NCBI GenBank assembly: GCA_031273925.1
Contig: JAISQW010000002.1
Coordinates: 1 to 61,430, forward strand
Reading direction: 5' to 3'
Source: Endomicrobium sp.
Lineage (GTDB): Bacteria > Elusimicrobiota > Endomicrobiia > Endomicrobiales > Endomicrobiaceae
DNA: 61,430 bases
In this document: one piece after another, positions 1 through 61,430 of the stretch
Layout: each line of letters starts with the position of its first letter
Numbering within the stretch: the first letter of the stretch is position 1
Translations under genes and position numbers: made by a program
Notes under the pieces: model-generated
Told to the model about the DNA's origin: nothing
Database searches by the model: none
What the model saw: the letters and a program-made list of their open reading frames with translations, nothing else

Positions 1-288
1 AGCTAACATACCAGCTAAAAATTTGCCAATACCATATGTTATAGACATTACTGATCCCAAAATACCAAATTCTATCTTTGTAATTCCTAGTTCACTTATA
101 AGAGATGGTGCAGCATATGAAAGATTTTTACGATTGAAATAATAAACCATGTATCCAACATACACTCCTAAAAACATTTTAATTCGCCAGGTTCTGTATT
201 GTTTAGCTATTTGTTTACCATCACTTATTTGATTCTTTGCATCAGGTAAAGATTTCATGTAATTAACAAATTTTGATAAAATAGTCAT
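1..288 (-). CDS. Sugar-phosphate antiporter, OPA/MFS family (partial, N-terminal 96 residues)
   Basis: The reverse strand is open from an ATG at 288 to the window edge, so only the first 96 residues are present. The start is preceded by a clear AGAGG ribosome binding site. After a hydrophilic stretch with KQIAKQYRTWRIK there is a transmembrane segment (FLGVYVGYMVYYFNRKNLS) followed by a conserved-looking LGITKIEFGILGSV region. This N-terminal pattern is typical of the organophosphate:phosphate antiporter family (UhpC, UhpT, GlpT), which exchanges glucose 6-phosphate or glycerol 3-phosphate for phosphate at the inner membrane. UhpC-like uptake of hexose phosphate would match the PPi-phosphofructokinase elsewhere in the window. 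The exact substrate cannot be told from this fragment. Confidence 0.8.
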   Translation of the reverse strand, partial: MTILSKFVNYMKSLPDAKNQISDGKQIAKQYRTWRIKMFLGVYVGYMVYYFNRKNLSYAAPSLISELGITKIEFGILGSVMSITYGIGKFLAGMLA

Positions 289-794
289 AATTATTTATCC
301 TCTTTTTGATGTTTGTTTCATTTATACTTCTGTACTTCTAATAAAATAATTAAATTAATAACAAATAAACTGTTAAACAGATAAAATAAATGCCAAAAAA
401 ATGTTACACACTTTAACTAACAAATAAATTTATCTAAACATAAACGTATTTATAAAACTACACCATATACTTTTACCTAATACAGTTTTCTATCTAATAC
501 TAACAACACATCAACAATAAATTAAATATCTCAACTTTTGCTTATTTTGTTTATAATAAAGAATATATCCACTTTTACTTAACATATTCTTTTACATAAG
601 TCAAGAATGTTTTAGTTCACTTTTGTATGATTTTTGTCAATTAACATTTATAAGGTATAAGACAAATAGCAATAGCAAACAACATGCGTTAGTTATATAC
701 ATATATAAAATTGTAATATTTATTCTTTTTTTTGTAAAATCTATAAAATAAATAAAAAACAAAAATTAATTTACAAAGGAATAGCATTCGAACT
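289..794. other. Divergent intergenic region, no gene seen
   Basis: This 506 bp A+T rich stretch separates the divergently transcribed transporter and suhB. I see no open frame with homology, no RNA gene and no strong repeat. A plausible sigma70-type promoter for suhB lies in it, and the promoter of the transporter should lie near its left side. Confidence 0.5.
634..661 (+). promoter_or_regulatory. Candidate sigma70-type promoter for suhB
   Basis: TTGTCA (634-639) and TATAAG (656-661) are separated by 16 bases. They lie about 130 bp upstream of the suhB start. In sequence this A+T rich chance matches are common, so this is only a candidate. Confidence 0.3.
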
Positions 795-1601
795 ATGTTT
801 TTTTCTTCTTATACTAATGTAGCTTTGCTAGCTGCCAAAGTTGGAGCAAAAATACTTCTCAAGTATTATAATAAAAAATTATATATTGAGTATAAAAATC
901 TAAAAGGTGATCCTGTGACTCAAGCAGATAAAATTTCGCAAAAAGCAATAATAAAAACAATAAAAAATGTTTTTCCCATGCATAATATTTTAGCTGAAGA
1001 AAAAAATACAAAAAAAACTGTTGATAGATATAATGAATATTGTTGGATTATAGATCCATTAGATGGTACAATAAACTTTATACATGGACTCCCAATATTT
1101 TGTGTTTCAATAGGATTAAAATATAAAAATGAAATAATTTCAAGTGTGATTTATTCACCTATCATGAAGGAGCTTTTTGTAGCAGAAAAAAATAAGGGTG
1201 CATGGCTTAATGGTAAAAGAATTAAGGTTTCAGACACAAAAAATACAATTCAGGCTTTGGCTGTTACAGGATTTTCATTTAGTATTAAAAATACAGTGAA
1301 AAGTACTAAAACAGTTAAAATTATTAGTGATATGCTATCTGAAATTCAGGGGATAAGATACCTTGGTTCTGCTGCGTTAAATATGGCTTACATAGCGTGT
1401 GGTCGTTTTGATTTTTTTTTTGAAGAAGGATTAAAACCATGGGATGTTGCTGCAGCAATTTTAACAGTCACAGAAGCTGGTGGTAAAATATCTGATTATA
1501 AAGGGTTAGACCATTCAATATTTAAAAACACCATTGTAGCATCCAATAACATTATAATACACAAAAAGATACTCAATATTATACACAATGTTAAAAAATA
1601 A
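795..1601 (+). CDS. suhB: Inositol monophosphatase family protein (SuhB-like)
   Basis: A 268-residue protein of the usual length for the Mg2+-dependent inositol monophosphatase / fructose-1,6-bisphosphatase superfamily. The metal-binding motifs are visible: EE at 68-69, DPLDGT at 87-92 and WDVAAA from 216 with a following EAGG. Family members dephosphorylate myo-inositol 1-phosphate and related sugar phosphates, and SuhB also takes part in rRNA transcription antitermination in some bacteria. Which role applies cannot be read from sequence. The gene contains a run of ten T near 1412-1421. Its end overlaps nth by 14 bp, so the two are probably co-transcribed. The nearest AAAGGA sits about 15 bases before the ATG, so the start is not well fixed. 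Confidence 0.85.
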   Translation: MFFSSYTNVALLAAKVGAKILLKYYNKKLYIEYKNLKGDPVTQADKISQKAIIKTIKNVFPMHNILAEEKNTKKTVDRYNEYCWIIDPLDGTINFIHGLPIFCVSIGLKYKNEIISSVIYSPIMKELFVAEKNKGAWLNGKRIKVSDTKNTIQALAVTGFSFSIKNTVKSTKTVKIISDMLSEIQGIRYLGSAALNMAYIACGRFDFFFEEGLKPWDVAAAILTVTEAGGKISDYKGLDHSIFKNTIVASNNIIIHKKILNIIHNVKK

Positions 1602-2223
1602 AAAAAAATATGTTCTAAAAATAATTAAAATTTTTAAAAGTAATCCACTAGAATTTGTATGTCCACTTAAGTTTTCTAGCCCTTTTGAATTGCTTGTTGC
1701 TGTAGTTTTATCAGCACAATGTACTGATAAGAGAGTCAATAAGATAACAAAAAATCTTTTTAAAAGATATAAGAATATAAAAGATTATGCTAATGCTGAC
1801 ATTTTTGAACTTGAAAGTTATATAATATCGTCAGGATTTTTTAGGAATAAAGCAAAGAATATTATTGAATCTGCTAAATTAATAATTAGTCTATATAATG
1901 GTATTGTCCCAAATACTATGTTTGAATTGCTTAAACTTCCTGGTGTTGCAAGAAAAACAGCAAATGTAGTTTTAAGTTTTGCTTTTAATGTAATAGAAGG
2001 TATTGTTGTTGACACTCATGTTATAAGAATTGCGAATTTATTACACCTTACAGAACATGTTAATCCTGTTAAAATAGAAAAAGATTTGATGAATATAGTC
2101 CCAAGAATACATTGGAAAATTTTTTCTTTTTATATACAAAATCTTGGAAGAACAATCTGTAAAGCAAAAAATCCAAATCATATAATTTGTCCATTGAATA
2201 AAATTTGTCATTTAAAAAATTGA
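1588..2223 (+). CDS. nth: Endonuclease III, DNA glycosylase/AP lyase
   Basis: A 211-residue helix-hairpin-helix glycosylase that removes oxidised pyrimidines in base excision repair. LPGVARKTANVVL carries the catalytic lysine (K123) and VDTHVIR the catalytic aspartate (D142), both in canonical spacing. The C-terminal iron-sulfur motif should be C-X6-C-X2-C-X5-C. Here it reads C191, H198, C201, C207, so the second ligand is histidine instead of cysteine. The codon is CAT and the frame is otherwise intact. The gene overlaps suhB and is followed by birA after 22 bp. Activity is likely, but the [4Fe-4S] site is non-standard. Confidence 0.93.
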   Translation: MLKNKKKYVLKIIKIFKSNPLEFVCPLKFSSPFELLVAVVLSAQCTDKRVNKITKNLFKRYKNIKDYANADIFELESYIISSGFFRNKAKNIIESAKLIISLYNGIVPNTMFELLKLPGVARKTANVVLSFAFNVIEGIVVDTHVIRIANLLHLTEHVNPVKIEKDLMNIVPRIHWKIFSFYIQNLGRTICKAKNPNHIICPLNKICHLKN

Positions 2224-2245
2224 TATAGATATAATATTAAAATTT

Positions 2246-2986
2246 ATGAAAAAATTTAATGTATTTAATGCTATTAGATATTATCAAAAACTCTTATCAA
2301 CACAAAATGTTGTTAAAGAATTAGCTAAAAAAAATGTGAAAGAAGGTATTGTTGTTGTTGCTGAAAAACAAATAAATGGCTATGGACGTATTGGAAGAAT
2401 ATGGCATTCAAATATCGGAGGCTTATGGTTTTCTATACTTTTAAAACCACAACTTTATCATTATGAAGCACATAAATTTGGATTATTAATGGCTATTGCG
2501 TTAAATACAATTTTTGAAAAATATAAAGTAATTTCTCAAATAAAATGGCCTAATGATATTCTTGTACTAAAAAAAAAAATTGCTGGAATAATAACAGAAA
2601 CATCTATACAGAAAAAGAAAATAAATTGGATTGTTATGGGTGTTGGAATAAACATTAATAATAACTTAAAAAAAAGTATTAGTAACATTGCTATTTCTTT
2701 GAAAACAGTTTTAGGAAGAAAAATTGATAAAAATATCTTTCTCTTATTATTATTGATGCAATTTGAATGTTTTTATGCTAATTTTATTAAAAATGGATTT
2801 GAACAATTTGTTAAAAAATATAATAATAAAATTGCTTATAAAAATGAATTTGTAAAAATCACTGTTGGTGACAATGTTGTGTTAAGTGGAGTGAATTTAG
2901 GGATAGATAAAAATGGAAAACTTATTATTAAAACATTAAAAGGTATTAAGAAAATAGCTTTTGGGACTTTGCGAACAATAAAATAA
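2246..2986 (+). CDS. birA: Biotin--[acetyl-CoA-carboxylase] ligase, catalytic domain only
   Basis: A 246-residue biotin protein ligase without the N-terminal winged-helix repressor domain of E. coli BirA, so it should act only as an enzyme that biotinylates carboxylase carrier subunits. Visible signatures are the biotinyl-AMP binding loop (NGYGRIGRIW, 44-53, with Y where many have R), KWPNDI (100-105) and the following KKKIAGI. A small C-terminal SH3-like domain is suggested by VKITVGDNVVLSGVNLGID. A run of eleven A lies at 2569-2579 within the KKK codons, a likely polymerase slippage site. The gene follows nth closely and is probably in the same transcript. Confidence 0.9.
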   Translation: MKKFNVFNAIRYYQKLLSTQNVVKELAKKNVKEGIVVVAEKQINGYGRIGRIWHSNIGGLWFSILLKPQLYHYEAHKFGLLMAIALNTIFEKYKVISQIKWPNDILVLKKKIAGIITETSIQKKKINWIVMGVGININNNLKKSISNIAISLKTVLGRKIDKNIFLLLLLMQFECFYANFIKNGFEQFVKKYNNKIAYKNEFVKITVGDNVVLSGVNLGIDKNGKLIIKTLKGIKKIAFGTLRTIK

Positions 2987-3094
2987 CTTTTTTGTGATAT
3001 TATTGTATGTTTCATATTTGAAATCTGTAAAAGCTGTTATAGTTGTATATAAGTGTAATAAGGCAATATTTAATTAAATGGAGAGGAAATAATA

Positions 3095-3391
3095 ATGGAA
3101 TTATTTAAAATGGCTAAAAATGCAATGTCTATTAGGAATAAACTAGGTGAAGTTGACAAAAAATTAAGAGCAGAAATAATTGATGTTGAATATAAAAATG
3201 TTAAAATACAGGTAAATGCAAAAAACGAATTTTTAAATTTAAATCTCCCAGATAGTTTACTTAAAGAAAATAAGTCAAAAATTGAAAAAGTTATATTATC
3301 AGCTTTTATAGAAGCTTGTAAAAGAGCACAAACTATTATGGCTAAAGAAGCCAAAAATTTAACTAACATAATGAAAATTTCTGAGCGTTAA
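3095..3391 (+). CDS. YbaB/EbfC family nucleoid-associated protein
   Basis: A 98-residue protein with the layout of the YbaB/EbfC family: an N-terminal amphipathic helix (MAKNAMSIRNKLGEVDKKL), a central beta strand region and a C-terminal helix ending in KEAKNLTNIM. Members dimerise and bind DNA without strong sequence preference. The start is supported by GGAGAGG at 3080-3086. In many bacteria ybaB lies between dnaX and recR. Here it stands alone, 108 bp after birA and converging on ogg. Confidence 0.75.
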   Translation: MELFKMAKNAMSIRNKLGEVDKKLRAEIIDVEYKNVKIQVNAKNEFLNLNLPDSLLKENKSKIEKVILSAFIEACKRAQTIMAKEAKNLTNIMKISER

Positions 3392-3407
3392 TCTTTATTT
3401 TTGTGAA

Positions 3408-4115
3408 TTATTTAAAAATTACACCTGTGTTTTTGCACCAAAACAACATATCTAAATGAGACATAGGTATACCGATTTTATTAGAAAATTTTTGCATTTG
3501 TTTTTCAATTTTAAAATATCCTTTTTTATTAAGTGTATTAGGTATTTTTTTTATTACACCATAAATTTTAAGATTTTTTAAAACATGTCTATCTAGTATA
3601 GCTAAATTTTTACTTATGCCAATATTTCTTAAAAAATGTCCGGCTTCTTTATAGCCTATTCCTTTAACATTTATTTTAAGCCATTCCCTTAATTCATATA
3701 CATTGTTTTCAAAATGTTCTATTCTTTCTCTTATCTTTATTTTACCGTTAATTATAAATCTTTCCTTTGCATCAACAACATATTTTGCCTTGTTATTTTT
3801 AAATCTTATATTATGAATTATCTTTACTATGTCGTTTGTGTCGTTTGTTGTAGATTTAAATATTATGTTTTTATTTATAAGTTTTTTAACTGCTTCCCAG
3901 CACAACTTTGCTCTACTTTGAGGTGTAAAAATACAAAATATAAGCTCTGTAAAAATTTCTTTTTCAGTTCCTTTTTTAAATATACATTTGAAATGTTTTT
4001 CTCTACATAAAATGAGCGGTAGTACTTTACGCCAAAAGGTCTTTAATTCCATAATAGTACTGGAATTATCTTTTGATGTTTGCAAAAAATTAACATCATT
4101 TAAAAAATTTTTCAT
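3408..4115 (-). CDS. ogg: 8-oxoguanine DNA glycosylase/AP lyase, archaeal Ogg2 type
   Basis: A 235-residue helix-hairpin-helix glycosylase. VKGIGYKEAGHFLRNIG (150-166) holds the catalytic lysine K156, and AILDRH (172-177) the catalytic aspartate D175. LDMLFWCKNTG near the C-terminus matches the Ogg2 (Methanocaldococcus-type) family better than bacterial MutM or eukaryotic OGG1. It excises 8-oxoguanine opposite C. It converges on ybaB with a 16 bp gap. No clear Shine-Dalgarno precedes the chosen ATG. A second ATG at residue 22 (4052) is possible, because the conserved part begins about there. Confidence 0.88.
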   Translation of the reverse strand: MKNFLNDVNFLQTSKDNSSTIMELKTFWRKVLPLILCREKHFKCIFKKGTEKEIFTELIFCIFTPQSRAKLCWEAVKKLINKNIIFKSTTNDTNDIVKIIHNIRFKNNKAKYVVDAKERFIINGKIKIRERIEHFENNVYELREWLKINVKGIGYKEAGHFLRNIGISKNLAILDRHVLKNLKIYGVIKKIPNTLNKKGYFKIEKQMQKFSNKIGIPMSHLDMLFWCKNTGVIFK

Positions 4116-4655
4116 AATAACATGACAATATTTTTCTACCTTAATACTTATTAATACTTAACAGATTAACAGAATATTAGCATATGAAGCAATAAAAAAC
4201 AATTATTACAGATGATTTGTTTGTATTTGTGGATTTTAAAAAATCAAAATATAAAAAATACACTTTATTGTTACAATAATATCAATATATTTATGATATA
4301 TGTGATGTAATTTTACAGATAATTATGATCAAAACAGTCACTAGCATTTTGCAATAATGTCTTTTGATTTTTTAGATATACATATCGTATATAATTTTAT
4401 TTTTTCATAGAAAAATATTAAAATTAAAAATCCATATTTACTTAATAAAAACTTTTTTAATAATTTTGTTTGTACGGTTTATTTTAAATTTTCTTTATAC
4501 CTTTACATAATACCTTTACATAATACTTGTTTTATGATAGCATTATACGGTATAAATATAATATTAGCATGTTTAGCAATTCAAAATTTTGGGAAAGTTT
4601 ATATTAAAAATTTAATAATGGATTATTATATTACTAACTAAATAGGGTGATAGAA
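4116..4655. other. Divergent intergenic region with short tandem repeats, no gene seen
   Basis: About 540 bp between ogg (reverse) and yajC (forward). It holds a 10-bp exact tandem duplication (TTAATACTTA, 4141-4160) and a 13-bp exact tandem duplication (CTTTACATAATAC, 4501-4526). I find no protein with recognisable similarity and no RNA gene. Promoters for both neighbours should be here. Confidence 0.5.
4501..4526. repeat. Tandem duplication, 2 x 13 bp
   Basis: CTTTACATAATAC occurs twice in a row (4501-4513 and 4514-4526), and a partial copy (CTTTATAC) precedes it at 4493. It lies 130 bp upstream of yajC and looks like replication slippage in A+T rich spacer. Confidence 0.9.
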
Positions 4656-5075
4656 ATGAGAATTATAGGAAAGTTTGTTGAATTATTGTTTTCTTTGATT
4701 GTGATGATATTTGTGTTACCATCTTTTGTATTTGCGTATTCTTTAACTGATAGTGTTTCATCACTTGGTGGATTAGTTCCAATCCTTCTTATTTTTATTT
4801 TTTTCTATTTATTTTTAATGAGACCTCAACAAAAAAAAGTTAGAGAACATCAAAAATTATTGAATTCTTTAAAAAAATCAGACAAGATTATTACAACAGG
4901 TGGAATTTATGCTACTGTAAATTCTGTCAATGGAGATGTTGTTGAAGTAAAAATTAACGAAAGTGTTTGTATTAAAATTGTACGACAATCGATAGCTACT
5001 ATTTTAATAAACAAAGAAGAAATTTCTAATGCTAAAGAAGATACACCAGAGATCCCAAAATTAATAAAAAAATAA
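4656..5075 (+). CDS. yajC: Preprotein translocase accessory subunit YajC
   Basis: A 139-residue inner-membrane protein that associates with SecD and SecF. It has a hydrophobic N-terminal segment that may be a signal-like helix, a second membrane helix (VPILLIFIFFYLFLMRPQQK) ending in the family hallmark RPQQKK, then a cytoplasmic beta domain containing SDKIITTGGIYATV. I chose ATG 4656 because TAGGGTGA (4643-4650) is well placed as a ribosome binding site for it. An upstream GTG at 4647 lies inside that site. secD follows after a 236 bp gap, longer than usual for this operon. Confidence 0.92.
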   Translation: MRIIGKFVELLFSLIVMIFVLPSFVFAYSLTDSVSSLGGLVPILLIFIFFYLFLMRPQQKKVREHQKLLNSLKKSDKIITTGGIYATVNSVNGDVVEVKINESVCIKIVRQSIATILINKEEISNAKEDTPEIPKLIKK

Positions 5076-5202
5076 TGGAAAAATTTGTATAACAATATAT
5101 GTTTCACAGTATAAATGTTGTTGAATATAATAATTCAAGCAAGAGCAATTCTTAATCTAAAATAGATGTAAAAATTATAAATTTTTTTTATATAATGTTT
5201 TG

Positions 5203-5234
5203 GCGATTGTTTACACGTATTATGAACCAATCGC
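5203..5234. repeat. Inverted repeat upstream of secD
   Basis: GCGATTG (5203-5209) and CAATCGC (5228-5234) form a perfect 7-bp inverted repeat with an 18-nt spacer. It is more G+C rich than its surroundings and sits 78 bp upstream of secD. It could be an operator or an mRNA hairpin. No known site is recognised. Confidence 0.5.
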
Positions 5235-5311
5235 GATATATCATAAGTTAGCTATAACTTTGGTGTTAATTGATTATCTTGTTTTTTGACGTATGTTTAA
5301 ATTAATAATAA

Positions 5312-6760
5312 ATGAACATTATTGCTATAATGAATAGAATTAATTTTAAATTTTGGATTACTGTTGTTTTATTGATTTTATCTTTGTTAGTTTTATGGCC
5401 ATCATTTAATTGGTTAATTATATCTAAAAATAAAAAAAAATATGACAAAGAAAATACAAATTTTATTTTCAAAAAAGTTTTAAAACTTGGATTAGATTTA
5501 AAAGGAGGTACACAATTACTCTTAGAAATTGATTCTAATAAATTAGATAACAGCACAAATATCGAAGACGTTGTTAATAGATCCATAGAGATTATAAGTA
5601 ATAGAATAGACCAGTTTGGCATCATTGACCCAGTTATCACAAAGCAAGGTAGCAAAAATATATTAGTGCAACTTCCTGGAATTAAAAATACTGCAGCAGC
5701 AAAATCTCTAATAGATAAAGTAGCATTATTAGAATTTAGAATAGTAAACACTAGTGAAAACTCTAAGAATGTCATAGGGTTATTAAATAAAATGTGTATC
5801 ACTCCTTCTCAATATAGAAAGAATTCTTCTAACTATCAAGATATAAAAAATATTATGCCTAAAAATACATCTGTTTTTGAAAGTAAAGAAGACGCAAAAT
5901 ATTATGTTTTGGAGAAAGTACTCTTAACTGGTGAGTCTATTAAAAATGCAAAAGTTATTTTTGATCAATATGGACATTGCGCAGTCTGTATAGAATTTAA
6001 TAAAAAAAGTAAAAACACATTTGCAAATATTACTGCTAAAAATATAGGAAATTTTCTAGCTATAGTATTAGATGATGTAATACAATCTATTCCTATGATT
6101 CGTTCAGAAATTTTAGATGGGACAGCTGTTATTGAAGGTAATTTTTCTCCAGAAAGTGCAAGATTACTTGCTATGGCATTAAGAGCTGGAGCTCTTCCAG
6201 TGTCTATAAAAATTGTAGAAGAAAGAACTATCGGACCATTGCTTGGTGCTGATTTGATAAAAAAAGGTTTTATTTCATCTTTTATAGGAATTATTGTGGT
6301 TTTTATATTTATGACTATATATTACCGTTTATCAGGTATTATCGCAAATATAGCATTATGTTTAAATTTTATAATGATTTTGGCAGTAATGGCATATTTT
6401 CAATTTACTCTAACGCTTCCTGGTATTGCAGGAATAACTCTTACACTTGCTATGGCAGTTGATGCAAATATACTTATATTAGAAAGAATAAGAGATGAAC
6501 TTGCACTTGGTAAAACATCTAAGTCTGCTTTAATTGATGGTTATAAAAAATCTTTTTGGACAATTTTTGATTCAAATGTTACGACAATTATAGCTGCGTT
6601 TTTTTTGTTTAGATTTGGTGCAGGACATATAAGAGGTTTTGCTATTACACTTTCAATAGGGCTCATTATAAGCATGTTTACTGCTACAATAGTGACAAAA
6701 GTTATATATGATTTCCTATTAAATAGGAAAATTTTATTAAATATCAGAAATATAATTTAA
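5312..6760 (+). CDS. secD: Protein translocase subunit SecD
   Basis: A 482-residue RND-family membrane protein that with SecF uses the proton motive force to help pull secreted proteins through SecYEG. It shows an N-terminal membrane helix, the GLDLKGGTQLLLEID motif after about residue 55, the periplasmic P1 domain (VNRSIEIISNRIDQFGIIDPV), and five C-terminal membrane helices with the conserved LTLAMAVDANILILERIRDE. The start could instead be the ATG at 5330 (MNRINFKFW), which fits family N-termini better. Neither has a strong ribosome binding site. A perfect 9-bp inverted repeat lies near the 3' end (6712-6730). secF follows after 17 bp. Confidence 0.95.
   Translation: MNIIAIMNRINFKFWITVVLLILSLLVLWPSFNWLIISKNKKKYDKENTNFIFKKVLKLGLDLKGGTQLLLEIDSNKLDNSTNIEDVVNRSIEIISNRIDQFGIIDPVITKQGSKNILVQLPGIKNTAAAKSLIDKVALLEFRIVNTSENSKNVIGLLNKMCITPSQYRKNSSNYQDIKNIMPKNTSVFESKEDAKYYVLEKVLLTGESIKNAKVIFDQYGHCAVCIEFNKKSKNTFANITAKNIGNFLAIVLDDVIQSIPMIRSEILDGTAVIEGNFSPESARLLAMALRAGALPVSIKIVEERTIGPLLGADLIKKGFISSFIGIIVVFIFMTIYYRLSGIIANIALCLNFIMILAVMAYFQFTLTLPGIAGITLTLAMAVDANILILERIRDELALGKTSKSALIDGYKKSFWTIFDSNVTTIIAAFFLFRFGAGHIRGFAITLSIGLIISMFTATIVTKVIYDFLLNRKILLNIRNII
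6712..6730. repeat. Perfect inverted repeat inside the secD 3' end
   Basis: TTTCCTATT (6712-6720), a single A, then AATAGGAAA (6722-6730). It lies in the last codons of secD, just before the secD-secF junction, so it could form a small mRNA hairpin. Confidence 0.85.
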
Positions 6761-6777
6761 ATTAAAAAGCATGGAAA

Positions 6778-7677
6778 ATGCAATTATTTATAGGTAACAT
6801 AGATTTTATTAAAAACAGATATAGGTTTTTTATATTTTCCGGTTTGTTATTGCTAATAACAATGTTTGCCTTGATTGTTAGACACGGTCCAAATCTTGGT
6901 ATTGATTTTAAAGGTGGCATTATTATGCAAATTTCTTTACATAATAATTATAATGTTACCTTAAATGATATTCGTGATATTATTCGAAAACATGGGGTAA
7001 AGTCTTTCGAAATTCAAAATCTTGAAAATTCTATTATTTTAAAAATTAAAAAAATGAATAAATTACAAGAAGAATTTAACATTTTAGAAGCAATAAAAAA
7101 CTCAATACAATTAAAATTTATTAATAATTCTGTAATAATTGAAAAGATTGATTATGTTGGTCCTACTATAGGAAAGTTTTTTCTAAAACAGGCTATTTAT
7201 TCATTTCTTTTCGCAATTGTTGGAATTATTGTATATGTATCATTTAGATTTAAATCAAACTTATGGGGTCTTTTCGCAATTGTTGGAATTATCCACGATG
7301 TTATTATATCTTTTGGTTTTATTGTTCTTGCAAATAAAGAGATTAACATGATAGTTATTGTTGCTCTTCTTACAATTGCTGGTTATTCAATTAATGACAC
7401 TATTGTATTATTTGATAGAATAAAAGAAAATTTAAAATTTCATAAAAATTTAGATATTAAAACTGTAATTAATAAAAGTATTAATGAAATACTTACAAGA
7501 ACCATCATAACTTCATTAATGGTGTTAATTGTAGCATGTTCTTTATTTATTTTAGGTGGCGAAGTCATACATACATTTTCGTACGTAATGATTATAGGTA
7601 CGATACTCGGCGTGTTTTCATCTATATTCATTTGCTCACAACTCATTTATGAATATGAAAAAACAAAACAATTATAA
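6778..7677 (+). CDS. secF: Protein translocase subunit SecF
   Basis: A 299-residue partner of SecD with six predicted membrane helices. Family marks are GIDFKGGIIMQISL near residue 42, the DYVGPTIGKFFLKQA junction after the periplasmic domain, and AGYSINDTIVLFDRIKEN in the membrane domain. ATG 6778 is used because the ATG at 6771 is out of frame and stops at once. The gene contains two copies of a 24-bp sequence (7206-7229 and 7269-7292) in the same frame, each encoding LFAIVGII in neighbouring membrane helices. waaA follows after 34 bp. Confidence 0.95.
   Translation: MQLFIGNIDFIKNRYRFFIFSGLLLLITMFALIVRHGPNLGIDFKGGIIMQISLHNNYNVTLNDIRDIIRKHGVKSFEIQNLENSIILKIKKMNKLQEEFNILEAIKNSIQLKFINNSVIIEKIDYVGPTIGKFFLKQAIYSFLFAIVGIIVYVSFRFKSNLWGLFAIVGIIHDVIISFGFIVLANKEINMIVIVALLTIAGYSINDTIVLFDRIKENLKFHKNLDIKTVINKSINEILTRTIITSLMVLIVACSLFILGGEVIHTFSYVMIIGTILGVFSSIFICSQLIYEYEKTKQL
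7206..7292 (+). repeat. In-frame 24-bp direct repeat within secF
   Basis: The same 24 bases occur at 7206-7229 and 7269-7292, exactly 63 bp (21 codons) apart. Both copies encode LFAIVGII. The match extends to synonymous positions, so it is more than protein-level similarity of membrane helices. Confidence 0.9.
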
Positions 7678-7711
7678 AAAAAGATTGTTTTTGTAAAAAA
7701 ATCAATAACAA

Positions 7712-8974
7712 ATGTTAAAAATATATTTGATTATTTATAATCTTGTTATTATAATTTTCTCTCCTATAATTGTATTTTTCATTATTTTTTTTGCAAGCGG
7801 CAAAAAAAAAGAATTTTTGTATAAATTTTTAGAGCGATTCGGTATTTATAATTTAAAATACAAAAATTCATCAAAAAAGACATTATGGATACATTGTGCA
7901 TCAATTGGCGAAGTTCGTGCAGTTGAATCAATTTTAGATAGTTTTAATGATTATTACATTATTTTAACATTAGTTACAAAAAGTGCTAGAGAATATGCAG
8001 AAAAAAAATTACATAAAGCAAATTTTATTGCTTTTCTACCTATAGATTTTTATCCAATTATGCGTAAAGCTTTTAATACCTTTAATCCTATAATGCTTAT
8101 ACTAGTTGAAACTGAATTTTGGCCATCGATGCTTTATATTGCATCTCATAAAAATATAAAAATTATTACAATTAATGGAAGAATATCTAAAAAATCGTTC
8201 AAAATTTACAAAAAATTAAGTTTTTTTTGGATAAGATTTATTAGATTGATTAATGTAATTATTGCAAAAAGTGAAGATGATGCTAATAGATTTAGATTCT
8301 TAACCAATAAAAATAATGAAATAGTTATCTCTGGTAATATAAAGTACAATAAAAATATTACTTTAAATATAAAACGATGCGATTATTCATTAAGAAAAAA
8401 TGATTTTGTTTTCGTGGCTGGAAGTACAAGAAAAGGTGAAGATGAAATTATAATAGATATATATAATGAAATGTCTAAAAAATTTGATTTTATTAAATTT
8501 TTTCTTGCTCCGAGACATTTGTCAAGAATAAGTATTATAAGTAAAGTACTTAAACGTAAAAAAATTAAATTTTCTTTTTTTTCATCAAAAATTTTTGATA
8601 ACAATTTTATTTTGGTTGATATTTTTGGAGAATTACAAAATATATATTTTGTTTCAGACGTATGTTATATTGGAGGTTCTATGGTTGAAAAAGGAGGACA
8701 AAATCCTATAGAGCCTGCAGCATATGGAAAACCTGTTTTATTTGGTAAAAATATGTACAATTTTAAAGTAGAAGCTGAAAATCTTATAAAAAATGGTGGT
8801 GGATTAATTGTTAAAAATTCAAGAGATTTATTTTGTAAAATAAGTGAATTTATATTAAATAAAAGATTAGTATTAGATATTGGACAAAATGCTTTAAAAA
8901 CAGTGAAATCTCAAAAAGATTTTGTTGATTTTACGATAAAAAAGATAAAGGAAAATTTAAAAAATGTACAATAA
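7712..8974 (+). CDS. waaA: 3-deoxy-D-manno-octulosonic acid (Kdo) transferase
   Basis: A 420-residue GT30 glycosyltransferase that adds Kdo from CMP-Kdo to the lipid A precursor at the inner membrane. It has an N-terminal membrane anchor (residues 3-29), the acceptor-side motif HCASIGEVRAVES with the catalytic glutamate E67, VETEFWPSM, the GSTRKGEDE nucleotide-site region, APRHLSR and the C-terminal PIEPAAYGKPVLFG motif. The 3' end overlaps the next gene by 11 bp, so the two are translationally coupled. Whether it transfers one or two Kdo residues cannot be told from sequence. Confidence 0.95.
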   Translation: MLKIYLIIYNLVIIIFSPIIVFFIIFFASGKKKEFLYKFLERFGIYNLKYKNSSKKTLWIHCASIGEVRAVESILDSFNDYYIILTLVTKSAREYAEKKLHKANFIAFLPIDFYPIMRKAFNTFNPIMLILVETEFWPSMLYIASHKNIKIITINGRISKKSFKIYKKLSFFWIRFIRLINVIIAKSEDDANRFRFLTNKNNEIVISGNIKYNKNITLNIKRCDYSLRKNDFVFVAGSTRKGEDEIIIDIYNEMSKKFDFIKFFLAPRHLSRISIISKVLKRKKIKFSFFSSKIFDNNFILVDIFGELQNIYFVSDVCYIGGSMVEKGGQNPIEPAAYGKPVLFGKNMYNFKVEAENLIKNGGGLIVKNSRDLFCKISEFILNKRLVLDIGQNALKTVKSQKDFVDFTIKKIKENLKNVQ

Positions 8975-10637
8975 TAAATATTTTACTATGATAATTAGTT
9001 TGATATGCTATATTATAAATAAAACTCTAAGAACTGTATCATTGAATGATACAATTCGTTATACAAAACCATCAATTTATTCCTTTTGGCATGGAAATTT
9101 GTTACCTATGATGATGTTTAATCAAAATAATAATATAGTTGTTATGGTTAGTTTATCCGATGATGGTGAGATTTTGTCAAAGGTGTTAGAAGATTTTGGA
9201 TACTTAATCGTTAGAGGTTCATCAAATAAAAGTGGTAGTAAAGCTTTAATAAAATTTATGGAGTATGCTCGTAATGGATATAATCTTGCAATTGCTGCAG
9301 ATGGTCCTAGAGGACCTTATCATAAACTAAAAGTTGGTGTTATTTATGTTGCTAAGAAAACAAAAATACCATTGATTCCTATAAGTTGTTCTTCAAGTAA
9401 AAAAATTACACTTACTAAAACATGGGATAATACTGTAATTCCATTACCTTTTTCAAAACTAGTACAGATTTATGGTAAGCCTATATACATAAACAATCAT
9501 GACAATATTGAAGAAAAAATAGATATTGTGGAGAAACAGTTAAATCAATTATTTGAATTTACAAATAAATATTATTGGAGTAAGGACTTATTAAAATATT
9601 TAGAATATCATCCTTCACCCAAAATTTTAATAATTCAGCCAGGAAGAATAGGCGATATAATATTTTCATTGCCTATCCTTTCTAAAATCAAAAAAAAATA
9701 TTCCAACGCAAGTTTGAGTTGGCTTGTAGATAGTCAATATTTTGAAATTTTAGAAGGTAATATATGGTTAGATAACATTTTTTTATGGGATAGAAAACAA
9801 ATTTCTTATAGACATTACAAAAATTTATATAGACAGTTAAGAAATAATAAATTTGATTTAAGTATAGATCTACAGTGTCTTGCTAAATCAGCATTGTTTG
9901 TTAAGCTTGCGGGCTCAAAATTTAAAATAGCGTCTTCCGCAGTAAACGGTATGAAAGAATTTTCATGGTTATTTTCAAAAGAAATCAAAGCTCCTAAAAC
10001 ATATCATTGTATCAACTGTAATTTAAAAGTTGCAAAATATTTAGGATGCGAAGATAAAATTGATTTTGCAAATTCAATAATGATATCAGAAACTAGTTTT
10101 AAAAGTATGGAAAGTAAACTTTTACAAAAGAAAATCAATTTTCAAAAGATAATAGGTATTCATGCAGGTGCTACTTGGGCATCAAAAAGATGGAGTATTT
10201 ATAAATTTGCAATTTTAGCAAAAAAATTAAAAGTAGAATTAAATGCAGATGTTGTATTTATTGGTATCAAAAGTGACAATATTAATAAAGAAGTAATAAA
10301 GAATGTTGGAGTTGATATGATTGACAAATTTTCTTTAAAGGAACTGTGTGCTTTTTTAAAAATATGTAAAGTTTTTATTGGTAATGAATCTGGGCCTATA
10401 CATATTGCAACAGCTTTTAATACACATGCAGTAGCCATACTTGGACCCACAAATTCAAATCGTACAGGTCCATACAAAGGAAACACTAAAGTTCTACAGC
10501 ACCATATTGATTGTCAACCTTGTAGAAATAAAAACTGTAAAAAATTAACATGCATGGAAAATATTAGTGTTGCAGAGGTTTTTGAGGAAGTTAAATTAAA
10601 GTTTACTAATTTTGAAAATAGGATACAAGGAGAATAA
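8964..10637 (+). CDS. Fusion: DUF374 lysophospholipid-acyltransferase-like domain + GT9 heptosyltransferase
   Basis: A 557-residue protein with two recognisable parts in one uninterrupted frame. Residues about 15-205 match DUF374 (FWHGNLLPM, SLSDDGEI, DFGYLIVRGSSNKSG, AADGPRGP), a family related to lipid acyltransferases and often found next to waaA. Residues about 219-552 match family 9 glycosyltransferases of the WaaC/WaaF heptosyltransferase type (QPGRIGDIIFSLPIL, HAGATWASKRWS, GNESGPIHIATA, GPTNSNRTGPY, and a Cys-rich tail with CQPC). The context (waaA upstream) points to lipid A core assembly. I infer that the acyl and sugar transfer steps are physically coupled. The sugar donor and acyl donor are unknown. 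pfp follows after 6 bp. Confidence 0.85.
   Translation: MYNNKYFTMIISLICYIINKTLRTVSLNDTIRYTKPSIYSFWHGNLLPMMMFNQNNNIVVMVSLSDDGEILSKVLEDFGYLIVRGSSNKSGSKALIKFMEYARNGYNLAIAADGPRGPYHKLKVGVIYVAKKTKIPLIPISCSSSKKITLTKTWDNTVIPLPFSKLVQIYGKPIYINNHDNIEEKIDIVEKQLNQLFEFTNKYYWSKDLLKYLEYHPSPKILIIQPGRIGDIIFSLPILSKIKKKYSNASLSWLVDSQYFEILEGNIWLDNIFLWDRKQISYRHYKNLYRQLRNNKFDLSIDLQCLAKSALFVKLAGSKFKIASSAVNGMKEFSWLFSKEIKAPKTYHCINCNLKVAKYLGCEDKIDFANSIMISETSFKSMESKLLQKKINFQKIIGIHAGATWASKRWSIYKFAILAKKLKVELNADVVFIGIKSDNINKEVIKNVGVDMIDKFSLKELCAFLKICKVFIGNESGPIHIATAFNTHAVAILGPTNSNRTGPYKGNTKVLQHHIDCQPCRNKNCKKLTCMENISVAEVFEEVKLKFTNFENRIQGE
9035..9053. repeat. Perfect inverted repeat in the DUF374-GT9 gene
   Basis: TGTATCATT (9035-9043), one G, and AATGATACA (9045-9053). 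The repeat is within coding sequence about 70 bp from the start codon, so a hairpin could affect early translation. Confidence 0.85.
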
Positions 10638-10643
10638 AAAATA

Positions 10644-12332
10644 ATGAGTCAAAAATCATTAGGTAATACTTCAGAACTTCAAATTGAAAGATTAAAATTT
10701 AAGCCAATACTTCCAAATACATTAAAGAATAATTTTTTTAACATAAAAATTATTAAGGAAAAAATAACACATTCAGCATCATTGTATCATGAAGATCAAA
10801 TAAAAAACATTTTCAAAAACATTTATGGATTACCTATAATATCCTTCAAAAAGTGTCAAAATGTTGTAATAAAAAAAAACATTAATAAAAAAATAAATGT
10901 TGCGGTAGTTTTTTCTGGTGGTGCAGCACCAGGTGGACATAATGTTATTGCTGGTCTTTTTGATGGATTAAAAAAGCTTAATAATAAAAATACTTTAATT
11001 GGTTATCTTTATGGGCCAATTGGTATATTAAAGAACAAATATAAGAAATTGCAAAGGTCAGTTATTGAAAAATATAGAAATACTGGTGGTTTTGATTGTA
11101 TAGGTTCAGGGAGAACAAAAATAGAAACATACGAAGATCTTTATACAATAGAGAAAAACCTTAAAATGTCTAAAATTGATGCTTTAGTAATGATAGGTGG
11201 AGATGATACAAATACAAACGCTGCAATATTATCAGAATATTTAAAACAGAAAAAAATAAATAAATGTATTATAGGTATCCCAAAAACTATTGATGGTGAT
11301 TTAAAAAATAAGTATATTGAAACTTCATTTGGTTTTGATACAGCAACAAAAATATATTCTAATATTGTAGGAAATATTTGTAGAGATGTTAATTCATCAC
11401 ATAAATACTGGCATTTTATACGTCTTATGGGTAGGAGTGCTTCTCATATTACTTTAGAAGTTGCTTTAAAAACGCATCCTAATATTCTTATAATTGGTGA
11501 AGAAATATTTAAAAAAAATATGACACTTAATAAAATTGTTGAGAATATAGTTTTAATCATATTAAAACGTCAGAATCAAGGAAAAAATTTTGGTGTTGTT
11601 CTGTTATCTGAAGGTATTGTGGAATTTATTCCAGAATTAAAAGAACTTATTTTTGGTATAAATGATATCCTTATAAAAAAAGCAAAAATTTTAGATAAAA
11701 TTTTATTATTACAAGACAAAAAAAGAATTATACTAGATAATCTTCCAAAAAAACTAGCTTTTTTAATGACAACATTACCACAAGAAATAGCCCTACAATT
11801 GATATTGGACAGAGATCCTCATGGTAATGTTATAATGTCTGCGATTGAAGTGGAAAAACTTTTAATTCAAATGGTACAAGAAAAAATATCAAAACTAGCT
11901 AACAAAAAAAACAAACATAAATTTTTACCTATTGCACATTTTTTTGGATATGAAGGTCGTTGTGGAATGCCGTCAAATTTTGATGCAAATTATGCTTATG
12001 CTTTAGGTTATAATGCTGTTTTGCTTATCATTCATAATTTAACTGGTTATATGTCTTGTATAAAAAATCTTACAAAACCAGCAAATAAATGGAAATGTTT
12101 CGGTATACCAATTACAATGATGATGAACATAGAAAAAAGAAATGGCAATAAAAAACCTGTTATACAAAAAACATTAGTTGATTTAAATGGTAGACCATTC
12201 AAAAAAATGATAAGTGAAAGAAATAAGTGGGCATTTAGTGAAAACTATATTTCACCTGGACCAATACAGTATTTTGGAACCGCAAAAATAACTGATGAAA
12301 TAACAAAAACATTACAATATGAACAATCTTAA
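10644..12332 (+). CDS. pfp: Diphosphate--fructose-6-phosphate 1-phosphotransferase (PPi-PFK, long form)
   Basis: A 562-residue phosphofructokinase of the long, plant-beta-like PPi-dependent clade. It phosphorylates fructose 6-phosphate with pyrophosphate instead of ATP, reversibly. Markers are VVFSGGAAPGGHN (88-100), MIGGDDTN (183-190), where the second Asp in GGDD and the lysine in PKTIDGD (213-219) are diagnostic for pyrophosphate use, MGRSASHITLE, and HFFGYEGRCGMPSNFD. It follows the envelope genes with a 6 bp gap and is probably in that transcript. Together with hexose-phosphate uptake it would let glycolysis run with less ATP. Confidence 0.95.
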   Translation: MSQKSLGNTSELQIERLKFKPILPNTLKNNFFNIKIIKEKITHSASLYHEDQIKNIFKNIYGLPIISFKKCQNVVIKKNINKKINVAVVFSGGAAPGGHNVIAGLFDGLKKLNNKNTLIGYLYGPIGILKNKYKKLQRSVIEKYRNTGGFDCIGSGRTKIETYEDLYTIEKNLKMSKIDALVMIGGDDTNTNAAILSEYLKQKKINKCIIGIPKTIDGDLKNKYIETSFGFDTATKIYSNIVGNICRDVNSSHKYWHFIRLMGRSASHITLEVALKTHPNILIIGEEIFKKNMTLNKIVENIVLIILKRQNQGKNFGVVLLSEGIVEFIPELKELIFGINDILIKKAKILDKILLLQDKKRIILDNLPKKLAFLMTTLPQEIALQLILDRDPHGNVIMSAIEVEKLLIQMVQEKISKLANKKNKHKFLPIAHFFGYEGRCGMPSNFDANYAYALGYNAVLLIIHNLTGYMSCIKNLTKPANKWKCFGIPITMMMNIEKRNGNKKPVIQKTLVDLNGRPFKKMISERNKWAFSENYISPGPIQYFGTAKITDEITKTLQYEQS

Positions 12333-12407
12333 AAAATTTTGTGTTATAATTTTTGCAATCATCGTACTGAAAAAAACTTTTAGAAAACTAAAGATATAAA
12401 ACATATA

Positions 12408-12479
12408 TGGAGCTAAGGGGGCTCGAACCCCTAGCCTTTTGCATGCCATGCAAATACTCTACCATTGAGCTATAGCCCC
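12408..12479 (-). tRNA. tRNA-Ala, anticodon GGC
   Basis: A 72-nt cloverleaf read on the reverse strand: 7-bp acceptor stem GGGGCTA/TAGCTCC, D arm GCTC/GAGT, anticodon stem TTTGC/GCAAA with loop ATGGCAT (anticodon GGC), T arm AGGGG-TTCGAGC-CCCCT. The G3-U70 wobble pair in the acceptor stem is the alanine identity element. The discriminator is A73. CCA is not encoded. Confidence 0.95.
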
Positions 12480-12706
12480 TTGCAGAATAAATACTATTAA
12501 AAATTAGAAAATATAGCAAATAAAATACATGATTTTTAATAGCAATTAATAAAAATATTCGATCCCCATCAGTAAGCATTTATTTTATTTAATATTATTG
12601 ACATATTTTATAATATATACTAGCATTCTATCTATATATCTTTGTATATGAAATTATGAGTAAATTATAAAATTCCTTTTGTTCAAAAAAAGAAGGCTAA
12701 TAATCG

Positions 12707-13270
12707 ATGTCTTTAAAAGTTCTTGCAGGTATAGTTAAGGGTAGGAAACTAAAAACACCATCATATAATACTTTATCCATACGGCCAATTCTTGGTAGAA
12801 TAAAAAAATCGATTTTTGATATAATACAAGCTAAACTTAAAAATTCAATATTTATTGATTTATTTGCAGGGGTTGGTACTGTTGGTATTGAAGCTCTTTC
12901 TCGTGGAGCAAAGAGAGTAACGTTTGTGGATATAAATGATGTTTCTTTATCTATCATTAGACATAATATAGATGTGTTAGGATTTAATAATGTGAGAATT
13001 GTTAAATGCAATATAATGAAAAATTTGCAGATGTTTTTATATGAGAAATATGATATAATTTTCATGGGTCCGCCATATAACAGTAAAAAATATGATATAG
13101 AGATGTGCCATGTTTTAAGAGATATAGTACGGTATAATATTTTAAAAGATGATTCGATTTTAATAGTTCAAAAACATATAAAGGAACATGTTGGTGATGT
13201 ATATGGGCTTGAATGTTTTAGAATTAAAAAATATGGTGACACCATTATTTCTTTTTATAAAAAAAATTAA
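12707..13270 (+). CDS. rsmD: 16S rRNA (guanine966-N2)-methyltransferase family protein, altered catalytic motif
   Basis: A 187-residue Rossmann-fold SAM methyltransferase. RIKKSIFDII, the SAM-binding DLFAGVGTVGIEALSRGA (51-68) and VDIN (74-77) are typical of RsmD, which methylates G966 of 16S rRNA in the 30S subunit. Motif IV should be DPPF or DPPY, whose Asp acts on the guanine amino group. Here it is GPPY (G121, codon GGT), a one-base change from GAT. The rest of the frame is intact, so the protein may be inactive, altered, or compensated. It heads a tight cluster with the nuclease and arginine genes. Confidence 0.88.
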   Translation: MSLKVLAGIVKGRKLKTPSYNTLSIRPILGRIKKSIFDIIQAKLKNSIFIDLFAGVGTVGIEALSRGAKRVTFVDINDVSLSIIRHNIDVLGFNNVRIVKCNIMKNLQMFLYEKYDIIFMGPPYNSKKYDIEMCHVLRDIVRYNILKDDSILIVQKHIKEHVGDVYGLECFRIKKYGDTIISFYKKN

Positions 13271-13298
13271 CATAAATAGAATTAGATGGTAACAATAA

Positions 13299-14030
13299 AT
13301 GAAATATAGTTTTAAAATAAGTTATTCAAGAATAAATACATATCTGTTTTGTCCATATAAGTATAAATTTGTATATTTAGATAATATCAGAACGCCAGCT
13401 AATCCAGATGTCACTTTTGGACATATAATTCATAAATCATTGGAGAAATTTCATTATAACAATAAATATTCGCGTAATATTCTTTTTACATGTTATAATA
13501 ATTCTTGGAGGAACGATGGATTTATCAGTTCGCAGCAAATATTTGAATATTATAAACGTGGTGAACGATTACTCGAAAATTATTATAAAACTTTTTGTAA
13601 ATCAAAAACAGAAATTTTATATGTTGAAAAGGCATTTAATACAAATATAAGAGAATATAAATTTATTGGTATTATTGATAGAATTGATAAACATATTGAC
13701 GGTGCATATGAGATTATAGATTATAAAACTCATCTAAAAATATGGAATCAAGAAAAAATAGATAAAGATTTACAATTAAGTCTTTATGCTTATGCTTATA
13801 AAAATATTTTTGGTTTTTATCCAGATAAAATATCTATTTATTTTTTATCATGGGATGAAAAAATTTATACAAAGAGATCTGAAAAAATGATATTAGATGC
13901 AATGAATGTTGCCATAGAAGCAGCAAAAAATATAATATCTGAAAATTTTAAACCTGATACTTCAAAATGTACAATATGCGACTTCAAATTTATATGTCAA
14001 TATTCTGAATATAGAACAAATAAAAAATAA
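13299..14030 (+). CDS. PD-(D/E)XK superfamily nuclease with probable Fe-S cluster (RecB/Cas4-like)
   Basis: A 243-residue stand-alone nuclease domain. YSRINTYLFCPYKYKF at the N-terminus supplies one cysteine (C18) and the C-terminus has C-X2-C-X5-C (CTICDFKFIC). This is the four-cysteine pattern that holds a [4Fe-4S] cluster in AddB, Cas4 and relatives. The catalytic core is visible as GHIIHKSLE, GIIDRID, EIIDYKT (D-X-K) and the QLSLYAYA helix. It probably cuts or trims DNA ends in recombination or repair. No cas1/cas2 or CRISPR array is nearby, so I do not call it Cas4. It lies 28 bp after rsmD and 26 bp before argB. Confidence 0.8.
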   Translation: MKYSFKISYSRINTYLFCPYKYKFVYLDNIRTPANPDVTFGHIIHKSLEKFHYNNKYSRNILFTCYNNSWRNDGFISSQQIFEYYKRGERLLENYYKTFCKSKTEILYVEKAFNTNIREYKFIGIIDRIDKHIDGAYEIIDYKTHLKIWNQEKIDKDLQLSLYAYAYKNIFGFYPDKISIYFLSWDEKIYTKRSEKMILDAMNVAIEAAKNIISENFKPDTSKCTICDFKFICQYSEYRTNKK

Positions 14031-14056
14031 ATATATAGGTTATTATAAAACAAAAC

Positions 14057-14803
14057 ATGACACCATTAACTGTAATAAAGTTCGGTGGTAGTTTAGTAAA
14101 AGATTTACAAATTCATAGTAAATTGATTAGTGAAATTTCAAAAATTTCACATAAACAGAAAGTTATTTTAGTACATGGTGGTGGATATGAAATCAATATG
14201 TTACTTAAAAAATTTTCTATAACATCAAAATTTGTTGATGGATTGAGATTTACGGATTTAGCTACATTAAGTATTGTAGAAATGGCATTAAGTGGTAAAG
14301 TAAATAGAGCTTTAACAACAGAATTTATAAAAAATGGAGCTAATGCTGTTGGTATATCAGGTAAAGATGGTAAAAGTGTGATATGTAAGCAGATTAAACA
14401 TCTTGGATATGTTGGTAAACCTATCAAAATGAATAAAAAACTTATAGGAATGTTAATAAGGATGAGATTTATGCCTGTCATAGCTTCAATTGCTTCAGAT
14501 GTTAATGGCAATGTTTTGAATGTTAATGCCGATGTATTAGCATCTTATATAGCAATAATTTTCAAAGCATACAGACTTATATTCCTAACGAATGTTCCTG
14601 GTATACTTGATAAAAATGGAAACATAATTAAAGAAATTAATATTGAAAATATAGATGATATGATAAATTGTGGTACAATAACTGGTGGAATGCTTCCTAA
14701 AATTAAAAGTTCTATGGAATCTGTTAAAAATGGTGTGAGTGAAGTATGGATAACGTGTGGAACAACTGGTATAATGGAAATAAGAGGATCATTAATAAAA
14801 TGA
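14057..14803 (+). CDS. argB: Acetylglutamate kinase
   Basis: A 248-residue amino-acid kinase for the second step of arginine synthesis (N-acetylglutamate to its 5-phosphate). Visible motifs are KFGGSLVKD at the N-terminus, LVHGGGYEIN, the substrate loop DGLRFTD, GISGKDG, NVNADVLA and TGGMLPKIKS. It lacks an N-terminal extension of the type seen in arginine-inhibited forms, so feedback control is uncertain. Its stop codon overlaps the argD start (ATGA), so the two are translationally coupled. Confidence 0.95.
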   Translation: MTPLTVIKFGGSLVKDLQIHSKLISEISKISHKQKVILVHGGGYEINMLLKKFSITSKFVDGLRFTDLATLSIVEMALSGKVNRALTTEFIKNGANAVGISGKDGKSVICKQIKHLGYVGKPIKMNKKLIGMLIRMRFMPVIASIASDVNGNVLNVNADVLASYIAIIFKAYRLIFLTNVPGILDKNGNIIKEINIENIDDMINCGTITGGMLPKIKSSMESVKNGVSEVWITCGTTGIMEIRGSLIK

Positions 14804-15996
14804 ATATTAAACAAATCGAAAATCGATATTATATGCATACATACAATCGGAATAATTTAGTTGTAAAAAAAGCTAAAGATCAATTTATTTGGGATATTTA
14901 TAAAAACAGATATTTAGATTTTTTTTCTGGGATAGGAGTATGTGGTGTAGGTCATTCTAATAAAAATGTTATAAAAGCTATAAAAACACAATTAAAAAAA
15001 TTTATTCATATTTCAAATTTGTATTATGCGCCTATACAAATTAAATTAGCAAAATTACTTACTAGAAAAATATTTTCAAACGCAAAAATTTTTTTTTCGA
15101 ATTCTGGTGCTGAAGCAAATGAATGTGCAATAAAACTTACAAGAAAATGGGGAGCATTGAATCCATCAAAAAATGGTAACAGATATGAAATTATATGTTT
15201 CAATAATTCATTTCATGGTAGAACAATGTCCACACTTTCTGCAACAGGACAAAATAAATTTCATAATTATTTTAAACCTTTACAAGATAAGTTTGTTTTT
15301 GCAGAAATTAATAAAATTAATTCTGTAATAAAACTTATAAATGAAAAAACAGTTGCTATTATGATAGAACCTATACAAGGTGAAGGTGGTATTATTGTTT
15401 CTGAAAAGTCGTTTTTGAAAGAATTAAGAAAAATTTGCAATAATGAAAATCTTATTTTAATTTTTGATGAAGTGCAATGTGGAATTGGACGTACTGGAAA
15501 ATTTTATGCTTTTGAAAATTATGATATTATTCCAGATATTGTTACTGTGGCAAAATCATTAGCTAATGGTTTGCCTTTAGGAGCAACTATTGCAAGTGAA
15601 AGGTGTGCTGAAACATTTGTGTATGGTGACCATGGGTCTACTTTTGGAGGTAATCCTATTTCATGTGCATCTGCAGTTGCTGTATTAAAAATTATGAACA
15701 CAAAGTTTTTGAATAATTCTTTGAAAATTGCCAAATATTTTCGTAAAAAATTAGAGGATTTAAAAAATAAACATTCAATCATAAAAGAAATTAGAGGAGT
15801 TGGTTTAATGTTAGGTATTGATCTTGACATCAATAATGGTCAAAAAATTGTTGAACTTTGTATGAATAATGGTTTAATCATTAATTGTACACATGAAACT
15901 GTAATACGATTTTTACCACCACTTATAATTACAAAAGAAGATGTAAACTATGCTGTAAAAATTTTAGATAAAGTTTTAGCTGATGTTACTTTTTAA
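14800..15996 (+). CDS. argD: Acetylornithine aminotransferase
   Basis: A 398-residue class III PLP aminotransferase that converts N-acetylglutamate 5-semialdehyde to N-acetylornithine. FFSGIGVCGVGHSN, SNSGAEANECAIKL, SFHGRTMSTLSATG, the PLP aspartate region LIFDEVQCGIGRTG and the PLP lysine in VAKSLANGLPLG are in family order. I start at ATG 14800, which overlaps the argB stop. A frame start further upstream would lie inside argB. The position between argB and argG supports ArgD over other class III transaminases, though dual use in lysine synthesis is possible. Confidence 0.93.
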   Translation: MNIKQIENRYYMHTYNRNNLVVKKAKDQFIWDIYKNRYLDFFSGIGVCGVGHSNKNVIKAIKTQLKKFIHISNLYYAPIQIKLAKLLTRKIFSNAKIFFSNSGAEANECAIKLTRKWGALNPSKNGNRYEIICFNNSFHGRTMSTLSATGQNKFHNYFKPLQDKFVFAEINKINSVIKLINEKTVAIMIEPIQGEGGIIVSEKSFLKELRKICNNENLILIFDEVQCGIGRTGKFYAFENYDIIPDIVTVAKSLANGLPLGATIASERCAETFVYGDHGSTFGGNPISCASAVAVLKIMNTKFLNNSLKIAKYFRKKLEDLKNKHSIIKEIRGVGLMLGIDLDINNGQKIVELCMNNGLIINCTHETVIRFLPPLIITKEDVNYAVKILDKVLADVTF

Positions 15997-16022
15997 TATT
16001 AAAAATACTGGAGAAATTTAAA

Positions 16023-17231
16023 ATGAAAAACAAATCTAAATTTAAAAAAATAGTTGTGGCTTATTCTGGCGGTCTTGACACATCTATTATTTTGTTGTGG
16101 TTGAAAGAACATTATAATTGTGAAATTATAGCTTGTTGCGTTGATGTTGGACAACATCAACAATTCAAAAAATTATATGATAAAGTTAAAAAAGATGGAG
16201 CATCAAAATTACGTATAGTTGATGCAAAAGAAGAATTTGTGACTGAATATATTTATCCAGCTATAATGGCAAACGCATTGTACGAAGATAAATACTATTT
16301 AGGATCAGCACTTTCAAGACCTGTAATTGCAAAAGCAATTGCCAATATTGTAAAAGAAGAAAATGCTGATGCTGTTTGTCATGGAGCAACTGGTAAAGGA
16401 AATGATCAAATAAGATTTGAACTTGCATTCAAAGCATTAATACCAAATATAAAAATTATCGCACCATGGAGAGAATGGAATATACAGTCAAGAGCAGATG
16501 CTATTAACTATGCTAAGGAAAAAAATATTGAAATACCTATAACAAAATCAAAACCATATTCTTCAGATGCAAATTTATGGCATATTTCTTATGAAGGTGG
16601 AATTTTAGAAAATTTAAAAACAAAATATGATGAATCTATGTTTGAAATGACTGTTTCTCCAGAAAGTGCTCCTGATAAACCAACGTATATTACTATAATG
16701 TTTGAAAGAGGTATTCCTGTTGCAATTAATGGTGAAAAATTACAACCAATTGAACTGATTTCTGTGTTAAATAAAATTGCTGGAGCAAATGGTATAGGAA
16801 GAATGGATATTGTTGAAGATAGACTTGTTGGAATAAAATCAAGGGGAGTGTATGAGTGTCCAGCAGCTGTTGTTTTATATACAGCACATAAGGAGCTTGA
16901 ATCAATTACTATTGATCGTGATACACTACAATTTAAACATTTTTTATCATCTGAATATGCTAGAATAGTGTACAATGGTTTATGGTTTTCAAATTTAAAA
17001 GAAGCTTTTGATGCGTTTGTTATTACAACCCAGAAATATGTTACTGGTGATATAGAATTGAAACTTTATAAAGGAAATGTTATTTCATCTGTAAAAAATT
17101 CAAAATTTTCATTATATTTTGAAAAACTTGCAACTTTTGAAAAAGATGAAATGTATAATCATAAGGATGCTGAAGGGTTTATTAATTTGTGGGGATTGCC
17201 TCTTAAAATTCAATCAATGTTTAGAAAATAG
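16023..17231 (+). CDS. argG: Argininosuccinate synthase
   Basis: A 402-residue ATP pyrophosphatase that joins citrulline and aspartate. The PP-loop AYSGGLDTSIIL is near residue 14, followed by HGATGKGNDQIRFE, PYSSDANLWHISYEGG and GANGIGRMDIVEDR. Length is typical of the ArgG type I family. It is the last gene of the rsmD-nuclease-argB-argD-argG cluster, 26 bp after argD. With carAB in this window supplying carbamoyl phosphate, only the remaining arg genes are needed from elsewhere. Confidence 0.96.
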   Translation: MKNKSKFKKIVVAYSGGLDTSIILLWLKEHYNCEIIACCVDVGQHQQFKKLYDKVKKDGASKLRIVDAKEEFVTEYIYPAIMANALYEDKYYLGSALSRPVIAKAIANIVKEENADAVCHGATGKGNDQIRFELAFKALIPNIKIIAPWREWNIQSRADAINYAKEKNIEIPITKSKPYSSDANLWHISYEGGILENLKTKYDESMFEMTVSPESAPDKPTYITIMFERGIPVAINGEKLQPIELISVLNKIAGANGIGRMDIVEDRLVGIKSRGVYECPAAVVLYTAHKELESITIDRDTLQFKHFLSSEYARIVYNGLWFSNLKEAFDAFVITTQKYVTGDIELKLYKGNVISSVKNSKFSLYFEKLATFEKDEMYNHKDAEGFINLWGLPLKIQSMFRK

Positions 17232-17712
17232 TAAAAGTTTTTTGTGTAAGTCAATTTATATTGGTTTTTATTGAATTAAATTTTGAGTATAAAAAAAATT
17301 GTTTAGTAGTTAGTAAGTGGTTGTATTGTAGTAATTTTACGTAGGAATTTATATATATTATTATGATTGACAAGTTTTTATAGTAATAAAAGTTTTTTGT
17401 ACACTTATCGATATAGTGTTTTGGTTAATGATAAAATTATAAGCAATTAATGTAATTCAAATTTTTCTTCTAAAAATAATATATAAAATATGTCTTAATA
17501 TTAGTATGCTTTCATATTGATTATTAAAAAATAGTTTTTTTACAATTTTTATTTAGTATTAAAATTCTGTCTTTTCATAAATTAAAATTAATAATTATTT
17601 TAAAATATTTTTTATATTTTATGAATGCGAGTTTAATATTAAGGACATTTGCTAAAAAAAATGTCAAAAATAAACGAAATATTATCGATATACTAAAAAA
17701 GGTTTTTTAAAA
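17232..17712. other. Long intergenic region upstream of ribBA
   Basis: 481 bp of A+T rich sequence. It shows no FMN riboswitch consensus that I can recognise, no tRNA and no protein similarity. A 13-base word (AAAAGTTTTTTGT) occurs twice (from about 17234 and 17388). A 29-codon frame runs from 17621 to 17710 and ends 2 bp before ribBA. It contains a 7-bp hairpin (GACATTT and AAATGTC, about 17644-17664). This could be a leader peptide or chance. Confidence 0.4.
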
Positions 17713-18936
17713 ATGTTTATAAAAGATATACAAAAAAAATTATCGTCAGTAGAAAACGCAGTTAAAGATATTAAAGATGGTAAAATGATTATTGTTATTA
17801 ATGATTCTGATGCCGAAAATGTTGGTGACCTAGTTTGTTCATCAGAAAAAATTACTCCTACAATTATAAATTTTATGACAAAATATGCAAGAGGTACAAT
17901 TTATATTTCAATGAAACATGATAGACTTGAAGAACTTGGAATAAAAAATATGGTTGAAATTTCAACCCAAAAAAATCGATGTTCTTTTACTGTGTCTGTT
18001 GACTATAAAATAGGAACAACAGGTATATCAGCTTATGATAGAGCAATTACAATTAAAAAACTTATTACTAAGAATTCAAAAGAACATGATTTTTTTAAAC
18101 CTGGACATGTGTTTCCTTTAAAATATAAAGAAGGTGGAGTTTTAATTAGATCTGGACATACAGAAGCCGCAGTTGATTTAGTTGTGATTGCAGGACTTTA
18201 TCCATCTGGAGTTATATGCACAATAATGAATGATGATGGTTTGATTTTGAAAAACAAAGAATTATTAAAATTTTCAAGGAAACATAATTTAAATTTAATA
18301 ACAATCAAAGAACTTATAAGTTATAGATGTTGTAGTGAAAAAAATATAGAAAAAATTGTTAAGGTTGATTTTCCAACAAAATTTGGAAAATTTAAACTTA
18401 TTTTATTTAAAGATGTGATAACAAAAACTTCTCACATTGCACTTATAAAAGGTAATGTTGAATCACAAAAAAATATCTTGGTAAGGGTCCATTCTTCTTG
18501 TGAAACTGGAGATGCCCTTCACTCTTTAAGATGTGATTGTGGTACACAACTTTCTTTAGCTATGGAAACTATTAATAAAAAAGGTATAGGAGTAATTTTA
18601 TATATGCATCAAGAAGGAAGAGGGATAGGACTTACAAATAAACTAAAAGCGTATCATTTACAAGAAAAAAAAGGAATGGATACTGTGGCAGCTAATATTG
18701 CTCTTGGATTTAATCCAGATTTAAGGGATTATAGAATAGCAGCTCAGATACTTTTGTATCTCGGAATAAAAAACATTAATATTATGACTAATAATCCAAA
18801 AAAAGTAAAAGAACTCGAAAAATATGGCTTAAAAATTGTTAAAAGAATTGCTATAGAAGTTAACTCTACAAAATATAATGAAAAATATTTAAAAACAAAA
18901 AAAGAAAAAATGGGACATATTTTGCAAAAAATATAA
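17713..18936 (+). CDS. ribBA: RibBA: GTP cyclohydrolase II with a degenerate DHBP synthase domain
   Basis: A 407-residue fusion in riboflavin synthesis. The C-terminal GTP cyclohydrolase II half looks intact: zinc ligands in VHSSCETGDALHSLRCDCG and the QEGRGIGLTNKLKAY motif. The N-terminal 3,4-dihydroxy-2-butanone-4-phosphate synthase half keeps TTGISAYDRA and RSGHTEA (H149), but the DRENEGD loop reads DAENVGD (A34, V37). The conserved cysteine of the G-I-V-C motif is Y64, and the glutamate of the CExxNDDG motif is T170. These are metal or substrate residues in the family, so I infer that this half is inactive or altered. Confidence 0.9.
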   Translation: MFIKDIQKKLSSVENAVKDIKDGKMIIVINDSDAENVGDLVCSSEKITPTIINFMTKYARGTIYISMKHDRLEELGIKNMVEISTQKNRCSFTVSVDYKIGTTGISAYDRAITIKKLITKNSKEHDFFKPGHVFPLKYKEGGVLIRSGHTEAAVDLVVIAGLYPSGVICTIMNDDGLILKNKELLKFSRKHNLNLITIKELISYRCCSEKNIEKIVKVDFPTKFGKFKLILFKDVITKTSHIALIKGNVESQKNILVRVHSSCETGDALHSLRCDCGTQLSLAMETINKKGIGVILYMHQEGRGIGLTNKLKAYHLQEKKGMDTVAANIALGFNPDLRDYRIAAQILLYLGIKNINIMTNNPKKVKELEKYGLKIVKRIAIEVNSTKYNEKYLKTKKEKMGHILQKI

Positions 18937-19047
18937 GATTTTAAACATCAAGGATATCATGCTAAAAAATATTAAATTTTAATGAAGAATAAATAATACT
19001 CGTAAAAATTCCATAATTTTTATAAAAAAATCATACGGATAATTTTA

Positions 19048-20037
19048 ATGTCAAGGATTCTCATTACAGGAGCAAACGGTTTTATAGGTAGTCATATTGT
19101 AGAAACACTTATTGCAATGAAGAATCATCATATTATATGTGTTGTAAGAAAAACGTCAAATTTAAAATGGATAAAAAAATTATCAGTAGAATACAGATAT
19201 GGTGATTTAGTCGATAAAAATTTTTTAAATACAATAGTCGAAAACGTTGATATTATTATTCATTGTGCTGGTATTATACGTGCAGTTAATAAAAATGAAT
19301 ATTTTAAAATAAATAGTAAAGTTACAAAAAATTTATGTACAGCAATTTTAAAAAAAAACCACAATTTAAAAAAAATGATTTTTATTTCATCACAAGCAAG
19401 TATGGGACCGACAATGATGACGAGTAATATAAAAAAGATGTATGATACTTGTAATCCTATTTCTAGTTATGGATTGAGCAAGTTTATTGCAGAATCAGAA
19501 ATAAAAGAAACACTTTACAATAAAGTTCCTTATACAATTCTTAGACCAGCTGCGGTATATGGACCAAGAGATAAAGATATTTTTATACTTTTTAATTTAA
19601 TACATAAACATTTAAAACCAATTACTATAACAAAAAGATTATTACAACTTGTCTATGTAAAAGATGTTGCAAATTCTGTTGCTGCTTGTCTAGAAAATAA
19701 AAAAACAGATAATAACGTTTATTATCTTGCGAATTCTGAGATATATACTTGGGAAGATATAGGTAATGTCATAGCATCATCCGTTGGAATTAAAACAATT
19801 CCATTGCCAATTCCAAATTTTATTTTAAAATTTGTTGGATTAGCATATGAATTGTTTTCTTATATAAGTAAAAAACCTGTAATATTAAATAGTCAAAAAA
19901 TTGATGAACTTCTTCAAAAATATTGGATAGCGGATACAGATCCTGCTAAAAATGATTTAAATGTTAAGTTTACTTCTCTTGAAGTTGCATCTAAAATAAC
20001 ATACAATTGGTATTTATTGAATGGTTTTTTTAGATAA
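19048..20037 (+). CDS. Extended SDR / NAD-dependent epimerase-type reductase, candidate 3-ketosphinganine (ceramide) reductase
   Basis: A 329-residue Rossmann protein with ITGANGFIGSH (nucleotide binding, 6-16), FISSQASMGP (112-121) and the catalytic Y141-X3-K145 (YGLSK). The specific pattern (VRKTSNLKW, PAAVYGPRD, TWEDIG) resembles the epimerase-like reductases found beside serine palmitoyltransferase in bacteria, for which CerR of Caulobacter is the studied example. An alternative is an SDR-type threonine dehydrogenase feeding a KBL enzyme, but the N-terminus does not look like that family. It is followed by the SPT-like gene after 51 bp. The precise substrate is inferred from context. Confidence 0.6.
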   Translation: MSRILITGANGFIGSHIVETLIAMKNHHIICVVRKTSNLKWIKKLSVEYRYGDLVDKNFLNTIVENVDIIIHCAGIIRAVNKNEYFKINSKVTKNLCTAILKKNHNLKKMIFISSQASMGPTMMTSNIKKMYDTCNPISSYGLSKFIAESEIKETLYNKVPYTILRPAAVYGPRDKDIFILFNLIHKHLKPITITKRLLQLVYVKDVANSVAACLENKKTDNNVYYLANSEIYTWEDIGNVIASSVGIKTIPLPIPNFILKFVGLAYELFSYISKKPVILNSQKIDELLQKYWIADTDPAKNDLNVKFTSLEVASKITYNWYLLNGFFR

Positions 20038-20088
20038 CTATTTTGATAACTGATAAATATAAAAAAATTAAAATAGGAGAATGTGAAA

Positions 20089-21273
20089 ATGGAAATTGAT
20101 GTTTTTAAGAAGTGTTTTAATTTTCATATTGTTGATAAGCTAAAAAAAGCCGGTTTTTATCCGTATTTTCATAAAGTAGAATCTCGACAAGGACCTGAGA
20201 TTATTATTAATGGCGCAAAAAAAATAGTAGTTTGTTCTAATAATTATTTAGGGCTTGCAAATCATCCTAAGGTAGTAGAAGCTTCGATATTAGCTATAAA
20301 AAAATATGGAACATCTTGTACAGGATCTAGACTTCTTAATGGAACAAACGATTTACATGAAAAAGTCGAAAAAAAATTTGCAAAATTTGTTAATAAAGAG
20401 GATGCTATACTTTTTACTACTGGACATCATTCTAATTTAGGAGCACTTTCAAGTTTAGTCGGTAAAAATGAGGTCTTTATTACAGATAAATTAGATCATG
20501 CTTCAATTATAGACGGATGTCGTTTATCTTTTGGAGAAATGGTAAGATTTAAACACAATAATATGGAAGATCTTGAAAGACAACTTTTAAAACATAAAAA
20601 TAAAGCTATGATGATTGTAGTTGATGGTATTTTTAGTATGGGAGGAGATATTGCAAATCTTCCCGAGATATCAAATCTTGCAAAACAATATGGAGCAAGA
20701 GTTTTTATAGATGAAGCTCACTCATTTGGGGTAATAGGAGAAAATGGTAAAGGAATTGGAGAATATTTTAATATGGGCGAAAATATTGATGTACTAATGG
20801 CTACTGCTTCTAAATCTTTGGCATCAATAGGTGGTTTTATTGCAAGTAAATCTAAAGTTATTAATTATATCAAACATAATGCTAGAACTATGATTTTTAC
20901 TGCAAGTCTTCCACCAGGATGTGTTGGTGCTATAGATGCTGCTTTAGATTTACTTATTTCAGAACCTAATAGGAGAATTGTTTTAATTAGCAATGCAAAT
21001 AAAATAAGAAAAGCCTTTAAATCAATGGGTTATAATACGAATTCTTCACATTCACCAATTATTCCATTAGTTGTAGGTAGTGATTTGATAGCATTTAAAA
21101 TGTGGAAAATGCTTTTTGATGAAGGAATATTTGCTTCACCAGTAGTTACACCTGCAGTTCCTGAAGGACAATCAATAATAAGGACAAGTTATATGGCCAC
21201 TCATTCAGATTCACAATTAAATTTTGTTCTTGAAAAATTCAAAAAAGTAGGTAAGAAATTTGGAATAATATAA
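20089..21273 (+). CDS. Alpha-oxoamine synthase, serine palmitoyltransferase-like
   Basis: A 394-residue PLP enzyme that condenses an amino acid with an acyl-CoA or acyl-ACP. K242 (SKSLASIGGF) is the PLP lysine, DEAHSFG (208-214) holds the cofactor Asp and His, and H137 (LDHASIIDG) should stack on PLP. Several stretches (GFYPYF, RFKHNNMEDL, HNARTMIF, FASPVVTPAVPEG, YMATH) match what I recall of bacterial serine palmitoyltransferase better than 2-amino-3-ketobutyrate ligase or BioF. I start at ATG 20089, with AGGAG at 20075-20079. The neighbours, a reductase and a GNAT acyltransferase, support a role in sphingoid-base synthesis. KBL is the main alternative. Confidence 0.65.
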   Translation: MEIDVFKKCFNFHIVDKLKKAGFYPYFHKVESRQGPEIIINGAKKIVVCSNNYLGLANHPKVVEASILAIKKYGTSCTGSRLLNGTNDLHEKVEKKFAKFVNKEDAILFTTGHHSNLGALSSLVGKNEVFITDKLDHASIIDGCRLSFGEMVRFKHNNMEDLERQLLKHKNKAMMIVVDGIFSMGGDIANLPEISNLAKQYGARVFIDEAHSFGVIGENGKGIGEYFNMGENIDVLMATASKSLASIGGFIASKSKVINYIKHNARTMIFTASLPPGCVGAIDAALDLLISEPNRRIVLISNANKIRKAFKSMGYNTNSSHSPIIPLVVGSDLIAFKMWKMLFDEGIFASPVVTPAVPEGQSIIRTSYMATHSDSQLNFVLEKFKKVGKKFGII

Positions 21274-21300
21274 TTATTTATTAAAAACTTTTGGAGTTTT

Positions 21301-22428
21301 ATGTTAAAAATGAGAATTGTAAAAATATTTAATAATAAACAGTTTATGCAGTTTGTACGTTTACCATGGAAAATCTATTCAGGAGTTAAACAATGGGTAC
21401 CACCTTTAATTTCTGATGTTATATATACATTATCAGAAAATAAAAATCCTTTTTGGATGCATGCAAAACGACAACTTTTTTTGGCTTATGATAAAAATAA
21501 TGATGTTGTTGGTAGAATTGTAGCTATAATAGATTATAGTTACATATCGTTTCATAATGACAAATGTGGTTTTTTTGGTTTTTATGAATGCATCAATGAT
21601 TTAGAAGTTGCTATGAATCTTTTTATATCTGCTGAAAATTGGTTGAAAGATCAGAATATATATAAAATGATTGGACCTATGAATCCATCAATAAATTATG
21701 AATGTGGATTTTTGTATGATGGTTTTAATATTAACCCTAGTTTCATGATGCCTTATACACATAAATATTATTTACAACTTGTTGAAAAATCTGGTTTAAA
21801 GAAAATAAAGGAATTATATGCTTATAATATGAATATTATGAAAAATTTAGAATTGGAAGAAAGACTAAAAAAAATTGTTATTATGACGAAGAAAAGAATT
21901 CCAACATTGAGAATTAGAAACATTCAAAAAAAAACATATAAAGAAGATTTAAATACTATAATATCAATATACAATTGTGCCTGGGAAGAAAATTGGGGTT
22001 TTATACCGTATAGTATGGATGAATTTTTATCAATTGCAACTAGGTTAAAAACGATTATCGATCCTGAAATGATTTTGATTGCTACTATTGATGATTTACC
22101 TATCGGAATAATTATTTCCTTACCTGATTATAATCAAGTTTTGAAAAGAATTAATGGAAAATTATTTCCAATAGGTCTTTTGAAAATTTTATATTATAGA
22201 ACAAAAATAGATAGTTTAAGACTTGTAATTATGGGTATTATAAAAGGATATAGACATAAAGGAATAGCAGCTGTTATGTGTGAAAAAGGATTAGAAAATG
22301 CCATTAGATTAGGATATAAACATTGCGAATTTTCATGGATACTTGATAATAATATAATGACGCAACATATTGCAGAAATAATGAATGCTAAGATTTATAA
22401 AAAATATGCAATATATAGCAATAAATAA
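21301..22428 (+). CDS. GNAT-fold acyltransferase, candidate bacterial ceramide synthase
   Basis: A 375-residue protein of a conserved family with an N-terminal FVRLPWKIY...QWVPPL region, FWMHAKRQLFLAYD, GFFGFYEC, GPMNPSINYECGFL and MMPYTHKYY, followed by a C-terminal GNAT-like domain (IMGIIKGYRHKGIAAVMCEK, the acyl-donor loop). This architecture is that of the GNAT-type proteins linked to N-acylation of sphingoid bases in bacteria. It is 27 bp after the SPT-like gene and preceded by GGAG. I infer that it acylates the product of that enzyme. The acyl chain and donor are unknown. No membrane helix is evident. Confidence 0.55.
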   Translation: MLKMRIVKIFNNKQFMQFVRLPWKIYSGVKQWVPPLISDVIYTLSENKNPFWMHAKRQLFLAYDKNNDVVGRIVAIIDYSYISFHNDKCGFFGFYECINDLEVAMNLFISAENWLKDQNIYKMIGPMNPSINYECGFLYDGFNINPSFMMPYTHKYYLQLVEKSGLKKIKELYAYNMNIMKNLELEERLKKIVIMTKKRIPTLRIRNIQKKTYKEDLNTIISIYNCAWEENWGFIPYSMDEFLSIATRLKTIIDPEMILIATIDDLPIGIIISLPDYNQVLKRINGKLFPIGLLKILYYRTKIDSLRLVIMGIIKGYRHKGIAAVMCEKGLENAIRLGYKHCEFSWILDNNIMTQHIAEIMNAKIYKKYAIYSNK

Positions 22429-22589
22429 TAGTTATTAAAGATGTTTCATTAGGTATTTAAAATTATAATTTTGTTTTATCTTTTTTTAACTATAATTTTT
22501 ATATTGAATATGTATTATATATTCAAAAACATTTTTTATATAACTGTAAAGCACATAAAACTCATTTTTTTATAAAAGAAATAGTTGAA

Positions 22590-23501
22590 ATGTCTAAAAG
22601 AACAAACCTTCAAAACTATATCGAATACTTTATTGTTAAAATTGTTATTTTTTTTTTCAGATTCTTTTCTATCAACATCTCAATAAAATTCAGCCAATGT
22701 ATAGCGGTTTTCATATATTATTTTGTTCCTATTAGAAAAAAACATATTTTAAAAATGCTTACAATATCTTTTCCTGAAAAATCAACTACAGAAATAAGAT
22801 TTATAGCAAAAAATGTATATAAAAATTTTCTAAGAACAATAGTTGAAGTTATATATTTTCCTATAATGTCATATAGAGAAATAAAAAAGCTATTAATTTG
22901 TACAAATGCGCATTTGATAAAAGATTTTTATACAGCAGGAAAGGGAATAGTTTTAATGTCAGCACATTTAGGAAATTGGGAACTTGCGGCATTAATATTT
23001 TCGAAAATATATCCTATATCTGTAATTGTTGCAAATCAAGCAAATCAATTTGTGAATAAGATAATAAATGATATTCGTACTCAAAAAGATTATAAAACTA
23101 TCAATAAAGATAATATGAACATTAAAACGATTTTAAAATGTTTAAAAAAAAATGAAATACTTGCAATTTTATCTGATCAAGATGCTGGACAAAATGGTGT
23201 TTTTGTACCATTCTTTGGACGTTTAGCGTCAACTCCAAAAGGTGCAGCGTATTTTGCAATTACAGCAAAATGTCCTATAATTATTGCATTAAGTACAAGA
23301 CAAAAAAATGGAACTATTAAAGTTGAATTTACAGAAGTTCCAATGCCAAATACTGGTAACAAAGAAACTGATATTAAAATAATTAACAGCTTTTACTCTA
23401 AAAAGCTCGAAGAGGCTGTACGTAAAAATCCTGAACAGTGGTTTTGGTTCCACCGTAAATGGAATACACGTCCAACAATTTCTAAAAAATTGACAAGTTA
23501 A
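22590..23501 (+). CDS. lpxL: Lipid A late acyltransferase, LpxL/HtrB family
   Basis: A 303-residue inner-membrane acyltransferase that transfers a secondary acyl chain to Kdo2-lipid IVA. An N-terminal hydrophobic segment (IVIFFFRFFSINISIKF) is followed by the catalytic H-X4-E motif in SAHLGNWEL, then LSDQDAGQNGVFVPFFGR and the C-terminal NPEQWFWFHRKW signature. The gene follows the candidate ceramide genes after 161 bp. The paralogue group (LpxL, LpxM, LpxP) cannot be decided from sequence alone. A tRNA gene starts 35 bp after its stop. Confidence 0.92.
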   Translation: MSKRTNLQNYIEYFIVKIVIFFFRFFSINISIKFSQCIAVFIYYFVPIRKKHILKMLTISFPEKSTTEIRFIAKNVYKNFLRTIVEVIYFPIMSYREIKKLLICTNAHLIKDFYTAGKGIVLMSAHLGNWELAALIFSKIYPISVIVANQANQFVNKIINDIRTQKDYKTINKDNMNIKTILKCLKKNEILAILSDQDAGQNGVFVPFFGRLASTPKGAAYFAITAKCPIIIALSTRQKNGTIKVEFTEVPMPNTGNKETDIKIINSFYSKKLEEAVRKNPEQWFWFHRKWNTRPTISKKLTS

Positions 23502-23536
23502 AATGAATATGTTAAAAGTTGGCTCTCTGGATTAAT

Positions 23537-23610
<74 letters not shown>

Positions 23611-23651
23611 TTGTTGCAAGTTCTTTTGATAAGGTAATATTGGAGGAGTGT

Positions 23652-24203
23652 GTGATCATATGTTTGACAGGTCTTTGTTGTTCTGGAAAAGATACTCTTG
23701 CAGAATATATTGTAAAAAAATATCAATACAAACATTATTCACTATCAAATATAATAGTGAATATGCTTATGAAAGATTGTATTGAACCTACAAGAGAAAA
23801 TCTTATATCATTTGCTGTTGAATTGAGAAAAAAGGAAGGCAATGGAATACTTGCAAAAAAAGTATTAGAAAAGATTGATGATAATAGTAATTACTGTATA
23901 AGTTCAATAAGGCACCCTGATGAAATTAAGGAAATAAGAAAAATTTGGTATAGTATTTTAATAAATGTTTATGCATCGCAAAATATACGTTTTAGAAGAA
24001 TGTGTAAAAGGAAAAGAATAGGAGATCCTAATACACTGGATGCTTTTATTAAACTAGAAAATCTAGAAAATAAAATATCTTGTCAACAGAAGGTCATTGA
24101 TATGTCCGATATTATGTTCTCTAATGATTCTAATAATATAGTTGATTTTGAAATTGCTGTTGAGAAATTATTTAAAAATATTGAAGATTTTAAATCTACA
24201 TAA
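23652..24203 (+). CDS. P-loop nucleotide kinase-like protein (UPF0200 / dephospho-CoA-kinase-like)
   Basis: A 183-residue small P-loop NTPase. The Walker A motif is GLCCSGKDT (7-15). EPTRENLISFAVELRKK, SSIRHPDEIKEIRK and GDPNTLDAF follow the layout of UPF0200 proteins and related nucleotide or dephospho-CoA kinases, best known from archaea. The GTG at 23652 is chosen because GGAGGAG lies just upstream at 23642-23648. A TTG at 23640 would put that site inside the gene. Substrate is unknown. A terminator-like hairpin follows, then tRNA-Cys. Confidence 0.65.
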   Translation: MIICLTGLCCSGKDTLAEYIVKKYQYKHYSLSNIIVNMLMKDCIEPTRENLISFAVELRKKEGNGILAKKVLEKIDDNSNYCISSIRHPDEIKEIRKIWYSILINVYASQNIRFRRMCKRKRIGDPNTLDAFIKLENLENKISCQQKVIDMSDIMFSNDSNNIVDFEIAVEKLFKNIEDFKST

Positions 24204-24259
24204 ATGTTTCTTTTATACAGCATAAAACATGATGTTACAATGTTTTATAGAAAATGTGT

Positions 24260-24285
24260 AACACAATTTTGCTGTGTGTTTTTTT
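24260..24285 (+). terminator. Intrinsic terminator-like hairpin
   Basis: AACACA (24260-24265) and TGTGTT (24275-24280) form a 6-bp stem with a 9-nt loop, running into T7, one G and T4. It lies 57 bp after the P-loop kinase gene and before tRNA-Cys. Confidence 0.45.
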
Positions 24286-24308
24286 GTTTTTATGAATAAT
24301 TGTTTTCT

Positions 24309-24380
24309 GGTGCGGTACCCAAGTGGTAAGGGATCAGTCTGCAAAACTGTTATTCGTCGGTTCAATTCCGACCCGCACCT
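24309..24380 (+). tRNA. tRNA-Cys, anticodon GCA
   Basis: A 72-nt cloverleaf: acceptor GGTGCGG/CCGCACC, 3-bp D stem CCC/GGG, anticodon loop CTGCAAA, T arm GTCGG-TTCAATT-CCGAC. The discriminator is U73, as expected for cysteine. The outermost anticodon-stem pair is a T-T mismatch. CCA is not encoded. Confidence 0.95.
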
Positions 24381-24398
24381 TTTTATTTTAAGTTATTT

Positions 24399-24472
24399 GC
24401 CCGGTTAGCTCAGTTGGTTAGAGTACTTTCTTGACATGAAAGAGGTCAGAAGTTCAAGTCTTCTACCGGGCA
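24399..24472 (+). tRNA. tRNA-Val, anticodon GAC
   Basis: A 74-nt cloverleaf: acceptor GCCCGGT/ACCGGGC, D arm GCTC/GAGT, anticodon stem CTTTC/GAAAG with loop TTGACAT, T arm AGAAG-TTCAAGT-CTTCT, A73. It lies 18 bp after tRNA-Cys and 23 bp before the decarboxylase gene. CCA is not encoded. Confidence 0.96.
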
Positions 24473-24495
24473 ATTCTAATAATAATTTATACATA

Positions 24496-25971
24496 ATGAA
24501 AAAAAAATTGTGTTTGAGTCAATTTAAAACTCCGTTATTTGATACTCTTTTAGCTCATGCTAAAAGAGACGTTGTTTCTTTTCATTGTCCAGGTCATAAA
24601 AATGGTAGAAGTATTGATAAAGTTTTAAAAGATTATACTGGTGATGGAGTTTATAAGTTTGATGTAACTGTTTTTGATGAAGTTGATTCATTACATGATC
24701 CAATTGGACCTATAAGACGAGCACAAGAACTTATGGCACAGGCTTATGGTGTAAAATATTCTTTTTTTTTAGTGAATGGTACCTCAGTTGGAAATATAGC
24801 TATGTTTCTTGCAGCATGTGATTCTGGTGATTCAATAATAGTGTCAAGAAATTCACATAAATCTGTTATATCAGGAATAATTCTTTCAGGTGTTTGGCCA
24901 ATTTGGATTCAACCAAAGATTGATCAAAATTTAGATTTAATTTTTAATACAACTTACGAACAAATTAAAGATGCATTAGATAAATATCCAGAAGCAAAAG
25001 GTGTATTTATTACAAGTCCAACATATAATGGAGTTGCCACTGGATTAAATAAAATTGTCAATTTATGTCATAAAAGAAATAAAATAGTGTTGGTTGATGA
25101 AGCACATGGAGCACATTTGCATTTTAATGAGCAACTACCAGAATCTGCAGTAGAGACTGATGCTGATTTATGTGTACAATCAACACATAAGATTTTATCA
25201 GCTATATCACAAGGATCAGTATTGCATTTTAACTCAAAACTCATTGAGTTTAATAGAGTTAAAAAAGTAGTTTCAATGCTTCAAACTACAAGCCCAAGTT
25301 ATTTAACGCTTGCTACTCTTGATTTAGCAAGAAGACAGGTGTTTTTATATGGTAGAGAAAATTTTAATAAAATTATAAAAATTGCAGAATATGGACGTTC
25401 ATATATAAATAATAATATACAGACAATGAAATGTTTTACGCGCAAAGAAGTTCAAAAATTAGGTTTTGACTTAGATGTTACAAAGTTAACTATAAATGTT
25501 ACAAAAACAGGTCTTTCTGGTTATGAAATAGAAAAAATTTTGGCAAAAAAGTACAATGTCCAGCTTGACTATGCAGATTTGTTCAATTTGGTTGCAATTA
25601 TGGGTGAAGGATCTAATAAATCAGATGTTGAAATTTTGGTAAAGGCTCTTGAAAGTATTAGCAGAAAATATCATGGTGAACAGAAAAATTGGATACTTAA
25701 AATACCATCACTTGCCACTGAAATGGTTATGATGCCAAGGGAAGTATTTCTTTCAAATAAAACTAAAAGTATTAGTTTAAAAAAAGCTGTAGGACATGTT
25801 GCTGCACAGACACTTACACCTTATCCTCCTGGTATCCCAATTGTTATTCCAGGAGAAAGAATCACACAAGAAATACGTGATTATCTTATGGATATGTCTG
25901 CAAAGGATATAAGAATAAGTGGTCAAGAAACTGAGATGTTAAAAACAGTAAAAGTTTTTACAAGTCAGTAG
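24496..25971 (+). CDS. speA: Orn/Lys/Arg decarboxylase (biosynthetic arginine decarboxylase type)
   Basis: A 491-residue fold-I PLP decarboxylase of the compact Bacillus SpeA-like type. FHCPGHKNG (29-37), VDSLHDPIGPI, FLVNGTSVGN, the cofactor DEAHGAH (201-207), the PLP lysine in STHK (K232) and the C-terminal PYPPGIPIVIPGE are all present. Products would be agmatine, cadaverine or putrescine. Arginine is my preferred substrate by family, but lysine or ornithine cannot be excluded. ATG 24496 is used because frames starting earlier run into tRNA-Val. A 10-bp perfect inverted repeat lies at 24545-24568. dksA-like follows after 9 bp. Confidence 0.85.
   Translation: MKKKLCLSQFKTPLFDTLLAHAKRDVVSFHCPGHKNGRSIDKVLKDYTGDGVYKFDVTVFDEVDSLHDPIGPIRRAQELMAQAYGVKYSFFLVNGTSVGNIAMFLAACDSGDSIIVSRNSHKSVISGIILSGVWPIWIQPKIDQNLDLIFNTTYEQIKDALDKYPEAKGVFITSPTYNGVATGLNKIVNLCHKRNKIVLVDEAHGAHLHFNEQLPESAVETDADLCVQSTHKILSAISQGSVLHFNSKLIEFNRVKKVVSMLQTTSPSYLTLATLDLARRQVFLYGRENFNKIIKIAEYGRSYINNNIQTMKCFTRKEVQKLGFDLDVTKLTINVTKTGLSGYEIEKILAKKYNVQLDYADLFNLVAIMGEGSNKSDVEILVKALESISRKYHGEQKNWILKIPSLATEMVMMPREVFLSNKTKSISLKKAVGHVAAQTLTPYPPGIPIVIPGERITQEIRDYLMDMSAKDIRISGQETEMLKTVKVFTSQ
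24545..24568. repeat. Perfect inverted repeat inside the decarboxylase gene
   Basis: CTCTTTTAGC (24545-24554), spacer TCAT, and GCTAAAAGAG (24559-24568). It is in coding sequence about 50 bp from the start codon. Confidence 0.9.
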
Positions 25972-25980
25972 GGAAAAAAA

Positions 25981-26349
25981 ATGAATAAAAAAAATATAAT
26001 GAACTTCAAAAAAATACTTATACAAAAAAAAACTGAAATTTTGAATAAAACAAATAATATTGAAATGGAAATTAATACTGGATTAAATATTAGTTGTGGC
26101 GATGAAATAGATACAGCAAGTCAAAACAGTACAAAGGAAATTTATTTTGAACTTATTGAAAATGAGAGAGTAATTCTCAATAGTATAAACGATGCTTTAA
26201 TAAAAATAGAAAAAAATACCTATGCTAAGTGTGAAAACTGTAATAATATTATTCCAATAGAAAGATTAAAAGCAATTCCGTGGACAAAATATTGTATTAA
26301 ATGTCAAGAAAAATTAGAAAACCCAAAAAAAAGGCTTAGAAGATGTTAG
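25981..26349 (+). CDS. TraR/DksA-type zinc-finger regulator
   Basis: A 122-residue protein with an N-terminal helical part and a C-terminal DksA/TraR zinc finger: C84-X2-C87 (CENC) and C105-X2-C108 (CIKC), with IPIERLKAIPWTKYC between. DksA proteins bind RNA polymerase through the secondary channel and mediate stringent control. The acidic coiled-coil tip here is GDEIDTAS, close to but not identical to the canonical DxxDxA. It starts 9 bp after the decarboxylase and overlaps mscS by 7 bp, so the three are one operon. Confidence 0.82.
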   Translation: MNKKNIMNFKKILIQKKTEILNKTNNIEMEINTGLNISCGDEIDTASQNSTKEIYFELIENERVILNSINDALIKIEKNTYAKCENCNNIIPIERLKAIPWTKYCIKCQEKLENPKKRLRRC

Positions 26350-27419
26350 ATTTTTTATTCAAAATAATTCATACTTTTTTCACAACTTTTAAATTTTGGA
26401 TTAGAAGTGTATTGTTATTTGTATTTATATTATCTATTGGTTTTATTGTGAAAAAATATGTTGCAAAAGAAGTTAGAAATGTATTTATAAAAATTGGACT
26501 TGTTTTACCAGAAAGTATGTCCACTATTTTTAGTGGATATGTTTCATTTTGGTTTTTTCTTATGGCTTTATATACAGTTACTTTAAAATTATCAATAAAT
26601 AAAACATATCCAATTATATGGAAATTTTTTTATGGTATTTTTGCATTTTCAATAGTTATTTTAGTTGCATTAATTATTTCAAGATTATTTAGAAACTATA
26701 TTCATGAAAAAATAGGATCAAATATAATAAAGTTTAGCATAATATTCATTGGATTAATATTGATATTAAATCAAGCTGGAATAAAGTTAACTCCTATTTT
26801 TACAGCACTAGGAATAAGTTCAGCTGCTATAGCCTTAGCTCTTCAAGATACTCTCGCAAATTTTTTTGCAGGGATAAATATTCTTGCTAATAAACGAATT
26901 TCAAAAAATGACTACATAAAAATTGACTCAGGGTATGAAGGAACAGTAATTGAACTTAACTGGAGGACAACACTTATTAGAGAAATTTCAAATGCTATTA
27001 TTATTGTCCCTAACTCTAAGATATCATCTTCAATAGTGACAAGTTTTCAATATCAAAGATCAGAAATTATGACATCTATTAGATGTGGAGTAGCATATGG
27101 TAGTAATTTAGATCACGTTGAAAAAGTTGCAAAAATGGCTACTCAGGAAGTAATAGATAAATATGAAAATTTTATAAAAACTTATACTCCTACAGTTAGA
27201 TTTACAGGTTTTTCAGATTCTTCAATAAATTTTGCTTTGTTTTTTAAAATCAAAGATATTTACTCTAAAATTTATTTACAAAGTGAGGTATTAAAAAACT
27301 TATATAAAAAATTTAACGAAGAAAGAATAGAGATACCATTTCCACAAATGGTTGTTAAATTAGCAAATAAACAAGAAAATATAAATATTTTGGAAAAACA
27401 AATCCGGGGCGTAGCTTAG
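26343..27419 (+). CDS. mscS: Small-conductance mechanosensitive channel, MscS family
   Basis: A 358-residue inner-membrane channel that opens under membrane tension during osmotic downshock. Four N-terminal hydrophobic segments precede the pore helix and beta domain: ALGISSAAIALALQDTLANF, FAGINILANKRI, GTVIELNWRTT and IIVPNSKISSS. It overlaps the dksA-like gene by 7 bp. The last five codons and the stop lie within tRNA-Pro, so the C-terminal IRGVA is partly encoded by tRNA sequence. A 7-bp inverted repeat (TCCACTA/TAGTGGA) lies at 26520-26537. Confidence 0.92.
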   Translation: MLDFLFKIIHTFFTTFKFWIRSVLLFVFILSIGFIVKKYVAKEVRNVFIKIGLVLPESMSTIFSGYVSFWFFLMALYTVTLKLSINKTYPIIWKFFYGIFAFSIVILVALIISRLFRNYIHEKIGSNIIKFSIIFIGLILILNQAGIKLTPIFTALGISSAAIALALQDTLANFFAGINILANKRISKNDYIKIDSGYEGTVIELNWRTTLIREISNAIIIVPNSKISSSIVTSFQYQRSEIMTSIRCGVAYGSNLDHVEKVAKMATQEVIDKYENFIKTYTPTVRFTGFSDSSINFALFFKIKDIYSKIYLQSEVLKNLYKKFNEERIEIPFPQMVVKLANKQENINILEKQIRGVA

Positions 27420-27479
27420 ATGGTGCAGAGCACTCGGTTCGGGACCGTGAGATCACTGGTTCAAATCCAGTCGCCCCGA
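27405..27479 (+). tRNA. tRNA-Pro, anticodon CGG
   Basis: A 75-nt cloverleaf: acceptor CGGGGCG/CGCCCCG, D arm GCTT/GAGC, anticodon loop TTCGGGA, T arm ACTGG-TTCAAAT-CCAGT, A73. The anticodon stem has one T-T mismatch. Its first 15 bases overlap the 3' end of mscS, which must therefore be cleaved when this tRNA matures from a common transcript. CCA is not encoded. Confidence 0.95.
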
Positions 27480-27511
27480 GAGTTCTAATTAGTTTTATTT
27501 TTATGCTTAAT

Positions 27512-27586
27512 GCCCTGATAGCTTAAATTGGATAAAGCAGATCCGTCCTAAGGATAAGATTGGAGGTTCAAGTCCTCTTCAGGGTA
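27512..27586 (+). tRNA. tRNA-Arg, anticodon CCT
   Basis: A 75-nt cloverleaf: acceptor GCCCTGA/TCAGGGT (G1-U72 wobble), D arm GCTT/AAGC, anticodon loop GTCCTAA, T arm GGAGG-TTCAAGT-CCTCT, A73. The outer anticodon-stem pair is a G-A mismatch. It lies 32 bp after tRNA-Pro. CCA is not encoded. Confidence 0.92.
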
Positions 27587-27637
27587 TGTAAAGTATTTTA
27601 TAACTTGTTAGCATATTATTGTACTACTAATTTAAAA

Positions 27638-28132
27638 TTATGGTGTTTGATTGATCAAAAAATTATTAAAATTTAATATTATGAATTCAATTTTTGCTTC
27701 TAAAAAAATTTTTTGAAACATGTTATCAGGGTATTTGATATGTGTTATAACTTTTTTTATTCCGGCATTTACCATAGCTTTTGCACATAGTATACACGGT
27801 GAATGAGTACAATAGAGAGTTGAATTTTTAATACTTATTCCGTGATAGCTACCTTGTATGATTGCGTTTTGTTCAGCATGGATCGCTCTACATATTTCGT
27901 GTTTTTGCCCTGATGGTATGTTTAATTTATTTCTTAAACAACCAAGGTCAAAACAATCTTTGGTTCCTGTTGCTGCTCCATTATATCCAGTTGTTAATAT
28001 TTTTTTATCTTTTATAATAACTGTACCTATATGGTGACGTATACAGGTTGATCTTTCAGCAACAAGCCACGCTAGTTTCATAAAATATTCGTCCCATGAT
28101 GGGCGACGGCTATATATTTTGTTTTTACTCAT
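27638..28132 (-). CDS. Deoxycytidylate (dCMP) deaminase
   Basis: A 164-residue zinc-dependent deaminase of the ComEB/dCMP deaminase type. It shows RPSWDEYFMKLAWLVAERS, the conserved GYNGAATGTKDC loop, the catalytic HAEQNAI motif and the zinc site SPCILCAKAMVNAGI. It makes dUMP for thymidylate synthesis. The gene is on the reverse strand, divergent from glyQ with about 80 bp between the start codons. Confidence 0.92.
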   Translation of the reverse strand: MSKNKIYSRRPSWDEYFMKLAWLVAERSTCIRHHIGTVIIKDKKILTTGYNGAATGTKDCFDLGCLRNKLNIPSGQKHEICRAIHAEQNAIIQGSYHGISIKNSTLYCTHSPCILCAKAMVNAGIKKVITHIKYPDNMFQKIFLEAKIEFIILNFNNFLINQTP

Positions 28133-28215
28133 ATTATATATTCAACTAAAAAAAATATAATTGTGTCAATGTGTTTTTTGATATAATTTATTTCATGTAT
28201 AATTTTAAGGTGTAT

Positions 28216-29076
28216 ATGAACTTACAAAATACTATTATGATCTTAAAGAAGTATTGGGCAGCACAAGGATGTCTTATATTAGAGTCATACGATTTAGAAA
28301 AAGGTGCTGGTACATTTAATCCTGCGACATTTTTACGTTCTCTTGGACCAGAGCAATGGAATGCTGCTTATGTCGAACTTTCTAGGAGACCAATTGATGG
28401 AAGATACAGTAAAAATACTAACAGATTACAGTCTTATTATCAATTTCAAGTTATTATGAAACCTGCTCCTAAAAATATTCAGCAAATATATTTAAAAAGT
28501 TTGAAAACTATAAATCTTGACCATAAGAAACATGATATAAAATTTGTTGATGATAATTGGGAATCTCCAACTTTAGGTGCATGTGGTGTAGGATGGGAAG
28601 TATGGATTGATGGTATGGAAGTAACACAATTTACATATTTTCAACAAATCGGAGGAATTATATTGGATCCAATTTCTGTTGAAATTACATATGGTATAGA
28701 AAGACTTGCAATGCACATTCAAAATAAAGATAATATTTATGATTTAAATTGGAATGATAAATTAACTTACAGAGATATATATTTTGAAAACGAAAAACAA
28801 TGGTCAATTTATAATTTTGAAAAATCAAATATTGACATGTTAAAACAACATTTTATAAATTGGGAAACTGAAGCTAAAATACTTATTTATGATGGACATA
28901 TTTATCCAGCTTATGATGCAGTTATAAAATGTTCTCATTTATTTAATTTACTAGAAGCAAGAAAAATTTTTTCTGTTTCAGAAAGAATTGATTATATTTT
29001 AAGAATAAGATCAATTGCTAAACTAGTTGCTGAAAAATATTTAAGGTTAGTTTTGAAAAATAAGAAAAATAAATAA
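28216..29076 (+). CDS. glyQ: Glycyl-tRNA synthetase alpha subunit
   Basis: A 286-residue catalytic subunit of the heterotetrameric bacterial Gly[45 protein letters not shown] and [18 protein letters not shown]-type motifs align from the N-terminus with E. coli GlyQ. ATG 28216 gives the correct N-terminal length and is preceded by TAAGGTG. ATGs at 28171 and 28195 would add residues not found in the family. glyS follows after 44 bp. A small AAATAAA-ACA-TTTATTT hairpin followed by T's (29071-29092) lies between the two and overlaps the glyQ stop. Confidence 0.95.
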
Positions 29077-29120
29077 AACATTTATTTTTTTTGATACTAA
29101 AACATAGTTAACTATCAAAT

Positions 29121-31220
29121 ATGAAAGACGCTTTGCTTGAAATATATACAGAAGAAATTCCACCATTATGTATTGAATTAGCATTAAAACAAATGGAAAA
29201 TATTGCTTCTAAGATTTTTTTTGATTCAAATTTGCAATATAGAGTCATTGAAAAATATGGAACTTCAAGAAGACTTGTACTAATAATTAAAAAACTTTGT
29301 GAAATAAGCAAAGGTTTCACAAAATGTGTTTTGGGCCCACCATTGAGAATATCTTTAGACTCTAAAAAAAAATATACACATATAGCTATTGAATTCGTAA
29401 AAAAAAATAAAATAACTTTCAAAGAACTTGGTATAAAAAAGACACGAAGTGGAGAATTTCTATTTTTCATTAAAAAAATTAAAGGAATTAAAACTGAAAA
29501 GCTTTTAGCTACAATATTCCCTGATATAATAAAAAATATAAATTTTCCTAAAACAATGATATGGGAAAGCAGTAGATTTGAATTTGTAAGACCTATAAGA
29601 AACATTTTGGCAATTTATGGGCACAAAAAGGTAAAATTTAGAATTGCTGACGTGAATTCATTAAATCAAACAATAATATCTTGTAACTATAAAAATAAAA
29701 AAATAAGAATAGACTCTGTTGAGAAATATATTTCTGTAATGAGAGATAAATATGTAATAATTAATCAAAATGAAAGAAAAGAAAAACTTAAAATATCTAT
29801 TCAAACAGTTGCTAATAGAATAGGATTAGCAGTGTTTGATAATTTTCTCATTAATTATGTAAATTATCTTGTTGAATATCCTTCAGCTATTCTTTGTACC
29901 TTTAATAAAAGGTATCTTACCTTACCATTTGAAATACTTGAAATATGTATCAAAAAAAAACAGAAATGTTTTTTTGTCAATGATAAATGTAATAGATTAT
30001 CTAATTATTTTATAGCTATAAAAAATGGTATTTCAGAACATCAAGATAAAAATATTAAAATTGGTTACGAAAAAGTTGTTGCAGCACGGCTTGCAGATGC
30101 TGAGCTTTTTTATCAAAATGATTTAAGAAATGGAATTAATGTTAATGCGCAGAAACTCAAAAAAATGGTTTTTCAAAAAGAAATTGGAACAATTTATGAT
30201 AAAATAGAACGTATTAAATGTATAGCTAATTTATTTAATGAAAAATTAAATATGCATATAGATAAATTATTACTTGAAAAAATAATAATGTTTTCAAAAA
30301 TTGATTTAGCAAGTGAAATAGTTTTTGAATATCCTGAACTTCAAGGAATAATTGGAAAAATTTACGCCTTAAAATTAGGTGAAAGTCTTGAATTTGCAGA
30401 AGCTATAGAACAACATTACTGGCCATTGACTGCTTCAGGGTCACTTCCTATAAGCAAGTTGGCTTCACTTATATCATTGTCTGATAAACTTGACACTTTA
30501 GTGTCAAGTTTATCATTAGAACTTGAATTTTCTAGTTCTAATGATCCTCATGGTATAAAAAGATTAGGTATTGGAGTTGCAAGAATTATAATGAGGGATT
30601 TTAAAGATCAAGATTTAACAAATATTATTTTTAAAATTGTTGAATTTTTACCAAAAAATTTTATAAAAAAAATTGACACAAAAATTGTAAAAGAAAAACT
30701 TATTAATTTTTTATGGCAAAGAATAGAAAATATTCTAAAATTAGAAGGATATACATTTTCCGAAATTAAAACTGTTATTAATAACAATAGATTTGATCAA
30801 TTAAAATCTCCTGGTTTATTGTATTTGAAACTTTTTGCTTTACGTAAAGCAATGGCAAAACCAAATTTCAATTCTATATTATCTGCATTTAAAAGAATAA
30901 ATAATATATTAAATAATAAAAATAAAGTAAAAAATGAAATGTCTTTACATGTAGTAAATGAACTTTTACTTATTGAAGAAGCTGAAAAGATTCTTTTTTT
31001 TACTGTAAAAGGGTTAGAAATTAAAATAATGAATTATATATCAAAAAATGAATATGAGAAAATTTTTGATGAAATGTCAAAAATATCTATTTTAGTGAAT
31101 ATTTTTTTTGAAAAAGTATTGGTAATGGTAAAAGATAAATCTATCAAATACAATAGATTATTTTTACTCAATTACATAAAAAATATATTTTCAAAATTTG
31201 TTGATTTATCATTTTTGTAA
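29121..31220 (+). CDS. glyS: Glycyl-tRNA synthetase beta subunit
   Basis: A 699-residue tRNA-binding subunit, the usual length. LLEIYTEEIPPLCIELAL at the N-terminus, MIWESSRFEFVRPIRN, VAARLADAELFYQNDLRNG, ASEIVFEYPELQGIIGKIYA and LSDKLDTLVSSLS are family motifs. The stretch encoding the last motif is a 34-base near-perfect palindrome (30482-30515). A second perfect 18-bp palindrome lies at 30835-30852. Neither interrupts the frame. Confidence 0.95.
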   Translation: MKDALLEIYTEEIPPLCIELALKQMENIASKIFFDSNLQYRVIEKYGTSRRLVLIIKKLCEISKGFTKCVLGPPLRISLDSKKKYTHIAIEFVKKNKITFKELGIKKTRSGEFLFFIKKIKGIKTEKLLATIFPDIIKNINFPKTMIWESSRFEFVRPIRNILAIYGHKKVKFRIADVNSLNQTIISCNYKNKKIRIDSVEKYISVMRDKYVIINQNERKEKLKISIQTVANRIGLAVFDNFLINYVNYLVEYPSAILCTFNKRYLTLPFEILEICIKKKQKCFFVNDKCNRLSNYFIAIKNGISEHQDKNIKIGYEKVVAARLADAELFYQNDLRNGINVNAQKLKKMVFQKEIGTIYDKIERIKCIANLFNEKLNMHIDKLLLEKIIMFSKIDLASEIVFEYPELQGIIGKIYALKLGESLEFAEAIEQHYWPLTASGSLPISKLASLISLSDKLDTLVSSLSLELEFSSSNDPHGIKRLGIGVARIIMRDFKDQDLTNIIFKIVEFLPKNFIKKIDTKIVKEKLINFLWQRIENILKLEGYTFSEIKTVINNNRFDQLKSPGLLYLKLFALRKAMAKPNFNSILSAFKRINNILNNKNKVKNEMSLHVVNELLLIEEAEKILFFTVKGLEIKIMNYISKNEYEKIFDEMSKISILVNIFFEKVLVMVKDKSIKYNRLFLLNYIKNIFSKFVDLSFL
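30482..30515. repeat. 16-bp perfect inverted repeat inside glyS
   Basis: The arm TGATAAACTTGACACT (30482-30497) is followed by a 2-base spacer (TT) and its exact reverse complement (30500-30515). It is the longest perfect inverted repeat I found in the window and encodes the conserved SDKLDTLVSSLS region. Confidence 0.97.
30835..30852. repeat. 18-bp perfect palindrome inside glyS
   Basis: TTGCTTTACGTAAAGCAA equals its own reverse complement. It lies in coding sequence for FALRKAM, 320 bp after the longer inverted repeat. Confidence 0.95.
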
Positions 31221-31355
31221 TAACAAGTATTATGAACAAGATAATCAAAAATTTAATATTTTTATGTGATATTTTAATGATAATATGATTTTTGTTATGT
31301 ATCTATAAATATTAATATTTTTGATATTTTTTTTGTAAAACATTAACAATTATTC

Positions 31356-31383
31356 TTGACATTACTTTAGATTTTTTTATAGT
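31356..31383 (+). promoter_or_regulatory. Strong sigma70-type promoter for carA
   Basis: A consensus TTGACA (31356-31361) and TATAGT (31378-31383) are separated by 16 bases, about 60 bp upstream of the carA start codon. It is the clearest promoter match in the window. A perfect palindrome follows directly and would cover the transcription start. Confidence 0.65.
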
Positions 31384-31384
31384 A

Positions 31385-31400
31385 TTCACCATATGGTGAA
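31385..31400. promoter_or_regulatory. 16-bp perfect palindrome, candidate operator of carA
   Basis: TTCACCATATGGTGAA is an exact palindrome that starts two bases after the -10 box of the carA promoter. A bound repressor would block initiation. It does not look like the ArgR or PurR boxes I know, so the regulator is unknown. Confidence 0.6.
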
Positions 31401-31442
31401 CAATTTTTTTGTTTTATGATTTATAATATAAAAGGTTTAAAA

Positions 31443-32585
31443 ATGAACAAAACCAAAAAACATAAAAAGTCAGAAGTATATAAGAGGTCATATCTCGAAC
31501 TTTCTAATGGTATGATTTTTGAGGGTAGAGCGATTGGAGCTGATGTGGTAGTGAGTGGTGAAATGGTTTTTAATACAGGTATGCTTGGGTATAGTGAAGT
31601 TATGACTGATCCTTCATATTTGGGTCAAATTCTTGTTTTTAGTTTTTATCTTGTAGGTAATTATGGTATACCTACAATTAAAAAAGGTTTTATGTCTATA
31701 GGACATGAAAGTTCTTCGATAAAAACACAGGGGATAATTGTTTCTGATATATATGATGATTGCTATCACCATGATGGCGATGTGTCTATTGAATACTGGA
31801 TGAAATGTCAAAATATTCCAGGGATTGCCGCTATAGATACTAGATATTTAATCCAAATAATAAGAGAAAATGAAAATATTTGTGGAAGAATTATTCCTGA
31901 AGCAGCAAATTTGCAAGATAAAAATAAGTTTGAATTTTTAAAAAATTTTAAAAATAATGAATATGTAGATCCATCAAAATTTAACTTAATGCCATCTATA
32001 TCAACTAAAAAGAAAATAAAAATGGGTATTGGCACAAAAAAAGTTGCTGTTATTGATTGTGGAGCAAAATGGAATATTTTAAGAATGCTTATCGAAAGAA
32101 AATGTGAAATAGAAATTTTGCCTTGGGATACGGACTTTTCTAGCGTTAAATGTGATGCTTGGATTATAAGTAATGGCCCAGGTGATCCAAGGAATACAGG
32201 AGATTTAGTTAATAGGATAAAAAAAGATATTTTAAATTTAGATAGTCCAGTTTTAGGAATATGTTTAGGACATCAACTTTTATCTTTAGCAGCAGGTGCT
32301 ATGACAGAAAAATTAAATCATGGCCATAGAAGTCATAATCAACCGATTTTTTCATTGCCAGATAGAAAAGCGTATATGTCGAGTCAGAATCATAGATATT
32401 CTGTTACAAAAAACTCAATAAAAAATGATTGGGAATTATGGTTTGAAAACGCTAACGACGGTTCTGTAGAAGGATTGAAACATAAAGAGAAGCCTTTTAT
32501 ATCAGTACAATTCCATCCTGAAGCATCAAGTGGACCAAATGACACAAGTTGGATTATGGATGAATTTGTTAAATTAATTAAGTAA
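31443..32585 (+). CDS. carA: Carbamoyl-phosphate synthase small (glutaminase) subunit
   Basis: A 380-residue subunit that hydrolyses glutamine and passes ammonia to CarB for pyrimidine and arginine synthesis. YLELSNGMIFEGRAIG and GYSEVMTDPSYLGQI mark the N-terminal domain. The class I glutamine amidotransferase domain shows SNGPGDPRN, the nucleophile in GICLGHQLLSLAAG and the FHPEASSGP triad residues. ATG 31443 is used, with AAAGG 7 bases upstream. An in-frame ATG at 31416 has no such site. The separation of carA and carB by an amino-acid permease gene is unusual. Confidence 0.95.
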   Translation: MNKTKKHKKSEVYKRSYLELSNGMIFEGRAIGADVVVSGEMVFNTGMLGYSEVMTDPSYLGQILVFSFYLVGNYGIPTIKKGFMSIGHESSSIKTQGIIVSDIYDDCYHHDGDVSIEYWMKCQNIPGIAAIDTRYLIQIIRENENICGRIIPEAANLQDKNKFEFLKNFKNNEYVDPSKFNLMPSISTKKKIKMGIGTKKVAVIDCGAKWNILRMLIERKCEIEILPWDTDFSSVKCDAWIISNGPGDPRNTGDLVNRIKKDILNLDSPVLGICLGHQLLSLAAGAMTEKLNHGHRSHNQPIFSLPDRKAYMSSQNHRYSVTKNSIKNDWELWFENANDGSVEGLKHKEKPFISVQFHPEASSGPNDTSWIMDEFVKLIK

Positions 32586-32627
32586 TTTATATATTTAATA
32601 TTACATTATTGAAAATTGGAGACTAAA

Positions 32628-33989
32628 GTGAATGAGGAAAAACTAGAAAGAGGATTAAGCGAGAAGCACGTTCAACTTATAGCTATAGGTGGGACAATAG
32701 GAATTGGTTTATTTCTTGCTTCAGGTAATGCTATTGCTTTAGCGGGTCCATCGTTATTATTATCATATCTTTTAAATGGTATAGCTGTATTTTTTATACT
32801 ACGAGCTTTAGGTGAAGTTTCTGTTGAAAATCCTATAGCTGGTTCATTTAGTGCTTACGCACATAAATTTATTGGCCCTGGAGCAGGATTTGTTACAGGT
32901 TGGTCATATTGGTTTATGTGGACCGTTATTTTTATGGCTGAAATTACTGCAGTAGGAATATATTGTAATTATTGGTGGCCCGAACTTCCACAATGGATAC
33001 CAGCTTTACTTTCATTGATGTGTATAACTGCTACGAATCTTTTAAATGTAAAATTATTTGGTGAATTTGAATTTTGGTTTGCTTTAATAAAAGTCATAAC
33101 AATTATAATTATAATAATAACTGGGTTATTAGTTATATTTTTTGGTTTCAATCATAATCCAGTAGGTATTTCAAATTTATTTGTTCTTAAGGGTGGCTTT
33201 TTACCTTTTGGAACATCTGGTGTTTTGAAAGCATTAGGTGTTTCTATATTAGCTTTTATTGGTATTGAGTTTGTAGGTATAACTGCTGCTGAAGCTAAAA
33301 ATCCTGAAAAAACTATACCATCTGCTACAAAAAAAATTTTATTTACTATTCTGTTATTGTATATCGGAACATTATTTGTGATTATGTGTATGTATCCATG
33401 GACAAAACTTGTAAAAGGTAATGGAGTTGAACAAAGTCCTTTTGTCACAACTTTTTTAGGTTTGGGTATTAAACAAGCAGCAACAATAATAAATTTTGTA
33501 GTAATTACAGCATCACTTTCAGCCTGTAATAGTGGTATGTTTAGTAATGGTAGAATGTTGTACAATCTAGCTATAAATAAACATGCCCCAAAATTTTTAT
33601 CTAAAGTTAATTCTAATAAAATCCCAGCGAATGCTATTATAGCTTCATTTGCTGTGGCTATGATTGGAGTAATATTAAATTTTATCATGCCAAAGAACGT
33701 ATTTATCTCATTAACAAGCGTTATAGCTTTTTTAGGTCTTTGGACATGGGGAGCAATAATTGTAATACAAATGCGTTCGAGGTGCAATATGGATACTAAA
33801 GATATTTTAAAATTGAAGTATCCAATGCCGTTTTATCCGTATTCAAATTATATAACTTTTTTAATTTTAGTGATTACAGCTGTTACGCTTATTATGAAAA
33901 ACACGACACGTAATTCGTTCATCGTAGGACCAATTTGGTTAATTTTAGTTTATAGTATTTATAAATTCTTTGTTAAAGAAAAAAAATAA
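32628..33989 (+). CDS. Amino-acid permease, APC superfamily (AAT family)
   Basis: A 453-residue, about 12-helix inner-membrane transporter. LERGLSEKHVQLIAIGGTIG, IGLFLASGNAIALAGPS, YLLNGIAVFFILRALGEV and the NPIAGSFSAYAHKFIGPGAGF region are the amino-acid transporter (AAT) signature found in CycA, AnsP, LysP and GabP. The substrate cannot be assigned. The start is GTG 32628, because TTGGAGAC just upstream is a good ribosome binding site. It sits 42 bp after carA and 51 bp before carB, suggesting common expression with carbamoyl-phosphate synthesis, perhaps to import glutamine or arginine-related amino acids (inference). Confidence 0.9.
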   Translation: MNEEKLERGLSEKHVQLIAIGGTIGIGLFLASGNAIALAGPSLLLSYLLNGIAVFFILRALGEVSVENPIAGSFSAYAHKFIGPGAGFVTGWSYWFMWTVIFMAEITAVGIYCNYWWPELPQWIPALLSLMCITATNLLNVKLFGEFEFWFALIKVITIIIIIITGLLVIFFGFNHNPVGISNLFVLKGGFLPFGTSGVLKALGVSILAFIGIEFVGITAAEAKNPEKTIPSATKKILFTILLLYIGTLFVIMCMYPWTKLVKGNGVEQSPFVTTFLGLGIKQAATIINFVVITASLSACNSGMFSNGRMLYNLAINKHAPKFLSKVNSNKIPANAIIASFAVAMIGVILNFIMPKNVFISLTSVIAFLGLWTWGAIIVIQMRSRCNMDTKDILKLKYPMPFYPYSNYITFLILVITAVTLIMKNTTRNSFIVGPIWLILVYSIYKFFVKEKK

Positions 33990-34040
33990 TTTATATGTTT
34001 TTTATGTTTAATTTTTAATACACGTTATTTTTTTTTAACA

Positions 34041-37000
34041 ATGGGAATTGTTATGCCTATTTTGGATTTTTTAAAATTTAAAAATGGAAAGAGACAAAAA
34101 GTCATTCTTCTTGGATCAGGTGCATTATCTATAGGACAAGCTGGTGAATTTGATTATTCTGGGTCACAAGCTGTAAAAGCTTTAGAGGAAGAATGTCTTG
34201 AAGTTATAATTATTAATCCAAATATTGCTTCGGTTCAAACTAATAGTGGTACAAATAGAAAAATTTATTTATATCCTATAACTCCATTTTGGGTAAAAAA
34301 AATTATCGAAAGAGAAAAACCTGTTGCCATTATTTCAAGCTTTGGAGGTCAAACTTCATTAAATTGTGTTATAGAGTTAAATAGAAATAAAATTTTGCAA
34401 AAATATAATGTTAAAGTTTTAGGCACTCAAGTTAGTGATCTTGAAATATCTGAAGATAGATATCTTTTTGCAAAAAAAATGGAATCAATTAATTTACCAA
34501 TAGCAAAAAATTATACTGTTTTAACTATTGAAGAGGCTTTAAAAATTATTGATAATATAGGAGGATATCCTGTAGTAGTTAGATCAGCTTTTACTCTTGG
34601 TGGTTTTGGATCAGGCTTAGCTAAAACATCTTTAGAGTTAAAAAGAATTGTTAGATTTGCATTTATGAATTCCTCAAAAATTCTAATAGAAAAATCTCTT
34701 TATGGTTGGAAAGAAATAGAATATGAGGTAATACGTGACAATGTAGGAAATGTTATAACTATATGTAATATGGAAAATTTTGATCCTATGGGAATACATA
34801 CAGGAGATTCTATAGTTGTTGCTCCATCTCAAACAATTAATAATTTTGAAAATAATATGTTAAGAGATTCTGCTATTAAAATTACGCAAAGTATGAATAT
34901 TATTGGTGAATGTAATATACAATATGCTTTGAATCCTAAGTGTTATAGTTTTTATGTAATTGAAATGAATGCTAGATTGTCACGTTCGAGTGCTTTGGCT
35001 AGTAAAGCTACAGGATATCCTATTGCTTACATAGCTGCAAAAATAATAATAGGGTTTAATTTATTAGAACTTAAAAATCCTATTACAAAAACAACTTCTG
35101 CATTTTATGAACCATCTCTTGATTATGTTACTTTAAAAATTCCTCGTTGGGATTTAAATAAATTTAGTGGTGTTTCAAAATATCTTGGTACACAAATGAA
35201 ATCTATAGGTGAAGTTATGGCGATAGGAAGAAATTTTTGCGAGGTTATACAAAAAGCACTGAGGATGGTAAATGAAAGTGAAGAAGGAATAACTGAAGAG
35301 ATTTTTAATAATGCTTCTGACGAAGAACTTGAAAAAGAATTATTATCTCCAACAAATTTGAGAATTTTTGCAATTTATGAGGAATTTAAAAGAGGAAAAT
35401 CTATTAAATATGTACATGAAAAAACTAAAATAGATTTTTGGTTTTTGTCACATATTTTACATCTTAAAAATGTTGAGACAAAATTAATTAATTTTATAAG
35501 TCTACAAAGTAGAAAACAAAAATTTAATATCAATAATAATATATATACAGTTTTTAGAAAAATTCCAAAGTATCAATTGCAATATTTAAAATCAAGAGGA
35601 TTTTCAGATTTTCAACTCACAAAAATATTTATTAATACATCTTTAAATAAAAAATGTAAATTTAATACAATACAAATAAAAAAGATGTCTTTAGAAATAA
35701 GAAAATTGAGAAAAGAATTTAAAATTGTTCCTGTTGTAAAACAAATAGATACAACATCTTCTGAATATTCAACTGAATCTAATTATTTATATCTTACATA
35801 TGACGGTATACATAATGATGTAATTAAAAAGAGGAACTCAAAAAGTATTATAATATTGGGTAGTGGTAGTTATCATATCGGTAGTAGTTTAGAATTTGAT
35901 TGGTGTTCGGTTATGACAAGTCTTTACTTTAAAGATAAAAAAAAAGACAGTGTTATTATTAATTGTAATCCAGAAACTGTTTCGACAGATTATAATGCAT
36001 CAGATAGACTTTATTTTGAAGAACTTTCATTTGAAAGAGTGCTTGATATTGTAGATATTGAGAATCCTAAAGGTGTAATTGCATGTATGGGTGGTCAAAA
36101 TCCAAATAATTTAATAAGATTTTTAGAAGATGAAAAAATTAGTATTTTAGGACATAATTCAAAAAGTGTTGAAATAGCTGAAAACAGAGAAAAATTTTCG
36201 GCTTTGCTAGATGATCTAAAAATAGATCAACCAGAATGGATATCAGCTATTTCTGTTGTTGAAATAGAAAATTTTGTTAATAAAATTGGATTTCCTGTTT
36301 TGATTCGTCCAAGTTTTGTACTTTCTGGAACGTTAATGAATGTTGCAAATGATAAGCAAAGTTTAAAGTATTATTTATCTCTCATAAAAAATATTTCTTT
36401 TGATTTTCCTGTTGTTATTTCGAAATTTATTTTTGATGCTAAAGAAATTGAATGTGATGGAGTTGCAAAACAAGGTGAAGTTATTGTGTCACTTATTGCT
36501 GAACATATTGAAAATGCTGGAGTACACAGTGGAGACGCAACAATGGTATTTCCAGCACAAAAATTATATACACACACAGTAAATATAATAAAGAATATAG
36601 TTCGAAAAATAGTGAAATGTCTTAATTTACATGGCCCATTTAATATACAATTTATAGCGAAAGATAATGATGTTAAAGTTATCGAGTGTAATGCAAGGGC
36701 TTCAAGATCATTTCCGTTTATTTCAAAACTTTCAGGTGTAAATTTAGCAGAACTTTCATGTAAAGTTATGAATAATGAAAATATTGAAAAGATTTTATTT
36801 GATGAAAGTAAAATACCATACATTGGTGTTAAAGCTTCAATGTTTAGCTTTCAAAGATTAGATGGAGTTGACCCTATTGTAGGTGTTGAAATGTTATCTA
36901 CTGGTGAGGTAGGCTGTTTAGGTGCAAAATTTAATCATGCAATGTTGCTTTCAATGGAAGCTACACAAATAAAAAAACCTAAAAAAGGCATTCTTTTAAG

Positions 37001-37370
37001 CACTGGTAGAGAAAAAGACAAAATAAAATTTATGGAAGTGATAGATAATATTTATAAGTTTTGTATTCCTATTTATGCGACTAAGGGTACTGCAAAATAT
37101 TTAAAAAATAAAGGATTTAAAGTAAATACTGTACATTGGAATCGTGATCCAAGAGCAGTAGATATTATAATGAATGGCAGCGTAGATTTTATAATAAATA
37201 TAAATAAAAACTTTAGTGTTTATGAATTAAATAACAATTCTGAAATTCGAAAAATGGCCGTTAGATGTGGTTGTTCAATTTTAACAAATCTTGAAAAGGC
37301 TATATCTTACTTAAAAGCATACGATTCATATAATGAATTATATCAAATGAAGGATTGTATATATTTATAA
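34041..37370 (+). CDS. carB: Carbamoyl-phosphate synthase large subunit
   Basis: A 1109-residue subunit with two ATP-grasp halves and a C-terminal MGS-like regulatory domain. The first half begins LLGSGALSIGQAGEFDYSGS and continues FGGQTSLNCVIELNR. The second half shows EFDWCSVMT, CMGGQNPNNLIRFLE and NARASRSFPFISK, and KGILLSTGREKDK opens the regulatory domain. The N-terminal wording (GSGALSIGQAGEFDYSGSQA, INPNIASVQT) resembles the Bacteroidetes and eukaryotic CAD type more than E. coli CarB. The start may be ATG 34041 or 34053. purF follows after 60 bp. Confidence 0.95.
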   Translation: MGIVMPILDFLKFKNGKRQKVILLGSGALSIGQAGEFDYSGSQAVKALEEECLEVIIINPNIASVQTNSGTNRKIYLYPITPFWVKKIIEREKPVAIISSFGGQTSLNCVIELNRNKILQKYNVKVLGTQVSDLEISEDRYLFAKKMESINLPIAKNYTVLTIEEALKIIDNIGGYPVVVRSAFTLGGFGSGLAKTSLELKRIVRFAFMNSSKILIEKSLYGWKEIEYEVIRDNVGNVITICNMENFDPMGIHTGDSIVVAPSQTINNFENNMLRDSAIKITQSMNIIGECNIQYALNPKCYSFYVIEMNARLSRSSALASKATGYPIAYIAAKIIIGFNLLELKNPITKTTSAFYEPSLDYVTLKIPRWDLNKFSGVSKYLGTQMKSIGEVMAIGRNFCEVIQKALRMVNESEEGITEEIFNNASDEELEKELLSPTNLRIFAIYEEFKRGKSIKYVHEKTKIDFWFLSHILHLKNVETKLINFISLQSRKQKFNINNNIYTVFRKIPKYQLQYLKSRGFSDFQLTKIFINTSLNKKCKFNTIQIKKMSLEIRKLRKEFKIVPVVKQIDTTSSEYSTESNYLYLTYDGIHNDVIKKRNSKSIIILGSGSYHIGSSLEFDWCSVMTSLYFKDKKKDSVIINCNPETVSTDYNASDRLYFEELSFERVLDIVDIENPKGVIACMGGQNPNNLIRFLEDEKISILGHNSKSVEIAENREKFSALLDDLKIDQPEWISAISVVEIENFVNKIGFPVLIRPSFVLSGTLMNVANDKQSLKYYLSLIKNISFDFPVVISKFIFDAKEIECDGVAKQGEVIVSLIAEHIENAGVHSGDATMVFPAQKLYTHTVNIIKNIVRKIVKCLNLHGPFNIQFIAKDNDVKVIECNARASRSFPFISKLSGVNLAELSCKVMNNENIEKILFDESKIPYIGVKASMFSFQRLDGVDPIVGVEMLSTGEVGCLGAKFNHAMLLSMEATQIKKPKKGILLSTGREKDKIKFMEVIDNIYKFCIPIYATKGTAKYLKNKGFKVNTVHWNRDPRAVDIIMNGSVDFIININKNFSVYELNNNSEIRKMAVRCGCSILTNLEKAISYLKAYDSYNELYQMKDCIYL

Positions 37371-37430
37371 AACTTAGCATTGTAGTAAAATTCACAACTA
37401 TATAAAAAACATGAGGTAAAAAGTTAATCA

Positions 37431-38807
37431 ATGTGTGGAATAATTGGTATTGAAAATAATGATAATGCTGCTGTTTTAGTTTTAGCTGGTCTTATTACCT
37501 TACAACATAGGGGAGAAGAATCTGCTGGAATTACAGTGAGCGATAAGAAAAAAATGAAGACTTTTAAAACCATGGGACTTGTTACAGAATTTTTTAACAA
37601 AGGAATGGAAATTAGTAAATTTATAGGAACAGCTGCTATAGGACATGTTCGTTATACAACTTCTGCTAAAAGTTCATTATTGAATGCTCAACCGTTTCAA
37701 ATAAATTGTATTCATGGGAATATTGCAGTTGCACATAATGGAAATATAACAAACTTTTTGGAAATAAAACATAAACTTTTAAAAAAAGGAGCAATCTTTA
37801 ATCATACTTCTGATACAGAAATATTACTTCATATTATCGCAATGTCAAAAGGAGTGTTGTCAAATGTAATAAAAAAATCGATATCTGATTTAGAAGGTGC
37901 TTTTTCATTAGTAATACTTAAAGATAAAATATTAATAGGTGCCAGAGATGAAAATGGTTTTAGACCGTTGGTTCTAGGAAAAATTAACAATTCGTATATT
38001 TTTTCTTCGGAAAGTGCTGCAATAGAAGTTATTGGAGGTAAATATATAAGAGATGTAAATCCTGGAGAAATTATTGTTATAGAGAATGGACAAATAAAAC
38101 AATCTTTTTTATATAAAAAATCGAAGAAACAAAACACATGTATTTTTGAACAAGTTTATTTTTCTAGATCTGATAGTGTAATGTTTGGAAAAAGTGTAAA
38201 AGAAGCAAGGGTAAAAATGGGTGAATATCTTGGTTATCAAATGAAGAATATAAAAGCTGATATTATTATCCCTGTACCAGAGACAGGATATTTTGCTGCA
38301 GTTGGTCTTTCAAGAACACTAGCAATACCATTGGAAATTGGATTTGTAAGAAATTACTATGTTGGTAGATCGTTTATAAAACCATCTCAAAAATTAAGAT
38401 ATTTAGCTGCAAAACTTAAATTTCGTCCAATAAAAGAAGTTGTTTATGGTAAAAAGATAATACTTGTAGACGATTCTATAGTTAGAGGGACAACATCAAA
38501 AATATTAATAAATATTTTAAGAGAAAATGGTGTAAAAGAAATACATTTTGCATTATCTTGTCCACCTATAATTAGTTCATGTTATTATGGAATTGATACT
38601 CCAAGTAAAGAATATTTAATTGCAGCAGTTAATTCATGGAATGAAATCATTAAATATCTAAATATAGATAGTTTAACGTTTTTGAATTTAAACAATCTCA
38701 TTAAAGCATGTTCATTCAGCAATGAAAAAAATGATTTTTTTTGCACATCATGTTTTACAGAAAAATATCCTACAAAAATTCCAAAATCCACGCATATTAT
38801 ATCATAA
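37431..38807 (+). CDS. purF: Amidophosphoribosyltransferase
   Basis: A 458-residue enzyme for the first committed step of purine synthesis. The nucleophile C2 directly follows the initiator Met (MCGIIGIE), so no propeptide is present. LQHRGEESAGI, GHVRYTTSA and AHNGNITNF form the glutaminase domain. ILVDDSIVRGTTSK is the PRPP-binding loop. The C-terminal FFCTSCFTEKYPT with C-X2-C suggests the [4Fe-4S]-containing Bacillus-type enzyme. It sits between carB and pyrG, forming a nucleotide synthesis cluster. Confidence 0.96.
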   Translation: MCGIIGIENNDNAAVLVLAGLITLQHRGEESAGITVSDKKKMKTFKTMGLVTEFFNKGMEISKFIGTAAIGHVRYTTSAKSSLLNAQPFQINCIHGNIAVAHNGNITNFLEIKHKLLKKGAIFNHTSDTEILLHIIAMSKGVLSNVIKKSISDLEGAFSLVILKDKILIGARDENGFRPLVLGKINNSYIFSSESAAIEVIGGKYIRDVNPGEIIVIENGQIKQSFLYKKSKKQNTCIFEQVYFSRSDSVMFGKSVKEARVKMGEYLGYQMKNIKADIIIPVPETGYFAAVGLSRTLAIPLEIGFVRNYYVGRSFIKPSQKLRYLAAKLKFRPIKEVVYGKKIILVDDSIVRGTTSKILINILRENGVKEIHFALSCPPIISSCYYGIDTPSKEYLIAAVNSWNEIIKYLNIDSLTFLNLNNLIKACSFSNEKNDFFCTSCFTEKYPTKIPKSTHIIS

Positions 38808-38824
38808 AAAAGGATTCTTATAAA

Positions 38825-40414
38825 ATGACTAAATATATTTTTATTACAGGTGGTGTTGTAAGTTCTTTAGGTAAAGGTATTTCCGGAGCAAGTATAGGTA
38901 AACTTCTTCAACTTCATGGCTTTAAAGTAAATATGATAAAATTTGATCCATACATAAATGTTGATCCTGGTACAATGAATCCATATCAACATGGTGAAGT
39001 TTTTGTCACCAAGGATGGAATAGAAGCAGATCTGGATTTAGGTACATATGAAAGATTTTTAAATATTTGTACAAGTAAAGCTAATACGAACACATCTGGT
39101 GATATTTATAAAACTGTAATAACAAAGGAAAGAAAAGGATGTTATAATGGAGAAACTGTTCAAGTTATACCACATATTACAGATGAAATTAAAAAACGAT
39201 TTATGGTATTTAAAAATGATTATGATATTTCAATTATTGAAATTGGTGGTACAGTTGGTGATATAGAAGGACTTCCATTTATGGAAGCTGTAAGACAATT
39301 CCAACTCGAGAATAATAAAAAGGATATTTTTAGTATTCATGTTACGCTTATGCCATATATTAAAGGTGCTCATGAACTAAAAACAAAACCTACACAACAT
39401 TCAGTTAATAAGTTAAGGGAAATAGGAGTTTTACCTGATATGATAATGTGTAGAACAGAATATAGTATTAACATTTCATTAAAACAAAAAATTTCGTTAT
39501 TTTGTAATGTTAGTGTAGAGAACGTTATCGAAATATTAGATGTTCCTTTGATTTACTATATTCCTAAAGCTCTTTATAATCAGAAAGTAGATTTTTTAAT
39601 TATGAAAAGTCTCAATATTAAATCAAAAAAAAGAATTAATATTTCTTGCCCATGGTTTAAAAAAGTAAAAACTTATAATAAATTTAATAAAATAGTTAAA
39701 ATTGCTATTGTTGGAAAGTATGCTGGATTAAGAGATGCTTATAAATCCATTGATGAATCTTTAAAAATTGCTGCAACTGAATTAAAAGTAAAAGCAGAAA
39801 TATACTATTTTAGTTCAGAAGACAAAAGTTTACTTAAAAATATCGAAAAATGTAATGCTGTTTTAGTACCTGGAGGATTTGGTAACAGGGGAATAGACGG
39901 TAAAATAAAAGCAATACAATGTGCAAGAGAAAAAAAAATTCCGTTCCTTGGAATATGTCTTGGCATGCAGTGTATGGTCATAGAAGTTTCTAGAAATTTA
40001 GCAAAACTTACTGATGCAAATTCTACTGAATTTGATAATACTACGAAATATCCTGTAATAAAAATTCTTGATAAACAGAAAAATATTAAATATAAAGGTG
40101 GTACTATGAGACTTGGAAGTTATAAATCTCAAATAAAAAAGAATACTTTAGCTTATAGTATATATAAATCTACAGAAATAGAAGAAAGGCATAGACACAG
40201 ATACGAAATAAATCCAAAATTTATTGATATTTTAGAAAAATCTGGTCTTTTTATAACAGCATATTGTAACGGAGTTCTTCCAGAAATAGCTGAAATGAAA
40301 AACCATCCTTTTTTTATAGGAGTACAATTCCATCCTGAATTCAATTCAAGTTTCATAAGAGTACATCCTATTTTTAAAAGACTTATAATGGCTGCTTTGA
40401 AAATAGGTATTTAA
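38825..40414 (+). CDS. pyrG: CTP synthase
   Basis: A 529-residue enzyme that aminates UTP to CTP. The N-terminal synthase domain begins KYIFITGGVVSSLGKGISG and has FDPYINVDPGTMNPYQHGEV and EIGGTVGDIEG. The C-terminal class I glutaminase domain has the nucleophile region FLGICLGMQCM and GVQFHPEF. ATG 38825 gives the canonical N-terminus, with AAGGA upstream. An earlier in-frame ATG lies inside purF. The gene is followed by a converging porin gene 44 bp away. Confidence 0.96.
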   Translation: MTKYIFITGGVVSSLGKGISGASIGKLLQLHGFKVNMIKFDPYINVDPGTMNPYQHGEVFVTKDGIEADLDLGTYERFLNICTSKANTNTSGDIYKTVITKERKGCYNGETVQVIPHITDEIKKRFMVFKNDYDISIIEIGGTVGDIEGLPFMEAVRQFQLENNKKDIFSIHVTLMPYIKGAHELKTKPTQHSVNKLREIGVLPDMIMCRTEYSINISLKQKISLFCNVSVENVIEILDVPLIYYIPKALYNQKVDFLIMKSLNIKSKKRINISCPWFKKVKTYNKFNKIVKIAIVGKYAGLRDAYKSIDESLKIAATELKVKAEIYYFSSEDKSLLKNIEKCNAVLVPGGFGNRGIDGKIKAIQCAREKKIPFLGICLGMQCMVIEVSRNLAKLTDANSTEFDNTTKYPVIKILDKQKNIKYKGGTMRLGSYKSQIKKNTLAYSIYKSTEIEERHRHRYEINPKFIDILEKSGLFITAYCNGVLPEIAEMKNHPFFIGVQFHPEFNSSFIRVHPIFKRLIMAALKIGI

Positions 40415-40458
40415 TTAACTTTTTAAGTTATCATCTCTATTTTTGCAATGATTTTTTT

Positions 40459-41598
40459 TTAAAAAGCAAATTGTGTTCTAACACAATAGCAAAAAATATT
40501 ATTGTTTTTAGAAAAATTTCCGCATTTTGGATTTTTTATGTATTGTATAGCAGGTGTTATAGCTATATTTTTGTTTAAACATATTCTGTAATATAATTCC
40601 ATTGCAGTTTCAGGCATATTATTATTTTTGATGCTTTTAAGATATATTTGTCCTATTGCAATTCCAATTGTATCATTAATTCTTGATTTTGATAATATTG
40701 AACCCTTAAGTTGCATTCCAGAATTCCATGATACTGATATTGGCATAATAGAATCTTTAGTATCTTTTGTAGAACAACTGTTCTTATAGCCAAATCTGCC
40801 AAATATAGCAAGAACATTATTTACTTCACGATCAATACTTATTCCAAAACCGTATTTCCCAGCTTTCAAATTATTTTCACGAAGATCGTGGTTGTTGTTT
40901 TCCCATATATATGTTTTGCAAGTACCATTTTTATCTGCATGTTTATACGTTATTTGAAAAATATTTACGCCAGAGGCATCAATATGCTCAATATCAGTAA
41001 CAAAATAACCATAAGAAATATTAAATTTGGGTGTTAAAACATAACTTAGTTTAATAGCAAGACGTTGTGGTATTTGACAAACTGATTTGTCACATGCAAA
41101 AATATCTGTAATAAATTGTGTATTTTTATCCTTGGCATATTCATTATCAGCGAAATGAGAAGTGAAGTCTAATTTTCCAAAACTTACAATAAATTTATCT
41201 TTTATAGATTGTTGATAAAAAAATTCTGAAATTTTTAATTGTGTATTTTTGCCATTGTTATCAGTAGTTTGATCTACATTACTAAGAGACACATATGTTA
41301 ACGATTCTGGATTTTCCAAACCAAGTCCTCTCCCACATTTAAACTTTAAGCTAATTTTTTTGCTTCTATCAAGTTCCTTTGTTATTCTCATAGAATAAAT
41401 ATATATTCCTACATTTCTTTTAATTTCCTTTAAAGTGTCTGTTGTTTCTTTAACATTATTCAATGTACCTTGAAGTGTAAATGTTCCAGTACCAGTAAAT
41501 TTAACACAAGATTGTTCATCTAAAGCATATACAAATGATACAAAAAAAATAGCAATTACACTGCTTATTACTAAATTTACTACTGTTTTATTATTCAT
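40459..41598 (-). CDS. Outer-membrane porin, OprB-like (carbohydrate-selective type)
   Basis: A 379-residue protein with a signal peptide (about residues 1-25, VVNLVISSVIAIFFVSFVYA) and a predicted beta-barrel that ends in phenylalanine, as outer-membrane proteins do. The C-terminal region AMELYYRICLNKNIAITPAI followed by QYIKNPKCGN matches the OprB family pattern for sugar-selective porins. The middle is weakly conserved. The mature part has about ten cysteines (for example ACDKSVCQ and FCYC), which is unusual for a barrel porin. The ribosome binding site AAGGAT lies about 11 bases upstream. It probably brings sugars across the outer membrane. Confidence in the fold is good, in the substrate low. 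Confidence 0.7.
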   Translation of the reverse strand: MNNKTVVNLVISSVIAIFFVSFVYALDEQSCVKFTGTGTFTLQGTLNNVKETTDTLKEIKRNVGIYIYSMRITKELDRSKKISLKFKCGRGLGLENPESLTYVSLSNVDQTTDNNGKNTQLKISEFFYQQSIKDKFIVSFGKLDFTSHFADNEYAKDKNTQFITDIFACDKSVCQIPQRLAIKLSYVLTPKFNISYGYFVTDIEHIDASGVNIFQITYKHADKNGTCKTYIWENNNHDLRENNLKAGKYGFGISIDREVNNVLAIFGRFGYKNSCSTKDTKDSIMPISVSWNSGMQLKGSILSKSRINDTIGIAIGQIYLKSIKNNNMPETAMELYYRICLNKNIAITPAIQYIKNPKCGNFSKNNNIFCYCVRTQFAF

Positions 41599-41758
41599 TG
41601 ATTTTTTATCCTTAAATATTTTAAAAATTTAGAACGCCACATATAACGTATTATACAAATATTTCAAAATAACTGCAAAATGTTATATTACTAATACTAA
41701 TATTAAGTAATTATATATAACAAATAACAAATAAATCAAATAAACAGAAATAGAAATA

Positions 41759-41784
41759 AAAGTAGTTGTAAGCACAACTATTTT
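41759..41784. repeat. Hairpin between porin and recA
   Basis: AAAGTAGTTGT and ACAACTATTTT pair (one G-T) around the loop AAGC. The flanking A and T tracts make it look like a bidirectional terminator, but it lies upstream of both genes, so an operator or leader hairpin is also possible. Confidence 0.55.
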
Positions 41785-41814
41785 AAAGTTATAATGTAGT
41801 GTTATTAAAATTTT

Positions 41815-41842
41815 GCATTTAAATATATGCATTTAAATATAT
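41815..41842. repeat. Tandem duplication, 2 x 14 bp
   Basis: GCATTTAAATATAT is repeated exactly (41815-41828 and 41829-41842) about 175 bp upstream of recA. Confidence 0.92.
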
Positions 41843-42016
41843 AAGACGATGACTAATTTATGAGCGTTTTAGATACTTTTAATTAAAAATAAAAAAAATT
41901 ACAACTAAATATTACGAAATACTTTTCTTGCTCTAATACCAATATATTGATAATATATGATAATATAATCATTTATGATATAGAAATGTAATAGATATCT
42001 GTTTGGAGGATTTGTA

Positions 42017-43060
42017 ATGGCGAAAAATGAAAAACTTGAAGCATTAGAACTGACGATTTTACAAATAGAAAAAGATTTTGGCAAGGAAGTAATTATGAGA
42101 CTTGGAGAAAAATATTTAAAAGAACGAATTGAAGCAATATCAACAGGAGTATTACCTTTAGATGTGGCTATAGGAATAGGTGGTATTCCACGTGGAAGAA
42201 TAATTGAAATTTATGGGCCAGAATCTTCTGGAAAATCAACGTTGGCTTTATGTATGGTTGCTTCAGCTCAGAAGCTTGATGGAATTGCAGCATATATTGA
42301 TGCTGAACATGCAATGGATCCAGATTATACAAAAAAAATTGGTGTTGATATAAATAATCTTTTAATATCACAACCTGATTCTGGAGAACAGGGACTTGAA
42401 ATTGTTGATAAACTTGTACGTTCAGGAGCTGTTGATATTATAGTTGTTGATTCTGTTGCAGCTTTAGTTCCTAAGGCAGAAATTGAAGGTGAAATGGGAG
42501 ATTCTTTTGTTGGACTTCAAGCAAGACTTATGAGTCAAGCTTTGAGAAAGCTTACATCAAATATTTCTAAATCTAAAACTTCTATCATATTTATAAATCA
42601 ATTAAGACAAAAAATAGGAACAATTTGGGGTAATCCAGAAACAACACCTGGTGGACTTGCTCTAAAATTTTATTCTTCAATAAGATTAGATATCAGAAAA
42701 ATAGAATCAATTAAAAAAGGAGATGAAATTTGTGGAAATAAAGTTAGAGTTAAAGTTGTTAAAAATAAAGTTGCTGCACCTTTCAAACAGGCAGAGTTCG
42801 AAATAATATTTGGGCAAGGTGTAGATAAATTTGGATATTTAATAGATATGGGTGTAAGTAATGGAATAATTGAGAAAAATGGTGCATTTTTTAATTATAA
42901 TGGTCAAAAAATTGGGCATGGTAAAGAAGCTGCAAAAACATATTTATTTACAAATTCTCTGATTTCTGAAGAGATAGAACTTAAAATAAGAAAAAAAAAT
43001 CTTAATAGTGAAATAAAAAATATAAAATCAAAAAAAAATGTTAAAACTGATCTTAAATAA
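42017..43060 (+). CDS. recA: Recombinase RecA
   Basis: A 347-residue recombinase. The Walker A motif [28 protein letters not shown], the Walker B region [19 protein letters not shown], the L2 loop with GNPETTPGG and the [19 protein letters not shown] region are all intact. The C-terminal tail is lysine rich instead of acidic as in E. coli. The start has a strong GGAGGA site. An intact recA suggests that homologous recombination works. Confidence 0.97.
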
Positions 43061-43172
43061 ATAAGCATGATAAAATATTTTTTTTGATTTAAATTAATGA
43101 CATTTAGCATTTTTATAAAGTTAATTTTAACGCATTCAACGCAAACCAAAAATGATTAGTAAGTGAGGTTAT

Positions 43173-44351
43173 ATGTTTGTACAAAATGATGTTGTATCTT
43201 TTTTTACATCTGAATCTGTTACTGAAGGTCACCCGGATAAAATATGCGATTTAATTGCAGATAGTATATTAGATGCAATTCTAAAACAAGATTCAGAATC
43301 TAGAGTTGCATGTGAAGTTTTTATATCAAAAAAAATGTTAGTAATAGGTGGTGAAATTACTACAAAAGCCAAAATTAATATAATAAAAATCATAAAACAA
43401 ATTTTGAATGAAATAAAATATAGTTTTTTTTCATCTTGGTTTAATTGTGATTCTTGTGTTATTCTAAATAATATTAATATACAATCTCCAGATATTGCTG
43501 CTAGTGTTGATATTGGTGGTGCAGGTGATCAAGGGTTAATGATAGGGTTTGCATGTAGGGAAACATCAGAATTTATGCCACTGCCAATTATTTTAGCACA
43601 TAAACTTGCTATGAGACTTACAGAAACCAGAAAAAAAGAAATTTTGCCATATCTTGAACCGGATGGAAAAACACAAATAACTGTTGAATATATCAATAAT
43701 AAACCAAAAAGAATAGATACTGTTGTTTTATCAACACAACATAATGAATCAATTTTAGATAAAACAGGTAAAAGGATAACAAAAAAATCAAAAACAGAAA
43801 TTTTTGATAATATAATTTTTCCTGTGATTGGTAAGTTAATTGATGAAAAGACAAATATATATATAAATCCTTCAGGTAAATTTTTGATTGGTGGACCTGT
43901 AGCTGATACTGGACTCACAGGAAGGAAAATAATAGTTGATACTTATGGTGGTATTGTTGCACATGGTGGTGGTTCATTTTCTGGAAAAGATCCAACAAAG
44001 GTTGATAGAAGTGCAAGTTATATGGCAAGACATATTGCAAAAAATATAGTGGCAGCTGATTTTGCTGATAAATGTACTGTCCAACTCGTTTATGCAATTG
44101 GTATAGCAAATCCTGTTTCTGTAATGATTGATATTCATAACTCTAATAAAGTTTCAAGAACATTGTTAGAACAAGTTGTAAAAAATATTTTTCCACTTAG
44201 GCCAAGTGAAATAATAAGATATTTAAAACTCAAGAGACCTATTTTTTCAAAAACATCAGTATATGGTCATTTTGGTAGATATGATAAAGATTTTACTTGG
44301 GAAGCAATAAATAAAGTTGATGAACTTAAATTAGAATATAAAAAAATTTAA
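43173..44351 (+). CDS. metK: S-adenosylmethionine synthase
   Basis: A 392-residue enzyme that makes SAM from methionine and ATP. FFTSESVTEGHPDKICDL holds the N-terminal ATP-binding histidine. GAGDQGLMIGFACRE, GGGSFSGKDPTKVDRSASY and DKCTVQLVYAIGIANPVS are canonical. AGTGAGG precedes the start. It lies 112 bp after recA. SAM supplies the methyltransferases RsmD and RsmG seen in the window. Confidence 0.97.
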   Translation: MFVQNDVVSFFTSESVTEGHPDKICDLIADSILDAILKQDSESRVACEVFISKKMLVIGGEITTKAKINIIKIIKQILNEIKYSFFSSWFNCDSCVILNNINIQSPDIAASVDIGGAGDQGLMIGFACRETSEFMPLPIILAHKLAMRLTETRKKEILPYLEPDGKTQITVEYINNKPKRIDTVVLSTQHNESILDKTGKRITKKSKTEIFDNIIFPVIGKLIDEKTNIYINPSGKFLIGGPVADTGLTGRKIIVDTYGGIVAHGGGSFSGKDPTKVDRSASYMARHIAKNIVAADFADKCTVQLVYAIGIANPVSVMIDIHNSNKVSRTLLEQVVKNIFPLRPSEIIRYLKLKRPIFSKTSVYGHFGRYDKDFTWEAINKVDELKLEYKKI

Positions 44352-44446
44352 TTAAGCGTAGGAATTAAATTTTAAAACAAAAACAATATTAGAAATATAA
44401 ATATGCTATAATTTTTTTGGCATCTAAAATATAATATGGATTTATA

Positions 44447-45130
44447 ATGAAAGAAAATATATATCAAAATATAAATTTTATTAAAAATTTTATAAATAAA
44501 AATAAAAAGTTTTCTAATAAAATTGAACTTGTAGTAGTCACAAAAACTTTTCCTAGTTATAGTGTAACAAAATCTTTAGATTGTGGAATAAAACATATTG
44601 CTGAAAGTAGATTACAAGAAGCATTACCAAAATTTAAACAACTTGGAGCATCTATTAATGGAGTTACAAAACATTTTATTGGACACTTACAATCAAACAA
44701 AATTAAAAAAATAGTTGAAAATTTTGACTTTATACAATCTTTAGATGATCTTGAAAAGGCTAGTAGTATAGGTTATCATGCAAAGAAAAAAGGTAAAATT
44801 CAAAATTGTCTTATAGAAGTAAAAATATCACATGAAATAACCAAAACAGGTGTAGAACCTGAAAATCTAAAAAATTTTTACAAAAAGTGTAAGCTAATTA
44901 ATGGTATTTTAATAAAAGGATTAATGATTATAGCCCCTAATAATTACAATAATCCTGAAGAGTTAAGACCTTTTTTTAAATTAACACGCTATCTATTTGA
45001 AAAAATAAAAATATCAGACAACCACGCTAATTTTAATATTTTATCTATGGGTATGTCAAATGATTATAAAATAGCTATTGAAGAGGGATCAAATATGATT
45101 AGAATAGGATCAGCAATATTTGGAAAATGA
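44447..45130 (+). CDS. yggS: PLP homeostasis protein, YggS/PROSC family
   Basis: A 227-residue single-domain PLP-binding protein. LVVVTKTFPSYSV carries the PLP lysine, then HFIGHLQSNKIKK, QSLDDLEKA, LMIIAP and the phosphate-binding LSMGMSNDYKIAIEEGSNMIRIGSAIFG. It buffers free PLP. Its stop codon lies within a 13-bp inverted repeat followed by T's. The neighbouring DUF167 gene is a frequent partner of yggS. The usual yggT between them is missing. Confidence 0.93.
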   Translation: MKENIYQNINFIKNFINKNKKFSNKIELVVVTKTFPSYSVTKSLDCGIKHIAESRLQEALPKFKQLGASINGVTKHFIGHLQSNKIKKIVENFDFIQSLDDLEKASSIGYHAKKKGKIQNCLIEVKISHEITKTGVEPENLKNFYKKCKLINGILIKGLMIIAPNNYNNPEELRPFFKLTRYLFEKIKISDNHANFNILSMGMSNDYKIAIEEGSNMIRIGSAIFGK

Positions 45131-45164
45131 AATAAAAATTAAAACTAATATTTATTTCATTTTT
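45124..45164 (+). terminator. Intrinsic terminator-like hairpin overlapping the yggS stop
   Basis: AAAATGAAATAAA (45124-45136) and TTTATTTCATTTT (45151-45163) form a perfect 13-bp stem with a 14-nt loop, and the 3' arm ends in a T5 run. The stem is A+T rich, but its length makes it the best terminator candidate in the window. The yggS stop (45128-45130) is inside the 5' arm. Confidence 0.55.
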
Positions 45165-45232
45165 GATTAAAAAAGATTAAAAATATGAATAATTAATGTT
45201 TGCACAACACATGTATGAAGGGGAGGTATATA

Positions 45233-45496
45233 ATGATAATAAAAGTAAGGGTGATTCCAAATTCAAAAAGGAGTGAAGTGGTAAGTAGAATTGGATCAAT
45301 TTTAAGAGTAAAGATTTCATCACCTGCAGTTGAAGGAAAAGCAAACGAAGAATTGTGTAATTTTTTATCTGATTTTTTTGATGTTAAAAAAAATATGATA
45401 TTTTTGAGAAAAGGTGAAAGAGGAAGAGAAAAGACCATTGAAATTGTTGGACGTTCAGAAGAAGAATTAAATGAAGTTTTAGATACTATCCCATAA
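45233..45496 (+). CDS. DUF167 (YggU family) protein
   Basis: An 87-residue protein with the DUF167 pattern: IIKVRVIPNSKRSEV at the start, LRVKISSPAVEGKANEEL in the middle, then LRKGERGREKTIEI. The function of the family is unknown. ATG 45233 is preceded by GGGGAGG, which excludes the longer in-frame start at 45200. It is followed by ileS after 56 bp. Confidence 0.85.
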   Translation: MIIKVRVIPNSKRSEVVSRIGSILRVKISSPAVEGKANEELCNFLSDFFDVKKNMIFLRKGERGREKTIEIVGRSEEELNEVLDTIP

Positions 45497-45552
45497 GATA
45501 ATATATATGGATTAATAATATTAAATAAAAGGAAAAAAAATTATAGTATAAA

Positions 45553-48342
45553 ATGAATAAGAAAAAAGATTATTCAAAAACAATTATTTTACCAAAAACA
45601 GATTTTCAAATGAAAGCCAATTTGCCTCAAATTGAACCTTTTTTTGTTGAAAAATGGAATAAAAGCAAAATTTATTATAAACTTTGCAAAAAAAATGCAA
45701 AAAAAAGAAAATTTATATTACATGATGGACCTCCATATGCTAATGGACATATACATATAGGAACTAGCCTTAACAAAATTCTTAAAGATTTTGTTGTAAA
45801 ATATCGTTTTATGTCAGGTAAATGTGTATCTTTTATACCAGGATGGGATTGTCATGGACTTCCTATTGAACAAATTGTTTTAAAAAAACTTGGTGCCAGT
45901 AAAAATAGTGTAAATAGATTTATTTTCAGAAAACAAGCTCATGATTTTGCAAATAAATTTATTGAAATTCAAAAGCAAGAATTTAAAAGACTTGGTATTA
46001 TAGCTGATTGGGAGCATTCTTATCTTACTTTCAGTCCAAATTATGAAAAATCTATAATAAAAATATTTGGTGAACTAGTAAGGCGTGGTTTTATTTATAG
46101 GAAAAGAAAACCTGTTTATTGGTGTCTAACATGCGAAACAGCTATGGCTGATGCTGAAGTGGAATACAAAAATTATGTTTCGGATTCAATTTTCGTAAAG
46201 TTTCACATATTATCATTACCTAAAAAATTCAAAATGCATGAATCTTTGTTCATGAATTCATCTGTTTTAATATGGACAACAACTCCTTGGACGTTACCAT
46301 CAAATGTTGCTTTAGCATTTAACGAAAAATCTGATTATGTTGTAGTTGTTTATAAATTTCAAAATTCCAGAATTGAAAAATTGGTAATTGCAAAAGATTT
46401 ATTAGAAAACATTAAAAATAAAATTGGAGCGAAAAATTTTGATGTTTTATTTAAGGCAAAAGGCATTGATTTTATGAATATGGGATGTCAAAATCCATTA
46501 ATTAATAAAAAATCTAGATGTGTTGTCTCAAAATTTGTGGACATAAGTACTGGGACAGGCATAATTCACATTGCTCCAGGACATGGTCCTGAAGACTATG
46601 CTATTGCTGTAGAACATAATTTAGAAATTGTTTCTCCAATTAATGAAAAAGGTTTATTTACGGATGAAGTTGCAGAGTTTAAAGATATTAATATTTTTGC
46701 ATCAAATACTTTAATAATTGATAAACTCTTAAATAAAAAAGATATTCTTGCTAATGCGAAATTGGAACATCTTTATCCTCATTGCTGGAGATGTAAAAAA
46801 CCTGTGGTTTTTAGAGCTACATTTCAATGGTTTTTGTCAATAAATCATAATAATTTAAGAAACAAAATATTAAAATCAGTAAAAAATATTAAATGGCTAC
46901 CGGTTTATGGTAAAAATAGAATAACTTCAATGTTAAAAATTCGTCCAGATTGGTGTATAAGTCGCCAGCGTTTATGGGGAGTTCCTATACCAGTTTTTTA
47001 CTGTAAAAATTGTAATGAACCTTTTTTAAATAATAAAGTAATAAATAATGTTTCATTGTTATTTATGAAAAAAGGATCCGGGGCATGGTATGAAATGACA
47101 GAAGAAAAACTTTTAAAAAACACAAATGCAAAATGTTGTTTATGTAAATCTACAAGTTTTAGAAAGGGAGAAGATATATTAGATGTATGGTTTGATTCTG
47201 GAGTATCATATGAAGCTATTTTAGCTAACAAAAATTATAAAAATTTAAAGTTTCCAGCAGATTTATACCTTGAAGGAAGCGATCAACATCGTGGATGGTT
47301 TCAAACATCTATAATTTTATCTACAGCGATAAAAGGTAAATCTTCATATAAAAATGTTTTGACACATGGTTTTGTTGTTGATGGACAAGGTAAAAAAATG
47401 TCTAAATCTGTCAATAATGTTATTTCAAGTGATCAATTAATAAAAAAATTTGGAGCTGATGTTGTTCGTCTATGGGTGGCTTCAAATGATTATAAAGAAG
47501 ATGTAAAAATATCAAATGATATTATAAAAGGATCAAGTGACATTTACAGAAAAATAAGAAATACGATGAGATTTTTGCTCGGTAATATAGTAGATTTTAA
47601 ATTAAAAAAATATGATTTATCTTTTGATAGGGATGTACAAAGTATAGATAAATATGCTTTGAATAAGCTTCAACAACTTATATTAAATACTATTGTTGCA
47701 TATAAAAAATATGAATTCCATAAAGTGGCAATAATGATAAATAATTTTTGTACAGTCTTTTTAAGTGGATTTTATTTAAATGTTTTAAAGGACACTTTGT
47801 ATTGTGATAAGAAAGAAAGCATAAAGAGAAAGAGTGCACAATTTACAATGATTGAAATTTGTTTAACCATAGTAAAACTTGTATCTCCAATTCTTTCTTT
47901 TACAGCAGAGGAAATTTGGGAAAAATTAAAAAAATTAAAATTTAAACTTCCATATTCTGTTTTTCTTTCTAATTTTCCAAAAATTAATAATAAATATATT
48001 CTGAAACCTGAAGTATTAAAAAAATGGGGCGAAATACTATATATTAGAAAAAATGTGTTTACCATATATGAAAAATTGAGAAAGAATAAAATTATAGGTT
48101 CAAATATTGAAGCTTCACTTGATATAACCTATGGCCAAGATTTTAATTATTTCTTTAAGGATTCAGAATTTGTTAGCTTAATACTTGAAAATTGGGACAT
48201 AAAATATAAAATTTCAAATATGAATGATGATTTAACAATAAAAATTACTAAATCAACTTGTAAAAAGTGTATAAGGTGTTGGAGGTATATAAATAATATA
48301 AAAAACGATCTGTGTATAAGGTGTTTAGAGGCTATTAAATGA
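45553..48342 (+). CDS. ileS: Isoleucyl-tRNA synthetase
   Basis: A 929-residue class I synthetase of the bacterial type. The HIGH-type motif is in GPPYANGHIHIGTSLNKIL, the editing domain contains WTTTPWTLPSNVA and GTGIIHIAPGHGPEDY, and the KMSKS loop is GQGKKMSKSVNNV. The C-terminus has a zinc finger with CKKCIRCWRY and CIRCLEAIK. lspA starts directly after the stop codon, giving the common ileS-lspA-lgt arrangement. Confidence 0.97.
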   Translation: MNKKKDYSKTIILPKTDFQMKANLPQIEPFFVEKWNKSKIYYKLCKKNAKKRKFILHDGPPYANGHIHIGTSLNKILKDFVVKYRFMSGKCVSFIPGWDCHGLPIEQIVLKKLGASKNSVNRFIFRKQAHDFANKFIEIQKQEFKRLGIIADWEHSYLTFSPNYEKSIIKIFGELVRRGFIYRKRKPVYWCLTCETAMADAEVEYKNYVSDSIFVKFHILSLPKKFKMHESLFMNSSVLIWTTTPWTLPSNVALAFNEKSDYVVVVYKFQNSRIEKLVIAKDLLENIKNKIGAKNFDVLFKAKGIDFMNMGCQNPLINKKSRCVVSKFVDISTGTGIIHIAPGHGPEDYAIAVEHNLEIVSPINEKGLFTDEVAEFKDINIFASNTLIIDKLLNKKDILANAKLEHLYPHCWRCKKPVVFRATFQWFLSINHNNLRNKILKSVKNIKWLPVYGKNRITSMLKIRPDWCISRQRLWGVPIPVFYCKNCNEPFLNNKVINNVSLLFMKKGSGAWYEMTEEKLLKNTNAKCCLCKSTSFRKGEDILDVWFDSGVSYEAILANKNYKNLKFPADLYLEGSDQHRGWFQTSIILSTAIKGKSSYKNVLTHGFVVDGQGKKMSKSVNNVISSDQLIKKFGADVVRLWVASNDYKEDVKISNDIIKGSSDIYRKIRNTMRFLLGNIVDFKLKKYDLSFDRDVQSIDKYALNKLQQLILNTIVAYKKYEFHKVAIMINNFCTVFLSGFYLNVLKDTLYCDKKESIKRKSAQFTMIEICLTIVKLVSPILSFTAEEIWEKLKKLKFKLPYSVFLSNFPKINNKYILKPEVLKKWGEILYIRKNVFTIYEKLRKNKIIGSNIEASLDITYGQDFNYFFKDSEFVSLILENWDIKYKISNMNDDLTIKITKSTCKKCIRCWRYINNIKNDLCIRCLEAIK

Positions 48343-48807
48343 ATGATATCTCCACAGTTTTTAGGTATTACAATTCTTATTTTTGATCAGATTAGTAAAT
48401 TCATCATAAATAGTTTTATACCTAGTGAGTGTGTTATAACAGTTATACCAATTATTTTTAATATAACCAATATTAAAAATAATGGAACAGTTTTAGGTAT
48501 ATTACATGATATAAATCACAATTTTTCTATAGTTATTTTTATAATTTTGTTAAGTGCATTGTTGTTTGTTTATAAAAATTGGGCCAAAATTAGGAAAAAT
48601 CATAGATATGCATTTTGTTTTATTATTTCAGGTGGAATTAGTAATCTATTAGATAGAATATTTCGCGGAGCAGTCATTGATTTTTTTGATTTTGGAGTTT
48701 ATTTATTAAGATGTCCTTGTTTCAATATTGCAGATTTGTGTATTTTTATAGCTATAATATTTATTTTTTTTGATGTTTTCTTTAAAAAAAGGAAACACCA
48801 GAGTTGA
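48343..48807 (+). CDS. lspA: Lipoprotein signal peptidase (signal peptidase II)
   Basis: A 154-residue membrane aspartic protease with four hydrophobic segments. ILIFDQISKF, the NNGTVLGIL region, GGISNLLDRIFRGAVIDFFDF (one catalytic Asp in LLDR) and FNIADLCIF (the other, in IAD) are in canonical order. It cleaves prolipoprotein signal peptides after Lgt modification. The start abuts the ileS stop and lacks its own ribosome binding site, so translation is probably coupled. Confidence 0.94.
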   Translation: MISPQFLGITILIFDQISKFIINSFIPSECVITVIPIIFNITNIKNNGTVLGILHDINHNFSIVIFIILLSALLFVYKNWAKIRKNHRYAFCFIISGGISNLLDRIFRGAVIDFFDFGVYLLRCPCFNIADLCIFIAIIFIFFDVFFKKRKHQS

Positions 48808-48821
48808 TAAGGTGCTTTGTT

Positions 48822-49607
48822 ATGTATCCAATCCTTTTTAGCATTGGTAAGTTTACATTTTTTTCATATGGTTTTTTTTTAAATTTATCATTTATTGTAG
48901 CAATTTTATATATTTTTAATTTTCATACAGTTAAGCTGAAAATGATTTCAGACAGTGAGTTATTTTATTTATGTTTATACATTATATTTATAGGTATATT
49001 TGGATCAAGATTTTTCTTTATTATTATAAATTTAAAAGATTTTTACTTACGACCAATGAATATTTTTAAATTATGGAATGGAGGATTTGTATATTACGGA
49101 GGATTTATTTTTGTAACTTTTTTTTTAAAAATGTATGCTTTTAAAAAAAAAATAAATTTATTTAAACTTTTTAATTTTTTTTCGCCAGCTTTAGCATTAG
49201 GACACAGTATAGGCAGAGTTGGATGTTTTTTCGCAGGATGTTGTTATGGCAAAGAAAGTAATTTACCATGGGCAGTAGTGTTTAATAATAAAAATTCTCT
49301 TGCAGTTACAGGTATAAATATACACCCAACGCAACTTTATGAATCTTTTGGAAATTTTTTAGTTTTTTTATTATTACATTTTTTTTCTAAAAAGAAAACA
49401 AAACTCTGTGAACCATATATATTTTATTTAGTTAGTTATGCTATTCTTAGATTTATTATTGAGTTTTTTCGCGGAGATCATATAAATAGAAAATGTTTTG
49501 GATTATCTATATCACAGATAATATCTATATTTTTATTTATAATTGGAATTCTTATATTATGCAAACAGAAATTGTATATAATAAAAAAATCTCAAAAATC
49601 AGATTAG
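48822..49607 (+). CDS. lgt: Prolipoprotein diacylglyceryl transferase
   Basis: A 261-residue multi-pass inner-membrane enzyme that moves diacylglycerol from phosphatidylglycerol to the lipobox cysteine. HSIGRVGCFFAGCCYGKES is the Lgt signature. FWNGGFVYYGGF-like (KLWNGGFVYYGGFI) and HPTQLYESFGNF are also typical. ATG 48822 is chosen because AAGGTG lies 8 bases upstream. A TTG at 48804 would overlap lspA. The 3' end overlaps rluD by 49 bp. Confidence 0.94.
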   Translation: MYPILFSIGKFTFFSYGFFLNLSFIVAILYIFNFHTVKLKMISDSELFYLCLYIIFIGIFGSRFFFIIINLKDFYLRPMNIFKLWNGGFVYYGGFIFVTFFLKMYAFKKKINLFKLFNFFSPALALGHSIGRVGCFFAGCCYGKESNLPWAVVFNNKNSLAVTGINIHPTQLYESFGNFLVFLLLHFFSKKKTKLCEPYIFYLVSYAILRFIIEFFRGDHINRKCFGLSISQIISIFLFIIGILILCKQKLYIIKKSQKSD

Positions 49608-50455
49608 ATTTTTATTTAGCTTCAATATATAAAAAATATTCTCGTTCATATTTTCAAAAACATATAAAGAAAAAAGAAATATTAATAAATGGTAAAAGTG
49701 TACTTAAAAGTTATAATTTAAAATATAAAGATATTATAACTATAACATTTAATTTTTTTCAAAAAACACAAAAATATGATATTAAACCAGAAAAAATAAA
49801 GCTTAATATTATATATGAAGATGATGATGTTATTATTTTAGACAAACAAGCAGGTATTGTAACTCATCCATCTTATAGTCATACATCTGAAACTTTACTT
49901 AATGCCTTAGTAATGTATTTTAATGGAAAATATTGCCCATATTTAGTTCATAGACTTGATAAAAATACTTCTGGTATTATTATTTTTGCAAAAAATATAA
50001 AAGCTAAAATTAATATTTCAAAACAGTTAAAGGATAGAACTATCAAAAAAGTTTATTTAACTGCTGTAAAAGGTATTATTCAAGAAGACAAAGGAGAAAT
50101 AAAAGCTCCTATTGGTCGATCTCCTAAAAATAGAAAAATTATGTCTGTTAACTCTCTTGCAAAAAAAATGGCTATTACTGAGTTTGAAGTTCTTGCTAGA
50201 AAAAATGGATATACTTTATTAAGAGTAATGATTATCACTGGTAGAACACATCAAATAAGAAGTCATATGAAATATATAAAACACCCTATTATAGGTGATC
50301 AACAATATGGTGGACCTGTTATTATAGATAACAATTATTATAAAAGACAAGTATTACATGCTTATAAAATAACATTTTTACATCCTAGAACCTCAAATAT
50401 TATGAATTTTATTTCTGAACCTCATGATGATATAAAGAAAATTTTTAATATTTAA
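49559..50455 (+). CDS. rluD: Ribosomal large subunit pseudouridine synthase, RluD family
   Basis: A 298-residue enzyme with an N-terminal S4 RNA-binding domain (RLDFYLASIYKKYSRSYF to about residue 75) and the catalytic domain with VHRLDKNTSGIIIFAK, whose Asp is the catalytic residue, followed by TGRTHQIRSHMKYIKHPIIG. It makes pseudouridines in 23S rRNA. ATG 49559 gives the normal N-terminus and lies within the end of lgt. It converges on rsmG with 7 bp between the stop codons. RluC specificity is possible. Confidence 0.93.
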   Translation: MQTEIVYNKKISKIRLDFYLASIYKKYSRSYFQKHIKKKEILINGKSVLKSYNLKYKDIITITFNFFQKTQKYDIKPEKIKLNIIYEDDDVIILDKQAGIVTHPSYSHTSETLLNALVMYFNGKYCPYLVHRLDKNTSGIIIFAKNIKAKINISKQLKDRTIKKVYLTAVKGIIQEDKGEIKAPIGRSPKNRKIMSVNSLAKKMAITEFEVLARKNGYTLLRVMIITGRTHQIRSHMKYIKHPIIGDQQYGGPVIIDNNYYKRQVLHAYKITFLHPRTSNIMNFISEPHDDIKKIFNI

Positions 50456-50462
50456 TACATTA

Positions 50463-51227
50463 TTATAATGGTCTTTTGTTTGGTATGCCAGTTCTTCTTG
50501 GAAAGTTTTTAGGTGTGTCCTTATATTTTTTAAAAGCCAAGATACAAAACTCTGAATTCTTATTAGGTAAAGTGTAAAAAATGGTTTTTTTAAGATTTAT
50601 ACTTAAACACTCTAAAACATTTTTTAAAGAGTCTGAAATATCTTTTATATTACAAATAGCTTTTTTTGTTTTATGTATCAAAAAGTAGCCATTGACTTTT
50701 AATAATGGTGTAGAAATTTCAAGATTTGTGGAAAATCCACTTACAGCTCTTGATAATACAAAATCATAACTCTGTCTATACAAAAGATTTTGGCCGATTT
50801 CTTCACCTCTTTTATTTAATATTTCTATATTTAATCCAAGTTTATTGTTAATATTTTTAAGAAATTTACATTTTTTTTCAACTGATTCAACCAATGTAAG
50901 TTTGATATTTGGTAAAACTATTTTCACAGGTATACCAGGAAATCCAGCACCACTTCCTAAATCAAGAATTTTTAAAGACTTATAAAAAATGGACTTTTCT
51001 TCGTTTAAAATAATATTTATCAGTTTTGCACTGTAAAGAGAATCACAAAAGTGTCTATATATTAACTCTTCTACATTCTTAATGGAAATAAGATTGAATA
51101 TTTTATTCCAACTATTAAGCTCATAGTAATATATTTCAAATTTTTTAGACATATTTTTTGAGAAAAAAGGTATAATATTATCCGTAACATATTTATAGAA
51201 TTCATCAAAAAGGTTCTGAAATTTCAT
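50463..51227 (-). CDS. rsmG: 16S rRNA (guanine527-N7)-methyltransferase
   Basis: A 254-residue SAM methyltransferase (GidB). YELNSWNKIFNLISIKN at the N-terminus, the SAM site ILDLGSGAGFPGIPVKIV, LVESVEKKCKFL and FVLSRAVS are typical. It modifies G527 of 16S rRNA. It is on the reverse strand, downstream of the SemiSWEET gene (31 bp), and probably in its transcript. The C-terminus carries a basic tail (RRTGIPNKRPL). Confidence 0.94.
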   Translation of the reverse strand: MKFQNLFDEFYKYVTDNIIPFFSKNMSKKFEIYYYELNSWNKIFNLISIKNVEELIYRHFCDSLYSAKLINIILNEEKSIFYKSLKILDLGSGAGFPGIPVKIVLPNIKLTLVESVEKKCKFLKNINNKLGLNIEILNKRGEEIGQNLLYRQSYDFVLSRAVSGFSTNLEISTPLLKVNGYFLIHKTKKAICNIKDISDSLKNVLECLSINLKKTIFYTLPNKNSEFCILAFKKYKDTPKNFPRRTGIPNKRPL

Positions 51228-51258
51228 ATTATATTTTATAATTATTTGTTTTTCTTCC

Positions 51259-51540
51259 TTACTTATTATATTTAATTTTTAATACAATTTGTATAATGGC
51301 AAATGTTAAAATTATTGTATTTGCTATATAAATAGCTTGTTTACTAAATACTAATCCATATGCTATCCAAAAAGAATTACTTATAGCATGAATTATAAAC
51401 ATTTGTATGGAGATATCTTTTGCAGATTTCAATTTCCAAGTTTTATATATTTGTGGAATAAGAGCAATTACACCAAAAAAACCAGCAATAAAACCTAATA
51501 ATTCTAAATGATTCATTTTTTGATTTTTACCTTCCAACAT
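51259..51540 (-). CDS. SemiSWEET-type sugar transporter
   Basis: A 93-residue three-helix membrane protein with the PQ-loop motif in LIPQIYKTWKLKSAKDIS and a following SNSFWIAYG. Both are hallmarks of bacterial SemiSWEETs, which dimerise to move sugars down their gradient in either direction. The first ATG at 51540 is given. An ATG at 51516 (MNHLELLGF) would give a more typical N-terminus and has GGAAGG upstream, although at long spacing. It sits before rsmG. The sugar is unknown. Confidence 0.85.
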   Translation of the reverse strand: MLEGKNQKMNHLELLGFIAGFFGVIALIPQIYKTWKLKSAKDISIQMFIIHAISNSFWIAYGLVFSKQAIYIANTIILTFAIIQIVLKIKYNK

Positions 51541-51785
51541 ACCAACATATATATTAACAATTATAAATTAAACATTTAATACTACTACTTCTATAGTTAA
51601 TGCTTTTATAGTTTTAATTTGATAATATAAGAAGCTAATTAAAAAGTACTACATTAACTTGATTTTTTATACATTTCACGTGTTTTAATTTTTTATTTGT
51701 AACCAATTCTTTTTTTTGAAGATATTTTAAACTCATATATCAAACACGAACAATTCACTAAATTTAATAATAACAAATTTTAAAA

Positions 51786-51858
51786 CTGCCCGACCTGGAG
51801 TCGAACCAGGAGACTTCTGTTTCAGAAACAGATGTGTTACCGATTACACTATCGGGCA
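51786..51858 (-). tRNA. tRNA-Gln, anticodon CTG
   Basis: A 73-nt cloverleaf on the reverse strand: acceptor TGCCCGA/TCGGGCA, D arm GTGT/ACAC, anticodon stem TCTGT/ACAGA with loop TTCTGAA, T arm CCTGG-TTCGACT-CCAGG. The discriminator is G73, as expected for glutamine. CCA is not encoded. Confidence 0.95.
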
Positions 51859-51953
51859 ATTTATAATAATATAAATTTGAAAAAAATCAAAAATATTCAT
51901 ATTTGTAAAAAATTAACACCTTTAAAAAGTACATCTTAAATTTTTTAATTATA

Positions 51954-52360
51954 TGGAGGTGGCGGGAATCGAACCCGCGTCCGAAAAAAAAATTGAATAA
52001 TATCTACAGGTTTAGTTCGAAAAATTTGTTTTGTTTGTAATGATATTTCGAACAAAGTTACATACATTACAAACTACTACTATTTAATATTTTATTTAAT
52101 AGTAGTACTTATTTGTACTTCAAGAATTAAAAACTAACCTGCTCTTGTCGTTTTATCCTTATAGCAGGTGTTTAAGGAAAAACGAAGTTGTACTAGACAA
52201 CTGATTGCAAAGTATTAAAACCTAAAACAGGTTTTACACTATTATGCATTGGAACAATAGATTTGTTATTTATTTTATGATCGATTTTTACGGAGCCATC
52301 GATCAACTCCGACCTGCAATTATTCTTTTTATTGTTTTCGTCGAATCCTTAATCACCCCC
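51954..52360 (-). ncRNA. ssrA: tmRNA (ssrA)
   Basis: About 407 nt on the reverse strand. The tRNA-like ends pair as GGGGGTG (5') with CACCTCC (3') and include the G3-U70 alanine signal and A73. The T arm is GCGGG-TTCGATT-CCCGC, and the 5' part has the typical GATTAAGGATTCGACG. Pseudoknot 1 is visible: stem CGGAG/CTCCG plus TGATCGAT/ATCGATCA. A hairpin AGTTGT-CTAGT-ACAACT (52186-52202) carries a TAG in its loop, as helix 5 carries the tag stop. The frame ending there gives a 24-residue tag if it resumes at AAC (52267-52265). It would begin NKSIVP and end NTLQSVV. No frame gives the common LAA end. Confidence 0.93.
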
Positions 52361-52388
52361 ATCACACAACATTTATATACCATTTTTC

Positions 52389-52913
52389 TTATATTTTAAT
52401 TTTTTTCCTTTTTTTGCAAAAAAAAGTACGTAATAAAATTGAACACTTTTCACTCAAGCATTTAAAATTTCCACCAAACACTTCTATTTGGTGATTAAGT
52501 TTTTTATTATTTGCAATTTTAAATGCACTTTCACAAGCACCATATTTTATATTTAATGCTCCAAAAAAAATATTTTTTATCCTTGAATTCACTAACGCAC
52601 CAACACACATTATACATGGTTCGATTGTAACATATATGCTACAATTGTTCAAACGATAATTTTGCATTTTTTTTGTGGCTTTACGCAAAGCCACAATTTC
52701 AGCGTGAGCAGTAGGATCCAATAACTTTATACATTGATTGAATCCCTTTGCTACTATTATATCATTTTTTACTATTACTGCCCCTATGGGAACTTCATCA
52801 CATTCTTGAGCTTTACGAGCCTCTTCTAATGCCTGTATCATAAAGTAAGGATTATATTTGATTTGATCTTTTTGACTGATTTGTTTATTAGTCACTTTAT
52901 CTATATAGTACAT
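52389..52913 (-). CDS. tadA: tRNA-specific adenosine deaminase
   Basis: A 174-residue zinc deaminase that converts A34 to inosine in tRNA-Arg(ACG). MIQALEEARKAQECDEVPIG, the catalytic PTAHAEIVALRKA and the zinc site IEPCIMCVGALVNSRI are canonical, followed by FGALNIKYGACES. The N-terminus is about 10-15 residues longer than usual. A later start at M25 (52841) would be too short by comparison with E. coli. A 10-bp perfect inverted repeat (52673-52696) lies within the gene. It is located next to tmRNA. Confidence 0.93.
   Translation of the reverse strand: MYYIDKVTNKQISQKDQIKYNPYFMIQALEEARKAQECDEVPIGAVIVKNDIIVAKGFNQCIKLLDPTAHAEIVALRKATKKMQNYRLNNCSIYVTIEPCIMCVGALVNSRIKNIFFGALNIKYGACESAFKIANNKKLNHQIEVFGGNFKCLSEKCSILLRTFFCKKRKKIKI
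52673..52696. repeat. Perfect inverted repeat inside tadA
   Basis: TTGTGGCTTT (52673-52682), spacer ACGC, AAAGCCACAA (52687-52696). It overlaps the codons for the conserved EIVALRKAT region. Confidence 0.92.
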
Positions 52914-53165
52914 TTTTTTTTGTTTTTATATCCAAATTAAGTTTTTTAGTATTTAAAAATGTTATATGTTACATATTGTACACTATATTTTTTATCAAAA
53001 TCTTAGTTTTAATTTTACAAAATAAAAATTAATAAAGATGAAAATTTAAAAAAACTATGTTTTGCATAAAATATGGTACAATAATGCGGTATTTATGTAA
53101 ATAATTTTTTTTATCAAATTTAGAAATCTTTAAATAATATGTAAAACAGATGATTTAAATTATAT

Positions 53166-54524
53166 ATGTTAAAATTAAAAAAACGAAAGAATATGAATAT
53201 AGCTAACTTAAGAGCTTCTCAATTAGTATCAAATATTTCTAAAAAATTACATTCTTTTTACAGTGGAAAAATTGAAATAGTACCAAAATGTAAAATTAAG
53301 GATTTTAGAGATTTTGCGTTTTGGTATACACCAGGTGTTGCAGAAGTTTGTTTAGATATTTATAAGAATCCAAAATTAGTATATGAATACACCAATAAAT
53401 GGAACAGTGTGCTTATAGTAAGTGATGGAACAAGAGTTTTAGGACTTGGTGATATTGGAGCAGAGGCTAGTATACCAGTTATGGAAGGAAAGGCTTTACT
53501 TTATAAATATCTTGGAGGAATTGATGCATATCCAATATGTCTTGATACAAAAGAAGAATCAAAGATAGTACAAACTATAAAGATTTTACAGCCTTCTTTT
53601 GGAGGAATAAATTTAGAAGATATAGAACATCCTAAATGTTTTTCTTTACTGAATACTCTAAAAAAAGAGTGTCATATACCAGTATGGCATGATGATCAAC
53701 AGGGTACCGCTATTGTGATACTTGCTGGATTAATAAATTCTTTAAAAATTGTAGGAAAAAAAGTTTCTAAAATTAAAATTGCAATGATAGGTGCAGGAGC
53801 TGCAAATGTATGTGTGTGTAAATTTTTAGCTATTTATGGTGTTAATTTAGATAATATAATTATGGTGGATATTAATGGTATTTTACATAAAGAGCGTTTT
53901 GATTTAAAATTATGTTTTGAACAATGGTCATTAGCTTTACGTACAAATATAAAAAATATACATGGTGGAATTAAAGAAGCTATTGAAAATGCTGATGTTG
54001 TTATTTCTTTGTCTACTCCAGGCCCAAATATAATTAAAAAAGAGTGGATAAAAACTATGGCAAAAAATCCAATTATTTTTGCATGTGCAAATCCAATACC
54101 TGAAATATGGCCTTGGGAAGCAATAGAAGCAGGAGCATTTATAGTTGCCACTGGAAGAAGTGACTTTAAAAATCAAATAAATAATTGTCTTGGTTTTCCA
54201 GGTATTTTTCGTGGTATATTGGATGTAAGAGCTATCACCATTACAGATAGTATATGTATAGCAGCTGCAATAGAACTTGCGTCTTGCATCGATGATAATA
54301 AAATATGCCCTAATAAAATTCTTCCTACTATAAATGACTGGAAGATTTTTCCTAGAATAGCTGCAACTGTAGGAATAAAGGCCATAAAAGAAAAAGTAGC
54401 AGATAGAAATTTATGCTATAATGAAATTTATAATAATGCAAAAGCCATAATAAAAAGAAGTAGATTAATAACAAAAACAATGATGAGAAAAAAATATATA
54501 AAAAATGCGAAAAATAAAATGTAA
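53166..54524 (+). CDS. Malic enzyme (malate dehydrogenase, oxaloacetate-decarboxylating)
   Basis: A 452-residue (or 443 from ATG 53193) malic enzyme of the short bacterial type. FAFWYTPGVAEVC, SDGTRVLGLGDIGAEASIPV, VMEGKALLYKYLGGIDAYP, VWHDDQQGTAIVILAG and the nucleotide site IAMIGAGAANVCVCKF are in family order. It converts malate to pyruvate and CO2 with NAD(P)+. Neither start has a strong ribosome binding site. It overlaps the fumarase alpha gene by 20 bp, so malate to pyruvate and malate to fumarate conversions are encoded together. Confidence 0.93.
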   Translation: MLKLKKRKNMNIANLRASQLVSNISKKLHSFYSGKIEIVPKCKIKDFRDFAFWYTPGVAEVCLDIYKNPKLVYEYTNKWNSVLIVSDGTRVLGLGDIGAEASIPVMEGKALLYKYLGGIDAYPICLDTKEESKIVQTIKILQPSFGGINLEDIEHPKCFSLLNTLKKECHIPVWHDDQQGTAIVILAGLINSLKIVGKKVSKIKIAMIGAGAANVCVCKFLAIYGVNLDNIIMVDINGILHKERFDLKLCFEQWSLALRTNIKNIHGGIKEAIENADVVISLSTPGPNIIKKEWIKTMAKNPIIFACANPIPEIWPWEAIEAGAFIVATGRSDFKNQINNCLGFPGIFRGILDVRAITITDSICIAAAIELASCIDDNKICPNKILPTINDWKIFPRIAATVGIKAIKEKVADRNLCYNEIYNNAKAIIKRSRLITKTMMRKKYIKNAKNKM

Positions 54525-55344
54525 AACTATCATTAATGCCGTAAAATATTTATGTGCAAAGTCTAACTTTGAATTACCTGAAGATGTTTTGAAATCTTTG
54601 ATTCAATCTATTAATTTAGAAACAGGCGTTGGAAGAGATATACTAAAAGAGATTATTGCGAATGCAAAAATAGCAAAAAAGTTACAATATCCTTTATGTC
54701 AAGATACTGGTGTTGCAAATTTTTTTGTTAAATTAGGGAATGATGTATGTATTGAACAAAAAAGTATATATTACGCTATAAATAAAGGAGTATCTTTAGG
54801 TTATATAAGTAATTATTTACGTAAATCTATAGTATCTGATCCAATTAAAAGAACAAATACAAAAAACAATACTCCAGCTAATATTTATATCGATATAGTT
54901 TCAGGTAATAAAATAGAAATTGTTTTTTTTCCAAAAGGTGGAGGAAGTGAAAATGCAAGTGAATTGAAAATGCTTACTCCATCTGTTGGTTGGAAAGGTA
55001 TTAAAGAATTTATTTTAGATGTTATAAATAATAAAGCTGAAAATGCTTGTCCTCCGTTGATTATCGGAATAGGTATCGGTGGTGATTTTGCTTCTGTCGG
55101 ATTGTTGTCTAAAAAAGCTTTACTTCGTGAAATAGGGAGTGTAAATCCAAATAAAAAATATTTTGATAGAGAACAGGAATTATTAAATGACATCAATAAA
55201 TTAGGTATAGGACCTATGGGTATTGGTGGAAAAGTTACCGCATTGGCTGTATTTATAGAATCAAAGCCAACACATATATCCTCTCTTCCTGTAGCTGTCA
55301 ATATTCAGTGTCATTCGCATAGGAAGAAAATGATTATAATATGA
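54505..55344 (+). CDS. Fumarate hydratase class I, alpha (N-terminal) subunit
   Basis: A 279-residue subunit of the two-gene, oxygen-sensitive [4Fe-4S] fumarase. The three cluster cysteines are visible in PLCQDTGVANFF, ENACPPLIIGIGIGG and NIQCHSHRK. FPKGGGSENASELKMLTP is also canonical. It interconverts fumarate and malate, which in an anaerobe often serves the reductive direction. L-tartrate dehydratase (TtdA) is a close relative, but the malic enzyme context favours fumarase. Its last codon overlaps the beta subunit start (ATGA). Confidence 0.92.
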   Translation: MRKIKCKTIINAVKYLCAKSNFELPEDVLKSLIQSINLETGVGRDILKEIIANAKIAKKLQYPLCQDTGVANFFVKLGNDVCIEQKSIYYAINKGVSLGYISNYLRKSIVSDPIKRTNTKNNTPANIYIDIVSGNKIEIVFFPKGGGSENASELKMLTPSVGWKGIKEFILDVINNKAENACPPLIIGIGIGGDFASVGLLSKKALLREIGSVNPNKKYFDREQELLNDINKLGIGPMGIGGKVTALAVFIESKPTHISSLPVAVNIQCHSHRKKMIII

Positions 55345-55883
55345 AAATTAATTTACAGGATTTAATTTTAAATACTGAGATATTAAAATTTGGGCAAAAA
55401 ATTCTATTTAGTGGAATTGTATATACTATAAGAGATATAGCTCATAGAAAAATTTTTGATACGTTAATAAGAGGTGATGAATTACCATTTGATTTTAGTA
55501 ATATTATGGCTATTTATTATTGTGGACCATCTCCAACAAAACCTGGTAATGTGGTAGGTGCATGTGGTCCAACAACATCTTCTAGAGTAGATGTTTTTAC
55601 TCCAACAATTTTGGATAAAGGTGTTAAAGTTCTTATTGGAAAAGGTAATAGATCTGATTATGTTTTAGAATCAATAAAAAGGAATAAGGCTATTTATTTT
55701 ATTGCTACTGGTGGTACTGCAGCTATTATTTCAAAAACTGTAAAAAGAGTTGAATTTGTAGCTTTTAATGATTTGGGCCCTGAAGCAATTTATAAATTCG
55801 AAATTAAAGATATGCCATTAATTACTGCAATAGATAGTTTTGGTAATAATATTTTTAAAATTCGCAGGAATAATGCAAAATAA
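55341..55883 (+). CDS. Fumarate hydratase class I, beta (C-terminal) subunit
   Basis: A 180-residue partner of the preceding subunit. FSGIVYTIRDIAHRK, YYCGPSPTKPGNVVGACGPT, TSSRVDVFTPTILDKGVKV and the GKGNRSDYV region are typical. It is translationally coupled to the alpha gene and ends 73 bp before bamA. Confidence 0.93.
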   Translation: MKINLQDLILNTEILKFGQKILFSGIVYTIRDIAHRKIFDTLIRGDELPFDFSNIMAIYYCGPSPTKPGNVVGACGPTTSSRVDVFTPTILDKGVKVLIGKGNRSDYVLESIKRNKAIYFIATGGTAAIISKTVKRVEFVAFNDLGPEAIYKFEIKDMPLITAIDSFGNNIFKIRRNNAK

Positions 55884-55956
55884 ATCTTTAATAATATTTT
55901 TAACGTTTATCAAATTGTTGAATTATACATTCATTAATTGATATTTTGGAGATCTA

Positions 55957-58230
55957 ATGAAAATACGTTTGTTTTTTGTGTTATGTGTTGCATTTTTGTC
56001 AGTACGTTTTGCGTTTGCAAAAATTGATAATAATTTAATTACAAATGTTGTAATTAATGGTCTTTATAATGTGAAATCTAAAAAAATTATAGAGTCTATA
56101 AAATTAAAAAAAAATAAAATTTATTTGCCTGATATAGCTAAAGCTGATATCAAGTCAATATTGAAACTTGGATATTTCGAAGATGTTAAAGTTTGTTATG
56201 ATAAAGATAATAAAACTATAATGTTTAGTGTTAAGGAAAAACCTTATATAAGTCAAATTTTTTTTCATGGAAATTCTAAATTTTCAACAAATAAATTAAA
56301 AAAATTAAATATATTAAAGGAAGGAAGTTATTTTGATGTTTTAAAATTAGAAGCATCAAAAACAAATATATTAAATTTATACAAGAAGAAAGGTTATTTT
56401 GATTGTCAAATTGAAGTTAATATGCAAATTGATATAAACACTAACAAGATGATTGTAACTTTTTTCGTAACAGAAAAAAGTAAAATTATTGTTGATAAGA
56501 TCAAATTTACAGGTGTAATTTATTTTACAGAAAAAAAAATTGTAAATCTTATGAAAACAAAAATAGGTAAAACTTTTCAAGAAAAAGTTTTAAAAACTGA
56601 TATTACACTTATAGAAAAATTTTATAAAAATAATGGTTTTATAGATTATCAGTTTATTAATTCGACTATTATTTATGATAAATCTCTAACCAAAGTATCT
56701 TTAACATTAAATATTAATGAAGGAATTAAATATAAAATAGGTGATGTGAGTTTTACTGGAAATTCAGCTATAGATGATAATAAATTTGAAAAAAAAATAA
56801 AATTTAAAAAAAATCAAATTTTTAGTGAATACAAAATAACTGAAACAATACAAGATATTTATGATGCGTATTTCAATAAAGGATATCTTAATACAATTAT
56901 TAATTATAATTTTAAAAAAAACGATTCTTCTGAATTTATTGATGTAAATTTATCAGTAGATGAAAAATATATTGTTTATGTAGGGAATGTATTTGTTAAT
57001 GGGCTTGTTTCTACTAAGGATAAAGTTATAAAAAGGGAAATACTTTTAAAACCATCTGATGTGTTAATATTTAATAAAATTCATAAAAGTATAGATAAAA
57101 TCTATAATTTAGGTTTCATTGAAAAAATAGATTATAACCTAATACCATCTAAAAACTTATTAAATGTTTTAGATATATCTTTTCATATTGTTGAATCCAG
57201 AGCAGGAACAATTAGTGGTGGAATTGGTTATTCCACTATAGACAAATTTATTAGTTTAATACAACTCCAACATGTTAATTTATTTGGATTAGGACAAAAA
57301 TTGAATCTAGAAATTCATAAATCAAAAACTCAAAAAAAATATTCTATTGACTGGATTAACCAGTATATTTTTGATAAAAATATTAGTTTAAATTTAAAAA
57401 TATTTAATTTTAATATAAACAAAGATTATGCTTCCGTTCTCAATGCATATACAGAAAGTAGGAAAGGTATTACTGCAAAAATAGGCCCAAAAATAAACGA
57501 TAATATTAGTGTATTATTTGGATATAGTTTTGAATATACTCAATTATATAATCTAAAATCTGAAATAGAGAATAAAATTGATGTAACATCTGTTACAGAT
57601 TTATCAAAAAATAAAATATCAAGTTTTTTTATTCAATATATATATGATTCGAGAAATTATATTTTAGACCCTTCAAAAGGGTCTAATCATATTGCTAATT
57701 TACAATTAGCGAGTACTGTTTTGGGAGGAGATACAAATTTTTATAGAGCAACAGTTAAATCAATTTCTTTTTTTCCAATTTTTTTAAAAGTTGTGTTAAG
57801 TCTTAATACAGAGTTTGGTATAATTACAGCTTATGGAACTAAGTCAGAAATTCCTATATACGAGAAATTTTATATTGGTAGTGTAGATACTGTTAGAGGG
57901 TATAAATATGGTACAGAAATTGGATCAACTAATGGTAATAAAGTTATGGCAATAGCAAATGTTGAATGTAAATTTCCAATATTTATTGAAAAAGGTAGAT
58001 CTGTTTTTCAAGGTATCATATTTTATGATATTGGAGGAGGATGGAATAGTTTTAAGCATATAAATTTAAAGTTAGGTAATGAGAAAAAGAAATTACATTC
58101 AAGTATAGGTGTGGGTATCAAAATTTTGACTCCAATATTACCAGTTAGATTTGATTGGGGATTTGGCTTTAATCACAAAAAGGGCTCAAAATTACATCAA
58201 TTTTATTTTACTTTTGGAAATACTTTTTAA
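55957..58230 (+). CDS. bamA: Outer membrane protein assembly factor BamA
   Basis: A 757-residue Omp85 protein. It has a signal peptide (about residues 1-21, ending FAFA), five POTRA-like repeats up to about residue 410 (for example IFFHGNSKFSTNKLKKL, DVSFTGNSAIDDNKF, VFVNGLVSTKDKVIKREIL) and a 16-strand-type barrel with the conserved VRGYKYG loop and a C-terminal FGNTF ending in Phe. It inserts beta-barrel proteins such as the porin in this window. GGAG precedes the start. A 10-bp G+C rich inverted repeat lies at 57664-57686. Its position before lpxD is common in Gram-negatives. Confidence 0.95.
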   Translation: MKIRLFFVLCVAFLSVRFAFAKIDNNLITNVVINGLYNVKSKKIIESIKLKKNKIYLPDIAKADIKSILKLGYFEDVKVCYDKDNKTIMFSVKEKPYISQIFFHGNSKFSTNKLKKLNILKEGSYFDVLKLEASKTNILNLYKKKGYFDCQIEVNMQIDINTNKMIVTFFVTEKSKIIVDKIKFTGVIYFTEKKIVNLMKTKIGKTFQEKVLKTDITLIEKFYKNNGFIDYQFINSTIIYDKSLTKVSLTLNINEGIKYKIGDVSFTGNSAIDDNKFEKKIKFKKNQIFSEYKITETIQDIYDAYFNKGYLNTIINYNFKKNDSSEFIDVNLSVDEKYIVYVGNVFVNGLVSTKDKVIKREILLKPSDVLIFNKIHKSIDKIYNLGFIEKIDYNLIPSKNLLNVLDISFHIVESRAGTISGGIGYSTIDKFISLIQLQHVNLFGLGQKLNLEIHKSKTQKKYSIDWINQYIFDKNISLNLKIFNFNINKDYASVLNAYTESRKGITAKIGPKINDNISVLFGYSFEYTQLYNLKSEIENKIDVTSVTDLSKNKISSFFIQYIYDSRNYILDPSKGSNHIANLQLASTVLGGDTNFYRATVKSISFFPIFLKVVLSLNTEFGIITAYGTKSEIPIYEKFYIGSVDTVRGYKYGTEIGSTNGNKVMAIANVECKFPIFIEKGRSVFQGIIFYDIGGGWNSFKHINLKLGNEKKKLHSSIGVGIKILTPILPVRFDWGFGFNHKKGSKLHQFYFTFGNTF
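57664..57686. repeat. Perfect inverted repeat inside bamA
   Basis: TTAGACCCTT (57664-57673), spacer CAA, AAGGGTCTAA (57677-57686), in codons for the conserved LDPSKGS barrel motif. Confidence 0.93.
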
Positions 58231-58336
58231 AGGTTTGTCTTTTTTTCAAAACACAATTTGAAACACAAGAAGTATTTTTTTATATAATAAATGTGTTTAT
58301 AAATTATTTAATATAATAGAAGGAAAATAAATATAA

Positions 58337-59365
58337 ATGAGACTTACAACTTTAGAGCTTGCGAATATTGTTTCAGGTGAGCTTATTGGTGATAAAAATC
58401 TTGTTTTAACTGGTGTTAATGATCTTTTCTATGCAAAAAGCAACGAAATTTCTTTTTTAGAAAATTTAAAGTATTTTTCTGATGTTTTAAAGACAAATGC
58501 TGGTGTTATTTTTGTAGAAGTTGATTTAGATATTTCAAAATTTAAAAATAAAAATATAATAAAAGTAAAAAATCCTAAATATGCTTATAGTATTGTCTTA
58601 TCTATTATTGAAAAAGAAAGATTAAATTTAATTAATAATAGTAATATTATCATACATCCATCTGCTTCTATATCGCCAACTGTAAAAATAGGAAATAATG
58701 TATATATAGGTCAAAATGTTGTTGTTGAATTGAATTCTAGTATTGATGATAACACAAGAATTTTACCAAATGTTTATATAGGCAATAATGTAAAAATAGG
58801 TAAAAATTGTTGCATATACCCTAATGTTGTTATAAAAGAAAATACAATTATTGGTGACAGGGTAGTTATACATTCTGGTGTTGTAATTGGTAGTGATGGT
58901 TTTGGTTTTATAAATATAAATAAAAAAACGCACAAAATTCCACAAATAGGTAATGTGGAAATAGCTAATGATGTTGAAATAGGTTCAAATACTACAATTG
59001 ATAAAGCTACCGTAAATAGTACAAAAATAGGTGAAGGTACAAAAATAGACAATTTAGTGCAAATAGCCCATAATGTTCATATTGGTAAAAATTGTTTGAT
59101 AGTATCTCAAGTAGGAATATCTGGATCTACTCGTTTAGGTGATAATGTAATTGTTGGTGGTCAAACTGGAATAGTTGGACATTTAAAAATAGGTAATAAT
59201 GTAACTATATCAGGGCAATCTGGTATATCAAAAGATATCAAAGATAAAGAGAAAATTGGTGGTAATCCTATGTCGTCTCTTAGTAAAAGTATAAAAATAA
59301 GGGCATTAATAAGAAAGTTACCTGAAATGTATCAAATTTTAAAAAAATTAAAAAAATACTTATGA
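58337..59365 (+). CDS. lpxD: UDP-3-O-(3-hydroxyacyl)glucosamine N-acyltransferase
   Basis: A 342-residue lipid A enzyme. The N-terminal LpxD domain ([30 protein letters not shown]) is followed by many hexapeptide repeats ([25 protein letters not shown]) and the catalytic [20 protein letters not shown] with its histidine. GSDGFGF is also typical. It adds the amide-linked acyl chain from acyl-ACP. Its stop overlaps the lpxC-fabZ start by 4 bp (ATGA). Confidence 0.96.
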
Positions 59366-60732
59366 AAAAACAGATTACTATTTTAAAAGAAAATTCGATA
59401 GAGGGAACCGGTTTACATACAGGTAATAAAAGTAGATTGATTTTTAAACCAGCTCCGTATGCAGGATATGGCATTAAATTTATAAGAACAGATTTGAAAA
59501 GTAGACCAGAAATAGAAGCAATTTGTTTTAATGCAGTATCAGAATTAGCCATAAGAGGTACTGTTATTGAAAAATTTGGAGTTCGTATTTATACGATTGA
59601 ACATGTAATGTCCGCATGTTTTGGTCTTGGAATTGATAATTTAATCATAGAAATAAATAATAATGAACTTCCTATTTTAGATGGTAGTGCAAAAATTTTT
59701 ACTGAAACTCTTATAAAGAGTGGAATAAAAGAATTTAATATTTTAAAAGAATATTATATACTTCCCAATTCTGTGAATTTTAAACATGGTAAAACTAAGA
59801 TATCAGCATATCCTTCTGACCATCTTGAAATAGAATGTAGTATAGAATTTGGTCATCCGTTTTTAAAGTTTCAACAATTATCTATAAAGAATTTTGATAA
59901 AGATAATTATATAAATACTCTTGCTTCTGCAAGAACATTTTGTTTCGATTATGAAATAGAAAATCTTCAAAAAAAAGGATTAGCTTTAGGTGGTACAATT
60001 AATAATGCAATAATTATAGGAGTAAAAGGAATATTAAATAGCGATCCATTACGCTATAAAGATGAATTTGTAAGACATAAAATTTTGGATTTGATTGGGG
60101 ATTTGTATTTGGCTGGTAAATTTATAAAGGCTAAAATAGTTGCAAATAGACCTGGTCATAAAAATAATATAGAATTTGTCAAAAAATTTTTGAAAACAGC
60201 TATCGTTAAAAAAAATGAAATTTCAATTAAAACAATAAATAATAATAGAAAAATACAATTAGTTGAAACAGAAAAAATATTAAACTCTGAAGAAATTCTT
60301 AAATATGTACCTCATAGATATCCATTTTTAATGATAGATAAGATAAAAATAAATATTACCACACCTACAAAGGCTATAGGGTACAAGTGTATTAGTGGAA
60401 ATGAATATTTTTTTCAAGGTCATTTCCCAGGTATACCTATTATGCCTGGTGTTTTGATTATTGAAGCAATGGCACAAACTTCATGTGTTATGTTTCTTTC
60501 AAGACCAGAAATGAGAGGTAGACTCGCATATTTTATATCTATAAACAACGCGAAATTTCGTAGATTAGTAAAACCAGGAGATGTTCTTGAATTACATGTG
60601 GAAATAGTAAAGGATAGTATAACACGTGGTAAAATGAAAGGGAAAGCTTATGTTGATAACAAATTGACTGCTGAGGCTGAATTTACATTTATTATTGTAA
60701 AAAAACAAAAAGATAGTGACAATAATATATAA
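59362..60732 (+). CDS. Bifunctional LpxC deacetylase / FabZ dehydratase fusion
   Basis: A 456-residue fusion. Residues 1 to about 300 are LpxC, the zinc deacetylase that commits UDP-acyl-GlcNAc to lipid [25 protein letters not shown] (zinc His), PILDGSA and [14 protein letters not shown] (zinc His and Asp). Residues about 310-456 are FabZ, the 3-hydroxyacyl-ACP dehydratase: [14 protein letters not shown] and the catalytic [20 protein letters not shown]. The same fusion is known in Bacteroidetes and related groups and in Elusimicrobia. It couples use of hydroxyacyl-ACP for lipid A with fatty acid elongation. Confidence 0.96.
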
Positions 60733-60767
60733 AATATAGTAAAAATATAAATGAGGTATGTTATTCT

Positions 60768-61430
60768 ATGATACATAGTACTGCAGTGATTGATAAAAAT
60801 GCAATCATTGAAAATGATGTTGAAATAGGTCCGTATGTTATAATAGGACAGAAATCAATTGTGAAGAGTGGAACAAAAATACATGGACATTCAGTAATTG
60901 AATATGCTGAAATCGGCAATAACTGTGAAATTTTTAATTTTTGTTCAATAGGAAAAGCTCCACAAGATTTAAAATATAACAAAGAAAAAACAAAAATTAT
61001 AATTGGTGATGGTACGATAATAAGAGAATATGCTACTCTTAATAGAGGAACGGTTGCATTTGGCCAAACTGTTATTGGAAAAAATTGCTTAATTATGTGT
61101 TCTGCGCATATAGCTCATGATTGTATAATAGGCAACAATGTAATAGTAGGTTATTCAACAGGACTTGCTGGACATGTTGAAGTTGGTGATTTTGCAGTTT
61201 TAAGTTCGAGTGTTGGCATCCATCAATTTTGTAAAATAGGACAATCAGTTATGATAGGTGCAGGTTCAATGGTAAGTATGGATATAATACCTTATGTAAT
61301 AGCTCAAGGTGATAGAGCGTCATTAATTGGTTTAAATTTTATAGGTATGAGAAGACAAAAAATTTCTTCTTTAGAAATTAACAATGTTAAATATGCTTAT
61401 CGTATACTTTTTATGTCTAAACTTTTACTT
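60768..61430 (+). CDS. lpxA: UDP-N-acetylglucosamine acyltransferase (partial, C-terminus beyond the window)
   Basis: 221 residues are present before the window edge, and the frame remains open. It begins MIHSTAVIDKNAIIENDVEI with the left-handed beta-helix hexapeptide repeats (IGPYVIIG, IGNNCEI). The catalytic site is CSAHIAHDCIIGNNV and the acyl-chain region SSSVGIHQFCKIG. VIAQGDRASLIGLNFIGMRR is a clear LpxA signature. It is the first lipid A enzyme, adding 3-hydroxyacyl to UDP-GlcNAc. GAGG lies about 11 bases upstream. With lpxD and lpxC-fabZ it forms the lipid A operon. Confidence 0.95.
   Translation, partial: MIHSTAVIDKNAIIENDVEIGPYVIIGQKSIVKSGTKIHGHSVIEYAEIGNNCEIFNFCSIGKAPQDLKYNKEKTKIIIGDGTIIREYATLNRGTVAFGQTVIGKNCLIMCSAHIAHDCIIGNNVIVGYSTGLAGHVEVGDFAVLSSSVGIHQFCKIGQSVMIGAGSMVSMDIIPYVIAQGDRASLIGLNFIGMRRQKISSLEINNVKYAYRILFMSKLLL

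Follow-up and report, generated by a model that had tools for sequence, protein, structure and literature searches.

A predicted ceramide gene cassette in an Endomicrobiellum symbiont and its relatives, with loss of serine palmitoyltransferase in two sister symbionts

Three adjacent genes in a termite-gut symbiont lineage of the class Endomicrobia very probably form an operon-like bacterial ceramide cassette, as judged from their sequences. Bacterial ceramide genes of this type have been established in Caulobacter. The genes lie in a 61,430-nucleotide stretch of Endomicrobium sp. DNA (JAISQW010000002.1, positions 1 to 61,430; here called the window), a contig of a 535 kb (0.54 Mb) assembly that is about 80% complete. 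Its genus is Endomicrobiellum, which is among the symbionts of termite-gut flagellates. A sequence-only reading of this DNA had proposed a complete ceramide cassette of three adjacent forward genes for a reductase, a synthase and a GNAT acyltransferase; both the arrangement and the three assignments held up, and the cassette as a whole appears well supported.

Three intact open reading frames occupy positions 19048-22428, all on the + strand. The first (19048..20037, 329 aa, ATG start) encodes a CerR-type extended SDR, a candidate ceramide or 3-ketosphinganine reductase. It is followed after 45 bp by a predicted serine palmitoyltransferase (SPT) of the alpha-oxoamine synthase family (20083..21273, 396 aa, GTG start) and after a further 27 bp by a bCerS/YghO-type tandem-GNAT N-acyltransferase, a candidate bacterial ceramide synthase (21301..22428, 375 aa, ATG start). 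Plausible ribosome-binding sites precede the SPT start (AGGAGA) and the GNAT start (TGGAG). The G+C content of the cassette, 26.6%, is near the 25.9% of the window and so gives no sign of recent import.

The cassette is flanked by ribBA upstream and, as had been noted earlier, by an lpxL-type lipid A acyltransferase gene directly downstream (22590..23501, + strand; Pfam Lip_A_acyltrans, 173 bits), which lies outside it. This proximity is probably incidental, since smc sits between the cassette and lpxL in a larger relative (L042). Other lipid A or LPS genes in the window are waaA (7712-8974), a heptosyltransferase-type gene (8964-10637), lpxD (58337-59365) and lpxC-fabZ (59362-60732), so that "full" lipid A synthesis is only partly visible here.

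Identity of the three proteins

Among NCBIfam models the synthase scored best against SerpalmtaseCFB, with 494 bits (493.7), followed by Kbl (382 bits) and BioF (375 bits). The score is below the 640-bit cut-off of the narrow CFB SPT equivalog NF047600, and the protein is also under the cut-offs for Kbl and BioF. Its sequence places it as a member of the wider SPT clade, outside the narrow CFB equivalog. A tree of 45 rows computed with IQ-TREE grouped it and the other Elusimicrobiota cassette synthases with the SPTs of S. multivorum, Sphingomonas, Bacteroides, Parabacteroides and E. coli (support 99/94); Kbl fell outside the SPT clade (100/96), as did BioF/HemA. Alignment showed that the SPT catalytic residues His139, Asp210, His213, Lys244 and Arg367 are kept, with the codon of the PLP-binding Lys244 at 20812..20814 on the + strand (alignment to PDB 3a2b/8guh). 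The SKS and TPAVP motifs are of the SPT type. The motifs from which SPT had been suggested earlier, GFYPYF, RFKHNNMEDL, HNARTMIF, FASPVVTPAVPEG and YMATH, are all present in this middle protein. A dN/dS of 0.064 between the window and genome G021 points to strong constraint on SPT in the lineage of the window.

The score against E. coli Kbl (259 bits; 34% identity over 385 aa) is close to that against E. coli Spt (275 bits), which could point to a 2-amino-3-ketobutyrate ligase or BioF with no functional tie to the adjacent SDR and GNAT. We consider this extremely improbable, because the SKS and PA-P motifs are missing from Kbl in our alignment, the synteny is kept across several phyla, and the trees and AU tests reject it. 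Constraining the Elusimicrobiota cassette synthases to group with Kbl cost 43.5 log-likelihood units (p = 0.003), and grouping them with BioF cost 100.7 (p = 9e-5); tree and tests rule out a Kbl or BioF identity of the synthase. The topology that would have spoken against a ceramide cassette, with the synthase among Kbl and the reductase among threonine dehydrogenases, was not obtained; SPT and cassette SDR clades were recovered instead.

Another possibility is that the cassette makes a different amino lipid by the same chemistry, such as a 1-deoxysphingolipid from alanine, a sulfonolipid or capnine from cysteate, or some other N-acylated, reduced 3-keto amine. The amino acid choice of alpha-oxoamine synthases differs by few residues, the synthase is below the NCBIfam SPT cut-off, and an Alistipes-type cysteate-C-fatty acyltransferase is among its PDB matches. 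That enzyme scored 238 bits, however, far below the top match, Sphingobacterium SPT with 377 bits (the next non-SPT enzyme reached 269 bits), and characterised serine enzymes lie inside the SPT clade. A product other than a serine-derived ceramide thus seems improbable.

Sequence and predicted structure identify the third protein as a tandem GNAT of the YghO/bCerS type over its whole length. As references for both bCerS and CerR, sequences from Sphingomonas and E. coli BL21 took the place of those from Caulobacter. The protein is 32% identical to YghO of E. coli BL21(DE3) over its full length (382 columns, 209 bits, E=5e-69) and 33% identical to a Sphingomonas protein encoded near spt. YghO (ECD_02850) is given as the counterpart of Caulobacter CC_1154 (aca), which is needed for dihydroceramide synthesis in Caulobacter (PMC9386255). 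A Pfam search with the acyltransferase gave no family above the cut-off. Its AlphaFold2 (AF2) model is a tandem GNAT (pLDDT 89.6), and a fold search with this model found tandem GNATs as the best PDB matches (E about 1e-13). A CoA/pantetheine loop, R318-H-K-G-I-A (R318xxG321xA), is encoded at 22252-22269. In the acyltransferase tree the window protein falls among acyltransferases whose genes adjoin SPT.

Of the three assignments, that of the reductase is the least secure. It matches Pfam Epimerase with 116 bits and has the nucleotide-binding motif TGANGFIG at residues 7-14, Ser114, an intact YxxxK (Tyr141, Lys145) and Trp293. There is no N-terminal extension before the Rossmann motif and so no apparent signal peptide. 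Y141, K145 and the C-terminal Trp293 are invariant in the cassette SDRs, including those of Sphingomonas and E. coli, and an equivalent of Trp293 is absent from RfaD and from paralogues. The tree united the protein with reductases from the SPT cassettes of Sphingomonas, E. coli, Rubrobacter, Streptomyces and Aureispira in a single clade (97/95); RfaD, GalE and the Elusimicrobiota paralogues fell outside. Identity to cassette reductases of other phyla beyond the nearest clade is only 23-29%, with 27% (E=2e-34) to the BL21 "epi" protein. The AF2 model has an extended-SDR fold (pLDDT 92), and fold searching with it retrieved extended SDRs generally, with NDUFA9-type chains at 4e-11 and weaker and sugar epimerases equal or better. 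The specificity of SDRs is hard to predict.

Conservation and relation to known systems

The SDR-SPT-GNAT order on one strand was found in nearly all examined members of the genus (Endomicrobiellum), the order and the class, including the cultured, free-living Endomicrobium proavitum (G063), whose chromosome of 1,588,979 bp is published (PMC4505116). Since most relatives share it, the arrangement is not due to chance. The same gene order occurs in Nitrospirae and Deltaproteobacteria (Desulfuromonadales-type) MAGs. Across 80 GTDB loci found by GNAT alone, SPT adjoins GNAT in 72, which include Nitrospirae, Deltaproteobacteria, Caldiserica and KSB1 MAGs. Counting matches of at least 45% identity in 150 Elusimicrobiota genomes, with G118 left out for a weak match, we found both SPT and GNAT in 126, GNAT only in four, SPT only in one and neither in 19. 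SPT, present in 127 genomes overall, thus occurs in 126 of the 130 with GNAT (Fisher p = 3e-19, for genomes that are not independent and with kinship uncorrected).

With a genome of 0.54 Mb, the cassette could be decaying and non-functional. All three genes are eroded in G139, and several small or fragmented genomes are without the cassette genes. Against this, the window genes are intact with every catalytic residue kept and dN/dS of 0.06-0.19, and the small genomes G001, G117 and G130 retain all three genes. We therefore regard decay as very unlikely for the window.

Among the closest known systems are the ceramide genes of Caulobacter crescentus and E. coli BL21(DE3), with spt, cerR/epi, bcerS/aca/yghO, acpR and aasR (PMC9386255, PMC11087976, PMC11324152). 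Homology to these extends over most of the length of each protein, with 38% identity for SPT (to BL21 Spt), 32% for GNAT and 27% for the reductase. In BL21, epi is ECD_02852 and spt is ECD_02854, and the SPT activity of ECD_02854 has been assayed (PMC9386255). The cassette of the window differs in having no dedicated ACP or acyl-ACP synthetase gene adjoining it, and in carrying the acyltransferase within the SPT gene run, whereas cerS is described as "always" in a separate operon (PMC11324152). Its SPT is also nearer to the Bacteroidota type; the Sphingobacterium multivorum and Bacteroides enzymes (PDB 3a2b, 8guh) are the closest solved relatives and have the same catalytic residues. In the Bacteroidales records that we examined SPT does not adjoin an acyltransferase, while in Aureispira, as in Endomicrobia, it does. 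The main text of PMC11334938 likewise describes the three genes as not adjacent in sphingolipid-producing Bacteroidota.

That main text reports Spt/bCerS/CerR clusters known by sequence in about 40 phyla, among them Spt-like/bCerS/CerR clusters from a Black Sea metagenome, which follow the same three-gene logic and are sequence-predicted in uncultured bacteria. Figures and supplements aside, it does not name Elusimicrobiota or treat intracellular symbionts; Elusimicrobiota may already be counted in those figures or supplements. Our literature search for sphingolipids in Endomicrobia or Elusimicrobia returned only unrelated papers and none describing such clusters in Endomicrobia. Sphingolipids are not mentioned in the main comparative genome study of Mies and Brune 2024 (PMC11257099) or in a single-cell study (PMC8809381).

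Loss of serine palmitoyltransferase in sister symbionts

Two genomes, G057 and G041 (Ca. Endomicrobiellum agilis TA26; locus L147), have an intact SDR and GNAT and an eroded SPT pseudogene. Strain TA26 was isolated from Trichonympha agilis (PMC8809381), and the kinship of G057 to G041 suggests Trichonympha as its host too. The SPT remnants between SDR and GNAT are 0.24 or 0.70 kb long (G057, G041), with stops in all frames. Codon-by-codon mapping identified the G041 remnant clearly (404 versus 341 for shuffled sequence), whereas the short G057 remnant scored 136, barely above the shuffled maximum of 135, and was recognised by its position and by local alignments with E of about 1e-6. No second SPT-like gene was found in either genome, only a more distant alpha-oxoamine synthase with 34-35% identity. 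The two are sisters in the tree (94/93), and both remnants are without roughly codons 22-175, which fits a single ancestral deletion; this is likely, not proven.

Between G057 and G041, dN/dS is 0.15 for the SDR and 0.17 for the GNAT at a dS of about 0.75, much like the values between genomes that keep SPT. From these low values both genes seem to be maintained after the loss of SPT, and their products may serve an additional function or another one altogether. The pattern suggests scavenging of host sphingoid bases as the reading that we find most natural for the SPT-less symbionts; a second function of the SDR and GNAT, or a loss too recent to show, is also possible.

More generally, the SDR and GNAT could have a salvage role, additional to synthesis or, in some symbionts, exclusive: they would N-acylate sphingoid bases of the protist host and reduce them where needed, and SPT for de novo synthesis would be dispensable. 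The intact SDR and GNAT of the two genomes speak for such a role, but it is tentative, as these are just two sister genomes that probably share one deletion, identified in G057 from a short remnant. Moreover, the window SPT is intact and under strong constraint, G139 has lost all three genes to erosion, and salvaged bases are usually reduced already, which would leave CerR unexplained. It is conceivable, though doubtful at present, that metabolism is split between host and symbiont: Endomicrobia would have inherited a complete pathway that most symbionts kept, and the Trichonympha symbionts, being without SPT, would build ceramides from host bases with the GNAT and SDR that they still have.

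Proposed pathway and its meaning for Endomicrobia

For the window we favor de novo synthesis by the complete cassette, and we infer its substrates, product and location as follows. SPT would condense a fatty acyl thioester with serine, yielding a 3-keto sphingoid base, the bCerS-type tandem GNAT would add a second acyl chain to the amine of this base, and the CerR-type SDR would reduce the 3-keto group to give a (dihydro)ceramide for the cell envelope. The cassette of the window may follow the order argued for Caulobacter, acylation before reduction, or the reverse. The acyl donor is probably acyl-ACP taken directly from fatty acid synthesis, since a single FabF-type synthase and a single ACP are encoded in the examined part of the genome, and no AMP-binding (acyl-CoA synthetase-type) gene was found in the assembly; searches for this family succeeded in 12 of 14 controls. 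At about 80% completeness such an absence is weak evidence, and the same applies to headgroup or export genes, none of which were identified.

If these predictions are correct, three genes for ceramides, lipids typical of eukaryotes, have been kept in the shrunken genome of a lineage living inside termite-gut protists. The existence of a bacterial sphingolipid salvage pathway has been called unclear (PMC11324152), and symbionts that lack only SPT would offer a natural test of sphingoid-base salvage by bacteria. The intracellular setting, the cultured relative and the pattern of SPT loss add to the interest of the cassette. Ceramides are predicted throughout a bacterial class that comprises the free-living Endomicrobium proavitum as well as many intracellular members, so that lipid chemistry could be traced across the transition to life within eukaryotic cells.

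SPT erosion within the genus

In the Trichonympha agilis symbiont Ca. Endomicrobiellum agilis (genome G041; L111:4898-7698 / L147) and its sister genome G057 (L110:7716-10112), an eroded SPT pseudogene is flanked by intact CerR-type and bCerS-type genes, both of which are under purifying selection. Frameshifts and stops have eroded all three cassette genes in another genome of the genus, G139 (L112:5758-8100).

Additional synthases and acyltransferases

A second alpha-oxoamine synthase, which does not belong to the SPT clade, is encoded in larger genomes of the genus, including G014 (C15:10224-11327), G021 (C19:18054-19139), G057 (C1:803788-804894) and further genomes; the same search found none in the window's genome. 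An additional, distant YghO-like acyltransferase (25-28%), which clusters with a Bacteroides finegoldii protein, was detected in some Elusimicrobiota (loci L065, L228-L233). In genome G027 this type is the only such acyltransferase, and SPT is located on a different contig.

Flanking genes and gene order

The interval between cassette and lpxL (22429-22589) lacks smc, unlike the locus of a larger relative (L042:8838-12335), where smc separates them. Downstream, the lysine/arginine-decarboxylase-like ORF (24436-25971) was called from within the tRNA-Val gene (24398-24473), thus its real start must lie further downstream. The SDR-SPT-GNAT order is shared with Nitrospirae and Deltaproteobacteria/Desulfuromonadales MAGs (L185, L188, L193, L198, L186, L189), a possible sign of cassette transfer.
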